A DNA stretch of 64,000 bases from Chloroflexus aggregans DSM 9485 (GTDB lineage Bacteria > Chloroflexota > Chloroflexia > Chloroflexales > Chloroflexaceae). Position numbers and translations under genes: made by a program. Below, piece by piece: positions 1 to 64,000 of the stretch; within the stretch, counting starts at the first letter, position 1, and each line of letters starts with the position of its first letter. The notes beneath the pieces were generated by a model. That model saw nothing but the letters and a program-made list of their open reading frames with translations. It made no database searches and had not been told where the DNA came from. Where the stretch lies: NCBI RefSeq assembly GCF_000021945.1, contig NC_011831.1, forward strand, positions 2,741,353 to 2,805,352. Reading direction: 5' to 3'.

Positions 1-138
1 AACGGCACCCTTCGCTACCGCCCAATGGGAAAACCAGTTTACCAACCGACAGGCAAAGAGAAGGTATCCCAGATTCCTGAAGAATGGAAAGAGCCTTCCC
101 AAGTGCGGCTTTTGGAAGAACAAGGTGAATACGAATGA
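1..138 (+). CDS. C-terminal end of a probable DNA methyltransferase (partial)
   Basis: An open frame enters at base 1 and ends at TGA 136-138. About 45 residues are visible, charged and without a catalytic motif, so the identity cannot be read directly. The stop overlaps the ATG of the following restriction endonuclease gene in an ATGA arrangement, which shows translational coupling. Type II restriction genes are usually paired with their methyltransferase, so a cognate modification enzyme is the best inference. Another cassette-borne protein is possible. Confidence 0.45.
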   Translation, partial: NGTLRYRPMGKPVYQPTGKEKVSQIPEEWKEPSQVRLLEEQGEYE

Positions 139-704
139 TCATTGCGGTAATTTACTCTTTCAATCGTGGTGAGGGGATTATCCGCTCCCAATACTCGGCG
201 GAACTCGGAGAAGTAGAGCAAGTTATTGCTGCCGTCGACAGCACACAATGCAAAACGAAAACCAGCCGAGAAAAGACAATGCCCGGTAGAATGCTCTATA
301 GCCCGCGAGCTTTGAACAGGGCTTTTACGAAAGAGTTTGGATCGCGTGGCTGGGAGAAATATAAGGTGCAATGCGATTACTCAACCGAGTATTATGTACC
401 TGGCTATGTTCCCAGCAGCCCATCAAAGGGAGCTTTTCGCGAGATAGATTTTGTCAAGAACCGAGTAGGTATTGAAGTTCAATTTGGCAAATATGCTTTT
501 ATGGTCTACAACGTCTGCGCAAAAATGACCATTTTCCACAAGTTGGGAGTGATAGACGTAGGCATTGAGATTGTGCCAATTAAGCTCTTCGCTGAAGAGA
601 TGTCTACAGGTGTTTCATATTTTGAACAGTTTGTTTGGGATTTAGAGCATCGGGGCATTGCGGATATTGATATTCCTGTACTCGTTCTGGGAGTAACGAC
701 GTGA
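135..704 (+). CDS. BglII-family type II restriction endonuclease
   Basis: A 189-residue protein that should cut double-stranded DNA at a short palindrome. The core matches my memory of BglII closely: Asp105, eight residues, then Glu114-Val-Gln116, the same D-x8-E-V-Q spacing as the BglII catalytic residues Asp84, Glu93 and Gln95. After it come a conserved aromatic/Asn stretch, a Phe-His-Lys triplet near 134-136, a Tyr-Phe-Glu-Gln motif near 163 and a DIPV.VLG ending as in BglII. The protein is somewhat shorter than BglII (223 aa), missing C-terminal sequence. It starts inside the upstream stop (ATGA), consistent with a methyltransferase-endonuclease pair. No frame damage is visible, so it may be active. 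Recognition sequence cannot be inferred; GATC-type cores (RGATCY, AGATCT) are typical of the family. Confidence 0.8.
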   Translation: MIIAVIYSFNRGEGIIRSQYSAELGEVEQVIAAVDSTQCKTKTSREKTMPGRMLYSPRALNRAFTKEFGSRGWEKYKVQCDYSTEYYVPGYVPSSPSKGAFREIDFVKNRVGIEVQFGKYAFMVYNVCAKMTIFHKLGVIDVGIEIVPIKLFAEEMSTGVSYFEQFVWDLEHRGIADIDIPVLVLGVTT

Positions 705-757
705 AAGATAATGTCAGACTCACACGCACTTCACCTGACGCCACGTCGTTGGGTCGC
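691..757 (+). repeat. inverted repeat at the end of the endonuclease gene, possible attC-like site
   Basis: AACGACGTG (695-703) is the exact reverse complement of CACGTCGTT (742-750), and an inner pair GTCAG (714-718) / CTGAC (735-739) extends the fold. The right end reads GTTGGGT (748-754), which fits the integron R' core GTTRRRY, but the left end GAGTAAC fits RYYYAAC poorly. The stop codon of the endonuclease lies inside the left arm. It could be a degenerate attC site or a simple terminator hairpin; there is no T-run. Confidence 0.3.
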
Positions 758-818
758 TTGTTTCCTCCTTGTGGGGACGTGTGTTTTGGCCTCAAATCCT
801 ACTGAAAGGAGTTTCGCA

Positions 819-1463
819 ATGAAGGTCTTATTTCTCGGCTCAAGTCAGTCGCCCTTAGTCGAGTGGTTACAATCTGTGGGCGAAGAAGTCGTAGCTACTA
901 TGGAACCGATTGATGTCGCATTTCTAGATGCATACTCACCTGACTTTATCGTGAGCTATGGGTACCGCCATATCATCAAGAAAGATGTTCTTCTCCGGTA
1001 CACAGGTAGAGCCATCAATCTTCATATTTCCTACCTCCCATGGAACAGGGGAGCAGACCCTAATTTTTGGAGTTTTGTCGAAGACACTCCAAAAGGGGTA
1101 ACGATTCATTATCTGAATGAAGGGGTTGACACTGGTGACATCATTGTTCAAAAACGAGTTACGTTTTCCGAGAGCGACACGTTGAGAACAAGTTACGACA
1201 AACTTCAAGAAGAAATACAAGCACTCTTCAAAGACAACTGGGCTAGTATTCGGACGGGGGAATGCCATCGTAAAAGACAACAAGGCAAGGGAGCATTCTA
1301 TAGGCTCAAAGATAAGGAAAGACTTTCTCACCTTTTAACTCGCGGATGGGATACACCGATTGCGGTTTTGGAAGAATATGCGGCTGAAACTCAAATGGTT
1401 ATGCAGTTTTGGGATACATATGACGCTGAAATCAACGAAATACGCAGGCAAGGTACGTCGTGA
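819..1463 (+). CDS. formyltransferase-domain protein (GART fold)
   Basis: A 214-residue protein with the N10-formyltetrahydrofolate-dependent formyltransferase fold. The central Asn-Leu-His-Ile-Ser..Leu-Pro-Trp-Asn-Arg-Gly segment (about residues 64-76) contains the catalytic Asn-x-His pair and the Leu-Pro loop, and Val-Asp-Thr-Gly-Asp-Ile-Ile (about 103-109) supplies the catalytic Asp. It lacks the C-terminal tRNA-binding domain of methionyl-tRNA formyltransferase, so a sugar-nucleotide, amino or base formylation role is more likely than initiator tRNA. The start at 819 is chosen because GAAAGGAG lies seven bases upstream and the fold begins there; a longer frame from 711 has no such support. 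It sits between a restriction endonuclease and an attC site, so it looks like a cassette gene. Confidence 0.7.
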   Translation: MKVLFLGSSQSPLVEWLQSVGEEVVATMEPIDVAFLDAYSPDFIVSYGYRHIIKKDVLLRYTGRAINLHISYLPWNRGADPNFWSFVEDTPKGVTIHYLNEGVDTGDIIVQKRVTFSESDTLRTSYDKLQEEIQALFKDNWASIRTGECHRKRQQGKGAFYRLKDKERLSHLLTRGWDTPIAVLEEYAAETQMVMQFWDTYDAEINEIRRQGTS

Positions 1464-1483
1464 GACATACATTCCGACGGTGC

Positions 1484-1554
1484 GGGCTAACCATGGGTTG
1501 CAGCCGATGTTACTCTACTATGCTCCGCAATGCGGCTGAACCCGACCGTTAGGC
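1484..1554 (+). repeat. integron attC recombination site
   Basis: The segment folds as two arms in the attC order R''-L''-L'-R'. R'' is GGCTAAC (1485-1491), L'' is GGGTTGCAGCCG (1495-1506), L' is CGGCTGAACCC (1533-1543) and R' is GTTAGGC (1548-1554), an exact match to GTTRRRY. L'' equals the reverse complement of L' except for one extra G, which is the extrahelical base that gives attC sites their polarity. Unpaired spacers of 3-4 bases separate the R and L boxes on both arms, and a small hairpin (CCGCA/TGCGG) occupies the loop. The site lies 20 bases after the formyltransferase stop and just before the next reading frame, where a cassette boundary should be. The R'' box has one deviation from RYYYAAC. 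No integrase gene is in the window. Confidence 0.65.
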
Positions 1555-1569
1555 CGCCAGATACGACAA

Positions 1570-1884
1570 GTGACAGCGCTGATCATTTTCTTTGGCGACA
1601 ATTTACCAGTTTTACAGAGTCTTTCTCACGATTCGGTAGCCCTAATCTGCATTGAACCTCCCTTCAATACGGACAAAATCCCGAGTCGAACCCGCTTGTC
1701 TACCGTCCGTAATGAACATGGCGACCGGATGGGGTTTCAAGGCAAGTGATATCAGACAATCAAGCTCAGCACGAAGGAATACGCTGACATCTTTGCTGAT
1801 TACCTTGCTTTTCTCGAACCGCAATGAGGTGAGGCTCGGCGAGTGCATAAGGCAAATGGCAGCCTTTTTGCTCACATCGACGAG
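1570..1884 (+). pseudogene. DNA adenine/cytosine-N4 methyltransferase remnant
   Basis: One frame from GTG 1570 encodes the N-terminal part of an amino-methyltransferase of the beta class: Phe-x-Gly-Asp-Asn-Leu-x-Val-Leu, then the catalytic box as Glu-Pro-Pro-Phe-Asn-Thr (normally Asp/Asn first), an Arg-Thr-Arg..Gly-Asp-Arg-x-Gly-Phe stretch, and a Phe-x-Asp-Tyr-Leu-x-Phe-Leu-Glu-Pro helix followed by Asn-Gly-Ser-Leu-Phe-x-His-Ile-Asp. In-frame TGA codons at 1747 and 1825 break it and similarity stops after 1884, so the C-terminal half is gone. It begins 16 bases after the attC R' box, as a third cassette would. The altered catalytic box suggests decay began before or with the stops. Confidence 0.7.
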
Positions 1885-2610
1885 AGGGCATGGTCAGGCC
1901 TTGGTTCCCGGTATGGCGGAACAGATATACCAAGCGCTCGGGGCAAGCGGGTACTGACCACCATGGGTACTACCGTCCAACTTGTGCCACCCGTGGTGCG
2001 TCTGACCCCATCGCCCCCGTTGGGGTAGGGACGTAGCTGCCAAGCGCACATAGCTTGGGTCTTATCAGGTTGTGGGTGTCCCGCCAGGCACACCACAATG
2101 CACTGGCTGCGCGTCCACGGCCTGGCGTCACGCCGGTGATGCCACCGAAGCCGGTAGATAGGGATGAGCCGTCTGCACGCAGTACCACTTCCCAAGGGCA
2201 GCCGGTCATACACCCAGACCGCACCCGTTTACGGATTCGGTGGTCATCCACCTTGGGCCACCAACGCCCGGGGGACGGCCTGGCGATCAAGGGTGCGCTG
2301 ACGGCCGGTAAGGTATCGGTAACGGCATGTTTGCGCATTCCGCACAGTTTACCCCGTGTTGCCCTTTTTGAAATAGGTTCTCGGGCGGTGACAGATCTAC
2401 TTGTCAGCAAAACGATTCATTGCTATTCAATCGGAACGTTGTGCCCATTGCGTAGATGCTGCTGACGACGGTTGGTATGCACGCACCCCTGATAGAGAAG
2501 CCGCAACCGGGGCGGTCAGCACAGGTGTTCAATCCGTGTCAGCGTTACATCTAATACAACACCACATTATGGTGAGGGAACGGACTGCTCTGCGATGGGA
2601 GCGGGTAATG
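1885..2610. other. non-coding or degenerate accessory sequence
   Basis: No convincing gene. Several overlapping frames on both strands stay open but have uneven composition and no recognisable domain. On the minus strand a short Thr-Gly-Cys-Pro-Trp-Glu piece around 2200 and a Gly-Ser-Gly-Thr-Ala-Cys-Arg-Arg piece in another frame vaguely recall an IS5-type transposase N-terminus split by a frameshift, but this is too weak to annotate. The stretch separates the cassette-like genes from the resident FHA gene and is probably the worn edge of the accessory insertion. Confidence 0.4.
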
Positions 2611-3387
2611 TTACGGTGTCTCTACGGGTATGCGGTTCAAACGGAGGCGAACTGTTGCCCCTAACCAAATATCATCATGAGCGACATGTATAGGTGTATG
2701 GGGACGTAGCCGTTGTCGTACCGGTCCACTGAACACGCCCGCCGGACTAGCGAGATCGACAATCTGCGCTGTCTCCTCACTCAGAATAATCTGCGCGTGA
2801 CGTGGCGCGATGTCCGCTGCAATCACGATGAGGTGGCAGGCCGGATCACTGCCGACAGTGAGTAAACTGGCAGCGAGCGTGATTGTCCGTTCACCTTCTT
2901 CATCACAAATCTGGGCTTGCCAGCGTGCAGTGGTGGGCACCACTGAGGGTTGGCGAGATGCTGCACGCGGCATTCGGAGTAGCCGAAGGCCGAGTAATCC
3001 GGTAACGGTGATACCAACAACGATGACGAGGCCGCTGAGCCATAGTGAAGATTCCGCTGCAACGATCAGCACGGCCTGTTGGCCACACCCGTATACCGTT
3101 GCTGAAGCCGGTAGTGAGCCGGTAAATTGTACCCGCCAGCGATGGTGGCCCGAGGCAGTAATTGTGTGGGGATGCTGCGGTGGTGACGTCTCTGTCCAAA
3201 CGCGGATGTCGTGCGGTGAATAGTGGCAGCCGACCAACAGCGCCCATGCAACCGGCGAGATTCGTTCAACACCGAGAATGAAAGGAAGGGGCGATGCAGA
3301 TGGTACCGACGGCGGGAACATGGCAGCGGTGAAAGTCGGCCAGCTTAGTAGTACCAGCAGACATAAGACAAGGTTACGGTGACCCAT
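2611..3387 (-). CDS. membrane-anchored FHA-domain protein
   Basis: A 258-residue protein. Residues 1-22 form a signal peptide (short positive start, Leu-rich core, Ala-x-Ala end). About residues 25-120 are an extracytoplasmic segment with paired Cys. A transmembrane helix lies near 121-142. Residues 163-255 form an FHA domain: a Leu-Thr-Val-Gly-Ser-Asp strand and a Pro-Arg-His-Ala motif correspond to the phosphothreonine-binding GR..S..H region, although the usual Gly-Arg is Gly-Ser. The FHA part would face the cytoplasm and bind phosphothreonine proteins; a partner kinase is not in this window. GAGGAG lies just upstream of the ATG. The substrate is unknown. Confidence 0.75.
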   Translation of the reverse strand: MGHRNLVLCLLVLLSWPTFTAAMFPPSVPSASPLPFILGVERISPVAWALLVGCHYSPHDIRVWTETSPPQHPHTITASGHHRWRVQFTGSLPASATVYGCGQQAVLIVAAESSLWLSGLVIVVGITVTGLLGLRLLRMPRAASRQPSVVPTTARWQAQICDEEGERTITLAASLLTVGSDPACHLIVIAADIAPRHAQIILSEETAQIVDLASPAGVFSGPVRQRLRPHTPIHVAHDDIWLGATVRLRLNRIPVETP

Positions 3388-3514
3388 AACGCTCTCCTCA
3401 ATACGGGTAGTGCTCTCTTCATGTACACCGTATGAGGAGCGTAAAAGTTGCGCGATGACGCAATAGTTGTTAGTCGTTCATTCGTTGGTGGTGGGCATCG
3501 AGCGCAGCGCGATG

Positions 3515-4586
3515 TTATTGCAAGGATAGGCGAATCAGAACGTCTTGTGGTGAGCGTGCCGTATTGATCGTACTCATGTCAATGCCCAAAGCGGTCATCG
3601 TTTGCGCCGCCGTTGGTGAAATACCGGTGAGGATAGTCTCACAACCAATCAGGCGCAACGCTCGGATAGTTTGGATCAGACTCTGGGCTGCCGTTGTATC
3701 AAATGTGGGAACGCCGGCAACATCGATCACCATCAGCTTGATGCGACGCGAACTAACAACTTCGAGCAGTCGTTGCGTGAGCTTTGACGTGCGTTCACTA
3801 TCGATGTGGCCGACGATCGGTGCGAGCATCACATCTTGACCAATCTCGACAGTTGGCGTCTCGAGTGATTGCACGAGATCGCGTAACATCCGCTCGGTTG
3901 CCTGCAATTGGGTTGCCTGTTGTTCGAGTTGCTGGGCCTGTTCGGCTGCGCGTTGTGCATTGAGGCGGGCACGTGCGGCTTCGGCTGTAGCCTGATGCGC
4001 CAATCGTTCTAACCGCTGCACAAGTGTGTTAAACGGTACGATGATCAGTAGTGTAATCGCGAGGTAGAGGAAGATTGAGCCGGCCCATTCTTCAATCGAA
4101 TCTTGTACGGTTACAACGTCGGTGACCTCCAAACCGACGTTACCGGAGATGTAGAGCGCTGCTGCAATGACCAATGTGATGAACGAGATCGCTAAAGTGA
4201 TGATCCCACCACGGAGGTCAAAATAGACTAACGCCTACGATGACACCAATCCAGAGTAAGCGACCACTACCGACTAACCCAAAGAAGATGAGCAGAAAGG
4301 TGGAGCTTGCACCGAGGACGCTCAGCATAAGGATCGCCCGTATGTTCAGGCTAAGTTGCCGAAGGGTTGCTGCACCAACAACAATCACGTAAGTGAGCGC
4401 GTAAACGGTAATGTACGGCCACGCACGATAACTCAGGGTGAGGTAATCTGACCACGATCCGATGATCAGTGCTAACCCACCAAACACAGCGAGAACCCAT
4501 AAGAGGTTATTGAGAATCTGTAGGCGCCATTGGGTGATGAGGCTGGTCGCATTTATTGATTGGTCAGTGGACGATGGTTGAGACAC
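3515..4586 (-). pseudogene. membrane STAS-domain protein split by a frameshift
   Basis: Two frames form one protein. The upstream part (4586 down to about 4218) encodes several transmembrane helices and runs into a TGA at 4218. The downstream part continues in another frame with a further helix pair, a coiled-coil rich in Ala, Glu, Gln and Arg, and a C-terminal STAS domain (about 110 residues, with Val-Ile-Asp-Val-Ala-Gly-Val-Pro-x-Phe-Asp-Thr and no obvious phosphorylatable Ser except Thr in that loop). Sequence between about 4190 and 4235 reads smoothly if one base is gained or lost. Intact relatives in Chloroflexota pair such membrane parts with STAS output like RsbR-type stress proteins. 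GTG 4586 is preferred over GTG 4595 because GGAG then sits eight bases upstream. It may also be a sequencing error. Confidence 0.65.
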
Positions 4587-4619
4587 GCTAATCACTCCAA
4601 AAATTGATTACATCTGCAA

Positions 4620-5549
4620 TTATAACATTGCTACAACGGATGGTGCCTCGGCCTGAGTGATTGGTAAACAAACGAGGATACCATCACGAAGTTGAAGCAT
4701 AATCCGGTTACTATGTACGATAACAGAAACCGCGAGCTGTTCACCAACACGATAATCAATCGCGTCGCCAATCGTAGCCGTCTGACCATCGGCGGCAACG
4801 TAGGTGAAAGGTTGCCCCCATTCGGCAATGGCGCGCACGAAAGCGTAAGCTTGCACTACCGACCATGCCGCAGTGAAATGTAAATCGCTAGATCGTGGTG
4901 CTGGGTAGGTACTACCGTCGGTGGCTTGCGGTTGCGGCTGCCATGTCGATGTTACCAGATCGTTGAGGGCCTCCGGTAGTAAGCGGGCCGCTTGTTGGCC
5001 GGCCACCGTCTCGATCACACTCAGTCGTTCGCCGAAAGGAAGATCAAACCATGCCTGAAGCACTATTGGGCCGTGGTCAAAGGCTTCATCCATCAGGTGC
5101 CATGTGATAGCAGTACGCTGCCAACCTAGCCGTAAGGCACAAAAGAGTGGTTCTGGCCCGCGCAGTTCTGGCAACGGTGAGGGGTGCATATTGAGAAACC
5201 CTAGCCGTGGTATCGTGAGAAGTGGTGGACGAATGCGCCAAGGCCAGCATACGACGATGGCTAGATCAACCCGTTGTTGCTCCAATTGTGCGGCTAATGC
5301 GGTCATACCGTCTCGGCTGACGGCAAAGCGAGGGACGTTAGCTTGGGCAGCGCGTGAATATAGCGTGATCGGTGTTACGATCTCTTGACGGGGAATTGGC
5401 GATGTCGGCGGCAGGATGGTAAGCGCCGGCATACCCGGTGGCGCCGGATGAACCAAACCCACAATCTCTACCGGCAGTTCGGTGAGCCTGTGCCATACTG
5501 TCCATGCTAATGGCCCCGGTATAGCAAAGAAGACAATTCGCATGCTCAT
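4620..5549 (-). CDS. methionyl-tRNA formyltransferase-like protein
   Basis: A 309-residue protein with both domains of the methionyl-tRNA formyltransferase family. The N-terminal catalytic domain has Leu-Asn-Met-His-Pro-Ser-Pro-Leu-Pro-Glu-Leu-Arg-Gly-Pro (about residues 118-131), where Asn-x-His and the SLLP-like loop bind formyl-THF, and Asp-Glu-Ala-Phe-Asp-His-Gly-Pro (about 154-161) in the place of the canonical Asp-Thr-Gly-Asp box. That second box keeps an acidic residue but is unusual. The C-terminal part (about 210-309) resembles the tRNA-binding barrel. It may be the housekeeping enzyme or a paralogue; the deviating box argues for a paralogue. It is divergent from yggX. Confidence 0.65.
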   Translation of the reverse strand: MSMRIVFFAIPGPLAWTVWHRLTELPVEIVGLVHPAPPGMPALTILPPTSPIPRQEIVTPITLYSRAAQANVPRFAVSRDGMTALAAQLEQQRVDLAIVVCWPWRIRPPLLTIPRLGFLNMHPSPLPELRGPEPLFCALRLGWQRTAITWHLMDEAFDHGPIVLQAWFDLPFGERLSVIETVAGQQAARLLPEALNDLVTSTWQPQPQATDGSTYPAPRSSDLHFTAAWSVVQAYAFVRAIAEWGQPFTYVAADGQTATIGDAIDYRVGEQLAVSVIVHSNRIMLQLRDGILVCLPITQAEAPSVVAML

Positions 5550-5610
5550 TCTTTTCTTTCAGGTATAATGAAACCGATACCGCCGATTGAATAACGTGAA
5601 AGAAGAGCCT

Positions 5611-5913
5611 ATGCCTCGTATGGTACAGTGTGTGAAGCTTGGTCGCGAACTACCCGGTCTTGAGTGCCCACCCTTCCCCGGCCCACTCGGCCAGCGGATT
5701 TACGAGCAGGTTTCGGCGCAAGCATGGCGAATGTGGCCGCAACAGGCGACGCTGATCATTAATCATTACGGTCTTAGCTTGGGCGACCCAAATGCGCAGC
5801 AGATTCTGATGAAGGCCATGGAAGAATTCTTCTTCGGCGAACATGCGCAGGTGCCTGAAGGGTGGACGCCACCAACCGCTGCCCCGGCCAAGGGTGGGCC
5901 ACGCCGTAAGTAA
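5611..5913 (+). CDS. yggX: YggX-type Fe(II)-trafficking / oxidative damage protection protein
   Basis: About 100 residues, the family's normal size (near 90) with a short Pro/Lys tail. The conserved Cys in the Val-Gln-Cys-Val-Lys segment near residue 7, Phe-Pro-Gly-x-Leu-Gly-x-Arg-Ile-Tyr, Ala-Trp-x-x-Trp-x-x-x-Gln-x-x-Leu-Ile-Asn and the terminal Glu-Gly-Trp-x-Pro-Pro all match YggX. The protein is thought to protect Fe-S clusters and handle labile iron. The start at 5611 follows GAAAGAAGAG; an in-frame ATG at 5587 adds eight unconserved residues. Its stop abuts the stop of the convergent ATP-grasp gene with no gap. YggX is best known from Proteobacteria, so transfer is possible. Confidence 0.85.
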   Translation: MPRMVQCVKLGRELPGLECPPFPGPLGQRIYEQVSAQAWRMWPQQATLIINHYGLSLGDPNAQQILMKAMEEFFFGEHAQVPEGWTPPTAAPAKGGPRRK

Positions 5914-7170
5914 TTACATCCGTGCTTCGGTCAATTCAATTGCCGGTACGATTGTAAACTGCAATTGGGCGTGGGCCGCGCACAACGCTGCTTCGACCGT
6001 TGCCGGATCAGGGCCACGGGCAAAGATAAAACCGAGATAACTATCGCCCTCCGGGAGTGGCGTCAGGGGGTAGTGGAGTGGGGCGGTGATCTCTACCGCC
6101 TCAATTCCGGGAATTGCTTGTGCTGCTTCAATACCGGTAACCTCGCGTAAGATGCCGGCTTGTGGAATGGGGATCATCATCACGCCCCCCGCCTGACCGG
6201 CTCGGCTGAGCGACTCGATCGGCAAGCCAATCGCTTGGCGCAAGATCAACTCTTCGAGTGATGCATCGGTGCCGAAGCGCAAGGTGCGCGAACATAAGCC
6301 GCCGATACTGCGATTAGCCAGCTCGATCATCCATGGCCCGCGCTCGTTAATGCGCAATTCGGCATGCAGTGGCCCCTGTTCGAGACCAACCGCTCGCGCC
6401 GCCGCTGCTGTCACGTCGCAAATCGCGGCTTGGGTCGCTGTGGGCAAGCGTGATGGCGTGACGTAAATCGTCTCTTCAAAGAACGGCCCGTCGAGCGGAT
6501 CAGGCTTGTCGAACAGCGCCAGCACCTGCACCTGCCCGCGGTCGATCAACCCCTCTAGCGCCACTTCAAACCCCGGCACAAATTCCTCGACCAGAAACTC
6601 ATGCGTTCTCGGCCCCTCGACCCGGTCAAGTAGCGCCGTCAACCGGCGCGTGGCGGCAACGAATTGGTCGGGGTTATCGGCCCGGATCACGCCGCGGCTA
6701 CCGTTGAGCCGCAACGGTTTCACGACGCATGGGAAGGGAATAGATTGGGCTACTGTCGTGAGATCATCGGCAGTGGTACAGAGGCGAAACGCGGGTGACG
6801 GTACACCGGCGCGAGCAAAGAGCTGGCGCATCAGATGCTTGTCGCGCGCGGCAGCGGCAGCTTCGGGCCGATTGAAAGGTAGACCGAGTTCGGCGCAAGC
6901 CAGCGCCGCTAACTCAACCCCGCTATCATCAACCGGCAGAATCGCGGTGAGCGGCTGGCTGGCGTGCAACGCACGGATGGCGCGTAATGCGGCTGCCTGA
7001 TCACTGAAGTCAATCAGCAAGCGTCCCGGCAACGGGCGGGCCAAGGCCGGCGGCGTATCTTCGGCGACCGTCGCCTGCGCGCCGATCCGTTCGGCAGCGG
7101 CCAGAAAAGCCGGCAACCGGTACGACGATGGCGTGGTGAGGAATAACAGGTGTGGGTGGGTGGGTGGCAT
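5914..7170 (-). CDS. ATP-grasp domain ligase
   Basis: A 418-residue protein of the carbamoyl-phosphate-synthase-like ATP-grasp group. Residues 1-90 form the pre-ATP-grasp fold. Pro-Phe-Pro-Cys-Val-Val-Lys-Pro-Leu (about 145-153) and the following Gly-Ser-Arg-Gly-Val loop bind ATP; Glu-Phe-Leu-Val-Glu-Glu-Phe-Val-Pro-Gly-x-Glu (about 190-201) gives the adenine-contact strand; Glu-Leu-Ala-Asn-Arg (near 287) carries the Mg-binding Glu/Asn pair. The C-terminal 110 residues resemble the ATP-grasp C domain seen in amino-acid and peptide ligases. It should couple an acid to an amine with ATP. The substrate cannot be told and no pathway genes adjoin. A broken methyltransferase lies upstream and runs into its start. 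Confidence 0.75.
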   Translation of the reverse strand: MPPTHPHLLFLTTPSSYRLPAFLAAAERIGAQATVAEDTPPALARPLPGRLLIDFSDQAAALRAIRALHASQPLTAILPVDDSGVELAALACAELGLPFNRPEAAAAARDKHLMRQLFARAGVPSPAFRLCTTADDLTTVAQSIPFPCVVKPLRLNGSRGVIRADNPDQFVAATRRLTALLDRVEGPRTHEFLVEEFVPGFEVALEGLIDRGQVQVLALFDKPDPLDGPFFEETIYVTPSRLPTATQAAICDVTAAAARAVGLEQGPLHAELRINERGPWMIELANRSIGGLCSRTLRFGTDASLEELILRQAIGLPIESLSRAGQAGGVMMIPIPQAGILREVTGIEAAQAIPGIEAVEITAPLHYPLTPLPEGDSYLGFIFARGPDPATVEAALCAAHAQLQFTIVPAIELTEARM

Positions 7171-8134
7171 ACGATGCGCTTACGTGTAAAAAAAGCAGCC
7201 GTTGATAGTTCCCTATTGCGTATTCTACCACCTGTTGCTCTGCTAAAGCACGAGCGGTAGCACTCTCTTTGCCTAAGATTTGGGCTAATGTCAACCGATT
7301 CAGCGAATTGAGCGACTGCGCAGTGATCAGACGCTTGGCATCCCAGAAAGTCAAGGCAGACCAGAACTCTTGCGCCGGATCGGACATCACGAGTTCGTAC
7401 AAGAGAACGCACTTCTCTTCAGAGTCGCATGGAAAGAAGTAGCAAGTATCATCAAGAACCACCGGACGCCCTTGATGCCGAAATATGCGCACGAATCGAA
7501 GTGATACAGCGGTGCCGCTGCGATTCGCATCCCGCGTTGCCAAGTATACGCGAGCGCTTTACGCGCGACGGTAGTTTTGTACAGCACAGCCAGCATGCCG
7601 TGCTTGCCATCAAGCCATTCAAGGTTTTTGCGCAACATCCATATCTGAGATATCAAAATTGCTTTTACCGGTGAGCGCATCAATGCCACGTAGATTATCA
7701 AGATTCGCTTTCACCGGCGTATTTGCGCTGCCTAGCGCGCTCAATGCCGAATTGGTCACCCATGGCGGATTTCCGATCACGAGCATTGGCTCAGGCAATG
7801 TGGCAATGATTGCCGGACAATCGGTGAGAAAGAAATTAGCTTGATGGATTTCAACCCGCGCCTGCGAACATATCCTTGAGCAAACGTGTTGCGCCTGTGA
7901 AACATAGTTCGGGTTTATCTCAAAACCGAGCACGCGACGTGCGTTAGGAAACGTTTCCAACGCTGCTTGTAGAAATGCCCCTACCTCGTATGTTGGTTCA
8001 AGAATGGTATCAGGATCAAATCCGGTCTGTGCAATCAGCGCACAAACTGCTTGCACTAGCTCCAGCGGCGTTTGAAAATTGCCAAATGCGGTTTTGGATG
8101 GGTTCGTAAGCACCGTGTATCGTTGTCGTTTCAA
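7171..8134 (-). pseudogene. SAM-dependent DNA methyltransferase with two frameshifts
   Basis: Reading from 8134 downwards, the first frame gives Phe-x-Thr-Pro near the start, a Leu-Glu-Pro-Thr..Gly-x-Phe SAM loop and the catalytic Asn-Pro-Pro-Trp box (about residue 118), all typical of adenine-N6 DNA methyltransferases. Between 7640 and 7666 the frame must change to continue into Trp-Met-Leu-Arg-Lys and a Leu-Leu-Tyr-Lys-Thr segment, and near 7470-7495 it must change again to reach the C-terminal Phe-Trp-Asp-Ala-Lys-Arg-Leu-Ile-Thr piece. The last frame has no stop before the ATP-grasp gene. About 320 residues can be assembled. No restriction partner is seen beside it. Frameshifts could be real decay or errors. 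Confidence 0.7.
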
Positions 8135-8472
8135 GCCATCAGTGGTATCTGGTTGCTCAAAAATATGCGGAAAGTGTATACTAGTAGCAGAATAGCCTTA
8201 TTCAAGGCTGTCTCAGTAAATGATGATACTTCTAGGGTTTTATATTGTGAACGCTTGATCCCTTGCAGGCATTATGGGTGCTGGCGGGGGAGATTGCTTC
8301 GGGCTGCAAGCACACTGCATTACGGTGTGCCTGCCCACCCTCGCAATGACAGAAGCCAACGCGCGTACTGGGGTTTATCTAACTGCCCTCGCTATAGCAA
8401 AGAATAGTGTGATCTATCTACGGCTCTCCTCGCTCACATTGATGTTCAATGCACCAACATCACGCCGCCACC
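8135..8472. repeat. intergenic stretch with a hairpin repeat
   Basis: No gene is seen. At about 8308-8335 GCAAGCACAC pairs with GTGTGCCTGC (one mismatch) inside a larger GGGAGATTGCTTCGGG ... CCTCGCAATGACAG frame. This layout resembles the short dispersed palindromic repeats common between genes in many bacteria. The rest is AT-richer and without signals I recognise. Confidence 0.4.
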
Positions 8473-9858
8473 TCACAAATACCGGGCCGCCAATTGCTGA
8501 TTATTCGGCTCGGCGCAGCAGTACCACGGTTCGCTGAGGCGGGGGATGGGTGGGGATGGCGGGAGGGTAGCCGGGCGCGGTCCCGGCCCGATCACCTGAT
8601 CGCACAGATCGAGCAGGCGCTGGTAGAAAGCAGTGCGCGACATACCGCCATGGTCGCCGCATTGGGCCAATTCGAGCGCGGCCTGCTGCAACGTATCCAT
8701 GGCCGGGTCGGGGTGACGCCACGGATATACCAAGCCGGCGGGATCGAATGGCCCGACCAGCGCGCGCACGTCGGGCAGTTCGAGCAGGCGCGAGCCGGCG
8801 GGGATGAGCAGGCGCAGGCCGTACTGCACTGGCGCGACGCTTTCGATCAACCCCAATTCGGCGATTCCCAGCAACAGATCGCGATAGATCTGGCGGGTTG
8901 TCCACGGTGTAAACGCGACAAACGTCGCGTTAAGCGCAATATCATTGGCGCGCAGCAGCGCGACGGCGCGGGCGACATCGGCGCGGGTGTGGCGTTTGGC
9001 AAAGCGGGCGAGAATCTCGTCATCGAGCGCTTCGACGGCGCTGACCGCCATGATGCAGCCGGTGGCGCGCAATTCCGGCAGCAGATGAGCGTAGCGCAGA
9101 ATGTGCTCGACTTTGATCGTCACATCGTAGGTCAAGTCAGGGAACTCGGCGTGCATCGCGCGCACGATCGGCAAGACGTGGCCGGGGCCGTTGAGAAAGT
9201 CGGGGTCGCCAAAGGTGATGTGGCGCGCGCCGGCAGCCACTTGGTCACGGATGTCGGCCAGCACCGTTTCGCGCGGCACGACGCGGAAGCGGCCATTGTA
9301 GACCGGCACGACTGGACAATGGCGGCAGAGGTGTTTGCAGCCGCGGGTCGTTTCGGTATAGCCGGCGAGGCGCGTTTCGGCGCCATTGATCAGAGTGGCG
9401 TACCGGTTGAGGGGCGGCAAGCCGCTGCGATCGGGCGGAACCAGATCGAGCCGGTTGAGCGCGATAGCGTCAACGGCGGGTGGACGTTCGCCGGCGGCTA
9501 GGCGTTGCCAGATCGTGGTGAGCAGTTCTTCGACTTCGCCGCCGAGGCAGCAATCGGCGCCGGCGGTGCGCAGCATCGCGGCGTTGAGCGGCGCGTAGAG
9601 ACCGTAGCAGACGATAAAGGCATTGGGGGCGGCAGCGCGTAGGCGCGGTAACAGTTCGAGCGCCAGGCGAGTGGCGGTGTGCATGGGCACTGAGATAGCA
9701 ATCAACCCGGCTTCAGCCGCCATTGCCGCGGTCAATGGCGACACACTGGTATCAACGCAGGTCACGGCAGCACTGGCCCGCCGTAACCATGCCGCGGGCG
9801 AGGCGAGACTCAACGGTTGGTGACCAAGTTCGTAGGTGGAGATGAGCAAGACGTTCAT
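8473..9858 (-). CDS. CCAEP-tail radical SAM protein (B12-binding type)
   Basis: A 461-residue protein. Residues 1-125 look like a cobalamin-binding Rossmann domain without a clear Asp-x-His-x-x-Gly ligand. Cys174-x3-Cys178-x2-Cys181 is the radical SAM [4Fe-4S] motif, followed by a TIM-barrel region with Gly-Asp-Pro-Asp-Phe (SAM contact) near residue 216. The last 15 residues carry Trp-Tyr-Cys-Cys-Ala-Glu-Pro, the hallmark tail of the CUAEP/CCAEP-tail radical SAM (seleno)protein family, in which the first Cys (447) is selenocysteine in some members. The reaction of that family is not known to me. The start at 9858 is used because conserved sequence begins there. No obvious partner gene adjoins. 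Confidence 0.8.
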   Translation of the reverse strand: MNVLLISTYELGHQPLSLASPAAWLRRASAAVTCVDTSVSPLTAAMAAEAGLIAISVPMHTATRLALELLPRLRAAAPNAFIVCYGLYAPLNAAMLRTAGADCCLGGEVEELLTTIWQRLAAGERPPAVDAIALNRLDLVPPDRSGLPPLNRYATLINGAETRLAGYTETTRGCKHLCRHCPVVPVYNGRFRVVPRETVLADIRDQVAAGARHITFGDPDFLNGPGHVLPIVRAMHAEFPDLTYDVTIKVEHILRYAHLLPELRATGCIMAVSAVEALDDEILARFAKRHTRADVARAVALLRANDIALNATFVAFTPWTTRQIYRDLLLGIAELGLIESVAPVQYGLRLLIPAGSRLLELPDVRALVGPFDPAGLVYPWRHPDPAMDTLQQAALELAQCGDHGGMSRTAFYQRLLDLCDQVIGPGPRPATLPPSPPIPRLSEPWYCCAEPNNQQLAARYL

Positions 9859-9949
9859 AGCATCTATTGTACCGCAAGACGGTGTTTGTGTTGCAGGGTG
9901 AATCATGGGGGCACACCGCGGGGGCGTGCGGGCGTACTGCTGTCTGTCT

Positions 9950-10876
9950 CTACTGTTGTTGCGATTCAGCTTGGACAGAGGCGGTAGTGATTTGTGGTAA
10001 CACTTCGGTTTCGTCCATATGGACGGCGGTTGGCACCACCTTCACCCCGACTTCGAGCTGGCTGGTCGCTTGGCCGCGGTAGATGCCGCGAGTCGGCGGC
10101 ACGTCGGCGTAGTCGCGGCCAACCGCCACCCGGATATGGCGTTCGCCGGCGATGAGATCGTTGGTCGGGTCGAAGCCAACCCATCCTACTTGCGGCAAAT
10201 ACGCCTCCACCCACGCATGGGTCGCGTCTTCTTCCGAACGGTCGTGGTCTTCGGTGCGGTGAAAGAGGTAGCCGCTGACGTACCGACATGGAATCCCGAT
10301 CCGCCGCACGAGTGCAATCATAATGTGGGCGAAGTCTTGGCACACCCCCTTGCGTGCCAGCAGCGCCTCGTCGATCGGCGAATCGACGCGAGTCATTTGT
10401 GGCGCGTAAGCAAAGGTTTGGGCAATGCTGTGAGTCAGTTCGCGGAGGAGGGTGAGCGGATCGGATCGGCGTTCAGCGCCAATTTCACGCGCCAGATCGA
10501 GCAAGGCCGGCGTGGTTTGGATGAAGTGACTGGGCATCAAGAAATCCCAGAACTCGTCATTGGTAGATAGCTGATCGAGCGCCAGCCATGCGGTGCTATC
10601 GAGCCGGTCGGGTAGCGGCGGCGGCGGTGTGAGTTGGACGATGGATTCGGCGATGATCAGCAATTGCCGGTGAGCCACCGCAACATCGAAGTGGTAGACT
10701 TCGTTGCCGAGCCAATCGTGGTAGTGATTAATGCGCGCGAACGGGGCGGTGGTGAGGCGAAACTCGATCAGGCGCTGCGTTCCCTCATTGCGGGGACACA
10801 TCCGCACTTCGGTCTGGCTTTCGGTGACCGGCGCGCTATAGCGAAAGCGTGTCTTATGCAGGATCGAATAGTACAT
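9950..10876 (-). CDS. transglutaminase-like cysteine protease family protein
   Basis: A 308-residue protein with an N-terminal beta-rich domain (about 1-140) and a transglutaminase-like core. The catalytic triad is visible: Gly-Val-Cys-Gln-Asp-Phe-Ala-His (Cys near 178), Thr-His-Ala-Trp-Val-Glu-Ala-Tyr (His near 219) and Gly-Phe-Asp-Pro-Thr-Asn (Asp near 234). No signal peptide, so it is cytoplasmic. It is the third gene of an operon with an alpha-E protein and a circularly permuted ATP-grasp protein, a set found together in many bacteria and suspected of forming and cleaving an isopeptide- or peptide-like product. The exact substrate is not established. Confidence 0.85.
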   Translation of the reverse strand: MYYSILHKTRFRYSAPVTESQTEVRMCPRNEGTQRLIEFRLTTAPFARINHYHDWLGNEVYHFDVAVAHRQLLIIAESIVQLTPPPPLPDRLDSTAWLALDQLSTNDEFWDFLMPSHFIQTTPALLDLAREIGAERRSDPLTLLRELTHSIAQTFAYAPQMTRVDSPIDEALLARKGVCQDFAHIMIALVRRIGIPCRYVSGYLFHRTEDHDRSEEDATHAWVEAYLPQVGWVGFDPTNDLIAGERHIRVAVGRDYADVPPTRGIYRGQATSQLEVGVKVVPTAVHMDETEVLPQITTASVQAESQQQ

Positions 10877-10909
10877 AGCGTGACGCTGGCTCAGTGCTCC
10901 AACAGTGCG

Positions 10910-11863
10910 CTATCTAAGTAGCGCCTGCTCGATCGGATAGGTAATATACGCTTGATAGATCGCTTCGTGAATGGTGGTGCATTGCTGCCGGATCTGCCGC
11001 AAGAACAGCGGCAAATCGCCAGCGATAATCTCATCGACCTGACCATAGTCAAGTTGAGCGCGCAACCGGCCCGCCAGCCGCTCGGCTCTGCCAGCGTGGC
11101 GACCGCCAGCAAGTTGCGAGATCTGTTCGAGACTATCTTGTAGTTGGTCGGCGGCAAACCGGATCGAGCGCGGGCTTTCGGCGTTCAACAAGAGAAATTC
11201 AGCGATCTGGGCCGGTTGCATATCGGCAGTGTAGACTTTGCAATACGCCTCGAAGGCGGTGCAACTCTTGAGTAGCACCACCCAATCAATTGAGTCGATA
11301 GCGCCTTCGTCGCCGTTGAGGTAGGGATGAAAGAAGACTTCGAGCAGCAGGGCGGTGGCCCAGATCCGTTCGAGATACCGCCCGACCTGAATGAAGCGCC
11401 AACCCTCGCCGTGGTTCATCGTGGCATCGGTAATACCTTGGATCAGGTGCAACCGCTCTTTGACCATCTGATAAAACTCGACCGGCTCGTCGTGCCAGAT
11501 CTGCTCGATGGTTGTGGCGCGCATACGCAGGTAGAGCTGGTTAATATGCTCCCACATCTCCGAGCTAATCTGCTCGCGCACTTGGCGGGCATTTTCGCGC
11601 GCCAACGTAATGCACGATGCGAGAGAAGCGGGGTTAGCGGCGTCGGTGGTGAGCAGGCGGGTGATAGCCTGCGGATCGTCGAGACCGGCCTCCGGCGGTT
11701 CGACGTGTAGCGCGGCGAGCAGCCGGCCCCAGCGCGGTGCGATCGCCTGCGGAGTTTGGTCAAGGATCTGGGTGAGACCGACCCCGATCAGGCGCGCCGT
11801 ATGCTCGGTGCGCTCAAGGTAACGGCTCATCCAGTAGAGACTATCAGCAACTCGTGAGAGCAT
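10910..11863 (-). CDS. alpha-E domain protein
   Basis: About 317 residues, almost wholly alpha-helical. It opens with Met-Leu-Ser-Arg-Val-Ala-Asp-Ser-Leu-Tyr-Trp-Met-Ser-Arg-Tyr-Leu-Glu-Arg, the signature of the alpha-E family, with Glu and Arg residues repeated in later helices. The start at 11863 is taken because this signature begins there; the upstream in-frame extension is not conserved-looking. It lies 22 bases after the permuted ATP-grasp gene and 33 bases before the transglutaminase gene. The biochemical role is unknown; constant co-occurrence suggests a complex or shared pathway. Confidence 0.85.
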   Translation of the reverse strand: MLSRVADSLYWMSRYLERTEHTARLIGVGLTQILDQTPQAIAPRWGRLLAALHVEPPEAGLDDPQAITRLLTTDAANPASLASCITLARENARQVREQISSEMWEHINQLYLRMRATTIEQIWHDEPVEFYQMVKERLHLIQGITDATMNHGEGWRFIQVGRYLERIWATALLLEVFFHPYLNGDEGAIDSIDWVVLLKSCTAFEAYCKVYTADMQPAQIAEFLLLNAESPRSIRFAADQLQDSLEQISQLAGGRHAGRAERLAGRLRAQLDYGQVDEIIAGDLPLFLRQIRQQCTTIHEAIYQAYITYPIEQALLR

Positions 11864-11885
11864 AGGGTGATCCTGCTGGATAGTA

Positions 11886-13373
11886 TCAATACAACACCCA
11901 CGTATCCTTACTGCCGCCGCCTTGCGATGAATTGACCACCAGCGAGCCACGCCGGAGGGCGACGCGGGTCAACCCGCCGGGCACAATCGTGGTGGCCTCG
12001 CCGTCAAAGAGGATGAACGGGCGCAGATCGACGTGGCGCGGTTCGATGACGCCATCGATAAAACACGGCGCGCACGAGAGTTGCAAGGTCGGCTGCGCGA
12101 TATAGTTGCGCGGGTTGGCGCGGATGCGTTCGGCGAATTGGGCTTGTTGCTCGCGCGTGCTGTGTGGGCCGATCAGCATATCGTAGCCGCCCGATTCACC
12201 GACTGCCTTGACGACCAATTCATCCAAGTGTTCGAGCACATACGCTCGTTCGTCTGACCAGTTGCATAGATAGGTCGGCACATTGGGCAAGATCGGTTCC
12301 TCGCCGAGGTAATAGCGAATGATCGCCGGCACATAGGCATAGATTGCCTTATCATCAGCGACGCCGGTGCCAATCGCGTTAGCCAGCACGACGTTGCCGG
12401 CGCGGTAAGCGTTGAGCAAGCCGGGCACGCCGAGCATCGAGTCAGGCCGGAAGACCATCGGGTCGAGAAAATCGTCGTCGATCCGGCGGTAGATCACGTC
12501 AACCCGCCGTAAGCCGCCGGTGGTGCGCATATAGACCACATTATCGTGGGCGATCAGGTCGCGCCCTTCGACCAGCTCGATCCCCATCTGGCGGGCAAGG
12601 AAGGTGTGTTCAAAGTAGGCTGAATTAAAGACGCCGGGGGTGAGCAAAGCAATCGTTGGTTCAGGCCGGTGGTCGGGGGCCAAGGCGCGCAAGGTGGCGA
12701 GCAACGCCTGCCCGTAATGGTCGATCGGGCGTACCCCGTGGGCGCCGAACAGATGTGGAAAGGCGCGTTTCATCACTGCCCGGTTGGTCAGCATATAGCT
12801 GACGCCGCTCGGCACGCGCAGATTATCTTCGAGCACCACAAACTGACCATCGGGCAAACGCACCAGATCGGTGCCCACAATCGCGGTATACACATTGCGC
12901 GGCACGGGCAAGCCGCGCATCTCGCGCCGGTAATGGCGGCAACTGTAGACCAGCTCGCGGGGAATGACGCCATCGCGCAGAATTTGCTGATCGTGGTAAA
13001 TGTCGCGCAAGAAGTGATTGAGCGCGATAATGCGCTGGCTTAAACCGCGCTCAATCTGCTGCCATTCGTCAGCGGTGATGATGCGGGGCAACAGGTCGTA
13101 GGGGAAGACCCGTTCGGTGCCGGATTCGTTGCCATAGACCGTAAACGTGATCCCCTGATTGAGGAAGGTTAGGTCAGCGTAGCGTTGCCGCTGCTGCAAT
13201 TCTTCCCGGCTCAGCGCGCTGAGGCGGCGGGCTAACTCGGCGTAGGCTGGGCGCACGCTGCCGTCTGGCGCAAACATCTCGTCGTAAGCACCGGTTAAGG
13301 TGTACTGTTCAAATGGCGGTTGGCCAACAAGCGGAATGGTGGCGTCGGGCATACTCGTCGCATATATCTTCAA
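11886..13373 (-). CDS. circularly permuted ATP-grasp type 2 protein
   Basis: A 495-residue protein of the permuted ATP-grasp type 2 family. Visible elements include Phe-x-Pro-x-Asp-Gly and Tyr-Gly-Asn-Glu-Ser-Gly-Thr-Glu-Arg near the N terminus, [11 protein letters not shown] (about 180-190), Asp-Val-Ile-Tyr-Arg-Arg-Ile-Asp-Asp (about 293-301), [11 protein letters not shown] (about 328-338) and Lys-Ala-Val-Gly-Glu-Ser-Gly-Gly-Tyr. These form the nucleotide and Mg sites. It leads the operon with the alpha-E and transglutaminase genes and is expected to make an amide bond using ATP. The product is not known. Confidence 0.85.
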
Positions 13374-13554
13374 CAGAGTGATTGCGCCCGGCCAGCCGTG
13401 GGCAACGTTGCCCGATCGTCTTCATTTGCCGGCGTGAAATGATACTGACTATGGTAACGCCGATGGCGCTCTTCGTCAACTAGGAATGGGAGGAGGGTGT
13501 CAAAAGCACTTGCAAATCCCTTGCGCATAGCAAGAGGTTTCAAGCCTTATCTGA

Positions 13555-13652
13555 GCGTGATATGGAGTACGACAGTTTGACTGCCGCACTCCATAGTCAT
13601 AGCTTCTTGTTGAACAGGAGACGTGCGGCAGTTTGACAGCCGCACTCCATAC
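13555..13652. repeat. two related palindromic repeats between genes
   Basis: Two copies of a CAGTTTGAC-A/T-GCCGCACTCCATA block lie about 67 bases apart. In the first, ATGGAGT near 13562 pairs with ACTCCAT near 13589; in the second, GTGCGGC pairs with GCCGCAC around CAGTTTGA. Both hairpins sit between the start of the permuted ATP-grasp gene and the end of the desaturase gene. They look like REP-type elements; terminator function for the desaturase is possible but there is no T-run. Confidence 0.55.
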
Positions 13653-13660
13653 TTTGCCAA

Positions 13661-14545
13661 CTAATCGCCCATCACCTCTTGCAACACCGGTGCAATCTGG
13701 CGTTTGTGGAGATCCTCCGGTTTAACGCGGTGCACATTCCACACTAAACCGAGTTTTTCGAGGCCACGGATAATATAAGCCGAAATGTCGATCTGCCACC
13801 AACGCAAACCGTGGAAAGCTGAGCGTGGAAAGGCGTGATGGTTATTGTGCCAACCCTCACCGAATGCGAGTAATCCGACGATAAAATTGTTGCGACTAGC
13901 GTCACGTGTATTGAAGTCACGGCGACCAAACGTATGACAGATCGAGTTAACACTCCACGTGATGTGGTGGGTCAGGAAAATCCGTACCAATCCCCCCCAG
14001 ATCAACCCACTCCAGCCGGCAATAAGGGTTGGGATAATAATACCCAGCGCGGCCCATAGCCACCACGTCTTCGTTACCCACACGATGGTCGGATCCTTCG
14101 TCAGCCATTTGCCGTACATCTCGATATTGTGCTTATGGGTGAAGAGCCAGCCTACATGGGAATGCCATAGGCCTTCGAGCGGGCTATGTGGATCATCTTC
14201 ATCATCGGAGTGGGCATGATGCTGAATATGGGTCGAGGCCCACGATGTCGGATCACCTTCGAGGGCCATACATCCCATAATCAACAAGAGGGCCTTAAGC
14301 GGACGGCTCGTCTCAAAGCTTTTGTGCGTGAGCATGCGGTGAAAACCGATGGTAATGCCTAACCCCGAGATAACGTACAGCGTGAGCATGAGGGTCACAT
14401 CGAGCCAATCAACGTATTGTTGCCAGAGCATGACCATCGCGTAAATGGTGCCCAAAAAAGGGAGGACGACGACCAACAAGACGACAAATTTTTCGAGCGG
14501 TGATTTTTCGAGTTTGGGTTCGGTGCCAGGAACGGTGCGAGCCAT
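13661..14545 (-). CDS. membrane acyl-CoA (stearoyl-type) desaturase
   Basis: A 294-residue integral membrane di-iron enzyme that introduces a double bond, probably delta-9, into fatty acyl chains. All three histidine boxes are present: His-Arg-Met-Leu-Thr-His (about residues 67-72), His-Ile-Gln-His-His (about 104-108) and His-Asn-Asn-His-His (about 237-241). Hydrophobic pairs precede each box as in the family. Length matches bacterial desaturases. AAGGAG sits ahead of the ATG. In a thermophilic phototroph it would adjust membrane fluidity and use oxygen, so it works in oxic growth. Electron donor genes do not adjoin. Confidence 0.9.
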   Translation of the reverse strand: MARTVPGTEPKLEKSPLEKFVVLLVVVLPFLGTIYAMVMLWQQYVDWLDVTLMLTLYVISGLGITIGFHRMLTHKSFETSRPLKALLLIMGCMALEGDPTSWASTHIQHHAHSDDEDDPHSPLEGLWHSHVGWLFTHKHNIEMYGKWLTKDPTIVWVTKTWWLWAALGIIIPTLIAGWSGLIWGGLVRIFLTHHITWSVNSICHTFGRRDFNTRDASRNNFIVGLLAFGEGWHNNHHAFPRSAFHGLRWWQIDISAYIIRGLEKLGLVWNVHRVKPEDLHKRQIAPVLQEVMGD

Positions 14546-14711
14546 AACAAAACACTCCTTAATGTTGGGGTGGTATTGGTGTCGGCTAACAAAATTGTTC
14601 TGCCTATCACAAGAATAAGGGTACAGAGGGAGCGTGCAAAGTAGCCGGTGGCTAATCTTCAGTCACGATATGAGGAGGAGAGAGGATGACGATAGTCATA
14701 GGTCAGGCGAT

Positions 14712-14740
14712 TTGCAATCTTTGTTAACCTATGGTATACT
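14712..14740 (+). promoter_or_regulatory. sigma70-type promoter of the tRNA-Glu/tRNA-Asp operon
   Basis: TTGCAA (14712-14717) and TATACT (14735-14740) are separated by exactly 17 bases and lie 20 bases before the tRNA-Glu 5' end, as expected for a primary tRNA promoter. Confidence 0.75.
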
Positions 14741-14760
14741 TCGAGCGTGTCGATCGGGTT

Positions 14761-14837
14761 GGCCCCATCGTCTAGCGGCCCAGGACGCCACCCTCTCAAG
14801 GTGGAGATCGCGGGTTCGAATCCCGCTGGGGTCACCA
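14761..14837 (+). tRNA. tRNA-Glu (CTC)
   Basis: A full cloverleaf with CCA encoded. The acceptor arms GGCCCCA and TGGGGTC pair, the anticodon stem CCACC/GGTGG closes the loop CTCTCAA giving anticodon CTC, and the T arm reads CGGGTTCGAATCCCG. It reads GAG codons. tRNA-Asp follows two bases later. Confidence 0.95.
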
Positions 14838-14839
14838 AT

Positions 14840-14915
14840 GGGCCCGTCGTCTAGCGGTTAGGATGCCACCCTGTCAAGGTGGAGGTCGCGGGTTCGAATC
14901 CCGTCGGGCCCGCCA
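14840..14915 (+). tRNA. tRNA-Asp (GTC)
   Basis: The acceptor GGGCCCG pairs with CGGGCCC, the anticodon stem CCACC/GGTGG closes the loop CTGTCAA giving anticodon GTC, and the T loop is GGTTCGAAT. CCA is encoded. It shares the promoter and terminator with the upstream tRNA-Glu. Confidence 0.95.
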
Positions 14916-14924
14916 AAAAGGCGG

Positions 14925-14965
14925 AAACAACACCAGCCGGTAATTGCCGTCTGGTGTTGTTTTTA
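14925..14965 (+). terminator. intrinsic terminator of the tRNA operon
   Basis: AAACAACACCAG (14925-14936) pairs with CTGGTGTTGTTT (14951-14962) around a 14-base loop and runs into a T tract, ten bases after the tRNA-Asp CCA. Confidence 0.85.
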
Positions 14966-15013
14966 TGTTAGTGATCGGTTTGCCGCAGAGAGCGCGGAAG
15001 GTAATTCCCTTCT

Positions 15014-15092
15014 CACCCCGTTGCGTCCCTCTGCGGCCTTGGCGGCTTTGCGTTTCACCCCGTTGCGTCCCTCTACGGCCTTGGCGGCTTTG
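15014..15092. repeat. two direct copies of a 37-bp repeat
   Basis: The 37-base unit starting CACCCCGTTGCGTCCCTCT occurs at 15014-15050 and 15056-15092 with one difference (G/A). The unit includes GCGGCCTTGGCGGCTTTG. Similar purine/pyrimidine phrases appear at 22205-22339, so this is probably a dispersed repeat family found at gene ends. Confidence 0.7.
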
Positions 15093-15131
15093 GGGAGTCG
15101 GACAGCCGTCTGGTCTCTCCTGCGCCGCTGT

Positions 15132-16397
15132 TTACTCTCGTTGGAGTGCGGCAATTGCTGCTAACAATTGCGCATCGCCGCTCGCAGCCAACGCTTCGGC
15201 ACTCAGGTTCCGCACTTCCGATGGCCAAAGGATTGGTACGTCGAGCGGCTGTGCCACGACCCGATCCGGTTCGATCCCCTTACCACGAATTTGGCGTCCC
15301 GATGGGGTGCGCCACTCTTGTGTTCCCAGGAGCAATTGGGCGCCGTTACGGAGACGGAACGGTGTCAAGACCGTACCGGTACCTACCGTCTTTTCTCCAA
15401 CCAACACCGCCCGTCCGGCATCTTGTAATGCCCCGGCCAAAATCTCGGCAGCGCTCGCCGACCCGCCATTGATCAGGACGACGAGCGGTATATCTTGGGC
15501 AATCCCTGCCTTGCGCGTCTTAGAGACGTGCTGTGTGCCATCACGGTTACGCTCAATGAGTACCGGTGTCTCGGCGGGCAAGAACTCACCGGCAATCATC
15601 AATAATGTGCTGAGCAATCCACCGGGGTTATTGCGGAGATCGAGGATAATCCCCCTAATACCCGCCGCCTGCGCTTCAGTTAAGGCCTTACGCAACCCAC
15701 TAGCCGCCTGCTCATCGAACGAAGTGATGCGGATCAGGGCGATCTGATCGGGCAACATTGCCCACGTTACACTCTGTGCGGTGATCTTCGCGCGGGTAAT
15801 GGTAAAGCGTAACACTTCGTCGTTCTCCCGCACGACCTCAAGGGTGACCGATGTTCCCGTTGGACCACGGATGCGTGCGACCAACTGTTCAATTGTCCAG
15901 TCCTCAACTGAGGTGCCATCGACTGCTACGATCCGGTCACCGGCACGTAAACCGGAAGTGGCCGCCGGCGATCCCTCAATGAGGTCTAAAACAAGTAACG
16001 CGCCGTTCCGTTGCCCAACGTAAATACCGATACCCTCAAACGAGCCGGTAAGTGACTCTTGCCATTGCGCTGCTTCCGCAGCCGTCAAGAAACGGGTATG
16101 ACCTTCATCACCCAATGTCGCTAGCATGCCATCAATGGCCCCTTCGAGCATGCGGTTAGGCTCGGCGGCCGCAGGATCAACATACTGTTCGCGGGCCAAT
16201 TGCCACACATCCCAAAAGACGGCAAAATCGGTGCAAACCGCAGTGGTTTCGGGGCAAGCGCTGACGGTTTGAGGGCGGTTGAGCCAGATTCCCAACCAGA
16301 CCCCACTACCCATGCCGCCGATGAGGGTGATCAGCAACACCGGCATAATCAACCAGAGCGGGAGTCGAAATTGTAAGAAGCGGATTAGGGCAGGCAT
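15132..16397 (-). CDS. S41-family carboxyl-terminal processing protease
   Basis: A 421-residue periplasmic or membrane-anchored protease. A hydrophobic helix at about residues 12-38 serves as signal anchor. A PDZ domain spans about 110-200 (Gly-Ile-Gly-Ile-Tyr-Val..Gly-Leu-Arg-Ala-Gly-Asp). The S41 core follows, with Leu-Asp-Leu-Arg-Asn-Asn-Pro-Gly-Gly-Leu (about 251-260), the catalytic Ser in Gly-Gly-Ser-Ala-Ser-Ala-Ala-Glu-Ile (about 312) and the catalytic Lys in Val-Gly-Glu-Lys-Thr-Val-Gly-Thr-Gly (about 337). It removes C-terminal tails from exported proteins. In a phototroph the D1-type role is absent; a general quality-control role is likely. The next gene downstream on the same strand would be none, as repeats follow. 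Confidence 0.9.
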   Translation of the reverse strand: MPALIRFLQFRLPLWLIMPVLLITLIGGMGSGVWLGIWLNRPQTVSACPETTAVCTDFAVFWDVWQLAREQYVDPAAAEPNRMLEGAIDGMLATLGDEGHTRFLTAAEAAQWQESLTGSFEGIGIYVGQRNGALLVLDLIEGSPAATSGLRAGDRIVAVDGTSVEDWTIEQLVARIRGPTGTSVTLEVVRENDEVLRFTITRAKITAQSVTWAMLPDQIALIRITSFDEQAASGLRKALTEAQAAGIRGIILDLRNNPGGLLSTLLMIAGEFLPAETPVLIERNRDGTQHVSKTRKAGIAQDIPLVVLINGGSASAAEILAGALQDAGRAVLVGEKTVGTGTVLTPFRLRNGAQLLLGTQEWRTPSGRQIRGKGIEPDRVVAQPLDVPILWPSEVRNLSAEALAASGDAQLLAAIAALQRE

Positions 16398-16449
16398 AGC
16401 ATTATCTACGTCTCCGAACTAGATAGGTGGAAGCCAATCGATTGACTCT

Positions 16450-17517
16450 CTACATCCCCTGCCGAATCTGACGCACCGTTTCACTGTTAAGGCGCTGGAT
16501 CAGCGCCAGGAGGAGCTGCACTGTTTGTTCGATGTCACGGCGGTGAACAATCGCTGATGCTGAATGGATGTAGCGCACCGGTGGACCGATCACAACGGTT
16601 GGTACGCCCTTGCCAAAGATGTGCATCCGGCCACCATCAGTACCACCCCCAGGCATCAGATCGAATTGGAGCGGGATGCCCTCTTCAGCAGCGACATCGA
16701 TCACCAGATGGCGGAGTGTCGCGTGTGCGATCAGTGATCCGTCGATCAAGAGTAAGGCCGGACCTTGTCCCAGACGGCTCATCGCGTCATCGGGGCCAAC
16801 CCCTGGTGTATCGCCGGCGATAGCGGTATCGATGGTAATCCCGATGTCGGGTTGAATCGTATAAGTAGTGGTTGCGGCGCCACGTAAACCAACCTCTTCT
16901 TGCACATTTCCAACCCCGAAGATGATATTAGGGTGGGTGACGCCGACTAATCTGCGTAGGGTTTCGACGACAATCGCACAGCCGACACGGTTATCGATCG
17001 CTTTGGCCATCAGTAAATCGGGATTGCGCATTGGGGTAAGTGGCCCGACCGGCACCACCGGATCACCGGGTCGTACTCCCCACGCAACTACTTCATCACG
17101 CGACGTGGCCCCAATGTCGATGTACATTGTTTTCTTTTCAACCAAGCGGCTGCGTTCGTCGTTGCTCAAAATGTGTGGGGGTTTGGCCCCGATCACGCCG
17201 ATAATAGGACCGTTCCGACCAATCACCTCGACCCGCATGCCCAACAGCACATGATCCCACCAGCCGCCCAGCGGTTGAAACTTGAGAAAGCCATCGTCGG
17301 TGATGCGGGTCACGAGCAGTCCGATCTCGTCAAGATGAGCAGCGAGTGCCACCCGTGGGCCGTCGGGTTTACCCGTGCGATGTGCGATGATGCTACCTAG
17401 ATAATCGATCTCGATCTCGCCGATCGGTTCAAGGTAGCGGCGCATCACCTCTCGTACCGCCCCTTCATAACCGGAGGGGCCGGGTGCAGCAATGAGATCG
17501 CCAAAGAGTTGCAACAT
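16450..17517 (-). CDS. M42-family metallo-aminopeptidase
   Basis: About 355 residues of the M42 glutamyl/leucyl aminopeptidase family. The two-metal site is visible: Ala-Ala-His-Leu-Asp-Glu-Ile-Gly (metal His and Asp), Ala-Ile-Asp-Asn-Arg-Val-Gly (bridging Asp), Gln-Glu-Glu-Val-Gly-Leu-Arg-Gly (catalytic Glu and ligand Glu), Thr-Ile-Asp-Thr-Ala (ligand Asp) and a late Tyr-Ile-His-Ser (ligand His). Such enzymes form large tetrahedral cytoplasmic particles and trim peptides. ATG 17517 is chosen because family similarity begins there and GAAGGAA lies upstream; a start at 17595 would overlap the preceding gene by 53 bases. Confidence 0.85.
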   Translation of the reverse strand: MLQLFGDLIAAPGPSGYEGAVREVMRRYLEPIGEIEIDYLGSIIAHRTGKPDGPRVALAAHLDEIGLLVTRITDDGFLKFQPLGGWWDHVLLGMRVEVIGRNGPIIGVIGAKPPHILSNDERSRLVEKKTMYIDIGATSRDEVVAWGVRPGDPVVPVGPLTPMRNPDLLMAKAIDNRVGCAIVVETLRRLVGVTHPNIIFGVGNVQEEVGLRGAATTTYTIQPDIGITIDTAIAGDTPGVGPDDAMSRLGQGPALLLIDGSLIAHATLRHLVIDVAAEEGIPLQFDLMPGGGTDGGRMHIFGKGVPTVVIGPPVRYIHSASAIVHRRDIEQTVQLLLALIQRLNSETVRQIRQGM

Positions 17518-17542
17518 TGCATCCACAGACAGTTCCTTCTGT

Positions 17543-18811
17543 TCAAGAGCGAGCAGCAGCCAGTTGTTGATATACCCATCGCTCAGCAGTGACACGGTCG
17601 GTCACCGTACCGTCGAGGGTAGCCGCACGCAGATCACGCAGCAGGCGGCCTAATTGTGGCCCCGGTGCAACGCCCATGGCTTGCAGATCGTCGCCGGTGA
17701 GTGGTGGGCGCAACGGACGCCATTCGCGCAGATAGCGTGCGATTAGTGATGCCGTCGATGTTGTTGCAGCGTAGTGTAGCACAGCGATTGTCGCTGTGCT
17801 ATAGCTATGCAACAACGCGTCAAGCTGACTAGGACTGAGTGTTGTGGTAATGCTTTGGGCAAGCGAACGTAGCCGGCTCAGTTCGATCAATAAGCGCCGG
17901 AACGGAGTAGGTAGATGGTAGCGTTGTCGGACAGCTTGGAGATCGTCTTCGCTCAGATCGTAGAGCAATAAGCCGGCGATCACCGGTTCGGCTGGAGCCA
18001 GGCCGGCAATCCCGGCTTCATCATGTCGGTAGCGCGCCAGTCGTTCCGCCAGCGCCGACGACCAGTGTAAGCCGGGGATGATGTGCGAGGTCACCTGCCA
18101 TCGATCGGCCAGGGCCACGACTGCTGCCGGGTCGGGTTCACTGAGCGTAAGGCATAATTCCGTTTGGATGCGTTCTGGCGTCAGGAGTGCGAGATAGCCG
18201 TTGGTAAGGGCAGTTTCGATCTGAGCCGCGGTCGCCGGTTCGGGTGTGAGATTGAGGCGGGCTGCCAAGCGAACGCCACGCAGGATACGAGTCGGGTCAT
18301 CGCGCAGACTACGGTCGTGGAGAAGACGTAGCCGTCGCGCGGCGAGATCAACGGCACCGTTGAGCGGATCGAAGAGGGGCATCGGCAACAACCGGCCATC
18401 GTCGGCCACAAGCCGGATCGCCATTGCGTTGATGCTGAAATCGCGGCGGGCGAGATCGGTGGTGAGGGGTGCCGGTTGAACAACCGGTAACACCGCAGGT
18501 TGCGGATAATATTCGGTGCGCGTCTGGGCTAAGTCAATAATCCAGTGATCAACGGCAAGGGTGGCAGTGCCAAACGCCGGATGGCGGGCGGTGATCGTGC
18601 CGCCCAACGTCGTGGCCAATAGGGGAGCTAAACGAGTAACATCGCCTTCAACTGCTAGATCGATGTCTCGTCCAATTGGTAGTTCGAGCAGCAGATCACG
18701 CACGACACCACCAACTAACCAAAGAGTGGCATCGACGGTAGCAGCTAAGGCGGCGGCGCAGGCGAGGATGTGCTGTAACGGTGGCTCAAGCCGGTTGGTA
18801 AGATGATCCAT
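17543..18811 (-). CDS. CCA-adding / poly(A) polymerase-type nucleotidyltransferase
   Basis: About 422 residues, class II tRNA nucleotidyltransferase architecture. Leu-Val-Gly-Gly-Val-Val-Arg-Asp-Leu-Leu-Leu (about 33-43) and the Asp-x-Asp pair in Gly-Arg-Asp-Ile-Asp-Leu-Ala-Val-Glu-Gly-Asp bind metal and NTP; Arg-Arg-Asp-Phe-Ser-Ile-Asn-Ala-Met-Ala (about 131-140) selects ribose; a downstream Arg-Asp-Asp-Pro-Thr-Arg-Ile-Leu-Arg follows; the helical neck and tail complete it. The tRNA genes here already encode CCA, so the role is repair, or polyadenylation. ATG 18811 is preferred over 18838 because the latter would lie inside the tRNA-Val promoter on the other strand. Confidence 0.85.
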   Translation of the reverse strand: MDHLTNRLEPPLQHILACAAALAATVDATLWLVGGVVRDLLLELPIGRDIDLAVEGDVTRLAPLLATTLGGTITARHPAFGTATLAVDHWIIDLAQTRTEYYPQPAVLPVVQPAPLTTDLARRDFSINAMAIRLVADDGRLLPMPLFDPLNGAVDLAARRLRLLHDRSLRDDPTRILRGVRLAARLNLTPEPATAAQIETALTNGYLALLTPERIQTELCLTLSEPDPAAVVALADRWQVTSHIIPGLHWSSALAERLARYRHDEAGIAGLAPAEPVIAGLLLYDLSEDDLQAVRQRYHLPTPFRRLLIELSRLRSLAQSITTTLSPSQLDALLHSYSTATIAVLHYAATTSTASLIARYLREWRPLRPPLTGDDLQAMGVAPGPQLGRLLRDLRAATLDGTVTDRVTAERWVYQQLAAARS

Positions 18812-18818
18812 AGGTTGC

Positions 18819-18847
18819 TTGACAGCGTGGGCATTCAATGATACGAT
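18819..18847 (+). promoter_or_regulatory. sigma70-type promoter of tRNA-Val
   Basis: TTGACA (18819-18824) and TACGAT (18842-18847) are 17 bases apart and end 11 bases before the tRNA. The consensus -35 is perfect. Confidence 0.8.
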
Positions 18848-18858
18848 AATGCACGCAC

Positions 18859-18935
18859 GGGCGATTAGCTCAGTTGGTTAGAGCGCCACGTTGACATCGT
18901 GGAGGTCAGTGGTTCGAATCCACTATCGCCCACCA
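18859..18935 (+). tRNA. tRNA-Val (GAC)
   Basis: Acceptor GGGCGAT pairs with ATCGCCC, the D arm reads AGCTCAGTTGGTTAGAGC, anticodon stem CCACG/CGTGG closes TTGACAT giving anticodon GAC, and the T arm is GTGGTTCGAATCCAC. CCA is encoded. Confidence 0.95.
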
Positions 18936-18969
18936 TCTTCCTACTTCATTCTTCATTGTATCACGCCTC

Positions 18970-19965
18970 ATGCCCAACCAGCACTATCGCGCGTTGCTAC
19001 TTGTGTTTGCTGTTGTTGCCGTCGCCTTGTTGGCGATAGCGCAGCAAACGTATGCCCAACCGCCACCCATCGCTTGTCCAACTAACCAAACCGTTGTCCT
19101 CAGTGGCACCAATGCCCCACCACAGCGAAGTTTGGTCGTCTTCTTTGCCGGCCAACCGGTTGGTGGTGGCTTTAGCGATGCTGCCGGTTATTGGCGTATC
19201 CCACTACGTGTTAACGAACCGTCTGGGATTTATCCGGTGACTGTACAGGTACGGGGTACGGAACAGGTCGTGGCCGGTGTTCTTTGTTATGTTGATGTTC
19301 CTCTACCGATGTCGGCTACCGGCGGGCCGACTGAACCGTTATTGACTGCTACCGCAACCGATCGACCGTCTGCTCATCTGACTACCACACCTACACCGCT
19401 TCGTTCTACCCAGACCTTCACCGCTATACCGCGAACACCTACAGGACTGCCGGTGACGAATACACCGACGACAGCAGTTACGATGGCGCCCGTCACACCA
19501 ACCACAGTAGCTACAGTAGCTACCGTAACGCCGACGATAAGGGTGACAAGTGTGACCGCCACCGTAACCTCCACGGCAATAGGTGATACTGGCGCACCTA
19601 CCCGCACCCCAACGTTAGTTCCGGCTAATCTAGCGGTGACCCTGGAGATCGTACCGTATGATCCCGCAACGTCAACTTCGCTGAATGATGAATACGTGCA
19701 GATTCGCAGCGAAGAAACTATTGATCTGAGTATTGCCGGTTGGCGCATTGTCAACATTTCACGCTCAGACCGACCGACATTTATCTTTCCAGCCTTCATT
19801 CTGGCCCCTGAAGTTGATGCCTATCTTTATACCGGTAGCGGTACCAACAATTTTGCCACCGGCGACTTCTATTGGGGGCGGAATGCGGCTGTTTGGCGTA
19901 CAGGTGATATTGCTCATTTACTCGATGCGCAGGGTAGGGTGGTAAGTGCGTATCAAGTGCCGTGA
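18970..19965 (+). CDS. secreted lamin-tail-domain protein with Thr/Pro linker
   Basis: A 331-residue exported protein. Residues 1-29 form a signal peptide ending at Thr-Tyr-Ala-Gln. A beta-sandwich-like domain with two Cys follows (about 30-105). Residues 110-215 are a low-complexity Thr/Pro/Val linker typical of stretched, surface-exposed Chloroflexota proteins. The C-terminal part (about 216-331) is a lamin-tail (LTD) domain: Asn-Asp-Glu-Tyr-Val-Gln-Ile, Ile-Asp-Leu-Ser-Ile-Ala-Gly-Trp-Arg-Ile and Trp-Arg-Thr-Gly-Asp-Ile-Ala-x-Leu-Leu-Asp. The function is probably structural or binding at the cell surface. It stands alone after tRNA-Val. Confidence 0.75.
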   Translation: MPNQHYRALLLVFAVVAVALLAIAQQTYAQPPPIACPTNQTVVLSGTNAPPQRSLVVFFAGQPVGGGFSDAAGYWRIPLRVNEPSGIYPVTVQVRGTEQVVAGVLCYVDVPLPMSATGGPTEPLLTATATDRPSAHLTTTPTPLRSTQTFTAIPRTPTGLPVTNTPTTAVTMAPVTPTTVATVATVTPTIRVTSVTATVTSTAIGDTGAPTRTPTLVPANLAVTLEIVPYDPATSTSLNDEYVQIRSEETIDLSIAGWRIVNISRSDRPTFIFPAFILAPEVDAYLYTGSGTNNFATGDFYWGRNAAVWRTGDIAHLLDAQGRVVSAYQVP

Positions 19966-20191
19966 CAGTCACTGCCAAGGAGAATGTAGGACGGAACGCA
20001 GCCGAGACCATACCGCGTGAAATTGCCGTCTTCTGCGCTCAGGTGATGTCACTTCCCGCTTTCTGTGATGTTTGACCCAATGGTAATTATCTGGCTCGTT
20101 CCTGATGATCGCACATGTCTGTACACCTCAGACCTATGTCCGTTTCGACACGTTCCAACCAGCTCGTTTGGATGTGGTGTGGATAGGGTAG

Positions 20192-21361
20192 CTATGAACC
20201 GAATATGACCGTAAGCATCACCATCACAAAGTTGTAGACCCCATGCACGATTGCGGCTGTAGTGGTATTGGTACGCTTTCGCACAAAGCCGCATGTCATC
20301 CCAATGACAAATACCACCAGCAACGCATCCCAATGGTACTGGAACGCATGGAGGCTCACGAAAAACAAGTTTGAGAGCCAAATGCCGAGGCGCGGTTGTA
20401 AGACGCCGCGCACACCTAACTCTTCCCCAAGACCGGCCGTGACCCCGATCACCAATGCCCCGATTGGGCTAACGGCAAAGGACATCAGTTCACCAAAGGC
20501 TTCGTCATCGGTAGTAGGCCAACCGAGTGTCTGCCATAGGGTATCCATCAGCGGTAAGACCAGCGTCATTAGTCCGGCTAGCCCCAAGCCGATCCCGACT
20601 CCCAACAATCCCTGGCGTAGGGTAGGCCGAACGAATCCTAACCGCACCAGTGTTTCCGTCAGATTGCGGCGAATACCGAACCCTACGGCCAACAAGGAGG
20701 CCGGGATCGTCCACACTAATCCGTATATCTGGCTGCGCAATTGCTCATCGTTGCTCAGATTGCTAAAGGCATCGCTCCCGACCATGGTGATGAATGCGAG
20801 CAGTGGTGGTTGGCCAATGATGAGTAAAGGTACGAACATCACCAGCGTGATGATGACGATAGTAGTGAGTGCAACGGTATGAACAAACGATGAAGGATCG
20901 ATAGGGATGAAACGGGCTAATCTATGCCGTATCGGTGGTAGCAGCGTGAGAAAACCGAGGGCGATGGCACTACCGATGCCGATGATGAGCAATAAGATGG
21001 ATAGGACTACCGATGGCGATAAGCTCGGTGGTTGATCGGGGTTCAACCCTCCCGGCGGGATGTCAATCAGGCTGGCTACACCGAGGATGAAGGTATAAAC
21101 GGAGACGATGCCGATCAACAGGGTCGCCCAGATCCCGGTAGCGATCCATGCCCAATTGAATTGCGTACCGGCAAAATAGGCGAGGATAGCTAACCCGGCA
21201 AACGGCAAGACATTAAAGCTGGCGTTGAGAAAAAGGGCTAGTTCACCGCCAAGGTTAGCGCTGATACCGATTAACAGGATATACAGCGCCAGACCACCGA
21301 TCCAGAGACCCGGACGGCGTGTCGGCGGTCGTTCAGTAGTAAAGACGAGCGGTTCTGACAT
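20192..21361 (-). CDS. CPBP-family intramembrane metalloprotease
   Basis: About 389 residues with roughly nine membrane helices. The C-terminal CPBP (Rce1-like) core has Glu-Glu-Leu-Gly-Val-Arg-Gly (catalytic Glu pair and Arg), Phe-Phe-Val-Ser-Leu-His (first His ligand) and Val-His-Gly-Val-Tyr-Asn-Phe (second His). It would cleave or process membrane peptides; bacterial members often give bacteriocin self-immunity. The start at 21361 has AAGGAG eight bases ahead, unlike the longer frame. A second CPBP gene lies at 39338-40315. Confidence 0.8.
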   Translation of the reverse strand: MSEPLVFTTERPPTRRPGLWIGGLALYILLIGISANLGGELALFLNASFNVLPFAGLAILAYFAGTQFNWAWIATGIWATLLIGIVSVYTFILGVASLIDIPPGGLNPDQPPSLSPSVVLSILLLIIGIGSAIALGFLTLLPPIRHRLARFIPIDPSSFVHTVALTTIVIITLVMFVPLLIIGQPPLLAFITMVGSDAFSNLSNDEQLRSQIYGLVWTIPASLLAVGFGIRRNLTETLVRLGFVRPTLRQGLLGVGIGLGLAGLMTLVLPLMDTLWQTLGWPTTDDEAFGELMSFAVSPIGALVIGVTAGLGEELGVRGVLQPRLGIWLSNLFFVSLHAFQYHWDALLVVFVIGMTCGFVRKRTNTTTAAIVHGVYNFVMVMLTVIFGS

Positions 21362-21513
21362 ACAAGCTGCTCCTTGTTGTAGCTTTAGTACAAGCAGTGT
21401 GCCAGAAACCCGCTCGTTATGCAAGGAGTGTTGAGAGATTGCGTTAACAACAGAGCAATTGCTGTGTCAACACGTAAGGTATAGGTTGCTCACCAAACTG
21501 TGCTGTCATGCTA

Positions 21514-22173
21514 TCAAGCCGATACCGATAGCTGCTCTAGCAGTTTGGACAGGGATACACCGGCCAGACTCGGCAATACGAGGTGAGCGCGGCCTACCCG
21601 CTCGTGCGGGCCGATCCCGATCACGGTAAAACCTCCCGCTAATGCAGCTTCGACGCCGGCAGTTGCATCTTCGACTACCGCGCATTCCGTTGGCGGTAAG
21701 CCTAGCAGTGCCGCGGCGTGTAAGAAGAGGTCTGGCGCCGGTTTCTGTCTCGTAACGCTGTAGCCGTCGGCGATTGCGTCGAAGAGATCGGCGATACCGA
21801 GCCGTTCGATCACTTCACGGGCATTTTTGCTCGCCGAACCGAGTGCCGCTTTCAAACCGGCAGCCCGGATTTCTTGTAACAGCTCGCGGGCACCGGGTAG
21901 GAGATCGCGTGGTGAGATAGCGCGGATGTATTCGAGATAGTAGCGGTTTTTGCGTTCCATTAGCTCATCGAGCGTTGTTTCAGGGTAGGTGCGTCCTTTG
22001 AGGAGCATCAGCAGTGACTCGCGGCGTGGAATGCCGCGCAGCGCTTCGTTCTCTTCACGGGTAAACGGAATGCCGAGTTCATCGGCCAAACGTTTCCACG
22101 CTTGATAATGGTATTCGGCGGTATCGGTTACTACACCGTCGAGGTCGAAGATAAAACCTTTGATCGACATCAC
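21514..22173 (-). CDS. pgmB: beta-phosphoglucomutase
   Basis: A 219-residue HAD-superfamily enzyme that converts beta-glucose 1-phosphate to glucose 6-phosphate. The nucleophile motif Phe-Asp-Leu-Asp-Gly-Val-Val-Thr-Asp-Thr-Ala, the cap-domain Arg-Gly-Ile-Pro-Arg-Arg-Glu-Ser substrate loop, Gly-Ser-Ala-Ser-Lys-Asn-Ala (motif II) and Val-Glu-Asp-Ala-Thr-Ala-Gly-Val-Glu-Ala (motif IV) all match this family rather than generic phosphatases. It lies downstream of the GH65 phosphorylase, whose product is its substrate, so the two act in sequence. Confidence 0.9.
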   Translation of the reverse strand: MMSIKGFIFDLDGVVTDTAEYHYQAWKRLADELGIPFTREENEALRGIPRRESLLMLLKGRTYPETTLDELMERKNRYYLEYIRAISPRDLLPGARELLQEIRAAGLKAALGSASKNAREVIERLGIADLFDAIADGYSVTRQKPAPDLFLHAAALLGLPPTECAVVEDATAGVEAALAGGFTVIGIGPHERVGRAHLVLPSLAGVSLSKLLEQLSVSA

Positions 22174-22204
22174 ACAGTCCTCATCATCTACGGTGCAAAG
22201 AACG

Positions 22205-22339
22205 CTAAACGCAAAGACGCGAAGTGCGCAGAGAACGCATAGGTTTTGGAATTGTTCGTATGACCACGCTTGTACCCAATCTCAAATACCTTTGCGTCTT
22301 TGCGTTAAAAACCTTTCGCGTCTTTGCCTCCTCTGCGTC
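22205..22339. repeat. degenerate inverted purine/pyrimidine repeat between pgmB and the phosphorylase
   Basis: AACGCAAAGACGCGAAG (about 22209-22225) is nearly the reverse complement of CTTTGCGTCTTTGCGTT (about 22292-22308), and further CTTTCGCGTCTTTGCC and CTCTGCGTCTTAG phrases follow. Comparable phrases occur at 15014-15092. It may act as an RNA hairpin between two cotranscribed genes. Confidence 0.5.
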
Positions 22340-24502
22340 TTAGCCGATTGTATAGCTGCCATCCGGGTAGCAGGTGACAGTGTGGGTTTGCCCGCGCAAA
22401 GTGAAGCGGTAGGTCAACCACCGCCAGTAGCTCGGCAGGCGCGGATGCACTTCCCACGTGCCGTCGGGATGGATGCGGAGACCGCCAAAACCGAACACGA
22501 CAGCTTGCCAGACACCGCCTGCCGAAGCGGCGTGAATTCCGTCGCCGGCATTGCCGCGGACATCGCGTAGATCGGCGCGGGCCGCGCGGATGAAGTGCTC
22601 GTAGGCTTCGGCTACATCGCCCATTTGGCAGGCGACAATCGCCTGAATCGGTGGGCCAAGCGACGATCCGTAGGTGTGGTCGGTGCGCGGGGTGTAGTAA
22701 TCGTAATTGACCCGAATCTGGCTGTCGCTGTACTGCTCACGTAAGAGGAATTGCAGCATCAGCACGTCGGGTTGCTTGATCGCCTGATACTCATTGGCGC
22801 CTTCGATGCCGAAGATTTCGTGCATTGACTTAGTGCGCGGTTCGTAATCGGCCAGATTGACATCTTTCAGCGCAAAAAAGCCGTCGAACTGTTCGATGAG
22901 GCCGTTAGGCCGCAGACTGATACACATCTTTTCGGCCACCGTCTGCCAGTGCTGCAAGCGTTCTGGTGTCAGATCGAGCTGTTGGCGCAGTTCGGCAGCT
23001 TTCTGGGGGGCGTGTTGTTCGAGCCATGCCAGCGTCTCGAGGCCGGTGCGAATGTTCCACTGCGCCAGTAGGTTGGTGTAGGCATTGTTGTTGACGTGAT
23101 CGTGGTATTCGTCGGGTCCAATGACATCGGTGTAGCCATAGCAACCGCGTTCAGCCAGCCATTCGGCCCGTGCGGCGAAGAATTTGGCTGTATCGAGCAC
23201 AATCTCGGCGCCGCGTTCGATATACCACGCATTATCGCCGGTGGCCTGCCAGTATTGTTGTACCGCGTAAGCCACATCTGCCGAAATGTGAATCGCTAAA
23301 TCACCGGTCCAGACGCGGGCAAGTTTCTTTTTGTCGTGAAAATCCGGTACCCACGTTGGTGTTACCTCTTCGCCGGTATCGGCACTCTCCCAGGCGTACC
23401 ATGCACCCTCGTAGCCGGCGGCGCGAGCTTTGGCGCGAGCAGCCGGTAAGGTTACGTAGCGGTAATCGAGCAAGTTGCGCGCAATTTCTGGGGAGGTGTA
23501 GATGAAGAGCGGCAACATGAAGATCTCGGTGTCCCAGAACGCATGACCACGGTAGCCGAATCCTGAGAGAGTTTTGGCGCCGATGTTAACCCGATGATCG
23601 TGGCGAGGAGCGGCGATCAGCAATTGGAAGATGCTAAAGCGCACGGCCAGGTCGGCCTCATCATCGCCGTTGATCTCGACGTGGCAGCGCTCCCACTCGC
23701 GCGCCCATGCCTGCTGTTGCGCGGCTAGCGCGCTCTCCCAATTGTGAGCCGTCTGCACGTGGTGATGGGCAATGTCGAGTGGTTGATTGCCGTCGCGCGA
23801 GGTAGCGATGCCGACAAACTTCATCACAACAATCGGTTGGCCGGCATACGCCGGATAGACCTGTTGCAGGGTGGGCACATTCTCGACATCCCAGAACATG
23901 GTTTGGGCGGTGTCGCCGTGCAGACGCATCGCGCACGCCACCTCGATCCCGCTCTTGCGGGTGCGCGTGCGCAAAAAGACGGTGCCATCGGTGAGTTGGC
24001 CTTGTTCGATCAGTCGCCAGTGCAATAGCCCCTCATTGTCGGTTTGGCCGTTGAGTGCAGCGCGAACCTCGATCTGGCCGTCAAATTCAGGTACGATCTC
24101 ACAGCGTAGCGCCAGCAGGTGCTCGTCGGCCAGTGATGCAAAGCGAGTGAATCGAATGGTTACTACCCGACCCTGCGGCGAACGCCAGCGTACCTCGCGC
24201 CGTAGTATGCCGTTCTGCATGTCGAGTTCGCGCCGGTAGGCGAGGATCGTACCTGTAGCTAACGAAAATTTCTCACCATCGAGCAGCACCTGCATTGCCA
24301 GCCAATCGGGCGCGTTAGCCAGTTCGGTGACAACAATCGGTGCATCGTCAAAAACACCGTGGATAAACGTCGCTCGACGGTCGTTGGGATAGCCCTCTTC
24401 AAACGCGCCACGGGTCGCGAGATAGCCGTTACCAATGGTGAAGATCGTCTCTTTATGGTGTTGTTGGGCTGGGTCGAAAGCATCTTCAGCAAGAATCCAC
24501 AT
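22340..24502 (-). CDS. GH65 disaccharide phosphorylase
   Basis: A 720-residue glycoside hydrolase family 65 enzyme. N-terminal beta-sandwich begins with Asn-Gly-Tyr-Leu-Ala-Thr-Arg-Gly; the (alpha/alpha)6 barrel includes Gly-His-Ala-Phe-Trp-Asp-Thr-Glu-Ile (about 319-327) and the catalytic acid Glu465 in Val-Ile-Gly-Pro-Asp-Glu-Tyr-His-Asp-His-Val-Asn-Asn-Asn. A small C-terminal beta domain follows. GH65 members cleave maltose, trehalose, kojibiose or nigerose with phosphate, releasing beta-glucose 1-phosphate; specificity cannot be told by eye. Context with pgmB, an ABC importer and a LacI regulator parallels the E. coli ycj (kojibiose) locus. Confidence 0.9.
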   Translation of the reverse strand: MWILAEDAFDPAQQHHKETIFTIGNGYLATRGAFEEGYPNDRRATFIHGVFDDAPIVVTELANAPDWLAMQVLLDGEKFSLATGTILAYRRELDMQNGILRREVRWRSPQGRVVTIRFTRFASLADEHLLALRCEIVPEFDGQIEVRAALNGQTDNEGLLHWRLIEQGQLTDGTVFLRTRTRKSGIEVACAMRLHGDTAQTMFWDVENVPTLQQVYPAYAGQPIVVMKFVGIATSRDGNQPLDIAHHHVQTAHNWESALAAQQQAWAREWERCHVEINGDDEADLAVRFSIFQLLIAAPRHDHRVNIGAKTLSGFGYRGHAFWDTEIFMLPLFIYTSPEIARNLLDYRYVTLPAARAKARAAGYEGAWYAWESADTGEEVTPTWVPDFHDKKKLARVWTGDLAIHISADVAYAVQQYWQATGDNAWYIERGAEIVLDTAKFFAARAEWLAERGCYGYTDVIGPDEYHDHVNNNAYTNLLAQWNIRTGLETLAWLEQHAPQKAAELRQQLDLTPERLQHWQTVAEKMCISLRPNGLIEQFDGFFALKDVNLADYEPRTKSMHEIFGIEGANEYQAIKQPDVLMLQFLLREQYSDSQIRVNYDYYTPRTDHTYGSSLGPPIQAIVACQMGDVAEAYEHFIRAARADLRDVRGNAGDGIHAASAGGVWQAVVFGFGGLRIHPDGTWEVHPRLPSYWRWLTYRFTLRGQTHTVTCYPDGSYTIG

Positions 24503-24551
24503 AGCTCACCTTGTGTGTGTGGGGTCGTCAGCAACGATCCGGTCGTCCTCT

Positions 24552-25478
24552 TTACCCCTCCTTTGATCCAGTTGCCGCAATACTGCGCACGAAATACTGC
24601 TGGAAGACAAAGAAGATGATCAGAATGGGCAACGTATTGAAGATCGAACCGGCTAAAATGACCGAGTAGAGCGTGTAATACTCGCCGCGGAACCACTGTA
24701 ACCCGATCGGCAGGGTAAATTGTTCGGGTGAACGCAGGACCAGCAGCGGCCACATAAAGTTATTCCATGCGCCTTGGAAGGTCAGCAGCGCGAGTGTAAT
24801 CAATTGGGTTTGGCTGATCGGCAACACGATGCGGAAGAAGGTACCCCAGCGGCCCGACCCGTCCATCATCGCTGCTTCTTCCAACTCCTTAGGGAACGAC
24901 TTATAAAACTGCGTCATCATAAAGACGCCGAAGGCGTCGGCAACACCGGGCAGGATGACACCCCATGGGGTATCGATAAGGCCAAAGCCGGTGGGAATGG
25001 TCAGATCACCGAGTTGTAAGCCACCCCGGATCAAGCCGGGACCGATGATCAAGAATGAGGGGATGAGCGTCACCACGCCCGGCATCATCATCGAGATCAA
25101 GAGCAGGTTGAACCAGAAGTTCTTGAGCGGGAATTCGATGCGGGCGAAGGCATAGCCGGCCATCGCGCAGAAGAGCACGCGAAAGACGGTAATGATCACC
25201 GAAATAAAGACACTATTCCACACCCAACGTGGGAAGAGTTCAAATGTACCGAGAATCGTGATGTAGTTTTCAAGGGTAAACGGAAGCGGTGCCCAGATCG
25301 GCGGTGTATAGATATCGGCCACCGGCTTGAACGAGAAGACCAACGTAAAGTAGAGAGGCGCCACTGAGAGTACAGCCCAGAAGGCCAGCATCGCAAAGAA
25401 GAGATACTTGCGCAGCCGATCAAAGAAGACGGTGCGTGCATAGACCTGCGCTTGCGGTGAACTCGTTGTAACTGCCAT
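24552..25478 (-). CDS. sugar ABC transporter permease (MalG type)
   Basis: A 308-residue inner-membrane permease with six predicted helices and the ABC-coupling EAA loop (Glu-Leu-Glu-Glu-Ala-Ala-Met-Met-Asp-Gly-Ser-Gly, about 195-206). It forms the carbohydrate channel with the MalF-type permease 14 bases upstream. Its extra internal loop near 145-175 is common in this subfamily. No ATPase gene is in the cluster; carbohydrate importers often share a single MsmK/MalK-type ATPase encoded elsewhere. Confidence 0.9.
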   Translation of the reverse strand: MAVTTSSPQAQVYARTVFFDRLRKYLFFAMLAFWAVLSVAPLYFTLVFSFKPVADIYTPPIWAPLPFTLENYITILGTFELFPRWVWNSVFISVIITVFRVLFCAMAGYAFARIEFPLKNFWFNLLLISMMMPGVVTLIPSFLIIGPGLIRGGLQLGDLTIPTGFGLIDTPWGVILPGVADAFGVFMMTQFYKSFPKELEEAAMMDGSGRWGTFFRIVLPISQTQLITLALLTFQGAWNNFMWPLLVLRSPEQFTLPIGLQWFRGEYYTLYSVILAGSIFNTLPILIIFFVFQQYFVRSIAATGSKEG

Positions 25479-25492
25479 CGTTGCGCACCTTT

Positions 25493-26383
25493 CTAACGCT
25501 CAACCCCACTACCACTGCCTTCAATCACGCGCCGTTGCAGCAGGGTTACTGCCAGGATGATCAGGGTCAGAATCACCGCCAGCGCTGAAGCCTGGCCCAT
25601 CTGAATGCGTGTATCGCGGAAGGCCCACTTGTAGATCAAATAGGTAATGGTCGTAGTGCTATCGAGCGGGCCGCCACTCGTCATCACAAAGATCTGGTCA
25701 AAGACCTGAAAACAGCCGATGACACCGACCGTCACGACAAAGAAAATGACCGGGCGTAACATCGGGATGGTAATGTAGAAAAACTTCTGCAAGCCGTTGG
25801 CGCCGTCAATCTCGGCTGCTTCATACACGGCTAGTGGAATATCTTGCAGGCCGGCGAGAAAGATGAGCATGAGCGTACCACTTGTGGTAAAGATGTTCAT
25901 GCCCATAATCACGTAGAAAGCGGTGCGCGGATCATCCAACCAGTTGACGGTAAGACCGGTGATCTGGTTGAAAATACCCTGCGGTGCGAAGATCCAGATA
26001 AAGATGAGTGAAATCACCACCGATGATGTCACCGATGGCAGGTAAAAAATGGTGCGGAAGAAACGCTGGAAACGCAGGTTTTGATCCATTGCAAACGCCA
26101 GCACCAGGCTGAGAAACGTTTGGATCGGCACGACGATCAGCGCATACTTGAAAGTATTGGGTAGTGCTTTACTCAAGAAGAGATCATCGGCGAAGACTCG
26201 CTGATACCCTTCAAAACCCCACCAGCGCGGCGGTCTGAGCAGGTTGTATTCGGTGAACGAGAGATAGACCGCGTAACCGAGCGAGATCAGACTAAAGATG
26301 ATAAAGATGATCAACCATGGCGAAATAAAGAGATAGCCGTTCAGTGCGTCAGCCCACTTACGACGCCAATTTGTCGTGCGCAT
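25493..26383 (-). CDS. sugar ABC transporter permease (MalF type)
   Basis: A 296-residue membrane protein with six helices and the EAA loop Ala-Val-Tyr-Glu-Ala-Ala-Glu-Ile-Asp-Gly-Ala-Asn-Gly (about 185-197). It pairs with the MalG-type permease and the lipoprotein encoded upstream. Gene order on this strand is binding protein, MalF type, MalG type, GH65, pgmB, matching flow from uptake to metabolism. Confidence 0.9.
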   Translation of the reverse strand: MRTTNWRRKWADALNGYLFISPWLIIFIIFSLISLGYAVYLSFTEYNLLRPPRWWGFEGYQRVFADDLFLSKALPNTFKYALIVVPIQTFLSLVLAFAMDQNLRFQRFFRTIFYLPSVTSSVVISLIFIWIFAPQGIFNQITGLTVNWLDDPRTAFYVIMGMNIFTTSGTLMLIFLAGLQDIPLAVYEAAEIDGANGLQKFFYITIPMLRPVIFFVVTVGVIGCFQVFDQIFVMTSGGPLDSTTTITYLIYKWAFRDTRIQMGQASALAVILTLIILAVTLLQRRVIEGSGSGVER

Positions 26384-26648
26384 ATATTATTATCTCCCGT
26401 TGGTAGTGGGTGAGCGTCTATCCTCTGATAGCACGCGAGAAATCCGACTTGCGTCCGATAACCTGCTGTCATTGCAAGCTGCCTACCAGAGGGACCTGTC
26501 GCTCAGGTGTTATCAGCATCGATCGGGTTGTGGCGCCGGTGGTGAACGACATCATACGCTCGGTAGAGGCTCCGATCACAACCCTATCGAACCACACGAT
26601 GTGTGATGGACATCAACACGCCGTGTGGTGCCTGTACCCCAATATCGT

Positions 26649-27986
26649 TTACTTCATTGCCTTACGGATGGCTTCAGCCGCCTGCTTCATAGCCTCTGGC
26701 GCTGGCTGGTTCTCTTTAAACATCCGCTCAAGCGCCTTCGACATCTGATCGTTCACATCGGAGCCGACGGCGCCCCAGAAGAAGGGCTTCGCACCGAAGA
26801 ACGAACCGTTGAAGATAGCTGCCGAGTTCGGATTGTTTTTCAGATAGTCGCTGTTTTGCAACGACTGACGCGACGGCAATGCAAAGCCACTCTCAAGCAC
26901 CGTCTTCTGGCTGGCTTCGCTAGTAAGGAAGTTGACCACCTTCCACGCCGCTTCCGGGTTCTTGGTGTTGGCCGAGATACCCCACGCCACCGTGAAGATC
27001 AAGTTACCCTCGCCACCCGGGCCGGCCGGCGGCATGACCACACCGTACTGAGTGTTGGGGAACTGATCGCGCAGATAGGGGATCAGCCAGCCGCCTTCAT
27101 AGACCATCGCGCACTGGCCTTTGCCGAAGAGCGTGCCTTGCCAACCCTCGCCGAGATCCGACGGCAGCGCGCCGATCTGATTGGTGCGGAACGAGGTATA
27201 GAATTCGGCTGCTTTCACCGCCGGATCGCTATCGAGCATGGTGTCGGTATAATCGGGGTTCATCACCATGCCGCCGTTTTGGAAGATGAAGACCGGGAAC
27301 CGGCCTGGATCGGGCGGAGTGCAGAAGCCGTAGATCGGCTTGTTCGGATCGCTCAGATCGGTCAGCGCTGCTGCTGCATTACGCAGATCGTCCCATGTCC
27401 AATCGTCGGTTGGATAAGCTAGACCGGCTTTATCAAATAGCGCCTTGTTGTAGAACATACCAAGGGTGTTAAAGTCCTTGGGAATACCATAGGTTTTACC
27501 ATTGTAGGTAAAGGCATCGATCAGTGCCGGAATAAAATCGTCACGCGACACTCCGCTGCTTGCCATCAAGTCATCGAGAGGCAACAACGCATCGTTGGCG
27601 GCCAGCTCCAACCACCAGAAGATGTCAACATAGAAAATATCGGGTTCCGTCCCCGATGCAATCGAGGTCAAGAGCACCTGCTTATAGTCGCCGGTGATCG
27701 GCTCGTACTTGACCAGAATATCGGGGTTCTCCACCGAGAACTTATAGAGCAGCGACTCGAGCAGTGCGGTCTCTGCCGGGCTTGAAGCCCACCCTGACAA
27801 GCGGACGGTCACTTTTTCGGCCGGAACGACAACCGTCTCTTTGACGGTCACCGTCTCTTTAACGGTCACCGTTTCCCGTATCGTTTGTGGTGTCGATGCC
27901 GGTTGTTGGGTTGTAGTCTGACCACAGGCGCTCAGCACCAATGCCAGTACGGCCAGAAGCATGAGGAATTTGATCGGGCGGTTCAT
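26649..27986 (-). CDS. sugar ABC transporter substrate-binding lipoprotein
   Basis: A 445-residue family 1 extracellular solute-binding protein. The signal sequence ends in a Leu-Ser-Ala-Cys lipobox (Cys at about 21), followed by a Thr/Gln linker and an unusual repeated Thr-Val-Lys-Glu-Thr-Val stretch (about 36-55). The mature domain contains Pro-Asp-Ile-Phe-Tyr-Val-Asp and Tyr-Gly-Ile-Pro-Lys-Asp, common to maltose-type binding proteins. The 265-base gap before the MalF-type gene shows nothing else recognisable. It captures the disaccharide for import. Confidence 0.9.
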   Translation of the reverse strand: MNRPIKFLMLLAVLALVLSACGQTTTQQPASTPQTIRETVTVKETVTVKETVVVPAEKVTVRLSGWASSPAETALLESLLYKFSVENPDILVKYEPITGDYKQVLLTSIASGTEPDIFYVDIFWWLELAANDALLPLDDLMASSGVSRDDFIPALIDAFTYNGKTYGIPKDFNTLGMFYNKALFDKAGLAYPTDDWTWDDLRNAAAALTDLSDPNKPIYGFCTPPDPGRFPVFIFQNGGMVMNPDYTDTMLDSDPAVKAAEFYTSFRTNQIGALPSDLGEGWQGTLFGKGQCAMVYEGGWLIPYLRDQFPNTQYGVVMPPAGPGGEGNLIFTVAWGISANTKNPEAAWKVVNFLTSEASQKTVLESGFALPSRQSLQNSDYLKNNPNSAAIFNGSFFGAKPFFWGAVGSDVNDQMSKALERMFKENQPAPEAMKQAAEAIRKAMK

Positions 27987-28186
27987 ACCTGCTCCTTCAC
28001 TAGAAACGATTGAGATAGCGAGATGCCTCCTTCGGTACGAACTAACTCGTCTGAATAATCAAATAATGTTTAAATAAAATTAGTGTTTTCAGATCATTTT
28101 TTACTCCTCCTTTTTTGCACAATAATGACCTCTCTGATCAATCGGCAGGCGATGATCAGGTCAGGGAAGCAATGTGTCACAAATTG

Positions 28187-29206
28187 TCAGGACGAAGCAC
28201 GAATGATCAGGGATGGTTGCAGTAGGATGTGTTTTTGTTCTGGTTCTCGCCCTTCAACGATTGCCACCAGCAGTTCGATGCATTTACGGCCGGCTTCAGC
28301 AATCGGCTGGCGCACACTGCTCAGTGGCGGAAAGAGATATTGCACCATTGGCGCATCATCAAAGCCGATGATAGCCAAATCGGTCCCTATCGTCAGGCCG
28401 CGTTCACGGGCAGCGGCCATCGCCCCAATTGCCATCGTGTCGTTCAGGGTCATGATTGCTGTCGGGCGACGTTCGGGCGAGAGATCAAGGAGATGCAACG
28501 TCATGGCACGCCCGACCTCAAACGTACCTTCACCGCGCAGAATATAGCCCGTTTCAATCGGCAGTTGAGCGGTTTGCATCGCCTCAAGGTACCCTTGCAG
28601 ACGGTCGTTACCGACGCGCGAATCTTCCGGCCACGCGAGGATCGCGATACGGCGATGACCACGCCCGATCAGGTATTCCACCGCTTGCCGCGTTCCCGCC
28701 GTACCGTCAATATCGACCCATGCGAAGTCCCAGTCTGGATTTGAGCGACCGAAGGCCACAAAGGGGAACTTCTGCTTGAGCAAGAATTGGACACGGGGAT
28801 CGTTGTAATTGATACTCGACAGCACGAAGCCATCAACATTACCACTACGGATCAGATCACGGTAGATATCGATTTGCGATCGGTCTTCGGAGAAAGGGAA
28901 GGGCAACACAAAATAATTAACCGCACCGGCCTCACGCACCATACTACTCAAGAACTGGTCGAGAATATGATTAACCTGGCCGGGTTCGGTTTGGGTCCAC
29001 GAATACCCGATCATAAAGCTACGGCCGGCCCGCATATTGCGCGCAATACGATTAGGCCGGTAGCCTAGCTCTTGCACTGCCGCCTGAATCCGCTCCATCG
29101 TTTCGGGCGCAACCTGCATTTCACCGTTCAGCACCTTCGAGACGGTTTGGTAACTGACCCCGGCGCGCGCCGCTACATCTTTGAGCGTGACTTTCGTGGC
29201 TGTCAT
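28187..29206 (-). CDS. LacI-family transcriptional regulator
   Basis: A 339-residue repressor. The helix-turn-helix (Val-Thr-Leu-Lys-Asp-Val-Ala-Ala-Arg-Ala-Gly-Val-Ser-Tyr-Gln-Thr-Val-Ser-Lys-Val) is at 6-25, the hinge helix Arg-Pro-Asn-Arg-Ile-Ala-Arg follows near 51, and a periplasmic-binding-protein-like sensor domain fills the rest with Asn-Asp-Thr-Met-Ala-Ile-Gly and Gly-Phe-Asp-Asp-Ala. It is next to the disaccharide importer, so it likely represses the uptake and phosphorolysis genes until sugar binds. Two palindromes just upstream (29226 and 29279) are its probable operators. Confidence 0.9.
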   Translation of the reverse strand: MTATKVTLKDVAARAGVSYQTVSKVLNGEMQVAPETMERIQAAVQELGYRPNRIARNMRAGRSFMIGYSWTQTEPGQVNHILDQFLSSMVREAGAVNYFVLPFPFSEDRSQIDIYRDLIRSGNVDGFVLSSINYNDPRVQFLLKQKFPFVAFGRSNPDWDFAWVDIDGTAGTRQAVEYLIGRGHRRIAILAWPEDSRVGNDRLQGYLEAMQTAQLPIETGYILRGEGTFEVGRAMTLHLLDLSPERRPTAIMTLNDTMAIGAMAAARERGLTIGTDLAIIGFDDAPMVQYLFPPLSSVRQPIAEAGRKCIELLVAIVEGREPEQKHILLQPSLIIRASS

Positions 29207-29225
29207 AGGCTACTTGATCTATTAG

Positions 29226-29239
29226 GGCGAACGTTCGCC
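29226..29239. promoter_or_regulatory. LacI-family operator 1
   Basis: GGCGAACGTTCGCC is a perfect palindrome with the central CG of LacI/GalR operators, 20 bases before the regulator's start codon. Extended flanks AG..CT also pair. Autoregulation is likely. Confidence 0.75.
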
Positions 29240-29278
29240 TTAATCATACATCTACTGTCAGCGGTTGTCAAGAGGAAA

Positions 29279-29294
29279 AAGCGAACGTTCGCTT
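29279..29294. promoter_or_regulatory. LacI-family operator 2
   Basis: AAGCGAACGTTCGCTT is a perfect 16-base palindrome sharing GCGAACGTTCGC with the site at 29226, centred 54 bases away (about five helical turns), a spacing fit for looping by a tetramer or dimer pair. Confidence 0.75.
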
Positions 29295-29339
29295 AACGAC
29301 ATGAAGTGTGTGGTGGGGAATCGGTCGGTGATGGGAGAC

Positions 29340-30535
29340 GGAACAACGAGCGGTCATCTGACCACCGCACGGCACCGGTCGGCAACGGGCGGTCATCTGA
29401 CCACTGCACGGCACCGGTCGGCAACGGGCGGTCATCTGACCACCGCACGGCACCGGTCGGCAACGGGCTGGCGGTGGAGCGCTGGGCTGCGCCACGGCAC
29501 CGGTCGGCAACGGGCTGGCGGTGAAGCGCTGGGCTGCGCCACGGCACCGGTCGGCAACGGGCGGTCATCTGACCACCGCACGGCACCGGTCGGCAACGGG
29601 CTGGCGGTGGAGCGCTGGGCTGCGCCACGGCACCGGTCGGCAACGGGCGGTCATCTGACCACCGCACGGCATCGGTTGGTAACGAGCGGTCATCTGACCA
29701 CTGCACGGCACCGGTCGGCAACGGGCGGTCATCTGACCACCGCACGGCACCGGTCGGCAACGGGCTGGCGGTGGAGCGCTGGGCTGCGCCACGGCACCGG
29801 TCGGCAACGGGCTGGCGGTGAAGCGCTGGGCTGCGCCACGGCACCGGTCGGCAACGGGCTGGCGGTGAAGCGCTGGGCTGCGCCACGGCACCGGTCGGCA
29901 ACGGGCGGTCATCTGACCACCGCACGGCACCGGTCGGCAACGGGCGGTCATCTGACCACCGCACGGCACCGGTCGGCAACGGGCGGTCATCTGACCACCG
30001 CACGGCACCGGTCGGCAACGGGCGGTCATCTGACCACCGCACGGCATCGGTCGGCAACGGGCGGTCATCTGACCACCGCACGGCATCGGTTGGTAACGAG
30101 CGGTCATCTGACCACTGCACGGCACCGGTCGGCAACGGGCGGTCATCTGACCACCGCACGGCACCGGTCGGCAACGGGCTGGCGGTGGAGCGCTGGGCTG
30201 CGCCACGGCACCGGTCGGCAACGGGCTGGCGGTGGAGCGCTGGGCTGCGCCACGGCACCGGTCGGTAACGGGCTGGCGGTGGAGCGCTGGGCTGCGCCAC
30301 GGCACCGGTCGGCAACGGGCGGTCATCTGACCACCGCACGGCACCGGTCGGTAACGGGCTGGCGGTGAAGCGCTGGGCTGCGCCACGGCACCGGTCGGCA
30401 ACGGGCTGGCGGTGAAGCGCTGGGCTGCGCCACGGCACCGGTCGGCAACGGGCTGGCGGTGAAGCGCTGGGCTGCGCCACGGCACCGGTCGGCAACGGGC
30501 TGGCGGTGGAGCGCTGGGCTGCGGTACCGGTCGGT
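29340..30535. repeat. mosaic tandem repeat array of two interleaved units
   Basis: About 1.2 kb is made almost wholly of two unit types that share the 20-base core CGGCACCGGTCGGCAACGGG. Type A (39 bases) adds CGGTCATCTGACCACCGCA, with an inner GGTCA/TGACC dyad; I count about 15 copies. Type B (47 bases) adds CTGGCGGTGGAGCGCTGGG plus CTGCGCCA; I count about 13, in GTGGAG and GTGAAG versions. The order runs A A A B B A B A A A B B B A..A B B B A B B B B. Open frames on both strands through it arise from the repeat and are not genes. There are no unique spacers, so it is not CRISPR. Confidence 0.9.
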
Positions 30536-30552
30536 GGTGAGGAGCAATGTTC

Positions 30553-31986
30553 CTACACCTGCACAATCTCTTCGACGGGAGCCAGTCGCAGATTACCAAT
30601 AGGGCATGCGCTAATGCACGCAAGATCGGTGTAGCCAAAACAGAGATCGCACTTGTCAGCGCGATGCGTAGGGACGCTAGTGGCCAAGGGAATAGTTGGA
30701 CGGATTCGCTGTTGCCAGCGACGGAAAAGATCCCACAGTGGGCCGGTCTGGTATTTAGCACGTGGGACGGTTTGTACCGCATCGTAAGGACAAGCTGTGA
30801 CACATTCTCCACAGCCGGTACAGCGGTTGGTAATCCGTAATGCACCGGTGTCAACACGTTCGATCGCATCTTCAGGGCACGCTTCGACACATTCCGCACC
30901 GACGCTGCACTGACGACAACTATCAAGCACATCGAACCGCTCGATCGGGGTTCCATTGAGGTGGAGGCGACTGTGTCCGTGACGCGACGCACAGCCGGTT
31001 TCACACAATCGGCAGCCCGGCGGGCAGCGAGCAGGATCGCGAACAAGAATGTGAGTAGCGCGGAGGATGCCTCGGTGAACGGCAAGCTCGATGTCGCGGG
31101 CGCGCGCAGCATTGCTCCGTACCGCAGCCGAATGCTTCAGACGACGTTCGGCGATGGCGCGCAGTTCGGTCTCAAGTGCCGGATATTGGTTGATAAGACG
31201 GTAGAACTCAGCACCGGGTAGTTCGAGCAGATCGGTGGTGGTGAGGGCGCGGGTAGTCGCTCGATGAGGTTCGCCGGTCAGCAGTGAGATTTCACCAAAG
31301 AGATCACCTTCGCCGAGGGTGGCAATCGTTTGTCCACTTTGCTCAATCACCACTTGCCCATTCTCGATCAGGTACAGTGAGTCGGCCGGCTCGCCTTGTT
31401 TGACGATCACCGTGCCGCGCGGTACATGGCGCGGCTGTAATCGGGTAGCGATAGCAATGCGCTCAATGGGCAGAAGTTGGCTTAGTATCGGGATACGCGC
31501 TAACGTGGCTTCTACCATCCGTCGTCGATACACTTTGCGGAGAGCGGTCGTGAGCAGTGGTAGCGCGGCAAGCTCCTCGCGTAAGGTAGAAATATCAATT
31601 TGTAATAGGTAGCACGTATCTTGGGTAAGCGCACTCATATGACGAAAGAACTTACCGAACAGTGGACCTTCGCCAAAGCAATCGCCTTGCCCTAATACGC
31701 CCATCAAGACTTCATGCCCGTCTTTGTCACGCAGTCGCAACTGTAATGATCCCCGCAGCAGGAAGAAAAGATACCGATAGCCACGCCGTTGACCGATCAC
31801 TGTCGCACCGCTTGGAAAGACGCGAAAGACACCCCGTTCATAAAGAGTAGTCAGCTCGGTGGTCGATACCCCGCGCAGACAGTCCAATGCTGCTAAAGCA
31901 GCGATAGCTTGTTGCTGACGTTGTTCGCGGTGCGCGCTGCGCCCTTGATCGTGCCGGTGGCGCATGGGGTGTTTGAGCGATGACAT
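30553..31986 (-). CDS. cyclic-nucleotide-domain ferredoxin protein
   Basis: About 477 residues. Two cNMP-binding (Crp-type) beta barrels occupy roughly residues 35-150 and 155-275 (Gly-Asp-Cys-Phe-Gly-Glu-Gly and Gly-Asp-Leu-Phe-Gly-Glu-Ile-Ser-Leu-Leu-Thr-Gly-Glu-Pro). The C-terminal third is rich in Cys: an unusual Cys-x3-Cys-x2-Cys-x3-Cys group, then Cys-x2-Cys..Cys-x3-Cys-Pro and Cys-x2-Cys-x2-Cys-x3-Cys-Pro ferredoxin clusters, then a last Cys-x2-Cys group. It has no membrane segments or HTH. The gene is divergent from an aldehyde:ferredoxin oxidoreductase-like gene, so it may carry electrons for it under ligand control. ATG 31986 is chosen because conserved sequence starts there. Confidence 0.8.
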   Translation of the reverse strand: MSSLKHPMRHRHDQGRSAHREQRQQQAIAALAALDCLRGVSTTELTTLYERGVFRVFPSGATVIGQRRGYRYLFFLLRGSLQLRLRDKDGHEVLMGVLGQGDCFGEGPLFGKFFRHMSALTQDTCYLLQIDISTLREELAALPLLTTALRKVYRRRMVEATLARIPILSQLLPIERIAIATRLQPRHVPRGTVIVKQGEPADSLYLIENGQVVIEQSGQTIATLGEGDLFGEISLLTGEPHRATTRALTTTDLLELPGAEFYRLINQYPALETELRAIAERRLKHSAAVRSNAARARDIELAVHRGILRATHILVRDPARCPPGCRLCETGCASRHGHSRLHLNGTPIERFDVLDSCRQCSVGAECVEACPEDAIERVDTGALRITNRCTGCGECVTACPYDAVQTVPRAKYQTGPLWDLFRRWQQRIRPTIPLATSVPTHRADKCDLCFGYTDLACISACPIGNLRLAPVEEIVQV

Positions 31987-32100
31987 ACTCAGCTCTGGTA
32001 CAATGGCGAGGATATGGTAATGTGATGAAATTGTACCATACACAATGCCTAACAGCGGTATAATAGAACGGCGAAAATCGCACCCACACAGGAAAGTTGC

Positions 32101-33891
32101 ATGCCGTTGCGCAGTCTTACCGTTGATCTTGCTCGCGGCCACGCCCGCCAACTGTTACCCGCTGAAGTCGAACGCGATTATCTGGGTGGTCGTGGCGCTA
32201 TTGCGTGGTTACTCTGGTATCAATTAGAACCGGATACACCACCACTGTCGGCTAACAATCTGCTGATCTTTGCGACTGGCCCGTTGGCCGGTAGCTCCGG
32301 TTACGCTACCGGCGGTTTTACCGTCGGTACTCGCTCACCTTTAACCGGCGGTATTGCCTATGGGTGGGCGCCGGGGCACTGGGGCGCAGCTCTCCGTCGG
32401 AATAATGTCGATGTCTTGATTATTCGCGGGGAAGCACCTGATTGGTGTTACCTCCTGATCGACGGAGATACCGTCCGCCTGCGTTCAGCTCGTCACCTCG
32501 TTGGGCGTGATACCGTAGCGACTGCGGCGACGCTGAGTGCTGAACTAGGTGGTGATGTGCGAGTGTTGGCGATTGGGCCTGCCGGTGAAGTCGGTGTAGC
32601 CTATGCCAGTATTGTCGCTGAAGGCCAGTATCTCGTTGAGCCGGCCGGTACCGGCGCCGTAATGGCCGATAAAAAGCTGAAAGCGATAGTAGTTCGTGAT
32701 CGCGCACCACTGCCGGTGGCTGATGTGGCACGTATGCAGAGCGTGCTTCAATCGATCCAGCAGCGGGGTGAGCGTCATCCGACGGCAAACGCTATCCGTG
32801 CTATCGGTAGCGCCGGTTTGTTACCGGCGGCGATCAAGTTAGGTGCGCTGACCAGTCGGGACGCCCGGACACCGGCTGATGGGGTGGCTATCGCTCGGAT
32901 GTTTAGCGAGATAGCCCGTCGTGGTGGGCGACAGGAGCGTGGTTGTGCCGGTTGTCCGCTACCCTGTTATATCGATCTACGTACTCGTACCGGTGAGACC
33001 CATCCCCTACCAAGCCTTGAATTGATTGCCGGTTTTGGCGCTCGTGTGGGGATTACCGACGCCGATACCATGCTGGCAATCGCCGATCGGTGCTTGCGGT
33101 TGGGCATCGATCCGGCAGCAGCAGCAGCGGCAATTACCTTTATGACCGAGGCGCAAGATGAAGGCTTAGTGCGACAGCGCACGCTCAATTGGGGTGATGG
33201 TGCCGCCGTGATCGCTGCTCTCGACCGGATGAGCCAACGTCAAGAAAAGCGCGATATCTTATCGTTGGGTGTTGGTGAGATGCAAGAGGCAGTATGGGGA
33301 TCGGCAGCGTTCGCACCCCAAGTAAAAGGCTTGGCAATGCCGGCGCTCGATCCACGGGCGTTGACCGAGATCGGATTGGCGATGGCAACCAGCCCGATCG
33401 GTGGCGATTACCGATATGCTATGGCCTTTGAAGAATTGGTTGCTGAACCGCCAGCATGGTTGCCGCCACCGGCGAGCGGGCCGCGGGAAACTGAAGGCAA
33501 AGCCCTGCGCCTGATCTGGCACGAGCGGTTTGCCGCTGTACTCGATGCGAGTGGCCTCTGTCGCCGGCTTGGTCTGATGGCATATCAGGTGACGCCCGGT
33601 GAACTGATCGCGCTCCTCAGTGCGGTCAGTGGTCGCACAATTAGTGGGGCCGATCTGGTGCGGATCGGCGAACGGATCGTGACCCTCGACCGGATGTTTA
33701 CCCGTCGGTACGCCGCCAACAGCCAAGATACGCTGCCCGACCGTTACCTACGTGAACCATTGAGCAGTGGGCCGACGGCTGGCTATACCCCACCGCTCGA
33801 TGTGTTGTTAGCCGAATATTACGCACGCCACGGCTGGGATTCCGCCGGAGACCCGACACCGGCCCGCTTGGCCGAATTGGGCATCCCCTAA
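32101..33891 (+). CDS. tungsten-dependent aldehyde:ferredoxin oxidoreductase family enzyme
   Basis: A 596-residue AOR-family protein that oxidises aldehydes to acids with ferredoxin. The N-terminal domain holds Tyr-Leu-Gly-Gly-Arg-Gly-Ala and Gly-Pro-Leu-Ala-Gly-Ser..Gly-Gly-Phe-Thr-Val-Gly for the bis-tungstopterin. The [4Fe-4S] ligands are Cys282-x2-Cys285-x3-Cys289 and Cys487, matching the spacing of Pyrococcus AOR (288, 291, 295, 494). Substrate is unknown. It shares a 115-base divergent promoter region with the ferredoxin/cNMP gene. AORs are more typical of anaerobes and archaea, which fits anaerobic phototrophic growth. Confidence 0.85.
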   Translation: MPLRSLTVDLARGHARQLLPAEVERDYLGGRGAIAWLLWYQLEPDTPPLSANNLLIFATGPLAGSSGYATGGFTVGTRSPLTGGIAYGWAPGHWGAALRRNNVDVLIIRGEAPDWCYLLIDGDTVRLRSARHLVGRDTVATAATLSAELGGDVRVLAIGPAGEVGVAYASIVAEGQYLVEPAGTGAVMADKKLKAIVVRDRAPLPVADVARMQSVLQSIQQRGERHPTANAIRAIGSAGLLPAAIKLGALTSRDARTPADGVAIARMFSEIARRGGRQERGCAGCPLPCYIDLRTRTGETHPLPSLELIAGFGARVGITDADTMLAIADRCLRLGIDPAAAAAAITFMTEAQDEGLVRQRTLNWGDGAAVIAALDRMSQRQEKRDILSLGVGEMQEAVWGSAAFAPQVKGLAMPALDPRALTEIGLAMATSPIGGDYRYAMAFEELVAEPPAWLPPPASGPRETEGKALRLIWHERFAAVLDASGLCRRLGLMAYQVTPGELIALLSAVSGRTISGADLVRIGERIVTLDRMFTRRYAANSQDTLPDRYLREPLSSGPTAGYTPPLDVLLAEYYARHGWDSAGDPTPARLAELGIP

Positions 33892-33902
33892 CATCCGTCG
33901 TT

Positions 33903-34030
33903 GTGGGGGCACACGGCCACAGTGGGGGCACACGGCCACAATGGGGGCGCACGGCCACAGTGGGGACGCAGGCCACGGTGGGGACGCAGGCCACGGTGGG
34001 GACGCAGGCCACGGTGGGGGCGCACGGCTG
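33903..34030. repeat. short tandem repeat between the AOR gene and proB
   Basis: Seven units begin with RTGGGGRC: at 33903, 33922 and 33941 with 19-base period (GTGGGGGCACACGGCCACA type), then 33960, 33978 and 33996 with about 18-base period (GTGGGGACGCAGGCCACG type), with a last partial unit at 34014. The array stops 62 bases before the proB start and leaves a long artificial in-frame extension in front of it. Confidence 0.9.
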
Positions 34031-34092
34031 TGCGGCATCGTTATCATCAGCCCAATTCGGATCATGACCATCGTATTGAAACCACCACCGAT

Positions 34093-35205
34093 ATGACCAG
34101 ATTCGTTGTTAAATTAGGCACAAGTGTGCTCACTGCCGGTACCGACCGGCTACACCGACCTTATTTTGTCGAATTGGCCCGTCAGATTGTGCGTCTCAAA
34201 GCAGACGGTCACGAAGTCGTGTTGGTCTCGTCGGGTGCGATTGCCGCCGGTAAAGAACGTCTCGGCGCCGATCCACGCCGGCGGAGCAATATTCCGCTCA
34301 AGCAAGTGTTCGCCGCGGTGGGTCAGAGCCGATTAATGCACATCTACGAACAGATTTTCGATCTCTACGGACTGCAAGTGGCGCAGGCATTACTGACCCG
34401 CGACGATCTGCGTGATCGCCGACGCTATCTGAATGCCCGCAATACCCTTACCCTTTGCCTTGCCCAAGGAATTGTGCCGATTATCAACGAGAATGATGCG
34501 GTGGCAACCGCCGAGATTCGGGTCGGCGATAACGATAATCTCTCGGCACTGGTGGCCGGCTTGATCGACGCCGACCTGCTCTTGATCCTGACCGATATTG
34601 CCGGTCTCTACAGCGCCGATCCACGCACCGATCCGACTGCCGAACTGCTGCGTGAGGTACCGGTCATCGACGAACGAATTTGGGCAATGGCCGGTGGGAG
34701 CGGTACGCATCGCGGCACCGGCGGGATGCAGACCAAAATACAAGCTGCCGATCTGGCTACTCGTTCAGGAGTGGCGGTTGTCATTGCCGCCGGTCACGAA
34801 CCGGATGTGATCGTGCGGGTGGCAAATGGTGAACGGATTGGAACGTACTTCCCGGCGACAACCTCACATCCTGATGCTCGCCAACGTTGGATTTTGGCCG
34901 AAACCGTGCGCCATTCCAGGATTGTGATTGATGAAGGGGCTGCAATGGCCCTGATCCAGTATGGGAAGAGTTTGTTGGCTGCCGGTATTCGTGAGGTAAA
35001 CGGTGAATTTGATCGCGGCCAAACAGTACGCATTTTCGACCTCGCCGGGCGAGAGATTGCACGCGGGTTGACCCAGTATCGTTCGAGTGATCTTCGCCTG
35101 ATCGCCGGATTACGCTCGCACCAGATTGGTCCAGTTTTAGGGTATGATTACGGGCCAGAGATCGTCCATCGTGACGATATGGTGGTGTTAGCGACAAAGG
35201 AGTAG
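34093..35205 (+). CDS. proB: glutamate 5-kinase
   Basis: A 370-residue enzyme that phosphorylates glutamate for proline synthesis. The amino-acid kinase domain shows Val-Val-Lys-Leu-Gly-Thr-Ser-Val-Leu at the N terminus, Val-Ser-Ser-Gly-Ala-Ile-Ala-Ala-Gly, Asn-Glu-Asn-Asp-Ala-Val-Ala and Thr-Asp-Ile-Ala-Gly-Leu-Tyr; Gly-Thr-Gly-Gly-Met-x-Thr-Lys-Ile follows. The C-terminal 100 residues form a PUA domain. The start 34093 is used because the ATP-binding strand begins there; a longer frame from 33901 would translate the tandem repeat. proA is not adjacent. Confidence 0.95.
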   Translation: MTRFVVKLGTSVLTAGTDRLHRPYFVELARQIVRLKADGHEVVLVSSGAIAAGKERLGADPRRRSNIPLKQVFAAVGQSRLMHIYEQIFDLYGLQVAQALLTRDDLRDRRRYLNARNTLTLCLAQGIVPIINENDAVATAEIRVGDNDNLSALVAGLIDADLLLILTDIAGLYSADPRTDPTAELLREVPVIDERIWAMAGGSGTHRGTGGMQTKIQAADLATRSGVAVVIAAGHEPDVIVRVANGERIGTYFPATTSHPDARQRWILAETVRHSRIVIDEGAAMALIQYGKSLLAAGIREVNGEFDRGQTVRIFDLAGREIARGLTQYRSSDLRLIAGLRSHQIGPVLGYDYGPEIVHRDDMVVLATKE

Positions 35206-35246
35206 AGGATACTTCCTCCTCTAATACCCTGACTAAGGAGAATCGC

Positions 35247-36758
35247 ATGGCAGGTATTGAGGGGCCGGTACGGGTGCGTTTTGCCCCTAGCCCAACCGGC
35301 AGCTTGCACATCGGCGGTGTGCGTACCGCTCTCTTCAATTGGCTCTGTGCCCGTCATTATGGTGGGCAGTTTATTCTGCGGATCGAAGATACTGACGAAA
35401 AACGGTTTGTTCCCGGTGCTGCCGATGATATTAGCATTTCGCTGCGCTGGGTTGGGATCGATTGGGATGAAGGCCCGGATGTGGGTGGTCCGTATGGCCC
35501 CTACGTGCAGTCACAGCGGTTTGAGCAAGGTATCTATCGCCCCTACGTTGACCAATTGCTCGAGGCTGGACTGGCGTACATGTCCTTCACTACCGAAGAG
35601 GAACTCACGCAGATGCGGGCCGCTGCCGAAGCTGCCGGAATCAAGGCATTTCGCTTCCGTGGCTCCGAACGCGATTGGCCGCTCGAGCGCCAGCGTGAAT
35701 TGGCAGCGAGCGGTAAGCCGTATACCGTGCGCCTCAAAACTCCACTCGACGGCGAGACGCGCTTCAGCGACCTTATTCGCGGCGGTGATGAGATCGTCGT
35801 ACAGAATGACCAATTGCAAGATATTGTGCTGATTAAGTCAAGCGGTATGCCGGTCTACCACTTTGCCCACCTCGTTGACGACCATCTGATGAAGATTACC
35901 CTTGTTATGCGTGGAGAAGAGTGGGTACCGAGCACACCGTACCACGTCTTACTCTACGACTACTTCGGCTGGCAGCGACCGATCTTTGCCCATCTGCCGG
36001 CAATTTTACGCCACGATGGCAAAGGCAAACTGTCGAAGCGCAAAGATGATGTAGCAACGCAGCGGTTCCGCGAACGTGGTTATCTGCCGGAAACCATGCT
36101 CAACTACCTCGCCTTGCAAGGGTGGAGCTACGATGGGGTGACCGAGATAATGAACCGTGAAGAACTCATCGCGCGTTTCTCGATAGAGCGGATTCAGCCA
36201 TCGCCGGCGCGTTGGAATCCGGAAAAGCTGCGCGACATGAACGGTATCTACATCCGTAAGCTCAGCCGTGAGCAACTGGCCGAGCGGGTGTTGCCATTTA
36301 TGCAGCGGGCCGGCCTGATCGGCGATCCGGCCAGTGATACCGAACGGGCGTATCTGCTTCAGCTTATTCCGCTCATCCATGAACGGCTGGAGGAATTGCA
36401 AGAGGCGCCGGAGTTGCTCGAGTTCTTCTACTGTGAGGTAACACCAGGGGTGACGTATCAGCCGACCGATCTGATTCCCAAGAAACATGATGCGGTCCAG
36501 ACGGTCACAATGCTCCGGGCAGCGCATGACGTGTTGCAGCGACAAACCGATTGGACGGCACCGGCGCTTGAGACAGCGCTACGTACATTGGTTGAGCAGT
36601 TGGGAGTGAAGCCGGGTCCTCTCTTTAGTGCCATTCGTATCGCTGTAACCGGTCGCAGTGTTGCGCCGCCGTTGTTTGATACGCTCGCCGGGGTTGGTCG
36701 TGAGCGATCGTTGGAGCGTTTGGCGGCTGCTATTGCGGCATTGGAGCAGATGTCATGA
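35247..36758 (+). CDS. gltX: glutamyl-tRNA synthetase
   Basis: A 503-residue class I synthetase. Phe-Ala-Pro-Ser-Pro-Thr-Gly-Ser-Leu-His-Ile-Gly-Gly (HIGH region, about 11-23), Arg-Ile-Glu-Asp-Thr-Asp, Asp-Glu-Gly-Pro-Asp and Lys-Leu-Ser-Lys-Arg-Lys-Asp-Asp (KMSKS-equivalent, about 257-264) are all present. AAGGAG lies just before ATG. Its stop overlaps the next gene's start (ATGA), tying glucosidase translation to it. Whether it is discriminating or makes Glu-tRNA-Gln too cannot be told. Confidence 0.95.
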   Translation: MAGIEGPVRVRFAPSPTGSLHIGGVRTALFNWLCARHYGGQFILRIEDTDEKRFVPGAADDISISLRWVGIDWDEGPDVGGPYGPYVQSQRFEQGIYRPYVDQLLEAGLAYMSFTTEEELTQMRAAAEAAGIKAFRFRGSERDWPLERQRELAASGKPYTVRLKTPLDGETRFSDLIRGGDEIVVQNDQLQDIVLIKSSGMPVYHFAHLVDDHLMKITLVMRGEEWVPSTPYHVLLYDYFGWQRPIFAHLPAILRHDGKGKLSKRKDDVATQRFRERGYLPETMLNYLALQGWSYDGVTEIMNREELIARFSIERIQPSPARWNPEKLRDMNGIYIRKLSREQLAERVLPFMQRAGLIGDPASDTERAYLLQLIPLIHERLEELQEAPELLEFFYCEVTPGVTYQPTDLIPKKHDAVQTVTMLRAAHDVLQRQTDWTAPALETALRTLVEQLGVKPGPLFSAIRIAVTGRSVAPPLFDTLAGVGRERSLERLAAAIAALEQMS

Positions 36759-38599
36759 CAATCCGGTCTTGGGAGGCGAGCATTCACCACGATGGATCGC
36801 CTCGCTACGTGCAGTTTGGTGGGCGCGTGGGTGATACCGCACGCTTGCGCTTGCGCATCGCCGCCGATGCTCCGGTCGGTGGCGTGTTTGTACGTACTTG
36901 CCCCGATGGCGAACAGCACTTCACGCCAATGCGTGATCTGGGTGTGCAGGGGGTGTGTCGTTGGTGGGAAGGCGAGTTGCCGATCCGGATGCTGCGTACC
37001 AACTATCGCTTCCTGTTGCGAGCCGATGATGGCGTGTACTGGTACAGCGCCGGTGGCGTAACGCGCTATTACCCGACCGACGCCAATGATTTTGTCCTGT
37101 TGGCGAACTACCATGCCCCGACGTGGGTGCGTGACGCGGTCTTTTACCAAATCTTTCCCGACCGCTTCGCCGACGGTGATCCCGGCAATAATGTCCGCGA
37201 CGGTGAGTATCTGTACCAGGGGCGTCCGGTTGTTGCCCGGCGCTGGCACGAGTTGCCACAGCGGGCGACCGGTTCAATCGAGTTTTACGGTGGTGATCTG
37301 CAAGGGATCGCCCAACGGCTCGATTATCTAACCGATCTCGGCGTTTCAGCCCTTTATCTCAATCCGATATTCCGCGCACCGTCGAACCACAAATACGACG
37401 TTGAAGACTACACGCACATCGATCCGCATCTCGGTGGTGAAGCCGGTTTGCTAACGCTGCGTCAGGCCCTCGACGAACGAACCATGCGATTGGTGCTCGA
37501 CATCGTACCAAACCACTGCGGCGTTACGCATCCCTGGTTTGTGGCCGCCCAGGCTGATCGACACGCACCAACGGCCGAGTTCTTCACATTTCGTCGTCAC
37601 CCGGACGAATATGAATGCTGGCTGGGTGTGAAGACGCTGCCCAAACTCAATTATCGCAGCGTGCGCCTGCGCGAAGTGATGTACGCCGGACCCGACGCGA
37701 TTATGCGGCGCTGGTTGCGCCCACCCTACCGCATTGATGGCTGGCGGATCGATGTCGCCAATATGCTGGGCCGGCTCGGTCCCGACAACCTCGGCCACAA
37801 GATCGGGCGCGGCATCCGGCGGGCGGTCAAGGCCGAACAACCTAACGCCTACCTGCTCGGCGAGCACTTCTTCGATGGGACGCCCCATCTGCAAGGGGAA
37901 GAGCTGGACGCTACGATGAACTATCAGGGCTTCACCTTTCCCGTGTGGCGTTGGTTAGCCGGCTTTGAATTCAATCCACAGCGGCCCGAAGCCGATCCGC
38001 GACCGATTGCAACTGAAACAATGGCCGCTCAATGGACGGTCTTTCGGGCGGCAATTCCGTGGCAGATCGCGACGCAGCAGTTCAATCTCCTCGGTAGCCA
38101 CGATACCCCCCGGTTGCGCACCATTGTAGGAGATGATCTGGCCCGTGTGCGCGTGGCAATGACACTGCTCTTCACCTATCCCGGTGTGCCGTGTATCTAC
38201 TATGGCGACGAGATTGGCCTGGCCGGCGGCGGCGATCCCGATTGCCGGCGGACGATGCCGTGGGATGAAGCAGAGTGGGATCACGATCTGCGCGCGTTTG
38301 TGCGGCGGTTAGCGCATTTGCGGCGTAGCGCGCCGGCGTTGCGTTGGGGCGGATTCCAGCAGCTCTACGCCCAAGGCGAGACGATCGCCTTTCAGCGTGA
38401 AGCGCCGGAAGAACGCCTGATTGTAGTCGCGCGCCGCAGCGACGATGGCTTGCGGGCATTGCCGGTGCGCCACGCCGGTCTGGCCGATGGCGTGACCTTG
38501 CGCGAACTATTCACCAGCGCCGAGACGGTCGCGCGCAATGGTATGTTGGACATCAGCAGTCTGCCGGCGACCGGCGCGCAGGTGTGGCGGGCATTGTAG
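36755..38599 (+). CDS. GH13 alpha-amylase family maltodextrinase/neopullulanase-like enzyme
   Basis: A 614-residue protein. An N-terminal beta domain (about 1-115) resembles the CBM34 linker of maltodextrinases; the GH13 barrel follows. The catalytic regions read Asp-Ile-Val-Pro-Asn-His (I), Gly-Trp-Arg-Ile-Asp-Val-Ala-Asn (II, nucleophile Asp), Leu-Gly-Glu-His-Phe (III, acid/base Glu) and Leu-Gly-Ser-His-Asp-Thr (IV). No signal peptide, so it acts on cytoplasmic maltodextrins. Sequence is closest in style to MalZ-type glucosidase or neopullulanase. It overlaps gltX by four bases, an odd pairing. Confidence 0.85.
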   Translation: MTIRSWEASIHHDGSPRYVQFGGRVGDTARLRLRIAADAPVGGVFVRTCPDGEQHFTPMRDLGVQGVCRWWEGELPIRMLRTNYRFLLRADDGVYWYSAGGVTRYYPTDANDFVLLANYHAPTWVRDAVFYQIFPDRFADGDPGNNVRDGEYLYQGRPVVARRWHELPQRATGSIEFYGGDLQGIAQRLDYLTDLGVSALYLNPIFRAPSNHKYDVEDYTHIDPHLGGEAGLLTLRQALDERTMRLVLDIVPNHCGVTHPWFVAAQADRHAPTAEFFTFRRHPDEYECWLGVKTLPKLNYRSVRLREVMYAGPDAIMRRWLRPPYRIDGWRIDVANMLGRLGPDNLGHKIGRGIRRAVKAEQPNAYLLGEHFFDGTPHLQGEELDATMNYQGFTFPVWRWLAGFEFNPQRPEADPRPIATETMAAQWTVFRAAIPWQIATQQFNLLGSHDTPRLRTIVGDDLARVRVAMTLLFTYPGVPCIYYGDEIGLAGGGDPDCRRTMPWDEAEWDHDLRAFVRRLAHLRRSAPALRWGGFQQLYAQGETIAFQREAPEERLIVVARRSDDGLRALPVRHAGLADGVTLRELFTSAETVARNGMLDISSLPATGAQVWRAL

Positions 38600-38611
38600 G
38601 GCGGATGTTGG

Positions 38612-38700
38612 TAGGGGCGGGGATCGTAAGGGTGGGTTTTCAACCCGCCCTTACAGTGTCTGGTATCGCAGAAGCCGGGTTTCCAACCCGCCCCTCGGCT
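38612..38700. repeat. paired REP-like hairpins
   Basis: GTAAGGGTGGGTT (38626-38638) pairs with AACCCGCCCTTAC (38642-38654) with a three-base loop and one G-T; a second hairpin with GGGTT/AACCC arms follows at 38671-38700. They sit between convergent genes and overlap the apparent 3' end of the small membrane protein. This is a typical dispersed GGGCGGGTTT..AACCCGCCC repeat, possibly also a two-way terminator. Confidence 0.8.
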
Positions 38701-39193
38701 CAGAACTGTGGCGGTTGGTACTGCGGCGGGGGTGCAACGGTTGGCCGTTACGATAGGCAAAATAGGCCTGCACATTAGGCTGGTTGTAGAACACCAAACT
38801 GACAATTCCGAACACCATCGAAAAGATATTGCCGGTGATGATATTGACGATCTGCATAATCGCCAGCGTCTTGTTCGGTTGCACCGGCTGCGGCGGGTTG
38901 CTCATCAGTTTGTAAGCGTACATCCCTGCCAAGATTGCCACCGCGATTGAATAGATGCCCAGTGGAATACCGCAAATGGTGAACAGCCAGACAATTCCAC
39001 TGAGGCCGCTGAGCACGGCATCGACAATCGCCATGATTCCGATGATTAGCACGGGAGTAGGTTTGGTTTCACCGTAGCCGGTATGCCCTGGAGGGCTTTG
39101 GTACTGAACTTGGTAGGGTTGATAAGGCTGCTGGTACGATTGCTGATCGGGGCGGTAACGACCGTAATCTTCAGGGCGTTGTGGATCGCTCAC
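38651..39193 (-). CDS. small membrane protein (DUF4190-like) with altered C terminus
   Basis: A 180-residue frame. Residues 1-45 are a Pro/Gln/Tyr-rich cytoplasmic head; two or three hydrophobic segments (about 50-75, 78-100, 115-140) follow with the Gly/Ile pattern of DUF4190-type proteins. The tail after the Tyr-Phe-Ala-Tyr-Arg-Asn-Gly-Gln-Pro stretch enters the REP hairpin. In the neighbouring frame the same DNA reads Ala-Pro-Pro-Pro-Gln-Tyr-Gln-Pro-Pro-Gln-Phe and a stop at about 38700, which suits the Gln/Pro style of the head, so a one-base frameshift near 38735 probably extended the protein. Function unknown. Confidence 0.6.
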   Translation of the reverse strand: MSDPQRPEDYGRYRPDQQSYQQPYQPYQVQYQSPPGHTGYGETKPTPVLIIGIMAIVDAVLSGLSGIVWLFTICGIPLGIYSIAVAILAGMYAYKLMSNPPQPVQPNKTLAIMQIVNIITGNIFSMVFGIVSLVFYNQPNVQAYFAYRNGQPLHPRRSTNRHSSEPRGGLETRLLRYQTL

Positions 39194-39337
39194 AAGATAC
39201 CTCCCTTCTTAACTAGCCCCTTAGATTCCCCTCACGAGATGATAAGAGGTCATTCGCAGGAGTTGTGACACGATAACCGTATCATAGCACAATAGATGCT
39301 CCATTTCTAGCCTGGTATCAATTGAAAGGGGGTGGCA

Positions 39338-40315
39338 ATGATTCCGGCATGGTTCACGCACAACCGTCTCTACGATTTAGCCCGCAGTGGCCGTCGCTTG
39401 ACACCGTGGTGGGGGGTGATCATTATCGGTATCCTCATTGCTCTCCTATCGCAGGTGCTGTCATTGCCGGTAATTATCGCCGAAGTGTTGTTGACCGGTG
39501 GGGTGCTTGAGGCAGATAAGGTCGGTGTCTCGCCGGTGGTCTCAGGCGTTTGGCTATCACTTCTCCTGACCGTCTCGTTCGGCGCGCTGATACTGCTCAC
39601 TTGGTTGTGGATTCGCTTCTACGAGGGGCGCGGGATTACCAGCGTTGGCTTAGTAGATCCGCAGCGAGGATTGTTCCTATACGGGCGCGGGATGCTCATC
39701 GGTCTAACCATATTTTCTACCATTGTAGGCATCCTGGCGCCATTCGGGTTCATTGCCGTCGAGGTGGGCGATCCGGCGCACGTGGGGATGGCCGCGCTCG
39801 GCGGAGTGTTGCTGATGCTCATTCCCGGTTGGTTGATACAAGGTGCTGCCGAAGAGGTTCTCACGCGGGGCTGGATGTTGCCGACGCTGGCGGTACGCTA
39901 TCGTCCTTGGGTTGGTGTGTTGATTTCATCACTCTTCTTTGCCGTGATGCACGGGCTGAATCCCAACCTCAGTTTTCTTGCCCTCTTGAACCTGTTTCTT
40001 TACGGGATGTTTGCCGCGCTGTACGCTCTCCGCGAAGAGTCGTTGTGGGGGATTTGCGCTTTTCATTCGATCTGGAACTGGGCGCAGGGCAATCTGTTTG
40101 GGCTTGCGGTAAGTGGGCAAACGGTGAGTGGCGGGATGCTGTTCAATCTCATGGAGACAGGGCCTGATTGGTTGACCGGTGGCACATTTGGGCCAGAGGG
40201 CGGTCTTGCGACCACGATAGTGTTGGTGATAAGTATGGCGATCATCTGGTGGTGGCCGACTGTGGACACGCGCCCCAAGGTACCAGAACCGATTTCGGTC
40301 AAACGTCAAGGTTGA
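39338..40315 (+). CDS. CPBP-family intramembrane metalloprotease
   Basis: About 325 residues with about eight membrane helices. Core motifs are Ala-Glu-Glu-Val-Leu-Thr-Arg-Gly (Glu pair and Arg), Phe-Phe-Ala-Val-Met-His-Gly-Leu-Asn-Pro (first His) and Ala-Phe-His-Ser-Ile-Trp-Asn-Trp (second His). Start at ATG 39338 with AAAGGGGG a few bases ahead; GTG 39332 is also open. It is a distant paralogue of the gene at 20192-21361. A perfect hairpin follows its stop. Confidence 0.8.
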   Translation: MIPAWFTHNRLYDLARSGRRLTPWWGVIIIGILIALLSQVLSLPVIIAEVLLTGGVLEADKVGVSPVVSGVWLSLLLTVSFGALILLTWLWIRFYEGRGITSVGLVDPQRGLFLYGRGMLIGLTIFSTIVGILAPFGFIAVEVGDPAHVGMAALGGVLLMLIPGWLIQGAAEEVLTRGWMLPTLAVRYRPWVGVLISSLFFAVMHGLNPNLSFLALLNLFLYGMFAALYALREESLWGICAFHSIWNWAQGNLFGLAVSGQTVSGGMLFNLMETGPDWLTGGTFGPEGGLATTIVLVISMAIIWWWPTVDTRPKVPEPISVKRQG

Positions 40316-40319
40316 CTGA

Positions 40320-40352
40320 GGAGCGAGACGTTGCAGAACAACGTCTCGCTCC
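40320..40352. terminator. bidirectional terminator hairpin
   Basis: GGAGCGAGACGTTG (40320-40333) pairs perfectly with CAACGTCTCGCTCC (40339-40352) around a five-base loop, between the convergent CPBP gene and the helical protein gene. T-rich sequence is short. Confidence 0.8.
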
Positions 40353-40357
40353 GTTCC

Positions 40358-40852
40358 TTAATCACGACCGATGGCCGCTTCCGTTAGCAAGCGTACCATT
40401 TGTTCAATTGAGCGGCGGGCACGGGCAAGGGCCAGCGTCATATCGGCCAATATCGCTTCCGCAAGGGTCAGATTTGATGAATAAGTCGGCCGCAGACGTT
40501 CAAACAGGTCTTGCACCTCTTCAAGGCTCTGCGCTGCGCGCTCGAGCGCATGTTCGCTATCATCGCGTTGCCGGGCGGCGACCATCGGCCAACGGCCATT
40601 GATGTCGGCTCCACGCACAATGGCGAGATAGCGGCGCATGCGCTCGATACAGGTGAGCGCATCGTAAACCGCACGTTCGGCAGTCACGAGCATCACCCGG
40701 GCAAGGTGGATGTTACGGCTTAGTTCGGGGGACGCTTGTTCAAGCGTGCTCCGTGCTTGCTGGATGTATTGAACCGCCTCGTCAGCCACGCGGATCAGTT
40801 CCACCCTCTCGGTCTCCAGTTCGGTTGGCCAGCGGCGTGGGATCGTCGGCAT
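40358..40852 (-). CDS. helical protein of unknown function
   Basis: About 164 residues, predicted almost entirely alpha-helical with heptad-like Leu/Ala spacing (about 12-155), rich in Glu, Arg and Ala, without Cys or membrane segment. It resembles a coiled-coil bundle. ATG 40852 has AAGGAG 11 bases upstream and overlaps the end of the preceding gene by 71 bases. No family recognised. Confidence 0.6.
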   Translation of the reverse strand: MPTIPRRWPTELETERVELIRVADEAVQYIQQARSTLEQASPELSRNIHLARVMLVTAERAVYDALTCIERMRRYLAIVRGADINGRWPMVAARQRDDSEHALERAAQSLEEVQDLFERLRPTYSSNLTLAEAILADMTLALARARRSIEQMVRLLTEAAIGRD

Positions 40853-41231
40853 ACTCAACAACGCTCCTTCGTGTACGGCGTAAGTACTCTTCAGCCTCGC
40901 GACGGCGAAGAACACTTTCGCCGAGCTGCCAGAGAATGATCGGAATCCCCGCAGCTACAAAACTGCGCCAAACCAGTTCTTCGTAGTGTCGCCAATCAAG
41001 ACCACGAACGCGACGAGCAGCGACGGCAACCGGCGCTAGCGAGAGGACGACCCCACCGGCTACTTCTGCCCACAAATGGTCAGGCGCAAGGGTTGGATAC
41101 CGTCGCTGAATGAATTGCAATGCCGCTGCGTACATCGTTGAGAGCCCGATAACCTGCAACGGTAGTTGAACGGCGAGATGATCGGCATCAGTGACAGTAT
41201 CGATGGTGGTGGTGTAGTTCACTGCTTGCAT
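40782..41231 (-). CDS. small membrane-associated protein of unknown function
   Basis: About 149 residues. Two hydrophobic stretches lie near 20-40 and 55-75, and a third weak one near 92-108, followed by a charged C-terminal tail rich in Arg, Glu and Asp. ATG 41231 opens it; the longer in-frame part from 41390 is not gene-like. It is cotranscribed with, and overlaps, the helical protein gene. No family recognised. Confidence 0.5.
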   Translation of the reverse strand: MQAVNYTTTIDTVTDADHLAVQLPLQVIGLSTMYAAALQFIQRRYPTLAPDHLWAEVAGGVVLSLAPVAVAARRVRGLDWRHYEELVWRSFVAAGIPIILWQLGESVLRRREAEEYLRRTRRSVVEYADDPTPLANRTGDREGGTDPRG

Positions 41232-41585
41232 TGTGGGATTCCTTTCGTTGTCACGGTATGAGTATACCATACTGTACGTTAAATGTCTAGAATTGTGGGT
41301 TGTTTTTGGGTAGCTATTGGGTTTTTGATTGACGCCTGCCTCCTCGCTGATTGAGCAGGTGTCCGCCACATCGCGATTGAAAGACCTCACCGGTATCGCA
41401 GCGACAGATGTTGTATCTCCATAATACTACAAACTGTAGTAAAGTCAACCCCCCCCAAAAGTACTATGTAGACGACTAGACGCCTTGACTATTATATGCT
41501 ATAGTACAAGCGCTCAGGTATAAAAAGTACCCAACAACATCCTAATAATTACCCTGGTTGCGGACTAAACTGTCGCGAGAAGAGT
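41232..41585. promoter_or_regulatory. AT-rich regulatory region before the MraZ-like cluster
   Basis: No gene. The stretch is AT-richer than its surroundings and contains TTGACT near 41487, a TATAGT near 41502, runs of C, and the inverted repeat at 41425-41441. It separates two oppositely oriented operons and should hold promoters for both. Confidence 0.5.
41425..41441. promoter_or_regulatory. inverted-repeat operator upstream of the MraZ-like gene
   Basis: TACTACA-AAC-TGTAGTA is a perfect dyad with 7-base arms and a 3-base centre. The identical arms recur at 42043-42059. The TACA/TGTA core resembles BlaI/MecI-family operators. No BlaI gene is in the window. Confidence 0.75.
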
Positions 41586-42035
41586 ATGCTGCTCGGAACG
41601 TGGATCGTACCAATCGATGACAATGGTCGGTGTGTGATACCATCACCACTGCGTCCCCTGCTCGGTCTCACCGTTGTAGTGACACGTGGTTTTGAGCGCT
41701 GTCTTCACATCTGCCCCGAACCATTTTGGCGTGGTCTTGCCCGGCGCGTCAGTACGCTTACGCTCGGTGGTGGCGATGAACGATGGTTGCGTCGGCTGCT
41801 GTTCGCCGAGGCGCAGGTGTCGCTCCTCGATGCCCAGGCAGCAATTACGTTCTCTACCGCGCTCCGTACCTACGCCGGTCTTGAACGTACTGCTGTGTTC
41901 GTAGGGATGGATCAGTATCTCGAAGTGTGGGCGCCGGAACGATGGCAGGAGTGTGAGATGACCCTGTTGGCCTCCGCCGGTCGCTGGTCACGCCTCGATT
42001 GGGGTGTCGCCCACAGTGATGTCGTTTCTTTATAA
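41586..42035 (+). CDS. MraZ-like transcriptional regulator
   Basis: A 149-residue protein with the two-repeat AbrB-like fold of MraZ, the regulator at the head of division (dcw) operons. The first DxxGR motif is intact (Asp11-Asp-Asn-Gly-Arg15, then Val-Ile-Pro). The second is degenerate: Asp-Ala-Gln-Ala-Ala replaces Asp-x-x-Gly-Arg, but the following Leu-Arg-x-Tyr-Ala..Val-Phe-Val-Gly-Met..Glu-Val-Trp..Glu-x-Trp is clearly MraZ-like. Two inverted repeats flank the gene at -145 and just after its stop. It is a paralogue rather than the main MraZ, I infer, and leads a cluster ending in an FtsZ paralogue. Confidence 0.75.
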   Translation: MLLGTWIVPIDDNGRCVIPSPLRPLLGLTVVVTRGFERCLHICPEPFWRGLARRVSTLTLGGGDERWLRRLLFAEAQVSLLDAQAAITFSTALRTYAGLERTAVFVGMDQYLEVWAPERWQECEMTLLASAGRWSRLDWGVAHSDVVSL

Positions 42036-42042
42036 GCGTGTT

Positions 42043-42059
42043 TACTACAGTATGTAGTA
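42043..42059. promoter_or_regulatory. second copy of the inverted-repeat operator
   Basis: TACTACA-GTA-TGTAGTA has the same 7-base arms and 3-base spacing as the site at 41425. It lies eight bases after the MraZ-like stop and 16 before the small gene, so it could control the downstream genes separately. Confidence 0.75.
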
Positions 42060-42074
42060 GAAAGAGGGTGCCTG

Positions 42075-42263
42075 ATGAATAGCTCGCGATTGTACTCATC
42101 ACGACTGCTTAGCGACCGCCCTGCCGGGAGCGCTCTGGTTGCCCGTCAACGCTTACGTCAGACGTTGGAGCGCGAACGGTTGCTTGTGCGTGAGCCGAAC
42201 GCCGATCAAAGGCTCTTAGTGGCGTTGTTGGCCGCCGATGTGCCGACGAGATCGGAGGGGTAA
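42075..42263 (+). CDS. small protein of unknown function
   Basis: A 62-residue, strongly basic protein (many Arg, repeated Arg-Leu and Leu-Leu). AAGAGG lies seven bases before its ATG and an operator dyad sits just ahead, which supports expression. A single amphipathic helix is likely around 20-45. No family recognised. It stands between the MraZ-like and CHAT genes. Confidence 0.5.
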   Translation: MNSSRLYSSRLLSDRPAGSALVARQRLRQTLERERLLVREPNADQRLLVALLAADVPTRSEG

Positions 42264-42354
42264 GTGGCGAAACATAGTGTGGTGGTTTGTGTCGGCTGCA
42301 GGGTGGCGTCTCGTAGGGGTAACGGTGTTGAGATAGGCAAACCCAAGACGGTGT

Positions 42355-43677
42355 ATGCGATCAATCTACCATCCGGTATTGCTCTCAATCGATTTTAGCT
42401 CGTACCATCGCGGTTTTTTCGTGCGCTGGGAAGCAAATGAGGTGATTGACATCACCCACAGTCAAATGCCGATGCCGATTGCGAGTGAAGATGTGCCACT
42501 CGTGTTGCGTGCCCTTGATGTGCTGCAAGATCCGGCTTATCCACATCCATGGACGGCAGCCCAAGAGACCGCTTTTACCTTTACCCCGGCCGAGCAGGAC
42601 CGCTTGCGTGAACTCAATTTCTGGGACGATGGCGAGCACATCCCGCCAGATTTGCCACGCCGCGTGGGTCGTCGCCTGTTTCGCGCCTTAACCCATGATC
42701 CACGTGGTGCAGAGGCGCTGAAGATGGTGCGTAACTTTGCGCTGGCCGTTGACCGCCCACTGCTGATTGCTTGCCATTTCAATGCGCATGCTGCCGCAGA
42801 TGTCGCGTTGGCGTCTCTGCCGTGGGAGTTGCTGTGGGCCGATGAACCCACGCCGTTGCTGACCGAACGACGTTTATCGGCCACGATTGAGCGACGGTTG
42901 AAACATACCGGTCCACCACCACAACCGGCACCCGGCAGCGGTGCGCTACGGATTCTGGCTCTCTCGCCACAGGCCGGTATCCCACCTGAGTTGCGTCAAC
43001 TTGAGCGAAGTGTGCGAATGAACGCCTTGCAACCGCTGCTCGAGCGACAGTTGGCCGAGGTGCGGGAGTTAAGCCCGGTCTCACGTCGCGAACTGGAACG
43101 GGTGGTTCGTGAATGGGCGCCGGATGTGATTCACTACTACGGCCACGGGCGTTACGAGCGTGGTGAAGGTGCGCTGTTACTGGATTGTGAGCGTGGCGGC
43201 GAGGAATGGACACCACCGAGTGCGCTGGCAGCGGCAGCAGGTGGAGTTCGGATGGTGTTGTTACACGCTTGCCAAGGCGCTATGACAACCCCCGGCACCA
43301 CCTTATTGAGCAGCGTTGCCCCGGCACTGAGTGTGGCCGGTGTGCCGGTGGTGATCGGGATGCAGTTTACGATCCGCGCCGATGCAGCTACACGCATCGC
43401 GAGTATTGTCTACGCCGGGTTGGCGCAGGGGCGGAGTGTGCAAGAAGCCTTAGCCGCCGCTCGGATCGCGCTGTACGTGAGCGAGTCCGATCAAGTGTCT
43501 TGGTTTGTGCCTGCGCTCTATGTGCGTAATCGGCAGTTTGGCCCGCTTTATCTGCGTCCACCAAGCGATCAGATGCCGGCCCTTACGTTGAGCGCGAGTT
43601 CTGTTCGTCGCTCGCCGATCATTCGCCGCCTCCGCATCCAAGAGGAATGGCGGGCACGACGAAAATCCCGTGAATAG
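42355..43677 (+). CDS. CHAT-domain (caspase-like) protease
   Basis: A 440-residue protein. The C-terminal half is a CHAT peptidase domain, clan CD: His-Tyr-Tyr-Gly-His264-Gly carries the catalytic His and Leu-Leu-His-Ala-Cys306-Gln-Gly the nucleophile Cys; Pro-Trp-Glu-Leu-Leu (about 156-160) is the usual CHAT entry motif and Ala-Gly-Val-Pro-Val-Val-Ile-Gly-Met-Gln-Phe follows. The N-terminal about 130 residues are unassigned. CHAT proteases are known in bacterial defence and regulated proteolysis. Here the neighbours are division and wall genes, so a target in the division machinery is possible but unproven. No clear ribosome site is seen. Confidence 0.85.
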   Translation: MRSIYHPVLLSIDFSSYHRGFFVRWEANEVIDITHSQMPMPIASEDVPLVLRALDVLQDPAYPHPWTAAQETAFTFTPAEQDRLRELNFWDDGEHIPPDLPRRVGRRLFRALTHDPRGAEALKMVRNFALAVDRPLLIACHFNAHAAADVALASLPWELLWADEPTPLLTERRLSATIERRLKHTGPPPQPAPGSGALRILALSPQAGIPPELRQLERSVRMNALQPLLERQLAEVRELSPVSRRELERVVREWAPDVIHYYGHGRYERGEGALLLDCERGGEEWTPPSALAAAAGGVRMVLLHACQGAMTTPGTTLLSSVAPALSVAGVPVVIGMQFTIRADAATRIASIVYAGLAQGRSVQEALAAARIALYVSESDQVSWFVPALYVRNRQFGPLYLRPPSDQMPALTLSASSVRRSPIIRRLRIQEEWRARRKSRE

Positions 43678-43704
43678 TCTGTAGCGCTGCATAACAGGTG
43701 TGCA

Positions 43705-45630
43705 ATGTACCAGATCGAATGGGTTGGGATGACCCGTAACAATTTTCAACCGGGTTCGCCAGATCGGATTCGGATGATTGTACTGCACGCGACTGCCGGC
43801 TCGTATCCCGGTGACTTCAAGTGGCTGCGGCAGGGTGGTGCTCCGGGACGAGAGGTTTCAGTGCATTACTACATCACCAAGCGTGGTCAGATTTTTCAGT
43901 TGGTCGCCGATCACGATATTGCGTGGCATGCCGGTGTGAGTCGCTGGGAGGTCGATGGCCGTACCGTTTATGGCTGTAATGAGGTATCTTTGGGGATCGA
44001 GTTGGAGAATCGTAACGATGGCCGGGATCCGTATCCGCCGGAACAGTACGCGGCTGCGCTTTGGCTCGTGCGTGAGCTGGTGCAGAAGTATCACATCCCA
44101 CCTAACCAGGTAGTACGTCATCTCGATATTTCTCCCGGTCGCAAGACCGATCCGGCGGGTTTTCCGTGGCAACAGTTTCTCGATGAGGTGTTTGCCGATC
44201 TTACGGCGGCACCGTCGTTGCCGGTGGGTGATCGGTTGCGACAGTATATGCTCGATATTGCTTACCGTGCTGCCGGTAGTGGGTTGCCATCTGAATGGCC
44301 TTTTTGGACCCATGCCCGTGCTACGAAACTCGGTATGCCGGTGGCCTCGTTGGTTGCCCGCCCCCTCGCACCACGCCCGGCTGCGGCGCCAAACGACCGC
44401 GAACGTGCGTTGAGTTTGCCAGATGGGACACGCTATCTGGTTGAGGTGTATGCCCGTGATGCACTCTGTGCTGAAGTTGGTGCCGACGATACATTCCGTG
44501 CCGGTACACCAATCGAGCGCCTCAGCACTATTCCGGCTAGTCCGCAACGGATGGCCTTGCTCGAAGCTATCTTTCGGGCCGTTGATCCGGTCAACGGTTT
44601 TCAACCCGGTTGGGCATTTCATCAGTATTTTCTACGACACCTCGACACACTGGGTATGCCAATTAGCTACAATCATCGGCTGGCGCTCACGGCAGGATTG
44701 AGTTTCGCGTGCCAACACTTTGCCCTCGATAGCCTGTGTTCGCCGGTAGGACAATGGCAGGTAATCTATCGGTTGAGCGAGCTTAGGCAGGCCGCTGCGG
44801 GGCAGATGGTACTGGCCGGTCTGAGCCGCGAGCGGGCCGATCAACTCGCTCACTTGTTGCTCGACGATCTCTTCGCACTCCGCACCGGTTGCCGTTACCA
44901 TCCTGAAGCGGCGCTAGTCCAGTATGCGTTGACCGAAGAGCTTGGGGCGCCACTTGCTCCGGCAGAAACGGCCGTGATTGACGGAATACCGGTGGCGCTT
45001 ATGCCTTTCGCGCTCGATGTGGTGGCATGTCGCTTACCAACCCCTGATTGGCCGCTCGAACGGCCATTGCCGCCGTCGAGTCCGTTCGGTCGGCTGACGG
45101 CGTTGCTCAGTGGGTTGCGATCAACAGCGACCGGTATTGTGCGGCTGTCTCGTCTCAACGGTCAACATCTGTCACTGTCGCCGATGAGTACAGTGCCCCT
45201 GTTAGGCCCCTCTCGTCACGGCCAACCGTTGATCGACGTTAGCCTCTTTGCCGGTGATGGTGAAGTGCGGCGTCAGCCTATTGATACTATTCTCATCGTC
45301 CCGGTACCAGGCCCAACCGGTTTACTGTTACCCAATGCCCATATTGATGCTCGTTGGCATTATTACATCGATCATACCGGAATGGTGTATCGCCTACGGC
45401 ATGAACGCTTCGTTGCCCGCACTGCTCGTGGCGTAGGCCGACCGGCTGAACGTCTCGATCAGCGCGCATTGGTGATTGCCGTCGAAGGATTGTTGCAGCA
45501 TTCATCACCGCGGTTGCGCAGCGCCCTGCAAGCGCTCGTTTATCTCCTCCGTCGACATTTTCGGATTCGTGTCGATCGGGTACAAGTGCTCGAATCTGCT
45601 GCCGGTGTTCCTGTCACCGATAGGGAATGA
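43705..45630 (+). CDS. N-acetylmuramoyl-L-alanine amidase with a degenerate second amidase domain
   Basis: A 641-residue protein. Residues 20-165 form an active-looking Amidase_2/PGRP domain: zinc ligands His28, His139 and Asp149, with Glu99 and Lys147 at the AmpD catalytic positions (AmpD His34, Glu116, His154, Lys162, Asp164). Residues about 165-520 contain at least three Leu-Gly-x-Pro motifs in helical surroundings, resembling LGFP-type wall-binding repeats. Residues about 530-635 copy the amidase fold (His-Tyr-Tyr-Ile-x-x-x-Gly-x-Val-Tyr aligns with the first domain) but His28 and His139 equivalents are Pro and Leu, so it cannot bind zinc. No signal peptide is seen, strange for a wall hydrolase; export may need another route. 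Confidence 0.8.
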   Translation: MYQIEWVGMTRNNFQPGSPDRIRMIVLHATAGSYPGDFKWLRQGGAPGREVSVHYYITKRGQIFQLVADHDIAWHAGVSRWEVDGRTVYGCNEVSLGIELENRNDGRDPYPPEQYAAALWLVRELVQKYHIPPNQVVRHLDISPGRKTDPAGFPWQQFLDEVFADLTAAPSLPVGDRLRQYMLDIAYRAAGSGLPSEWPFWTHARATKLGMPVASLVARPLAPRPAAAPNDRERALSLPDGTRYLVEVYARDALCAEVGADDTFRAGTPIERLSTIPASPQRMALLEAIFRAVDPVNGFQPGWAFHQYFLRHLDTLGMPISYNHRLALTAGLSFACQHFALDSLCSPVGQWQVIYRLSELRQAAAGQMVLAGLSRERADQLAHLLLDDLFALRTGCRYHPEAALVQYALTEELGAPLAPAETAVIDGIPVALMPFALDVVACRLPTPDWPLERPLPPSSPFGRLTALLSGLRSTATGIVRLSRLNGQHLSLSPMSTVPLLGPSRHGQPLIDVSLFAGDGEVRRQPIDTILIVPVPGPTGLLLPNAHIDARWHYYIDHTGMVYRLRHERFVARTARGVGRPAERLDQRALVIAVEGLLQHSSPRLRSALQALVYLLRRHFRIRVDRVQVLESAAGVPVTDRE

Positions 45631-45645
45631 CATGGAAGGAAACCT

Positions 45646-46728
45646 ATGCAATCGTCTGATCCGCCAATCCACCCGCGCTCACCCATCACGATAAAGCTCA
45701 TTGGTATTGGTGGTTGTGGTGGGAATCTGGTGAGTACACTCACCTTTCTACCCGATCAGGTGGAGGTGATTGTTGCCAATACCGATCGGCAAGATCTGGC
45801 CGGGCGTGTCCATGTTCCAACCCGAGTATTGCTCGGTCCACAAGTGACTGCCGGAAAAGGCACCGGCGGCCATCCATCGGTTGGAGCGGCCGCTGCGCAA
45901 GAAAGTGAACCGGTGTTGGCACAAGTCCTTACCGGTGCCGATCTGGTCGTGATCGTTGCCGGTATGGGGGGTGGTACCGGTACCGGTGCTGCGCCGGTTG
46001 TCGCTCGTCTTGCGCGTCAGTTGGGTGCGCTGACCTTAGCATTTGTGACAATGCCGTTTCACGTTGAGAAGGGGCAGCGTAGCCGCGTGGCCGAAGCAGG
46101 ATTGGTCGAGCTAAGTAAGGTTGCCGATGCGGTAGTCGTGGTCTCAAATCAGAAGGTGCTCAATTTTGTCGATCCACGTGAAACCTTAACCAAAGCGCTG
46201 ACCTACAGCAACATCATCTTAGGTGCGGCAATGAGAGGGGTGATTGAGCAGCTCTCGTCGCCGTCGCTGATGCAGCTTGATTTTTCTCATATCGTCCAAA
46301 CCCTGCGCAATGCCGGCCTGACGATGCTCGGTATTGGGAGTGCTACCGGTGGCGATGCAGTACAACGTGCGATGAAGTATGCGCTCCAATGCGATTTGTT
46401 AGAAGGCAACTTGACCAAGGCTCGACGTGTCTTTCTCTCAATTATTGGCGGTAGTCGTTTAGGTTTGCACGATGTCGATCGCGCGATTGCCCAGCTTCAT
46501 CAAACCATTGCCAACGATATCGATTTGGCTATCGGTGTTGTTGTGTCTCCCTACCAACCACAACCCGAACGGGTGCAGATCACACTGATTGCGAGTGAAG
46601 TGGCTTCATTTCGCCAACGGCAGTACACCGTCTCGGCATCCTTGCCTGTCAATCCACCATCGCCACCTGCAGTCTTAACCGACGATCTGCCGCCGTTTCT
46701 GAAATTATCTTGTCGAGGGAGCCTATGA
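45646..46728 (+). CDS. FtsZ-family protein with altered T7 loop
   Basis: A 360-residue tubulin/FtsZ superfamily protein. The GTP-binding side is intact: Gly-Ile-Gly-Gly-Cys-Gly-Gly-Asn (20-27), Asn45-Thr-Asp-x-Gln-x-Leu, and the signature Gly-Gly-Gly-Thr-Gly-Thr-Gly at 108-114. The T7 synergy loop that completes catalysis in the next subunit is Gln210-Leu-Asp212-Phe-Ser-His215 instead of Asn-x-Asp-Phe-Ala-Asp, so the residues matching E. coli Asn207 and Asp212 are replaced. Polymers might form but hydrolyse GTP poorly. The C-terminal FtsA/ZipA-binding peptide is not evident. It is probably not the main FtsZ. Stop overlaps the next gene's ATG. Confidence 0.85.
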   Translation: MQSSDPPIHPRSPITIKLIGIGGCGGNLVSTLTFLPDQVEVIVANTDRQDLAGRVHVPTRVLLGPQVTAGKGTGGHPSVGAAAAQESEPVLAQVLTGADLVVIVAGMGGGTGTGAAPVVARLARQLGALTLAFVTMPFHVEKGQRSRVAEAGLVELSKVADAVVVVSNQKVLNFVDPRETLTKALTYSNIILGAAMRGVIEQLSSPSLMQLDFSHIVQTLRNAGLTMLGIGSATGGDAVQRAMKYALQCDLLEGNLTKARRVFLSIIGGSRLGLHDVDRAIAQLHQTIANDIDLAIGVVVSPYQPQPERVQITLIASEVASFRQRQYTVSASLPVNPPSPPAVLTDDLPPFLKLSCRGSL

Positions 46729-47555
46729 TACTTCATCTTTGCACTGATGACCCGCTCGTCTCACTCGTCCATGACCTCTTTGGTGCTAATCCGGTCCGTG
46801 TCCCTGATGCCCGCATCCGCCCGCTCTCGGTCGTCGTTCATCGGCGTGGGCGGAGCATCTTTCGTGGTTCACTCTTACCGTTGCTCACCGACTCGAGTCC
46901 GCTGAGTGTGCAACCGTCGGTCGCACAATTGATCGACATCAGTGGCCGGCGCTCGCGGTGGGTGAGCCTCGATCTCGGTTTAAACATTCTGCGCGGCTTT
47001 CTCTACGGCTTTGGCCTCCCCATGGCCGAATTGACCACCTCTATTCAAGGGGCAACGGCTATCTCCTTCGCGTTTCCCACCGCTATGCGCATCGCGTATG
47101 ACGTGAACGCACTGGGTTGGGCACTGGCCGGGCGGGTTATCGACCGTACAAATCCGGCAGCCGCGATCTTGTTTGAGCAGACACCTTACGAACTCCTCTT
47201 AATTGACTCGGTCTTAACCAGTCGGCATATCACAATCACGCTGAGTGGAGCCAAAGGTCAACGCCTCAATGTCGATGTTGATGCCCTTCGCCAGATGCTC
47301 GGTGATATGGGCGTGAACGCCGGTATTACCAACAACGGCGAACTTGACCTCACGCTGACCAGCCCGCACGATTTAACCTTTGCGTTTTCGTGCGTCCGTC
47401 TCTTTTTTAACGATGAGGGATATATCACCACCATGCCACCCGATCTCGACCGGCGCGTGCTTAGTAGTGACCATGGCGCGCAGGTTCGCTACACCCCCGA
47501 TCGGGTGATGTTGAGTGAGCGACCGGCAATGGTGCTGTGGGATCGGGTACGGTAG
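46725..47555 (+). CDS. unrecognised protein coupled to the FtsZ paralogue
   Basis: A 276-residue protein with no domain I recognise. It is a mixture of short strands and helices, without signal peptide, membrane helix or Cys cluster. The C-terminal half (about 150-245) has a regular hydrophobic pattern that could be a beta-rich domain. It starts inside the FtsZ stop (ATGA) with GAGGGAGCC just upstream, so the two proteins are made together and may interact. The cluster ends here. Confidence 0.65.
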   Translation: MILHLCTDDPLVSLVHDLFGANPVRVPDARIRPLSVVVHRRGRSIFRGSLLPLLTDSSPLSVQPSVAQLIDISGRRSRWVSLDLGLNILRGFLYGFGLPMAELTTSIQGATAISFAFPTAMRIAYDVNALGWALAGRVIDRTNPAAAILFEQTPYELLLIDSVLTSRHITITLSGAKGQRLNVDVDALRQMLGDMGVNAGITNNGELDLTLTSPHDLTFAFSCVRLFFNDEGYITTMPPDLDRRVLSSDHGAQVRYTPDRVMLSERPAMVLWDRVR

Positions 47556-48290
47556 CGGTATGACACCGATGATCTTCATTGTACCCCAACCGTGCCCGTT
47601 GGCTTAGCCCTAAGGGCGAGAGCGTGGTCTGCCTTTCATCCCAACGCCGGCGCGTGGTCAGGATCGAACCAACAGAGTACGGCATCGTCAATTACGATAG
47701 CAATCGCACGACCGGGTAACAATGTCCTGCATCGACCACAAGGCAGGGTGCTGCCAATAGAAACCGGGTAGGCGCAACCAGATCACCGCTGTGCTGATGA
47801 AATGGCTCGACCGCTTTAATCGTTGCCTGTCCGTGGCTGGCCGGCTGGATCGTGCTCGGCAGCGGTGGGTGTGATACCAACATGCACTGCCGAGCCGTAG
47901 CGAGGTGTACCGTCGGTGAGACGGTAGACGTTGTTCACAGTAGGTGCTCAGCCGCACGTCGATGATCTCGTGACCGGTATGAACGTGTCTGCACGCCATT
48001 GTCATCGGTGATGAGCTGAGGAACCTGGCGACAAAGGCGTTCGCCGCGTTCGTCAGTAGTTCCTCCGACGTACCGATCTGCCATAGCCGATCCTAGGCTA
48101 CCATGACCGCCCGTCTGAGCATAGAAGACGCTTGATTTTCCCATTCGCCCATCGGCAGCGCCTCCCCGCAGGCCACGCTTCTCCCCTTGCTTCCCAAGGT
48201 ATGTGCGCGCAGCGGGTCGCGGTGCATCACCCAATCTCGATGTGCTCGGTATGTGCAGGCTTGGCCATGATGATCGGCAACGGGATTGCG
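47556..48290. other. degenerate coding-like sequence, no intact gene
   Basis: Minus-strand pieces read in different frames look like worn protein sequence: a piece from about 48170 to 47940, then Asn-Asn-Val-Tyr-Arg-Leu-Thr-Asp-Gly-Thr near 47920, and Ala-Ile-Ala-Ile-Val-Ile-Asp-Asp-Ala-Val-Leu-Cys-Trp-Phe-Asp near 47690, interrupted by stops. They may be remains of one gene of about 240 codons. I do not recognise a family and give no function. Confidence 0.35.
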
Positions 48291-49370
48291 CTACGGTGTG
48301 ATCACCGGCAGTGTCTCGGCGATTGCCGGATCAAGGGTCAATAGGCTGCGGTGGACCCAACCCTCTTGGCCGCGCGGGTTGATAATCCGTATCCATACCC
48401 CATCGGCACTGCGGCCAAGCAGGATGACCGTTTCATAGGCGTGAATTTGATCAAGGACGGTGCCTTGGAGGTTAGGTGCAGCGCGCACGTTCCCACCATT
48501 AAAAACCGATGCGGTCGGTCGTACCGGTGTGGAGGTCGGTTGTGGCGTCGCCGTTGGTTGTGGGGTACGAGTGGGACGTGGTGTGACCGAAGGACGGTTA
48601 GGTACCGTTGATTGTAGTGTAGGGCTATTGGTGCCCAACGACCGGGACGTCGCACGTTCACCGTTCGTTTCTCCAACCGGCACCAGTTGCCCAATGCGGT
48701 CTATGCTGATGACCGGCGGTCCGCTGATGCTGAAGGCGATGCCGGCAACCACGAGGTTGAGACCAAGCGCGAAAGCAACCGGGAGGGCCACCGACCGTTT
48801 CCGGCGCTGCTGGTTGGTCAATCGTCGCTGTTCGGCCTCTTCGATCCGTTGCCACAGTATTCGATGATCCCACAATTCGAGAGCTTGCCCGCGGGCTTCG
48901 AGACGCGATTGATCGGTGAAGGTGCTGGTCGTCACCAAAATGGCTCGGTCAGCTTGCTGAATCTGGAGCGCGCCAACGAGATCGCGCACGTAGTTGGGTC
49001 CGACCGGTTTGGTGTACCGTTTGCATTGGATAATGTAGCGCAAACCGTCTCGTTGGGCGGTAATATCAACACCGCGGTCACCACTGCCACCGCGCACCAC
49101 AACGTTCTGCCACCCTAGATCTTCAAGCAACAGGGCGATGCGCTGCTCGAATTCGCTCGGTGATAATGCTAACAATTGCTGACGATACAACCGTTGCACA
49201 CGTGCATGGTGCAGCGAGCGGGCAATAAAGAAAACAATTGTGAGACTACCAACTATCAGGCTGATTATCCACCAGAGCGACAACCCGCTGAATAGACTGA
49301 ATACGATGAGGATACTAAGCAAAGAAGCGAGAAGATTAGTTTCTGTACTGGAACGTGAGCTTGAAGGCAT
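48291..49370 (-). CDS. membrane Mrr-like restriction endonuclease with SH3 domain
   Basis: A 359-residue protein. Two helices near 12-30 and 33-52 anchor it. Residues 65-180 are an Mrr-type PD-(D/E)xK nuclease domain: Glu73 in Phe-Glu, Asp102 in Gly-Asp-Arg-Gly-Val-Asp-Ile, and Gln115-x-Lys117 in Ile-Ile-Gln-Cys-Lys-Arg-Tyr. Another helix lies near 195-216. A Pro/Thr linker (about 250-283) and an SH3-like domain (about 285-350, Gly-Asn-Val-Arg-Ala-Ala-Pro-Asn and Gly-Trp-Val-His) follow, outside the membrane. AGGAG precedes the ATG. Such a nuclease would cut methylated or foreign DNA in the cytoplasm, with the SH3 domain contacting the wall. Confidence 0.8.
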   Translation of the reverse strand: MPSSSRSSTETNLLASLLSILIVFSLFSGLSLWWIISLIVGSLTIVFFIARSLHHARVQRLYRQQLLALSPSEFEQRIALLLEDLGWQNVVVRGGSGDRGVDITAQRDGLRYIIQCKRYTKPVGPNYVRDLVGALQIQQADRAILVTTSTFTDQSRLEARGQALELWDHRILWQRIEEAEQRRLTNQQRRKRSVALPVAFALGLNLVVAGIAFSISGPPVISIDRIGQLVPVGETNGERATSRSLGTNSPTLQSTVPNRPSVTPRPTRTPQPTATPQPTSTPVRPTASVFNGGNVRAAPNLQGTVLDQIHAYETVILLGRSADGVWIRIINPRGQEGWVHRSLLTLDPAIAETLPVITP

Positions 49371-49558
49371 ATCGCTATCTCCTGTATGCTGTAGCTTTTT
49401 GCCGTGCTACATTATAATTGGCGACCATTAACCGTCTATTTCCATGCTCCTACGTTATAATGAACAAGAGCGGCATTGGTCGGTGTAGGTTCGTTTGTTC
49501 TTATCGTTGACTACTTGCCATCGGCGCCGAATTGTATCCCTTCACAGGAGGAAGCATT

Positions 49559-50065
49559 GTGAAGCTCTTACAGGCACGCTGGATCACACCGTTGCTCGTG
49601 GCGGCGTTGGTAATTGGGCTGGATCAGGCTTCCAAGCGCTGGATTATCGACACGCTTGGTCCAACGCCGATGACGCGCTTTATTCCGCTGATCGGTGAGG
49701 ATATCCGGCTGGCGTATTCGCATAATACCGGTATCGCGTTTAGCCTATTCCAAGGCAAATCGGATATCCTGACGGTTGTTGCGTTTGTGATTATGAGCGG
49801 CGCGATTTATCTCTACGTAACCCAACTCCCGAACCGACGTAAACTGGTGCAAGTCGCGATGGGGCTGATTCTCGGTGGAGCACTTGGTAATGTGATCGAT
49901 CGCATTCGTTTGGGATACGTCGTCGATTTTATCCAGGTAGGCTGGTTCCCGATCTTTAATCTAGCCGATAGTGCGATTACCGTCGGCGCGGCCCTATTGA
50001 TGTTGCAATATGCACTTGATGAAATCGCGTTGCGTCGGTTACGCCAGGCGATGATGTCACAATAA
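49559..50065 (+). CDS. lspA: signal peptidase II (lipoprotein), copy 1
   Basis: About 168 residues with four membrane helices. The catalytic aspartates are in Gly-Asn-Val-Ile-Asp-Arg and Phe-Asn-Leu-Ala-Asp-Ser, and Asn-Thr-Gly-Ile-Ala-Phe is conserved. It cleaves lipoprotein signal peptides at the lipobox Cys. Start is GTG 49559 with AGGAGG seven bases ahead. A second copy begins five bases after its stop. Confidence 0.9.
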   Translation: MKLLQARWITPLLVAALVIGLDQASKRWIIDTLGPTPMTRFIPLIGEDIRLAYSHNTGIAFSLFQGKSDILTVVAFVIMSGAIYLYVTQLPNRRKLVQVAMGLILGGALGNVIDRIRLGYVVDFIQVGWFPIFNLADSAITVGAALLMLQYALDEIALRRLRQAMMSQ

Positions 50066-50070
50066 CCGCC

Positions 50071-50646
50071 ATGCGTAAGCGTTGGATGCTTCTCATGTTT
50101 GTGGCTGTGCCGGTTGTGATCCTTGATCAACTAAGTAAAGCTTGGTTGAGCACCGTATTACTGCGCGTCAATCGTCCAATTAGTTTGCTCTTTGATTGGG
50201 TGCAACTGGCCTACTACGAAAATACCGGAGTTGCGTTTGGTCTTTTTCCCGATCAGGGTGGTGTTCTCTCGATTAGTGCCGGCTTCATCTTGTTGGTGTT
50301 GGCCCTCACTTACCAATACCTGTTACCTGCCGAATCGCGCTGGGTAACGGTGGCTACCGGCTTGGTGTTTGGTGGTGGTCTTTCTAACCTCTTCGACCGC
50401 TTACGGCAAGGGTACGTGGTCGATTTTATCCAGTTTGGTTGGTGGCCAATGTTTAATCTGGCCGATAGTGCGATTACCTTAGGCGTGGCGGCCTTGGCAT
50501 TTCACATCATCTTTATCGGTGATGAGCCGTCTGGTATCGAACCGGAACCGATCGATGACGGGTTGCTGAACGAGTTGCTGAGCCGCGCACCAGAATCCCC
50601 ATCGCCGACCGAGCCATCGCAACGCAATTCGGAGTTACCGTCATGA
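50071..50646 (+). CDS. lspA: signal peptidase II (lipoprotein), copy 2
   Basis: A 191-residue paralogue of the preceding gene, with Asn-Thr-Gly-Val-Ala-Phe, Ser-Asn-Leu-Phe-Asp-Arg and Asn-Leu-Ala-Asp-Ser intact, so both copies look active. It has a longer acidic C-terminal tail of about 30 residues. Its stop overlaps the next gene's ATG. Tandem duplication is uncommon for lspA and could reflect specialised lipoprotein sets. Confidence 0.9.
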   Translation: MRKRWMLLMFVAVPVVILDQLSKAWLSTVLLRVNRPISLLFDWVQLAYYENTGVAFGLFPDQGGVLSISAGFILLVLALTYQYLLPAESRWVTVATGLVFGGGLSNLFDRLRQGYVVDFIQFGWWPMFNLADSAITLGVAALAFHIIFIGDEPSGIEPEPIDDGLLNELLSRAPESPSPTEPSQRNSELPS

Positions 50647-51575
50647 ATGAGGTCGTTGCCATTGAAGGGCTTGATGCCGAGGAACGGGAGCTGATCGTAC
50701 CATCGGAAGCGAGCGGGCAGCGGATCGACCGTTTTCTTGCCGCATCTATGCCCGATTTGTCACGTACACAGGTGCAGCGTCTCATCGAACAGGGTATGGT
50801 GTTATACGCCGGTCGGCCAACTCGTGCCAGCCAACCGCTCCATCCCGGTACGATTATTCACGTTACTATCCCGCCGCCGGTGCCGGTTGAATTGATGCCC
50901 GAATCTATTCCGCTCGATATAGTGTACGAAGATGCCGATGTGGCCGTAATCAACAAACCGGCTGGCATGGTCGTCCATCCGGCGCCGGGCCATCCCCGTG
51001 GTACGCTCGTCAATGCGTTGTTAGCCCGCTACCCAGATCTGGCGATTAGCGGTGAAGTACGACCCGGTATTGTGCATCGCCTCGACCGCGATACCTCCGG
51101 TCTGTTGGTGATTGCCCGCCACGATGCCGCGTTACGGGCTTTGGTCGAACAACAGCAGGCTCGTCGCATGCGCAAAATCTATCAGGCGTTGGTCGTTGGT
51201 CGCCCACCCGTTTGTGGTACCATCGACGCTCCTATCGGGCGCGATCCGCGTGACCGCTTGCGCATGGCGGTTGTAGCCGACGGCCGCCCGGCTCGCACGC
51301 ATTATCGGGTTATCGCTACCTTTGGTGACTATAGCCTACTCGAAGTTCAGCTCGAAACCGGGCGTACTCATCAAATTCGGGTTCATTTGCGTCATCTCGG
51401 TTACCCGATAGTCGGCGATCCGGTTTATGGGCCGCGCCGGTCTCATCTGCGGTTGACGCGCCAGTTTTTGCATGCCGGCCAGCTCGGTTTCTTTCATCCC
51501 CGCGATGGGCAGTGGCGTGAGTTCACAGCACCGTTGCCATCGGATTTGTCGTCAGTTCTCAACGCTATGCAGTGA
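50643..51575 (+). CDS. RluA/RluD-family pseudouridine synthase
   Basis: A 310-residue enzyme for pseudouridine in ribosomal RNA. An S4 domain (about 20-75, Gln-Arg-Ile-Asp-Arg-Phe-Leu-Ala) leads. The synthase core has Val-Ile-Asn-Lys-Pro-Ala-Gly-Met-Val-Val-His-Pro and the catalytic Asp in His-Arg-Leu-Asp-Arg-Asp-Thr-Ser-Gly-Leu (about 143). Architecture favours RluD (23S 1911/1915/1917). The pairing with lspA is a common bacterial gene order. Confidence 0.9.
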   Translation: MNEVVAIEGLDAEERELIVPSEASGQRIDRFLAASMPDLSRTQVQRLIEQGMVLYAGRPTRASQPLHPGTIIHVTIPPPVPVELMPESIPLDIVYEDADVAVINKPAGMVVHPAPGHPRGTLVNALLARYPDLAISGEVRPGIVHRLDRDTSGLLVIARHDAALRALVEQQQARRMRKIYQALVVGRPPVCGTIDAPIGRDPRDRLRMAVVADGRPARTHYRVIATFGDYSLLEVQLETGRTHQIRVHLRHLGYPIVGDPVYGPRRSHLRLTRQFLHAGQLGFFHPRDGQWREFTAPLPSDLSSVLNAMQ

Positions 51576-51653
51576 AGCCTGTCTCTATTGCCTACAAGCA
51601 AGTGTGATACAATGCGCAAGGAGGGTAACGACGCATTCCGTTGCATTCCATAA

Positions 51654-52613
<960 letters not shown>

Positions 52614-52623
52614 TGTTATGTTG

Positions 52624-52650
52624 CGGCGGCGATACAGACGCTCGCCGCCG
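52624..52650 (+). terminator. hairpin after mdh
   Basis: CGGCGGCGA (52624-52632) pairs with TCGCCGCCG (52642-52650) around a nine-base loop, 11 bases after the mdh stop. The T content after it is modest. Confidence 0.65.
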
Positions 52651-52679
52651 TACTTTATCTAGCTAGAGTGTGAGCGTCT

Positions 52680-54470
52680 ATGGCCAGTTCGGTGCAATCA
52701 TCAACCTCGTCGTCATCATCGCAACGTACAGCTTCTGCTTGGAGTCCGCTGGGTGGTGAGCGTTTCTACGCAATGGCGCGCTGGCTCATGATAATGTTGC
52801 TCGGTGCTGTCACCCAGTTTCTTTCCAATGGGAATCTCTGGCCGATTACCACCAATCTCGAACCGCTAACGCTGATCTTTTTGCTGTATGCCGGCTTTGC
52901 CCTGATCATGACCGTCTTGACCTTTATTCCTGCGGTGGCCGGCTTCGTCAGTCTGTCGTATCTCTTCGATCTTGCCTTTATTTCGCTGATGGCTTTTGTG
53001 GGTGGTGAACGGATTGTGATCTTTTTTCCGCTCTACCTGCTGCCGCTGACCTACGCCGCAATTCGGCAGCCGCTCCACATCGGTGTGCTTTCTGGCGCTT
53101 TGGCCGCTGTGGCATATATGGCCGCGTTCATCGGGTGGCGCCGCCTGATCGCGCCTGAAGCGCTCATGACGATGCTTGATTATGTTGCATTGGGGTTGCG
53201 CGGACTAACGTTGGCTATTGTGCCATGGGTGACCGGGAATCTGGCCGAACGGCAAAGCGAGACGAACCGTCAGCGAGTGATACAAGCCCAGCAAGACGCC
53301 GAACGAGCGCTGCAAGAAGCACATGCCTATCGCGACCAGATGCGATCACTGTACCAGGTTGCGCTTACGCTTGGTGCTACGGCCGATTATCGGCAGGTGC
53401 TTGAGACACTGCTCCGTGAAAGCCGCAAAATTGTGCCCTACCGCGCCGGTGTGGTGCTGCTTTCGTCTGGTCAGCCTAACGAACTCTATGTCGCATTTGG
53501 CTCGAATTTGGCACCGGGTGATCTCAACCGTTCGTTTCAGATGGATACCGGGCTGGCCGCTGCTCTCCGCGCTACCACGCCGCAGATGATTACATCGTTT
53601 GCCCAATTTCCGGCACTGCAACAGATCGGTGCCTTGCGTGATTGCACATCGGCAGCGCTCATTCCGTTGCAGGTTGGCATGCGAGCGTATGGGCTGTTCG
53701 TGGTGGCGACCGATCAGATGCTGCGATCCGATCAGGTCGAGATGCTGACCGCTTTGGCCAATTATGCGATTGTTGCTTTGCATAATGCCCAGTTGATTTA
53801 CGATTTGAAAGAAGAACGTGAGAAGTTGCTGTCGCGTGAAGAAGAAGTTCGCCATCAGTTGGCCCGCGATTTACACGATGGGCCGGCGCAGTCGATGGCT
53901 GTGATTACCATGAAGGCTGAGTTTATCAAACGATTGCTCGAACGCGATCCGGCTCAGGCGTTGGTTGAACTTGATGAGCTGAGCACTATCGCTAAACGGA
54001 CGAATTACGAGGTGCGCACCATGCTGTTTGAGCTGCGTCCGTTGATGCTCGAAACGCAAGGGCTGAAAGTGACGCTCGAACAGTATCTTGATCGTTTGCG
54101 CGCCAAGGCCGGTGATACCTCCATCATCCTCGAAGCCGGTGATATTGACCAGTTGCGGCTCGGCTCGAAGGTTGAAGGTGCGCTCTTCAATATGATCCAA
54201 GAATCGGTCACCAATGCGATCAAGCATGCCAAAGCCGCCCATATCTGGGTACGTTTGCGCCGGTTCAATAATCAGATGCTCGAAGTTGTGATCGAAGACG
54301 ATGGCGTTGGTTTCGATAAAATGGCAGTGCTGCGTTCCTACGAGCGACGTGGGAGTTTGGGCTTGCTCAACATTGATGAACGCGCCCGTCTCGTCGGTGG
54401 CCGTGCCGAAATCGATTCCACCCCCGGTAAGGGAACGCGGATTACGATCTTTGTACCGATTGAGCAATGA
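52680..54470 (+). CDS. NarL-type sensor histidine kinase with GAF domain
   Basis: A 596-residue membrane kinase. Five or six helices lie within 32-185. A coiled linker (about 190-222) leads to a GAF domain (about 223-372). The HisKA_3 dimerisation domain has the phosphorylated His399 in Arg-Asp-Leu-His-Asp-Gly-Pro-Ala-Gln. The ATPase domain shows Asn-Ala-Ile-Lys-His-Ala (N box) and Asp-Asp-Gly-Val-Gly-Phe (G1), then Gly-Leu-Leu-Asn-Ile and Gly-Lys-Gly-Thr. The partner NarL-type response regulator is not in the window. Signal unknown. The next gene, ksgA, overlaps its stop. Confidence 0.9.
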   Translation: MASSVQSSTSSSSSQRTASAWSPLGGERFYAMARWLMIMLLGAVTQFLSNGNLWPITTNLEPLTLIFLLYAGFALIMTVLTFIPAVAGFVSLSYLFDLAFISLMAFVGGERIVIFFPLYLLPLTYAAIRQPLHIGVLSGALAAVAYMAAFIGWRRLIAPEALMTMLDYVALGLRGLTLAIVPWVTGNLAERQSETNRQRVIQAQQDAERALQEAHAYRDQMRSLYQVALTLGATADYRQVLETLLRESRKIVPYRAGVVLLSSGQPNELYVAFGSNLAPGDLNRSFQMDTGLAAALRATTPQMITSFAQFPALQQIGALRDCTSAALIPLQVGMRAYGLFVVATDQMLRSDQVEMLTALANYAIVALHNAQLIYDLKEEREKLLSREEEVRHQLARDLHDGPAQSMAVITMKAEFIKRLLERDPAQALVELDELSTIAKRTNYEVRTMLFELRPLMLETQGLKVTLEQYLDRLRAKAGDTSIILEAGDIDQLRLGSKVEGALFNMIQESVTNAIKHAKAAHIWVRLRRFNNQMLEVVIEDDGVGFDKMAVLRSYERRGSLGLLNIDERARLVGGRAEIDSTPGKGTRITIFVPIEQ

Positions 54471-55339
54471 ACCCCTACCTGAATCCGCAACGCATCCGAG
54501 CTGCGTTACGGGCGCTTAATCTGCGTCCAACACGCGGGATGGGTCAGAATTTTTTACTCGATGGGAGTGTTCTCGCTACCATTGTCGCCGAAGCTGCGCT
54601 CGTGCCAGCCGATACCGTGATCGAAGTCGGTCCAGGCTTGGGCGTGCTAACTTGGGAATTATTGCCACGGGCAGGACGGGTCATTTGTGTTGAGCTGGAT
54701 CGCCGTTTGGCCGATCGCCTCGCCGCCGAGTTTAGCGGTCGTTCCAACCTTCATCTGGTGCAGGGCGATGTGCTCACTATCGCGCCCGCCGATTTGCTCG
54801 CCCGCGCCGCCGCAACGCCACCCTATAAGTTGGTCGCGAACATCCCCTATGCCATCACAGCTCCGTTACTACGCCATTTTCTCGAAGCGACGCCCCCCCC
54901 TGATCTGAGTGTGCTGTTGGTGCAGTGGGAGGTTGCACAGCGTATCTGTGCCGGTCCCGGCGATTATAGTGTGCTGGCCCACGCTATTCAATTCTACGCC
55001 GAACCCTCGATTGTGGCTCACGTACCGGCCAGTAGTTTCTTCCCTGCCCCGGCGGTCGATTCGGCGATCCTCCGTTTGCAACGGCGCCTGCAACCCCCTG
55101 TTACCGTGCCTGATGTCAATATGCTGTTTCGCTTGATTAAAGCCGGTTTTCTCCATGCCCGCAAACAATTGGGGAATGCGCTACCCGGTGGTTTAGCAGC
55201 GTTGGGTGTGACCATCCCTCGTGAGCAGATTATGACGGCGCTGCATAAGATCGGGATCGATCCGCAACGGCGCGCTGAGACGGTGACTTTAGCCGAATGG
55301 GCAAATTTGCTCGCCGCTTTATCCGAATCCGGGGTATAG
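54467..55339 (+). CDS. ksgA: 16S rRNA (A1518/A1519) dimethyltransferase
   Basis: A 290-residue RsmA/KsgA enzyme that dimethylates two adenines in helix 45. Met-Gly-Gln-Asn-Phe-Leu-Leu-Asp (about 25-32), Val-Ile-Glu-Val-Gly-Pro-Gly-Leu-Gly-Val-Leu-Thr (SAM loop, about 51-62) and Asn-Ile-Pro-Tyr (catalytic, about 124-127) are intact. ATGA overlap with the kinase gene shows coupling, though the pairing is likely accidental. Confidence 0.95.
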   Translation: MNPYLNPQRIRAALRALNLRPTRGMGQNFLLDGSVLATIVAEAALVPADTVIEVGPGLGVLTWELLPRAGRVICVELDRRLADRLAAEFSGRSNLHLVQGDVLTIAPADLLARAAATPPYKLVANIPYAITAPLLRHFLEATPPPDLSVLLVQWEVAQRICAGPGDYSVLAHAIQFYAEPSIVAHVPASSFFPAPAVDSAILRLQRRLQPPVTVPDVNMLFRLIKAGFLHARKQLGNALPGGLAALGVTIPREQIMTALHKIGIDPQRRAETVTLAEWANLLAALSESGV

Positions 55340-55393
55340 TACTAAAGAAGGCCAATCTGTTGGCACAAGATACTAAACCCTTTGGAGGAGATA

Positions 55394-55786
55394 GTGGCAG
55401 AGCAGACAACTCCCTATTTCGCCGGTTTACACCGGCACGAATATGCTAACCTCATTACCTTCCGCAAAAACGGTCAGCCGGTGGTGACGCCGGTTTGGTT
55501 CGCCGAGCATAACGGCAAAATCTATATTATGACGACGGCTAATGCCGGTAAGGTTAAGCGGATCCGGAACAACCCCCACGTTGAGATTGGGCCGTCGGAT
55601 CGGGCCGGCAAGCCGCTGGGACCGACTGTGCCGGCGCGAGCACGGATTTTACCCCCCGAGGAAGTCCAGATCGCTCGTGAAGCACTTGATAAAAAGTACG
55701 GTCTCATGAAGGCCATGTTCGATTTCTTTATGAATGTGCGAGGTGTGGAACGGGCGTGGATCGAAGTTGCACCGGCTGATATGTAG
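55394..55786 (+). CDS. PPOX-class F420-dependent oxidoreductase-like protein
   Basis: About 130 residues, split-barrel flavin/F420-binding fold. His-Glu-Tyr-Ala-Asn-Leu-Ile-Thr-Phe-Arg-Lys-Asn-Gly-Gln-Pro-Val-Val-Thr-Pro-Val-Trp is the family's hallmark N-terminal strand pair, followed by Val-Lys-Arg-Ile-Arg-Asn-Asn-Pro-His-Val. The start is GTG 55394 with GGAGGAG just upstream. It may use F420 or FMN; an LLM oxidoreductase with similar cofactor habit is at 57198. Confidence 0.8.
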   Translation: MAEQTTPYFAGLHRHEYANLITFRKNGQPVVTPVWFAEHNGKIYIMTTANAGKVKRIRNNPHVEIGPSDRAGKPLGPTVPARARILPPEEVQIAREALDKKYGLMKAMFDFFMNVRGVERAWIEVAPADM

Positions 55787-55817
55787 TCAGCAATCGCGCT
55801 TGCCGCTGTGTTTCGTC

Positions 55818-55851
55818 TGATGCAGAGGGCAATGACCTGCCCTCTGCATCA
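55818..55851. terminator. strong hairpin after the PPOX gene
   Basis: TGATGCAGAGGGCA (55818-55831) pairs perfectly with TGCCCTCTGCATCA (55838-55851) with a six-base loop. The flanks are only mildly T-rich. Confidence 0.75.
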
Positions 55852-55950
55852 TCGTATTTGACAGTCTCCGCCATGTAATGGTATAAGCGTAGCGATGATG
55901 ACGCATACCAATATTCAGCGCCACGTTGCGCCGTTCAAGAGAGGGAATGC

Positions 55951-56931
55951 GTGAAACGCACAAACCGCACGCTGATGGTGCTGTTGCCCACGCTGGTTCT
56001 GCTGTTGCTGGGAACACTTATGGCGGCTACGGTGCCGTCACCACCACCATCACCCAAGGTGGACGATCTGCTACCACCTGAAACGCCGACCGGTGTACCA
56101 ACAGCAACGGCAACCCCATCACCGCTGACGCTGCCGACCCTCACGCCGACCCTCACGCCGACCCTTGCGCGCCGTGAGTTTCTGGAGACATTTGAAGTAA
56201 AAGTCGCGCCAACCAGCTTTCTGCCCGGTCGTGGGCCGGTTTTGCCGGGTGAGTTTGTCTACGCCGGACGCCGTCTCGATTTCTATGTTGGTCGCGGGAC
56301 GTTCAGTGCCGAACAGGTGCGTGATCTGGCCGTCAAGATCGAGTATGCCCTCGGCTACTTACAGCGCCGATTCGATGTTGAACTCACCGATCGTGTCTCC
56401 ATTGGCTTCTACAATCCGGCATTAGCGCCGACTAGCGATACACGTGGGATTGCTTTCACTCACGACCGTACCAACATCCGCATCTTCTACCGCCCCAACG
56501 AAGAGCCGTATCAAGCCTTAGTGATCGCTACCCACGAATTGGCCCACGCTTTACAGGCTGAAGCGTATGGTCGTGAAGTACAAAGCCGGGCCGATCTCGT
56601 CTTGCTCGAAGGGTTGGCTACCTGGATTTCGGGTGAATACTGGCTGAGCCTCTCCGATTCGCCCTCGTTTCAGGCACGAGCACGCGAACTGTATCAGGCC
56701 GGCTATCGCGGCAACCTGGCCTCCTTTGCCGGTAGCGCCAATTCGATGGCAGCTTACGAGATGTGGGCCGGATTCGTTGAGTATCTCGCGCGCACGTATG
56801 GCTGGGACAAATTCAACGAGTTGTACGCCAACGGTCGTGGGCGTGCCCCCGGTTCGGCGGATTATCGCGGCATCTATGGCAAGAGTTTTCAAGAACTCTA
56901 CACTGAATGGTATGCCACGTTGCACGGATAG
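55951..56931 (+). CDS. secreted peptidase-MA-family metalloprotease
   Basis: A 326-residue exported protein. Signal peptide or anchor at 1-27; a Pro/Thr linker with a repeated Thr-Leu-Thr-Pro unit (about 28-72) leads to a gluzincin-type domain. The zinc motif His-Glu-Leu-Ala-His (about 197-201) is followed downstream by Leu-Leu-Glu-Gly-Leu-Ala-Thr-Trp, which offers the third ligand Glu. The start is GTG 55951 after a GAGAGGGA. Substrate unknown. A tandem repeat follows its stop. Confidence 0.8.
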   Translation: MKRTNRTLMVLLPTLVLLLLGTLMAATVPSPPPSPKVDDLLPPETPTGVPTATATPSPLTLPTLTPTLTPTLARREFLETFEVKVAPTSFLPGRGPVLPGEFVYAGRRLDFYVGRGTFSAEQVRDLAVKIEYALGYLQRRFDVELTDRVSIGFYNPALAPTSDTRGIAFTHDRTNIRIFYRPNEEPYQALVIATHELAHALQAEAYGREVQSRADLVLLEGLATWISGEYWLSLSDSPSFQARARELYQAGYRGNLASFAGSANSMAAYEMWAGFVEYLARTYGWDKFNELYANGRGRAPGSADYRGIYGKSFQELYTEWYATLHG

Positions 56932-56933
56932 GC

Positions 56934-57120
56934 GCAGAGCGTTCTGCGGGGACGCGGATGCGCACGGATGCGATGGATAGGCGCGGATAGTTCTGGGAGG
57001 ACACGGATGCGCACGGATGCGACGGATAGGCGCGGATAGTTCTAGGAGGACACGGATGCGCACGGATGCGACGGATAGGCGCGGATAGTTCTAGGAGGAC
57101 ACGGATGCACACGGATGCGG
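56934..57120. repeat. 49-bp tandem repeat
   Basis: Units beginning CGGATGCGCACGGATGCG recur at 56955, 57004, 57053 and 57102, an exact 49-base period, with the last unit partial and a degenerate piece ahead. Each unit contains GGATAGGCGCGGATAGTTCT and GGAGGACA. It lies right after the metalloprotease stop. Confidence 0.9.
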
Positions 57121-57137
57121 TTGATTATCGTTATACG

Positions 57138-57166
57138 AAGACGGGGGCCGGTCAGGTCCCCGTCTT
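57138..57166. terminator. terminator hairpin between convergent genes
   Basis: AAGACGGGG (57138-57146) pairs with CCCCGTCTT (57158-57166) around an 11-base loop. A second ACCGGC/GCCGGT hairpin follows near 57174-57196. Confidence 0.7.
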
Positions 57167-57197
57167 GATCATAGACCGGCGATAGGACGGCCGGTCA

Positions 57198-57953
57198 CTA
57201 ATCGCCGCGTAGTTTGAGCAACTCCTCAACCGGTCCGAAGTTCCACGGTTCACCCATACCAATGATGATATGCGTCGCTCCTGCCTCAAGATACGGCTCA
57301 ATCGGCTCACCGGCGCGGGGTGACACACTGCGTTCAATCGTCGTCGGATCGCGCCCGATCTGCATACACCACTGATTAAGAATCTCATTCTTTCGCTTAA
57401 AGTTCTCGATCGGCCCAAATCCGTGCCATATATCGGCATGCTCAGCCGTGATGCGGAGCGTCACCTTCTCACCACCGCCGCCGATCAAGATCGGGATGCG
57501 GCGGAGCGGTGGTGGTTGATCGCTTGCCCAGCGCTCCTTAATAATCGGCAATGCCGCCCGTAGCGCCCGCAGCCGGTCGGCAGCAGTGCCGAATTCGTAA
57601 CCATACGTTGTATAATCACGTTCAAACCAGCCTGCCCCAATTCCCAGAATTAGTCGTCCACCACTGATATGGTCAACGGTCTTTGCCATATTCGACAGCA
57701 GCGCCGGATTACGGTAACTGTTGCACGTTACCAGGCAGCCAACCTCGGCCCGCTGGGTGATCACCGCCATCGCCGTTAAGAGGGTCCAACCTTCAAAATG
57801 GGCTCCATCCGGTGGTCCATACAGCGGGAAGAAGTGATCCCAGTTCCAAATGGTGTCGCATCCGATCTCTTCGGCATAACGGACGGCATTGCGGTACGAT
57901 TCCCACGTTGTATGTTGTGGATGCAGTTGAACGCCTACCCGAAAACGTGCCAT
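57198..57953 (-). CDS. LLM-class F420-dependent oxidoreductase
   Basis: A 251-residue luciferase-like monooxygenase-family TIM barrel. Gly-Val-Gln-Leu-His-Pro-Gln at the N terminus, Ala-Glu-Glu-Ile-Gly-Cys-Asp-Thr-Ile-Trp..Asp-His-Phe-Phe and Gly-Arg-Leu-Ile-Leu-Gly-Ile-Gly-Ala-Gly-Trp-Phe-Glu-Arg-Asp-Tyr match the F420-dependent subgroup. It probably reduces or oxidises a small metabolite with F420. Slightly short for the family, but complete. Confidence 0.85.
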   Translation of the reverse strand: MARFRVGVQLHPQHTTWESYRNAVRYAEEIGCDTIWNWDHFFPLYGPPDGAHFEGWTLLTAMAVITQRAEVGCLVTCNSYRNPALLSNMAKTVDHISGGRLILGIGAGWFERDYTTYGYEFGTAADRLRALRAALPIIKERWASDQPPPLRRIPILIGGGGEKVTLRITAEHADIWHGFGPIENFKRKNEILNQWCMQIGRDPTTIERSVSPRAGEPIEPYLEAGATHIIIGMGEPWNFGPVEELLKLRGD

Positions 57954-58108
57954 GGGCTATCCTTTCTTGACTTCCTCAACGCTTGACAACGAAAATGGTA
58001 CGCTAAAAAGCATTCACAAACTGCGTTTATGCTGTAAACTGTAATGCAGCACTGCGTCACGTTTCGCGACTTGTCTCGCAGCTTAGACGTAATCACACGG
58101 ACGCATCG

Positions 58109-59017
58109 ATGAGAGTTCGGATTTGGGGCACTCGTGGATCATATCCTGTTGCCCATACCCGCATGCTACGATACGGAGGGAACACAACGTGCGTTGAGGT
58201 TGAGGCCGAAGAGCGCCATATTATCCTCGACGCCGGTACCGGTTTACGCCTACTCGGTGATTCTCTTCAGCGGCAGCATGCAACATTGCATCATATTGAT
58301 CTCTTGATAACGCACACCCACTGGGATCATATCATAGGTTTTCCTTTTTTTGCGCCTCTCTTCGACCCTAATCTGAAACTCGATATCTACGGCCTCGCCC
58401 GTACTCAATCGAGTTTGCGAACGACACTGGCCGGTGCGTTGAGCGACCCACTGTTGCCGCTCACTATGGACGATCTGCGGGCACAGATTAACTTTTTCGA
58501 GATCGGTGCCGGTCATTGTTTTGAATTGGGTCCGGTACAGGTGCGAACGGCGCTCGCCAATCACCCGTACCGCGCACTCGCGTATCGGCTAGAGACGCCG
58601 GACGGCGTGCTCACCTTCATCCCCGATACCGGCCCGTTTCATACCGTCCTGTTTGGCGAAGAGCGCATTGAGTGGACCGGTCAGCCTACAGCGCGGAGTC
58701 AGAGTGATCTACGGGAATTGGCGGCGATGAAAGCAGCGATTATTGAATTGGCTTACGAGTCTGATTGGCTGATCTATGATGCGCAATTCACCGATGCCCA
58801 GTATGCCCGCTTTCCCCATTGGGGCCATAGCAGCGCTTCCCAAGCCCGTGAAATCGCCGAGGAAGCACGGGTGCGCCAGTTGATATTGTTTCATCACGAT
58901 CCCCACCGGACCGATGAGGAACTCGACCGCATCGTGTCTGAACAGCAGGCGATGGCAGCACCGGGGTTGTTGGTAACGGCAGCATTTGAGGGAATGGAAT
59001 TACGGAGGTCGCTATGA
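58109..59017 (+). CDS. metallo-beta-lactamase-fold hydrolase, copy 1
   Basis: A 302-residue MBL-fold protein. The metal motif His69-Thr-His71-Trp-Asp73-His74 is complete; further ligands are His in Ala-Asn-His-Pro, Asp in Ile-Pro-Asp-Thr-Gly and the final His in Leu-Phe-His-His-Asp-Pro. It opens with Ile-Trp-Gly-Thr-Arg-Gly-Ser and Arg-Tyr-Gly-Gly-Asn-Thr, typical of the group next to cyclic-nucleotide phosphodiesterases. Substrate uncertain. Overlaps copy 2 by four bases. Confidence 0.8.
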   Translation: MRVRIWGTRGSYPVAHTRMLRYGGNTTCVEVEAEERHIILDAGTGLRLLGDSLQRQHATLHHIDLLITHTHWDHIIGFPFFAPLFDPNLKLDIYGLARTQSSLRTTLAGALSDPLLPLTMDDLRAQINFFEIGAGHCFELGPVQVRTALANHPYRALAYRLETPDGVLTFIPDTGPFHTVLFGEERIEWTGQPTARSQSDLRELAAMKAAIIELAYESDWLIYDAQFTDAQYARFPHWGHSSASQAREIAEEARVRQLILFHHDPHRTDEELDRIVSEQQAMAAPGLLVTAAFEGMELRRSL

Positions 59018-59856
59018 AGGTGCGTTTCTGGGGAGTACGTGGATTTGTACCGACCCCCCACGAGGCGATGTTGCGTTACGGTGGTAATACGTGCTGTACG
59101 GCCGTAACCGGCGACCATGGCGAATTGATCGTACTTGATACCGGCACCGGCTTTTGTATGTTGGGTGATGAATTAATGCAGGGGGAGTTCGGGCGCGGCC
59201 GTGGTACGCTAACCCTTTTGATTAGCCATACCTATTGGGATCACATCCTTGGCCTTCCTTTCCCCGGTGTTGTCCACATTCCCGGTAATCGCCTCGATAT
59301 CTACGGCCCCGACAGCACCCGTGGCTCGTTACAGATGGTCTACGATGGTATCCTCTCACCGGTCTATTCACCGGTTTACGGTTTGGCCCATATTGGTGCG
59401 ACTCATCGCTTTACGACCATCTCGACCGAGCCGTTTACCATTGGGCGACTGACGGTACGTGCCTTACCACTCTCACGTCATTCACATTCACCGATCTGGG
59501 CCTACCGCTTGGAAGAGGATTCCCGTGTGCTGGTCTACATGACTGATGTGCGCTACAACGAAGATAGGATTTGGAAACAGGCTATCGCCTTTACCCGCAA
59601 TGCTCATGTCCTGATCCACAGCGCACCATACTTGCGTGATGAGCCTGTCGAAGATTATGGCCATAGCCGGATTGAAGACGCGATTGAGGTTGCCCAACAA
59701 GCCGGTGTCGAGCGATTGTTCATTTTTCACCATGCCCCGACCCGAACCGACGATGAACTCGATGCCATTGCTGCCCGCTTTCGTGCTCAGTTGGCAGCGC
59801 AGGGTAGTTCGTTGTCCTTTGCGATTGCGGCGGAGGGGATGGAACTGCTGGTGTGA
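59014..59856 (+). CDS. metallo-beta-lactamase-fold protein, copy 2, altered metal motif
   Basis: A 280-residue paralogue of the previous gene. The metal motif is His72-Thr-Tyr74-Trp-Asp76-His77, so the second His ligand is Tyr. His in Ser-Arg-His-Ser, Asp in Met-Thr-Asp-Val and a His-His pair near the end remain. Opening Phe-Trp-Gly-Val-Arg-Gly and Arg-Tyr-Gly-Gly-Asn-Thr match copy 1. It may bind one metal, or act as a regulatory partner of copy 1, with which it is translationally coupled. Confidence 0.8.
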   Translation: MKVRFWGVRGFVPTPHEAMLRYGGNTCCTAVTGDHGELIVLDTGTGFCMLGDELMQGEFGRGRGTLTLLISHTYWDHILGLPFPGVVHIPGNRLDIYGPDSTRGSLQMVYDGILSPVYSPVYGLAHIGATHRFTTISTEPFTIGRLTVRALPLSRHSHSPIWAYRLEEDSRVLVYMTDVRYNEDRIWKQAIAFTRNAHVLIHSAPYLRDEPVEDYGHSRIEDAIEVAQQAGVERLFIFHHAPTRTDDELDAIAARFRAQLAAQGSSLSFAIAAEGMELLV

Positions 59857-59973
59857 TAGCGATGATTGCGCGATTCAATTACTACGCATGGTGAACAGTT
59901 TCTTACTCTGCCCATCTTGCGCGACGGGTAGGGGCGTAGTAGAATACAGGCAAAGCTTTTCAGTTATGCTACC

Positions 59974-60152
59974 GAGGTGGAGCATCAGGTTCGGGAGTAA
60001 TGTAGTATGACCCTGTTGGTCGATCAAGCTGCTCCACAACCCGTTACCTTTTGAGAAATAGCTCGGTCCTCACCGCGCTGATGGTAAGGGCCGGGTTGTT
60101 TTTTATCGCCGGTCACTCAACGATGAGTGGCGTCAGCGGATGGAGGAAACCG
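59974..60152 (+). promoter_or_regulatory. structured leader of hpf with a terminator-like hairpin
   Basis: GTGGAGCA (59977-59984) pairs with TGCTCCAC (60030-60037), enclosing further small hairpins. It is followed at 60060-60105 by AGCTCGGTCC pairing with GGGCCGGGTT and a T-run, then the hpf ribosome site GGAGGAAA. The order (folded RNA, terminator, gene) suits attenuation or a separate small RNA. Confidence 0.5.
60060..60105 (+). terminator. intrinsic terminator within the hpf leader
   Basis: AGCTCGGTCC (60060-60069) can pair with GGGCCGGGTT (60088-60097) including G-T pairs, with an inner TCACC/GGTAA-like extension, followed by GTTTTTTAT. It ends 48 bases before the hpf start codon. Confidence 0.65.
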
Positions 60153-60746
60153 ATGGAGTTTACCATCAAGAGCCGAAACGGCAAGATCTCAGAACGCCAG
60201 CGTGAGCACATCGAGGAGAAACTCGCCAAGCTTGGGCGGTATCTGAACGGCATTACCAGTATCACCGTCGAAGTACAACACGAACAACAGCGCAATGTCG
60301 GTGAAGTCTATCGGGTGCAGACGACGCTGGTTGCCGAGCATGGCGTTATCCTGCGCGCTGAAGAGCGTGCCGCCGACCTCTATGCCGCAATCGATGCAGT
60401 GCAGGAGGTATTGCAGCGCCAAATCCAGCGCTACAAAGACAAATATTGGCGGCGAAGCCGCGAATTGCGGCGCGCGACTAATGGGTTAACTCCGGCTGAA
60501 GAGGTGGCGATTGCCGAGGCTGAAACCGAAGCTATGACGGCTCCGGTTGAAACTGAACCTGTGGCAAAGGTCATTCGAACGAAGACGTTCCGGCTGCGTC
60601 CAATGTTCGTTGATGATGCAATCGAGCAAATGGAGTTACTCGGCCACACCTTCTTCGTCTTCCAAGACGCTGAGACGATGCAAATCAGTGTATTGTATCG
60701 CCGGCGTGATGGTAACTACGGAGTAATTGTGCCAGAAGTCGGGTAG
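60153..60746 (+). CDS. hpf: long-form ribosome hibernation promoting factor
   Basis: A 197-residue protein with the two domains of long HPF. Residues 1-100 form the S30AE/YfiA domain (Met-Glu-Phe-Thr-Ile-Lys-Ser-Arg-Asn-Gly..Glu-Lys-Leu-Ala-Lys-Leu-Gly-Arg-Tyr, Ala-Ala-Ile-Asp). After an acidic linker, residues 140-197 form the dimerisation domain (Lys-Thr-Phe-Arg-Leu-Arg-Pro-Met, Leu-Leu-Gly-His-Thr-Phe-Phe-Val-Phe, Val-Leu-Tyr-Arg-Arg-Arg-Asp-Gly-Asn-Tyr-Gly). It packs ribosomes as inactive 100S dimers in stationary phase. GGAGGAAA supports the start at 60153. Confidence 0.95.
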   Translation: MEFTIKSRNGKISERQREHIEEKLAKLGRYLNGITSITVEVQHEQQRNVGEVYRVQTTLVAEHGVILRAEERAADLYAAIDAVQEVLQRQIQRYKDKYWRRSRELRRATNGLTPAEEVAIAEAETEAMTAPVETEPVAKVIRTKTFRLRPMFVDDAIEQMELLGHTFFVFQDAETMQISVLYRRRDGNYGVIVPEVG

Positions 60747-60768
60747 GTGTTGGCGCGAGCCGTGTTGT

Positions 60769-60805
60769 CCTGCCGTAGAACGCGGTCATCGGGTTCTACG
60801 GCAGG
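60769..60805 (+). terminator. terminator after hpf
   Basis: CCTGCCGTAGAAC (60769-60781) pairs perfectly with GTTCTACGGCAGG (60793-60805) and ATTGTTGT follows. Confidence 0.85.
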
Positions 60806-60852
60806 ATTGTTGTCTGCCACGGTATGAGATGAAACATTGCATCTTGATCTTG

Positions 60853-61230
60853 TTAGCCGATAACCATCGCTATAGCCACACAGAGTGCTACCAGCGTCAG
60901 CGCGATGTGCGTATATCCTAATCCCAATCCTAGTACAGCCAGACCATTCCCAACTACCATGCCATTGCTACGCTTAATCGCCTCTTGTCCGAGATGTCCA
61001 CACACGATGGCCGGTACCGCCAGCAAGAGAGGGATGAAGAACAGAATCCACGTCATGATCCCGAAGATCAAGCTGGCAATTGCCAACCGGCTATTGTAGG
61101 TTGGCATAAGGTTGATGGTGGTATCAAGTACCGGGGCAGGCGTTTGGTCGGCTACGGCCAAAGCCTGACCGCATGTGGGACAAAACCGCTCGTTGCCGGC
61201 AAGGGCATGACCGCAAATCGGGCACTGTCG
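60853..61230 (-). CDS. zinc-ribbon DUF4190 membrane protein
   Basis: About 125 residues. A zinc ribbon (Cys-Pro-Ile-Cys-Gly..Cys-Pro-Thr-Cys-Gly) opens it, followed by a Pro/Ala/Thr linker and a DUF4190-type pair of hydrophobic segments (Ser-Leu-Ile-Phe-Gly-Ile..Gly-His-Leu, and Leu-Gly-Leu-Gly-Leu-Gly-Tyr). Start is GTG 61230, with AAGGAG eight bases ahead. It lies 28 bases after trpC on the same strand. Function unknown. Confidence 0.75.
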   Translation of the reverse strand, partial: RQCPICGHALAGNERFCPTCGQALAVADQTPAPVLDTTINLMPTYNSRLAIASLIFGIMTWILFFIPLLLAVPAIVCGHLGQEAIKRSNGMVVGNGLAVLGLGLGYTHIALTLVALCVAIAMVIG

Positions 61231-61258
61231 CACAGCCAACGCTCCTTGTTCTCTCCAA

Positions 61259-62080
61259 TCACCTTGTGGATGCGGTTGCCAACGCTCGCACCTGTGCACC
61301 GATATCACCTGCCGTCACCAATGCTTCACCGACCAGGATGGCATCGGCGCCATAGCTACGCACTTCGGCAACGTGTTCTGGCGTAAAGATTCCACTTTCG
61401 CTCACCAGTAATGGACGGTGCGGTGGAGGAGGTAAAGCGTCGGCAATCATCTTCGTCGTTGTTCGTTCGGTGACAAAACGATGCAGATCGCGGTTATTCA
61501 CGCCGATGATCGGAGGATGGAGCGATAACGCGCGTTCAAGTTCGGCGATAGTATGTACCTCGATCAGCGCATGCATACCAAGCTCGTATGTGAGAGCAAA
61601 CAAATCGCGGAGAAGCTCATCGTCAAGCGCAGCGACGATCAGCAGTAGGGCGTCGGCGCCGTAAGCGCGTGCTTCGTAGACTTGGTACGGATCGATAATA
61701 AAATCCTTACGCAGCAGCGGTGTACCGACCTGTTGCACTTCAGGGAGCTTGCGGATGCCGGTTAGATACATCAAACTGCCCTGAAAGAAGCGCTGGTCGG
61801 TAAGGACCGAAATCGCGGCGGCGCCATTTGCCACGTAAGTGCGGGCGAGCGCCAGATGGTCGAAATCGGTGAGCAATACCCCCCGACTCGGCGATGCTTT
61901 CTTTACCTCGGCAATCAGCGCGGTACTCGGTGTACGACGGAGGGCTGCCGCAAAATCGCGCACCGGTGGCGCCCGATGAACTTTCTCACGCAGTACTGCT
62001 AAAGGGATTTTCGCCTGCTGTCGGCGGACCTCAAGCCGTTTATGGGCCAAAATCTGTTCAAGGATAGATGGTTCACGCAT
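61259..62080 (-). CDS. trpC: indole-3-glycerol phosphate synthase
   Basis: A 273-residue TIM barrel for the ring-closing step of tryptophan synthesis. Ala-Glu-Val-Lys-Lys-Ala-Ser-Pro-Ser-Arg-Gly (about 57-67), Leu-Thr-Asp-x-x-Phe-Phe-Gln-Gly-Ser, Leu-Arg-Lys-Asp-Phe-Ile-Ile-Asp (about 122-129), Glu-Val-His-Thr, Gly-Val-Asn-Asn-Arg-Asp-Leu and Ser-Glu-Ser-Gly-Ile match the family and its catalytic Lys and Glu residues. Other trp genes are not beside it. Confidence 0.95.
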   Translation of the reverse strand: MREPSILEQILAHKRLEVRRQQAKIPLAVLREKVHRAPPVRDFAAALRRTPSTALIAEVKKASPSRGVLLTDFDHLALARTYVANGAAAISVLTDQRFFQGSLMYLTGIRKLPEVQQVGTPLLRKDFIIDPYQVYEARAYGADALLLIVAALDDELLRDLFALTYELGMHALIEVHTIAELERALSLHPPIIGVNNRDLHRFVTERTTTKMIADALPPPPHRPLLVSESGIFTPEHVAEVRSYGADAILVGEALVTAGDIGAQVRALATASTR

Positions 62081-62152
62081 AACGTTGGGTGGGTAGAATG
62101 GTGGATGATCGAATTTTCAGAGAGGTCACCATGTTTTTTCGTTTACTAGGGG

Positions 62153-62734
62153 CTACGGTCTGCGAATACGGATCTGACCTAACTCGGTAATTTCACCGTT
62201 ACGTACCTCAACGCGAATCGCCGATCCCGGTTCACCATTAGGCGCAGGAATGAGAAAGTTAGTAGCCGGTGTCCAAATTGCCAGTGAATAAATGCCTGCC
62301 GGTACATCTCGGATAACAAAATTGCCTTGATTATCAGTAGCACCCTTTTGCGAATCGAGCGAGAAGGAGATAACCGGTCCAGTCGGATTATCGGTAATCG
62401 TGGCTAAGAACACAAAAAGTTGGGCAATTGGCTTACCTTCAGTGTCAAGCAACACACCACGGATTGCACCTTTGGTACTATCAACAACAATAGGTGAGGT
62501 AGGTTCTGTAGCTGGAGCTGTTGTCTCGAGTACTGGATACGGGCTGGCTGGTATAGGTTCGGTGGTTGGTACAGGATAGGCAGAAGATGAGTCGGGAGCA
62601 TTTGGCGTTGTTACTGGATAGCTTTGTGATGATATGTTTGACGTGTCAACAACAGTCGGTGTAGCTTGGGGAGTTGCAGTCGAGCAAGCACTTAACACAA
62701 TCAGAATAGCAGTTAGTAATAAACGATACATCAT
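62153..62734 (-). CDS. lipoprotein with carboxypeptidase-regulatory-like domain
   Basis: A 193-residue exported lipoprotein. The lipobox Leu-Ser-Ala-Cys places the lipid on about Cys17. A Thr/Pro/Ser linker has Tyr-Pro-Val repeated three times (about 38-70). The C-terminal part (about 88-190) resembles a carboxypeptidase regulatory-like beta domain (Gly-Ala-Ile-Arg-Gly-Val-Leu-Leu-Asp-Thr-Glu-Gly-Lys-Pro; Asp-Asn-Gln-Gly-Asn-Phe-Val). Likely a surface binding or structural protein. Confidence 0.75.
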   Translation of the reverse strand: MMYRLLLTAILIVLSACSTATPQATPTVVDTSNISSQSYPVTTPNAPDSSSAYPVPTTEPIPASPYPVLETTAPATEPTSPIVVDSTKGAIRGVLLDTEGKPIAQLFVFLATITDNPTGPVISFSLDSQKGATDNQGNFVIRDVPAGIYSLAIWTPATNFLIPAPNGEPGSAIRVEVRNGEITELGQIRIRRP

Positions 62735-62761
62735 TCCGAATCCTCCAGAACAAGCAACTAC

Positions 62762-62784
62762 AGGGCTGTAATAAATACAGCCCT
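62762..62784 (-). terminator. terminator-like hairpin upstream of the lipoprotein gene
   Basis: AGGGCTGTA (62762-62770) pairs with TACAGCCCT (62776-62784) with a five-base loop. It lies 28 bases before the lipoprotein start. Confidence 0.6.
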
Positions 62785-62815
62785 TGTGTAAAGAAGTATA
62801 CTACCATGTGCCAAT

Positions 62816-62849
62816 GAGCAAGGATGAAATAGTTTTTTCACCCTTGCTC
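62816..62849 (-). terminator. terminator after the repetitive surface protein gene
   Basis: GAGCAAGGATGAAA pairs with TTTCACCCTTGCTC over about 14 bases with one G-T and a T-rich loop, 12 bases after the stop of the gene at 62862. Confidence 0.7.
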
Positions 62850-62861
62850 CGCATTGTCATG

Positions 62862-64000
62862 CTATGGTTTAATGAGAGCGTCGTAGGCGTAAAGTTGATC
62901 CTGTGTTGTCCCAACATTCTGATTGCTTTGATTGACTACGCAGATAATATTCTGATTCGAAGTAATCTCAGCAGAGCCGATAAAACCAGAGGGTAGTGAA
63001 GAGTCAAATTGCTGTAAGATAGCGGCCGACTGGTTCACTCCGAGGTTAGAAACTTTCACTTGTGATGGGATATTTACCGGTCCTCCACTTGCTTCGCCTT
63101 TGAAGGCGACTGAAATATTGGCTGGTGCGTTACCAATATTCTGGCAAGTGATAGAGCTTTGGAAGTTGTAGTAATTCTTCATCACAATAGGTGCAACCCA
63201 GGTCGTCGCACCACTGGAGAAACCTTCATACGTTGTTGCTAGCTTGGAACCCCGGCGAGACTCGTTCACTGTGACGATGATAGGTTGTGCAGGGTTAGGA
63301 TTAATTCCAATACTCTCCACGACTGCACTGTAGGTTGAGTTAGCGGATGGCAGCAGGTTGAAATCGAGAAAGGTATGCGAAGCACCACTGCTCAGGGTGA
63401 CAGTTTGGGTGGTGCCATTTGAGTATGTTATCTTCACCTGTGTTGCGGTTGTACCCACATTCTGGACGCTTGTTGCAGTATCGTAGCCATAGTAGTTACT
63501 CATAGCTAGAGGAACGTAAGCCTTCGTTGCACCTCCGCTAAATGCAGTATATGCATAAAGCTGTTGATCGTATGGACCTTTACCATAAATTTGTACAACA
63601 GCAGCTAACGGTTGACTGCCTTCGATGACCGCCGAATAGATTTTATTGTTCACAAACCCGGTACGATTTTCATGGATTACAGCACGTGAACCATTTGGAC
63701 TGAGAGTGAAAGTGTCTTGCGCACCCGTAATTTCAGTCGCTCCGTCATAGTATTTAATTGTCACGTTGTTGGTACTATTAGATGCATTCATGACACGCAA
63801 CGATGTGTAGTAATTGTAGTAATTATCATACACACCGGGTACGTATAGTTTGGTTGCCGGTGAGGATATACCAACAAATGTGTCGCCAGAATCATTATCC
63901 GAATAATTAACGACTGCTGCTACTGGCTGATCGCAGCTAATAACAGCCGAAAAGACGCCTGACGGGAAGGAAGTTACACTAGGTGTGTACACATATGCAC
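62862..64000 (-). CDS. repetitive surface-type protein (3' part, 5' end beyond the window)
   Basis: At least 379 residues run to the window edge; the frame stays open past 64000, so the start lies outside. The sequence is Ser, Thr, Asn, Tyr and Gly-rich with three or more repeats of about 100-110 residues, each with a Lys-x-Tyr-Val-Pro-x-x..Asn-Tyr-Tyr stretch, a following Ala/Ser-x-x-x-Gln-Asn-Val/Ile-Gly motif and a Tyr-Ser-Ala-Val box. This is typical of beta-sandwich repeats on a cell-surface or secreted fibre. Base composition is more AT-rich than its neighbours, which may mark recent gain. No enzyme motif is seen. Confidence 0.7.
   Translation of the reverse strand, partial: AYVYTPSVTSFPSGVFSAVISCDQPVAAVVNYSDNDSGDTFVGISSPATKLYVPGVYDNYYNYYTSLRVMNASNSTNNVTIKYYDGATEITGAQDTFTLSPNGSRAVIHENRTGFVNNKIYSAVIEGSQPLAAVVQIYGKGPYDQQLYAYTAFSGGATKAYVPLAMSNYYGYDTATSVQNVGTTATQVKITYSNGTTQTVTLSSGASHTFLDFNLLPSANSTYSAVVESIGINPNPAQPIIVTVNESRRGSKLATTYEGFSSGATTWVAPIVMKNYYNFQSSITCQNIGNAPANISVAFKGEASGGPVNIPSQVKVSNLGVNQSAAILQQFDSSLPSGFIGSAEITSNQNIICVVNQSNQNVGTTQDQLYAYDALIKP

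Follow-up and report, generated by a model that had tools for sequence, protein, structure and literature searches.

Gene content and conservation of the locus

The window, the whole 64,000-nucleotide stretch of Chloroflexus aggregans DSM 9485 DNA analysed here, contains a cluster of six genes preceded by a divergent pair, up1 and up2. The cluster exists as a preliminary description had proposed, with all six open reading frames (ORFs) open and the MraZ, CHAT, Amidase_2 and FtsZ families matched by Pfam. The features recognized, in window coordinates, are as follows.

40358-40915, minus strand: up1, small protein; ORF with no Pfam family above cut-off
40782-41390, minus strand: up2, small membrane protein (alignment, hydropathy); three hydrophobic segments in the window copy
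41297-41322, minus strand: three ACCC boxes, 11-bp spacing, MraZ-box-like, before up2; 12/12 core positions
41425-41441, unstranded: putative operator 1, palindrome TACTACA-N3-TGTAGTA; exact in 8/8 Chloroflexus
41497-41505, plus strand: extended -10-like TGC-TATAGT, by-eye reading of upstream sequences; 8/8 Chloroflexus
41529-41554, plus strand: ACCC boxes, 11-bp spacing, middle box degenerate, before mraZ2; 10/12 core positions
41586-42035, plus strand: MraZ2, the genome's second MraZ; PF02381, 76.6 bits, two stretches
42043-42059, unstranded: putative operator 2, palindrome TACTACA-N3-TGTAGTA; exact in 7/8 Chloroflexus, two mismatches in the eighth
42075-42263, plus strand: small protein, found in Chloroflexus loci only (8/8); median dN/dS 0.20
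42355-43677, plus strand: CHAT caspase-like protease; PF12770, 78.5 bits; PADLOC 'chat', 360 bits
43705-45630, plus strand: N-acetylmuramoyl-L-alanine amidase; Amidase_2 PF01510, 128.3 bits, two stretches
45646-46728, plus strand: FtsZ2, FtsZ paralogue; PF00091, 132.7 bits; PF12327, 49.5 bits
46725-47555, plus strand: bacterial gasdermin (bGSDM); NF051890, PADLOC, PDB sequence matches, Foldseek

The last two genes overlap by four bases (ATGA, 46725-46728), in line with the translational coupling suggested earlier; the most probable start of the gasdermin is 46725 and not 46710. The genes of the divergent pair also overlap each other, and the real start of up2 probably lies inside the annotated ORF. 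Of the 80 genomes examined in the order, 22 have an up2 match above 240 bits, and every one of these carries the system; weaker matches extend to genomes lacking it, among them G432 at 208 bits and G423 at 141 bits. The up1 gene adjoins the locus in the readable relatives and has a median dN/dS of 0.12 within Chloroflexus.

Gene order from mraZ2 through the small ORF, CHAT, amidase and FtsZ2 to the gasdermin is identical in 8/8 Chloroflexus genomes, in which the locus genes have median dN/dS values of 0.05-0.20 with synonymous sites near saturation. MraZ2 (0.15), the amidase (0.08) and FtsZ2 (0.10) all exceed the canonical FtsZ (0.017). The divergence of the system tracks that of the canonical mraZ, taken by tblastn (Mantel r 0.86-0.94), and the history of the locus therefore fits vertical descent. 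Chance clustering of the genes was discarded on the grounds of gene order, low dN/dS and the Mantel correlation; the association of division-type genes with a protease and a wall hydrolase is conserved and co-inherited.

The gasdermin was found above cut-off in 24 of the 41 genomes of the family, including 8/8 from Chloroflexus. The cluster thus recurs in other Chloroflexota, as the preliminary description had required, but in a narrow range: among 400 Chloroflexota genomes 19 have the gasdermin, 18 of them from the same family.

Gasdermin, CHAT protease and amidase

The sixth protein, correctly listed earlier but considered unrecognised, is a bGSDM. It scores 187.8 bits against NF051890 (cut-off 100) and 253.5 bits against the PADLOC bGSDM model, and it matches PDB sequences, the Runella bGSDM (7n52) being a remote match (E 0.0059). 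The best Foldseek match of its structure model (mean pLDDT 68.4) is 7n51, a solved bGSDM (E 1.6e-12), and ranks 1-33 are all gasdermin entries or gasdermin-like RCD-1. With the fragment L099 left out, an N-terminal cysteine is present in 24/24 rows and an R-x-L motif in 23/23 readable C-termini, followed by G in 14, S in 8 and N in one. The following residue in the window protein is Ser, and the C-terminal tail is retained. In the Runella bGSDM cleavage takes place after Leu247, where the next residue is Gly, and the N-terminal Cys is palmitoylated in most bGSDMs (PMC9079055; PMC9612521); the text of a review gives both the Leu and the following Gly as essential for cutting in a tested bGSDM (PMC9612521). 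Because the last protein is a bGSDM, the cluster is in all probability a cell-death locus of the CHAT-gasdermin type, to which an endolysin-like amidase, an FtsZ paralogue and a second MraZ are added; a cell-death unit was one of the earlier options.

The His-Cys dyad of the CHAT protease is kept in 22/22 aligned rows, the incomplete rows L092 and L098 being excluded. A NACHT-FGE protein adjoins CHAT in 16/16 readable loci from the other genera of the family and is missing from the Chloroflexus loci. A NACHT orthologue elsewhere in the C. aggregans genome was also considered and rejected, the one match covering the FGE part only, at 42%. Neither a CARD domain nor a trypsin-like protease was detected at the locus by Pfam, NCBIfam or PADLOC, although CARDs can escape sequence searches.

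The amidase consists of an Amidase_2 domain with active-site motifs, middle repeats and a degenerate second Amidase_2 domain. The active-site motifs are kept in 24/24 aligned rows (L096 left out), and in the same rows the second domain has no histidine motif while the first retains it, which bears out the earlier reading of a dead second domain. No signal peptide was seen, in that there is no hydrophobic leader and the domain begins at residue 20. AmpD, likewise without a signal peptide, acts inside the cell. Among PHROG families the protein best matches phage amidases and endolysins; in fold searches the first domain resembles AmiD and AmpD, peptidoglycan recognition proteins are also matched, and an AmpD-like NCBIfam match falls below cut-off. 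Amidase and CHAT remain together in three gasdermin-less genomes (G216, G421 and G348).

FtsZ2, MraZ2 and the regulatory elements

The altered T7 loop noted earlier in the FtsZ paralogue was confirmed, the sequence being LMQLDFSHI in FtsZ2 and LINVDFADV in the genome's canonical FtsZ. The T7-loop Asn and Asp are lost (MQLDFSH) in 8/8 Chloroflexus FtsZ2, whereas the loop is intact, as INVDF(A/G)D, in 12/12 rows from other genera. The GTP-binding loop GGGTGTG is present in 20/20 FtsZ2, window copy included, and the FtsZ C-terminal peptide in 16/20, the window DLPPFLKL resembling the canonical DIPPFLRG. At 257.2 bits FtsZ2 falls below the division equivalog TIGR00065 (cut-off 295.2). L081, which has an in-frame stop, and L094, which is cut by a contig end, were left out of both this tally and the FtsZ tree, a quick tree with long-branch warnings that also leaves out L052 (no ORF found) and the duplicates L002 and L009-L015.

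FtsZ2 separates the amidase from the gasdermin in 20 of the 23 readable gasdermin loci, the ATGA overlap being found in 11 of these 20, including all eight from Chloroflexus. Three gasdermin loci (G376, G425 and G433) have no FtsZ2, and G348 has FtsZ2 without a gasdermin; since each occurs without the other, FtsZ2 is not an obligate gasdermin partner. In G439 the contig ends inside FtsZ2, and no gasdermin was found in that genome (86% complete).

MraZ2 passes PF02381 well but, at 82.6 bits, lies below the dcw-repressor equivalog TIGR00242 (cut-off 98.35). The genome's other MraZ is at C1:3493047, and canonical-type mraZ and ftsZ are found 17 kb apart elsewhere in the genome. Among the locus genes no further wall or division genes of dcw type were found by ORFs, Pfam or NCBIfam. 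The resemblance to the dcw operon, earlier read as mimicry, is therefore shallow, and that reading was abandoned given the separate sites of canonical-type mraZ and ftsZ.

The exact TACTACA-N3-TGTAGTA pattern has two sites in the 4.68-Mb genome, both at this locus, and may resemble BlaI/MecI-like sites. From its sequence, TGC-TATAGT may be a promoter element. For the ACCC repeats, 46 sites were counted across 20 intergenic regions, where shuffled sequences gave 0.9; the pattern was picked after viewing the sequences, and overlapping sites were counted. Both directions were found in 13 of the 20 regions. The repeats are spaced at 11 bp where the boxes at canonical mraZ are spaced at 10 bp, and the strand differs too. 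At least six system-bearing genomes have a single MraZ (G019, G224, G255, G262, G425 and G433), and the repeats are kept in all four of these whose intergenic region was read (G019, G224, G255 and G262), so MraZ2 was rejected as the only binder of the repeats.

A proposed gasdermin-based lysis system and its alternatives

Two divergent transcripts may be produced from the locus, up2-up1 and mraZ2-small-CHAT-amidase-ftsZ2-gasdermin, and the conserved repeats before both suggest control by MraZ2 together with a further factor at the TACTACA palindromes. An insult would activate the CHAT protease, the likely sensor in other genera being the neighbouring NACHT-FGE protein; since Chloroflexus has no such protein, another input, for which FtsZ2 is a candidate, would have to serve there. 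By analogy with the Runella pair, CHAT would cut the gasdermin after R-x-L246, freeing a tail of about 30 residues, and the N-terminal part, lipidated at Cys6, would make wide membrane pores. The endolysin-like amidase would reach the wall only through these pores and then cut it, a holin-endolysin plan with the protease as fuse. Such pore-plus-amidase lysis is reasonably probable, as is the model as a whole, a chromosomal and apparently vertically inherited bGSDM lysis system. Points against the model are the Ser or Asn that stands in place of Gly after the Leu in nine rows, the loci in which FtsZ2 or the gasdermin occurs alone, the repeats kept in single-MraZ genomes and their departure from the canonical boxes, and the intracellular action of AmpD. 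Often produced in tandem with the gasdermin and in most cases bearing a Z-ring-type C-terminal peptide, FtsZ2 might tie the system to the divisome; a role as guard or locator is proposed only tentatively, while FtsZ2 and MraZ2 together probably couple the death system to division.

The role of FtsZ2 may be read in two further ways, both rather unlikely. As a divisome guard, it would be a fast-evolving FtsZ decoy in the Z-ring that detects an attack on FtsZ or a failure to divide and then unleashes a CHAT-gasdermin-amidase lysis unit wired to division by MraZ2, the altered-T7 form being the main trigger in the NACHT-less Chloroflexus; if true, this would be an inflammasome-like switch built on a bacterial tubulin. 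Alternatively, FtsZ2 may itself be an effector that, with GTP binding intact and a dead T7 loop, would assemble together with FtsZ and poison the ring, so that division stops before or instead of lysis. T7-loop Asp mutants of Escherichia coli FtsZ can poison assembly, and the GGGTGTG loop of all 20 FtsZ2, the T7 residues lost throughout Chloroflexus and the frequent C-terminal peptide agree with this. The intact T7 loop of the other genera speaks against it, and dead-loop poisoning would therefore be a Chloroflexus trait, with the linkage older. It is similarly doubtful that the amidase is a sensor or muropeptide handler and not an executioner, with a live domain that trims muropeptides and a degenerate domain of PGRP-like fold that would bind them and signal damage of the wall to CHAT. 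The consistently degenerate second domain, the fold matches to peptidoglycan recognition proteins, the AmpD-like match and the persistence beside CHAT in gasdermin-less genomes would suit such a sensor, but the retained active-site motifs and the phage lysis enzymes among the best PHROG families point to lysis.

That the system serves development, cutting filaments through the killing of single cells, and not phage defence is possible but less likely than not: relatives with gasdermin loci are filamentous in habit, and the signs of vertical descent, the gasdermin in every Chloroflexus genome and the division-type genes fit development. Immune sensing is suggested by the NACHT-FGE proteins, phage defence by the Lysobacter gasdermin operon, which defends E. 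coli against phages (PMC9079055), and MraZ2, amidase and FtsZ2 evolve faster than canonical FtsZ, all of which count against a developmental role. Very unlikely, finally, is the idea entertained in the preliminary description, a module that acts on division or remodels the septum under stress without killing the cell; homologues of FtsZ and MraZ are indeed present, as is an amidase, but the last gene encodes a pore-former that keeps its lipidation Cys, R-x-L site and tail.

The locus would place likely programmed lysis in a lineage of filamentous habit that shows signs of having inherited it vertically, and in which a filament could benefit when individual cells die. The family also offers a natural series of loci gaining or losing the NACHT sensor, the FtsZ paralogue, the gasdermin and MraZ, making testable the triggers of bacterial gasdermins, the need for a wall hydrolase between pores and lysis, and the guarding of the division machinery by bacteria.

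Systems of related composition have been described: caspase-like protease and bGSDM form a known cell-death pair, and an operon of this kind from Oscillochloris, with a bGSDM, is drawn in a review (Johnson and Kranzusch 2022, Fig. 2; PMC9612521). The figure legend names, for four operons together, caspase/CHAT, C-type lectin (usually annotated FGE), NACHT, amidase and tubulin (FtsZ); which of these belong to Oscillochloris we infer from that shared legend. This relative by name has a gene key like the present loci, and holin-endolysin mimicry is proposed in the review text, whereas sections 4-6 do not mention MraZ, the operators, the divergent pair, the absence of a sensor in Chloroflexus or the T7 change (PMC9612521). 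The Runella zeae bGSDM shares the linked caspase-like protease, N-terminal Cys and Leu at the cut site, but has Gly where the window has Ser, is remote in sequence and is tied in the text to no amidase, FtsZ or MraZ. The Lysobacter enzymogenes CARD-NLR gasdermin system likewise combines an NLR-like protein (here in non-Chloroflexus relatives only), a protease and a gasdermin, but with CARD and a trypsin-like protease (PMC9079055) in place of CHAT, amidase and FtsZ. Phage holin-endolysin lysis works alike, with a membrane pore and a wall enzyme without signal peptide, but depends on a timed holin, where the present locus has a gasdermin presumably activated by protease.

A gasdermin pattern scan of genome contigs returned 20 Chloroflexota and two Saprospiraceae loci; its patterns derive from the Chloroflexus-containing family and are uninformative on FtsZ beside gasdermins elsewhere. 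The two Saprospiraceae loci match the gasdermin alone by tblastn, and L090 matches only CHAT (28%). Uncultured Oscillochloris loci were among those returned.

Gasdermin, protease and amidase in the locus

The genome of Chloroflexus aggregans DSM 9485 is assembled as one contig of 4,684,931 bases, and all six open reading frames (ORFs) of the cluster proposed in the preliminary description are present in it. Pfam assignments were obtained for MraZ, CHAT, Amidase_2 (two stretches) and FtsZ, and the Pfam search gave the sixth ORF no name. Its product is recognized as a bacterial gasdermin (bGSDM), with 187.8 bits against NCBIfam NF051890 (cut-off 100) and 253.5 bits against PADLOC bGSDM. Searched with a gasdermin profile built from 12 relatives, the PDB gave 7n51 and 8sl0, both at about 1e-18; 7n51 was also the top Foldseek match (E 1.6e-12) of the AlphaFold model, whose mean pLDDT is 68.4. 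The CHAT protein also matches PADLOC 'chat' (360 bits). The core of the locus is therefore a caspase-like protease with a gasdermin, an already known kind of cell-death system.

The CHAT histidine and cysteine are conserved in all 22 aligned rows (partial rows L092 and L098 excluded), as is the cysteine within the gasdermin motif LC..DP in 24/24 rows (fragment L099 excluded). An R-x-L motif lies close to the gasdermin C-terminus, with a conserved tail beyond it, in all 23 readable rows (L089, which has an internal stop, excluded); the next residue is G in 14, S in 8, including the protein in the window, and N in one. Cleavage of the Runella bGSDM occurs after Leu247, with Gly next (PMC9079055). 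According to PMC9612521, bGSDM cleavage takes place after a Leu or Arg located some 20 residues before the C-terminus, and in the bGSDM tested Leu and Gly proved essential for it. The R-x-L motif is likely to be the cut site in the locus gasdermins; it is rated no higher because the tail freed by the predicted cut would be about 30 residues long and several of these proteins lack the Gly.

The His, Glu, His and Asp motifs of the amidase are conserved in 24/24 aligned rows (L096 excluded), and the second Amidase_2 domain, earlier described as dead, is indeed degenerate in all 24. By fold search the first domain resembles AmiD and AmpD, and peptidoglycan recognition proteins appear lower in the list; the best PHROG matches of the protein are phage amidases and endolysins. 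The amidase domain begins at residue 20, and no hydrophobic leader was seen ahead of it in the window amidase sequence. Residues ~174-443 (window 44224-45033) form three helix-helix-strand repeats in the predicted structure, which are possibly wall-binding; other proteins from the order contain repeated segments that match part of it.

From the observed family identities, conserved motifs, gene linkage and conservation of the locus, we infer every functional step of the most likely reading, namely lysis, in which a protease-released gasdermin pore and a wall enzyme would together lyse the cell. The unit might respond to phage, to failed division or in filament development, and the part that FtsZ might play in it is the least secure. 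An Oscillochloris bGSDM operon is named in the Fig. 2 legend of PMC9612521, whose joint gene key for four operons includes NACHT, C-type lectin (FGE), amidase and tubulin (FtsZ); the same paper proposes holin-endolysin mimicry. It is the one paper in the literature searched that joins these parts. Gasdermin, CHAT and FtsZ are all mentioned in PMC9950537, though not as linked parts in its passages on gasdermin. The literature searched, outside which most subscription papers lie, yielded no description of MraZ2, the candidate operators, the divergent pair of genes, the altered T7 loop or the absence of the putative sensor.

Distribution and descent

A sample of 400 Chloroflexota genomes contained 19 with gasdermin, of which 18 belong to Chloroflexaceae; within this family gasdermin scored above the cut-off in 24 of 41 genomes, and one weak fragment was seen as well. 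Among the 39 family genomes covered by all searches and counted by hand, gasdermin is present in 22, a long amidase match (>590 bits) in 28, FtsZ2 in 21 and the locus-type MraZ in 19; this MraZ is the only one found in G004 and G421 and is in pieces in G216. Every genome with gasdermin, FtsZ2 or MraZ2 also has the amidase, and all four are missing from 11 of the 39. The amidases of G354 and G429, two of the 28, are shorter, and no CHAT was found beside them on the stretch fetched. Relatives with the locus include, by name, Chloroflexus islandicus, Candidatus Chloroploca, Candidatus Viridilinea and Oscillochloris.

Where upstream DNA was readable, ftsZ2 sits between amidase and gasdermin in 20 of 23 gasdermin loci, the exceptions being G376, G425 and G433. 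FtsZ2 occurs without gasdermin in G348, and NACHT-CHAT-amidase with one FtsZ and no gasdermin in G216 and G421; in G439 the contig ends within FtsZ2 and no gasdermin was found in the genome. CHAT, amidase, FtsZ2 and gasdermin diverge between genomes in step with canonical MraZ (Mantel r 0.86-0.94 on distances from 13-15 genomes). Seven other Chloroflexus loci have common flanking DNA on at least one side, and the flanks of the window locus match those of none of the seven, which suggests that the locus was moved or rearranged.

Beside CHAT, 16/16 readable non-Chloroflexus family loci, two of them from G433, encode a putative sensor that combines NACHT and FGE-sulfatase domains (assigned by Pfam on two such proteins) and is ~1,040 residues long where whole; none of the eight Chloroflexus loci does. 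The genome of the window has a single match to it, in the FGE part only (42%); other Chloroflexus encode more distant NACHT-FGE proteins away from the locus, the best two at 34-35%. The loci that lack it are also the ones with the altered T7 loop, the small ORF and the palindromes; because all four traits belong to one genus, they coincide on a single branch and do not amount to a test. In another Chloroflexus (G001), a NACHT-FGE protein with 35% identity to the putative sensor from the loci of other genera is encoded ~13 kb downstream of gasdermin and could act in trans. Besides its gasdermin locus, G433 has another NACHT-CHAT-amidase set, which lies on a short contig.

FtsZ2 and candidate operators

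GGGTGTG is conserved in all 20 FtsZ2 copies compared (L081, with an in-frame stop, and fragment L094 excluded), and on the same count the T7 loop is MQLDFSH in 8/8 Chloroflexus and INVDF(A/G)D in 12/12 rows of other genera; that of L094 is intact. A C-terminal peptide resembling the canonical DIPPFLRG occurs in 16/20, being missing from L082, L087, L096 and L093. The ftsZ2 stop codon overlaps the start codon of gasdermin (ATGA) in 11/20 loci, including all eight Chloroflexus (the first of two initial Met codons being used for L024). In a quick tree of 56 FtsZ rows, a branch with SH-aLRT 100 sets 19 FtsZ2 copies apart, and with that of G348 (L093) added the 20 group with only 67; the branch leading to the Chloroflexus copies is very long, and the tree program flagged the meeting of long branches. 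FtsZ2 has a median dN/dS of 0.10 and canonical FtsZ one of 0.017; the synonymous sites are close to saturation. Paired ftsZ genes ~1.3 kb apart were also seen in another family of the order (f3/g11); those included in the tree do not group with FtsZ2.

Exact TACTACA-N3-TGTAGTA occurs at two places in the whole genome, 41425 and 42043, flanking mraZ2, and is exact in 8/8 Chloroflexus at the first and 7/8 at the second, with varying spacers. Between up2, of the divergent upstream pair, and the main operon, 20 loci gave 46 triple ACCC boxes (11-bp spacing, at least 10 of 12 core bases), where dinucleotide shuffles gave 0.9; at 11/12 core bases the figures are 13 and 0.04. Sites may overlap in these counts, and the pattern was picked after viewing the same sequences. 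The boxes are present in 19/20 loci, in both orientations in 13. The TGGG core is common to these boxes and the canonical mraZ repeats (GTGGGGAAAA, 10 bp), whereas spacing and strand differ. The E. coli MraZ is a repressor acting through MraZ boxes, according to PMC8475190. We infer that MraZ2 may bind the ACCC repeats, which are also present where a second MraZ was not found.

Neighbouring genes and a second gasdermin arrangement

Immediately downstream of gasdermin, on the opposite strand, lies a gene (window 48291-49370, minus strand) for an Mrr-type nuclease domain with a bacterial SH3 domain and, by eye, a hydrophobic N-terminus; no counterpart was seen in the stretches fetched around other Chloroflexus loci. 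Two adjoining ORFs (window 49532-50646, plus strand) by eye resemble tandem lspA (signal peptidase II). In a genome of another Chloroflexota family (G335; locus L090, 4839-8546, minus strand), gasdermin adjoins a 940-residue CHAT protein whose C-terminal part resembles, by eye, a periplasmic-binding-type receptor; the two genes may make up a gasdermin system that carries its own sensor.
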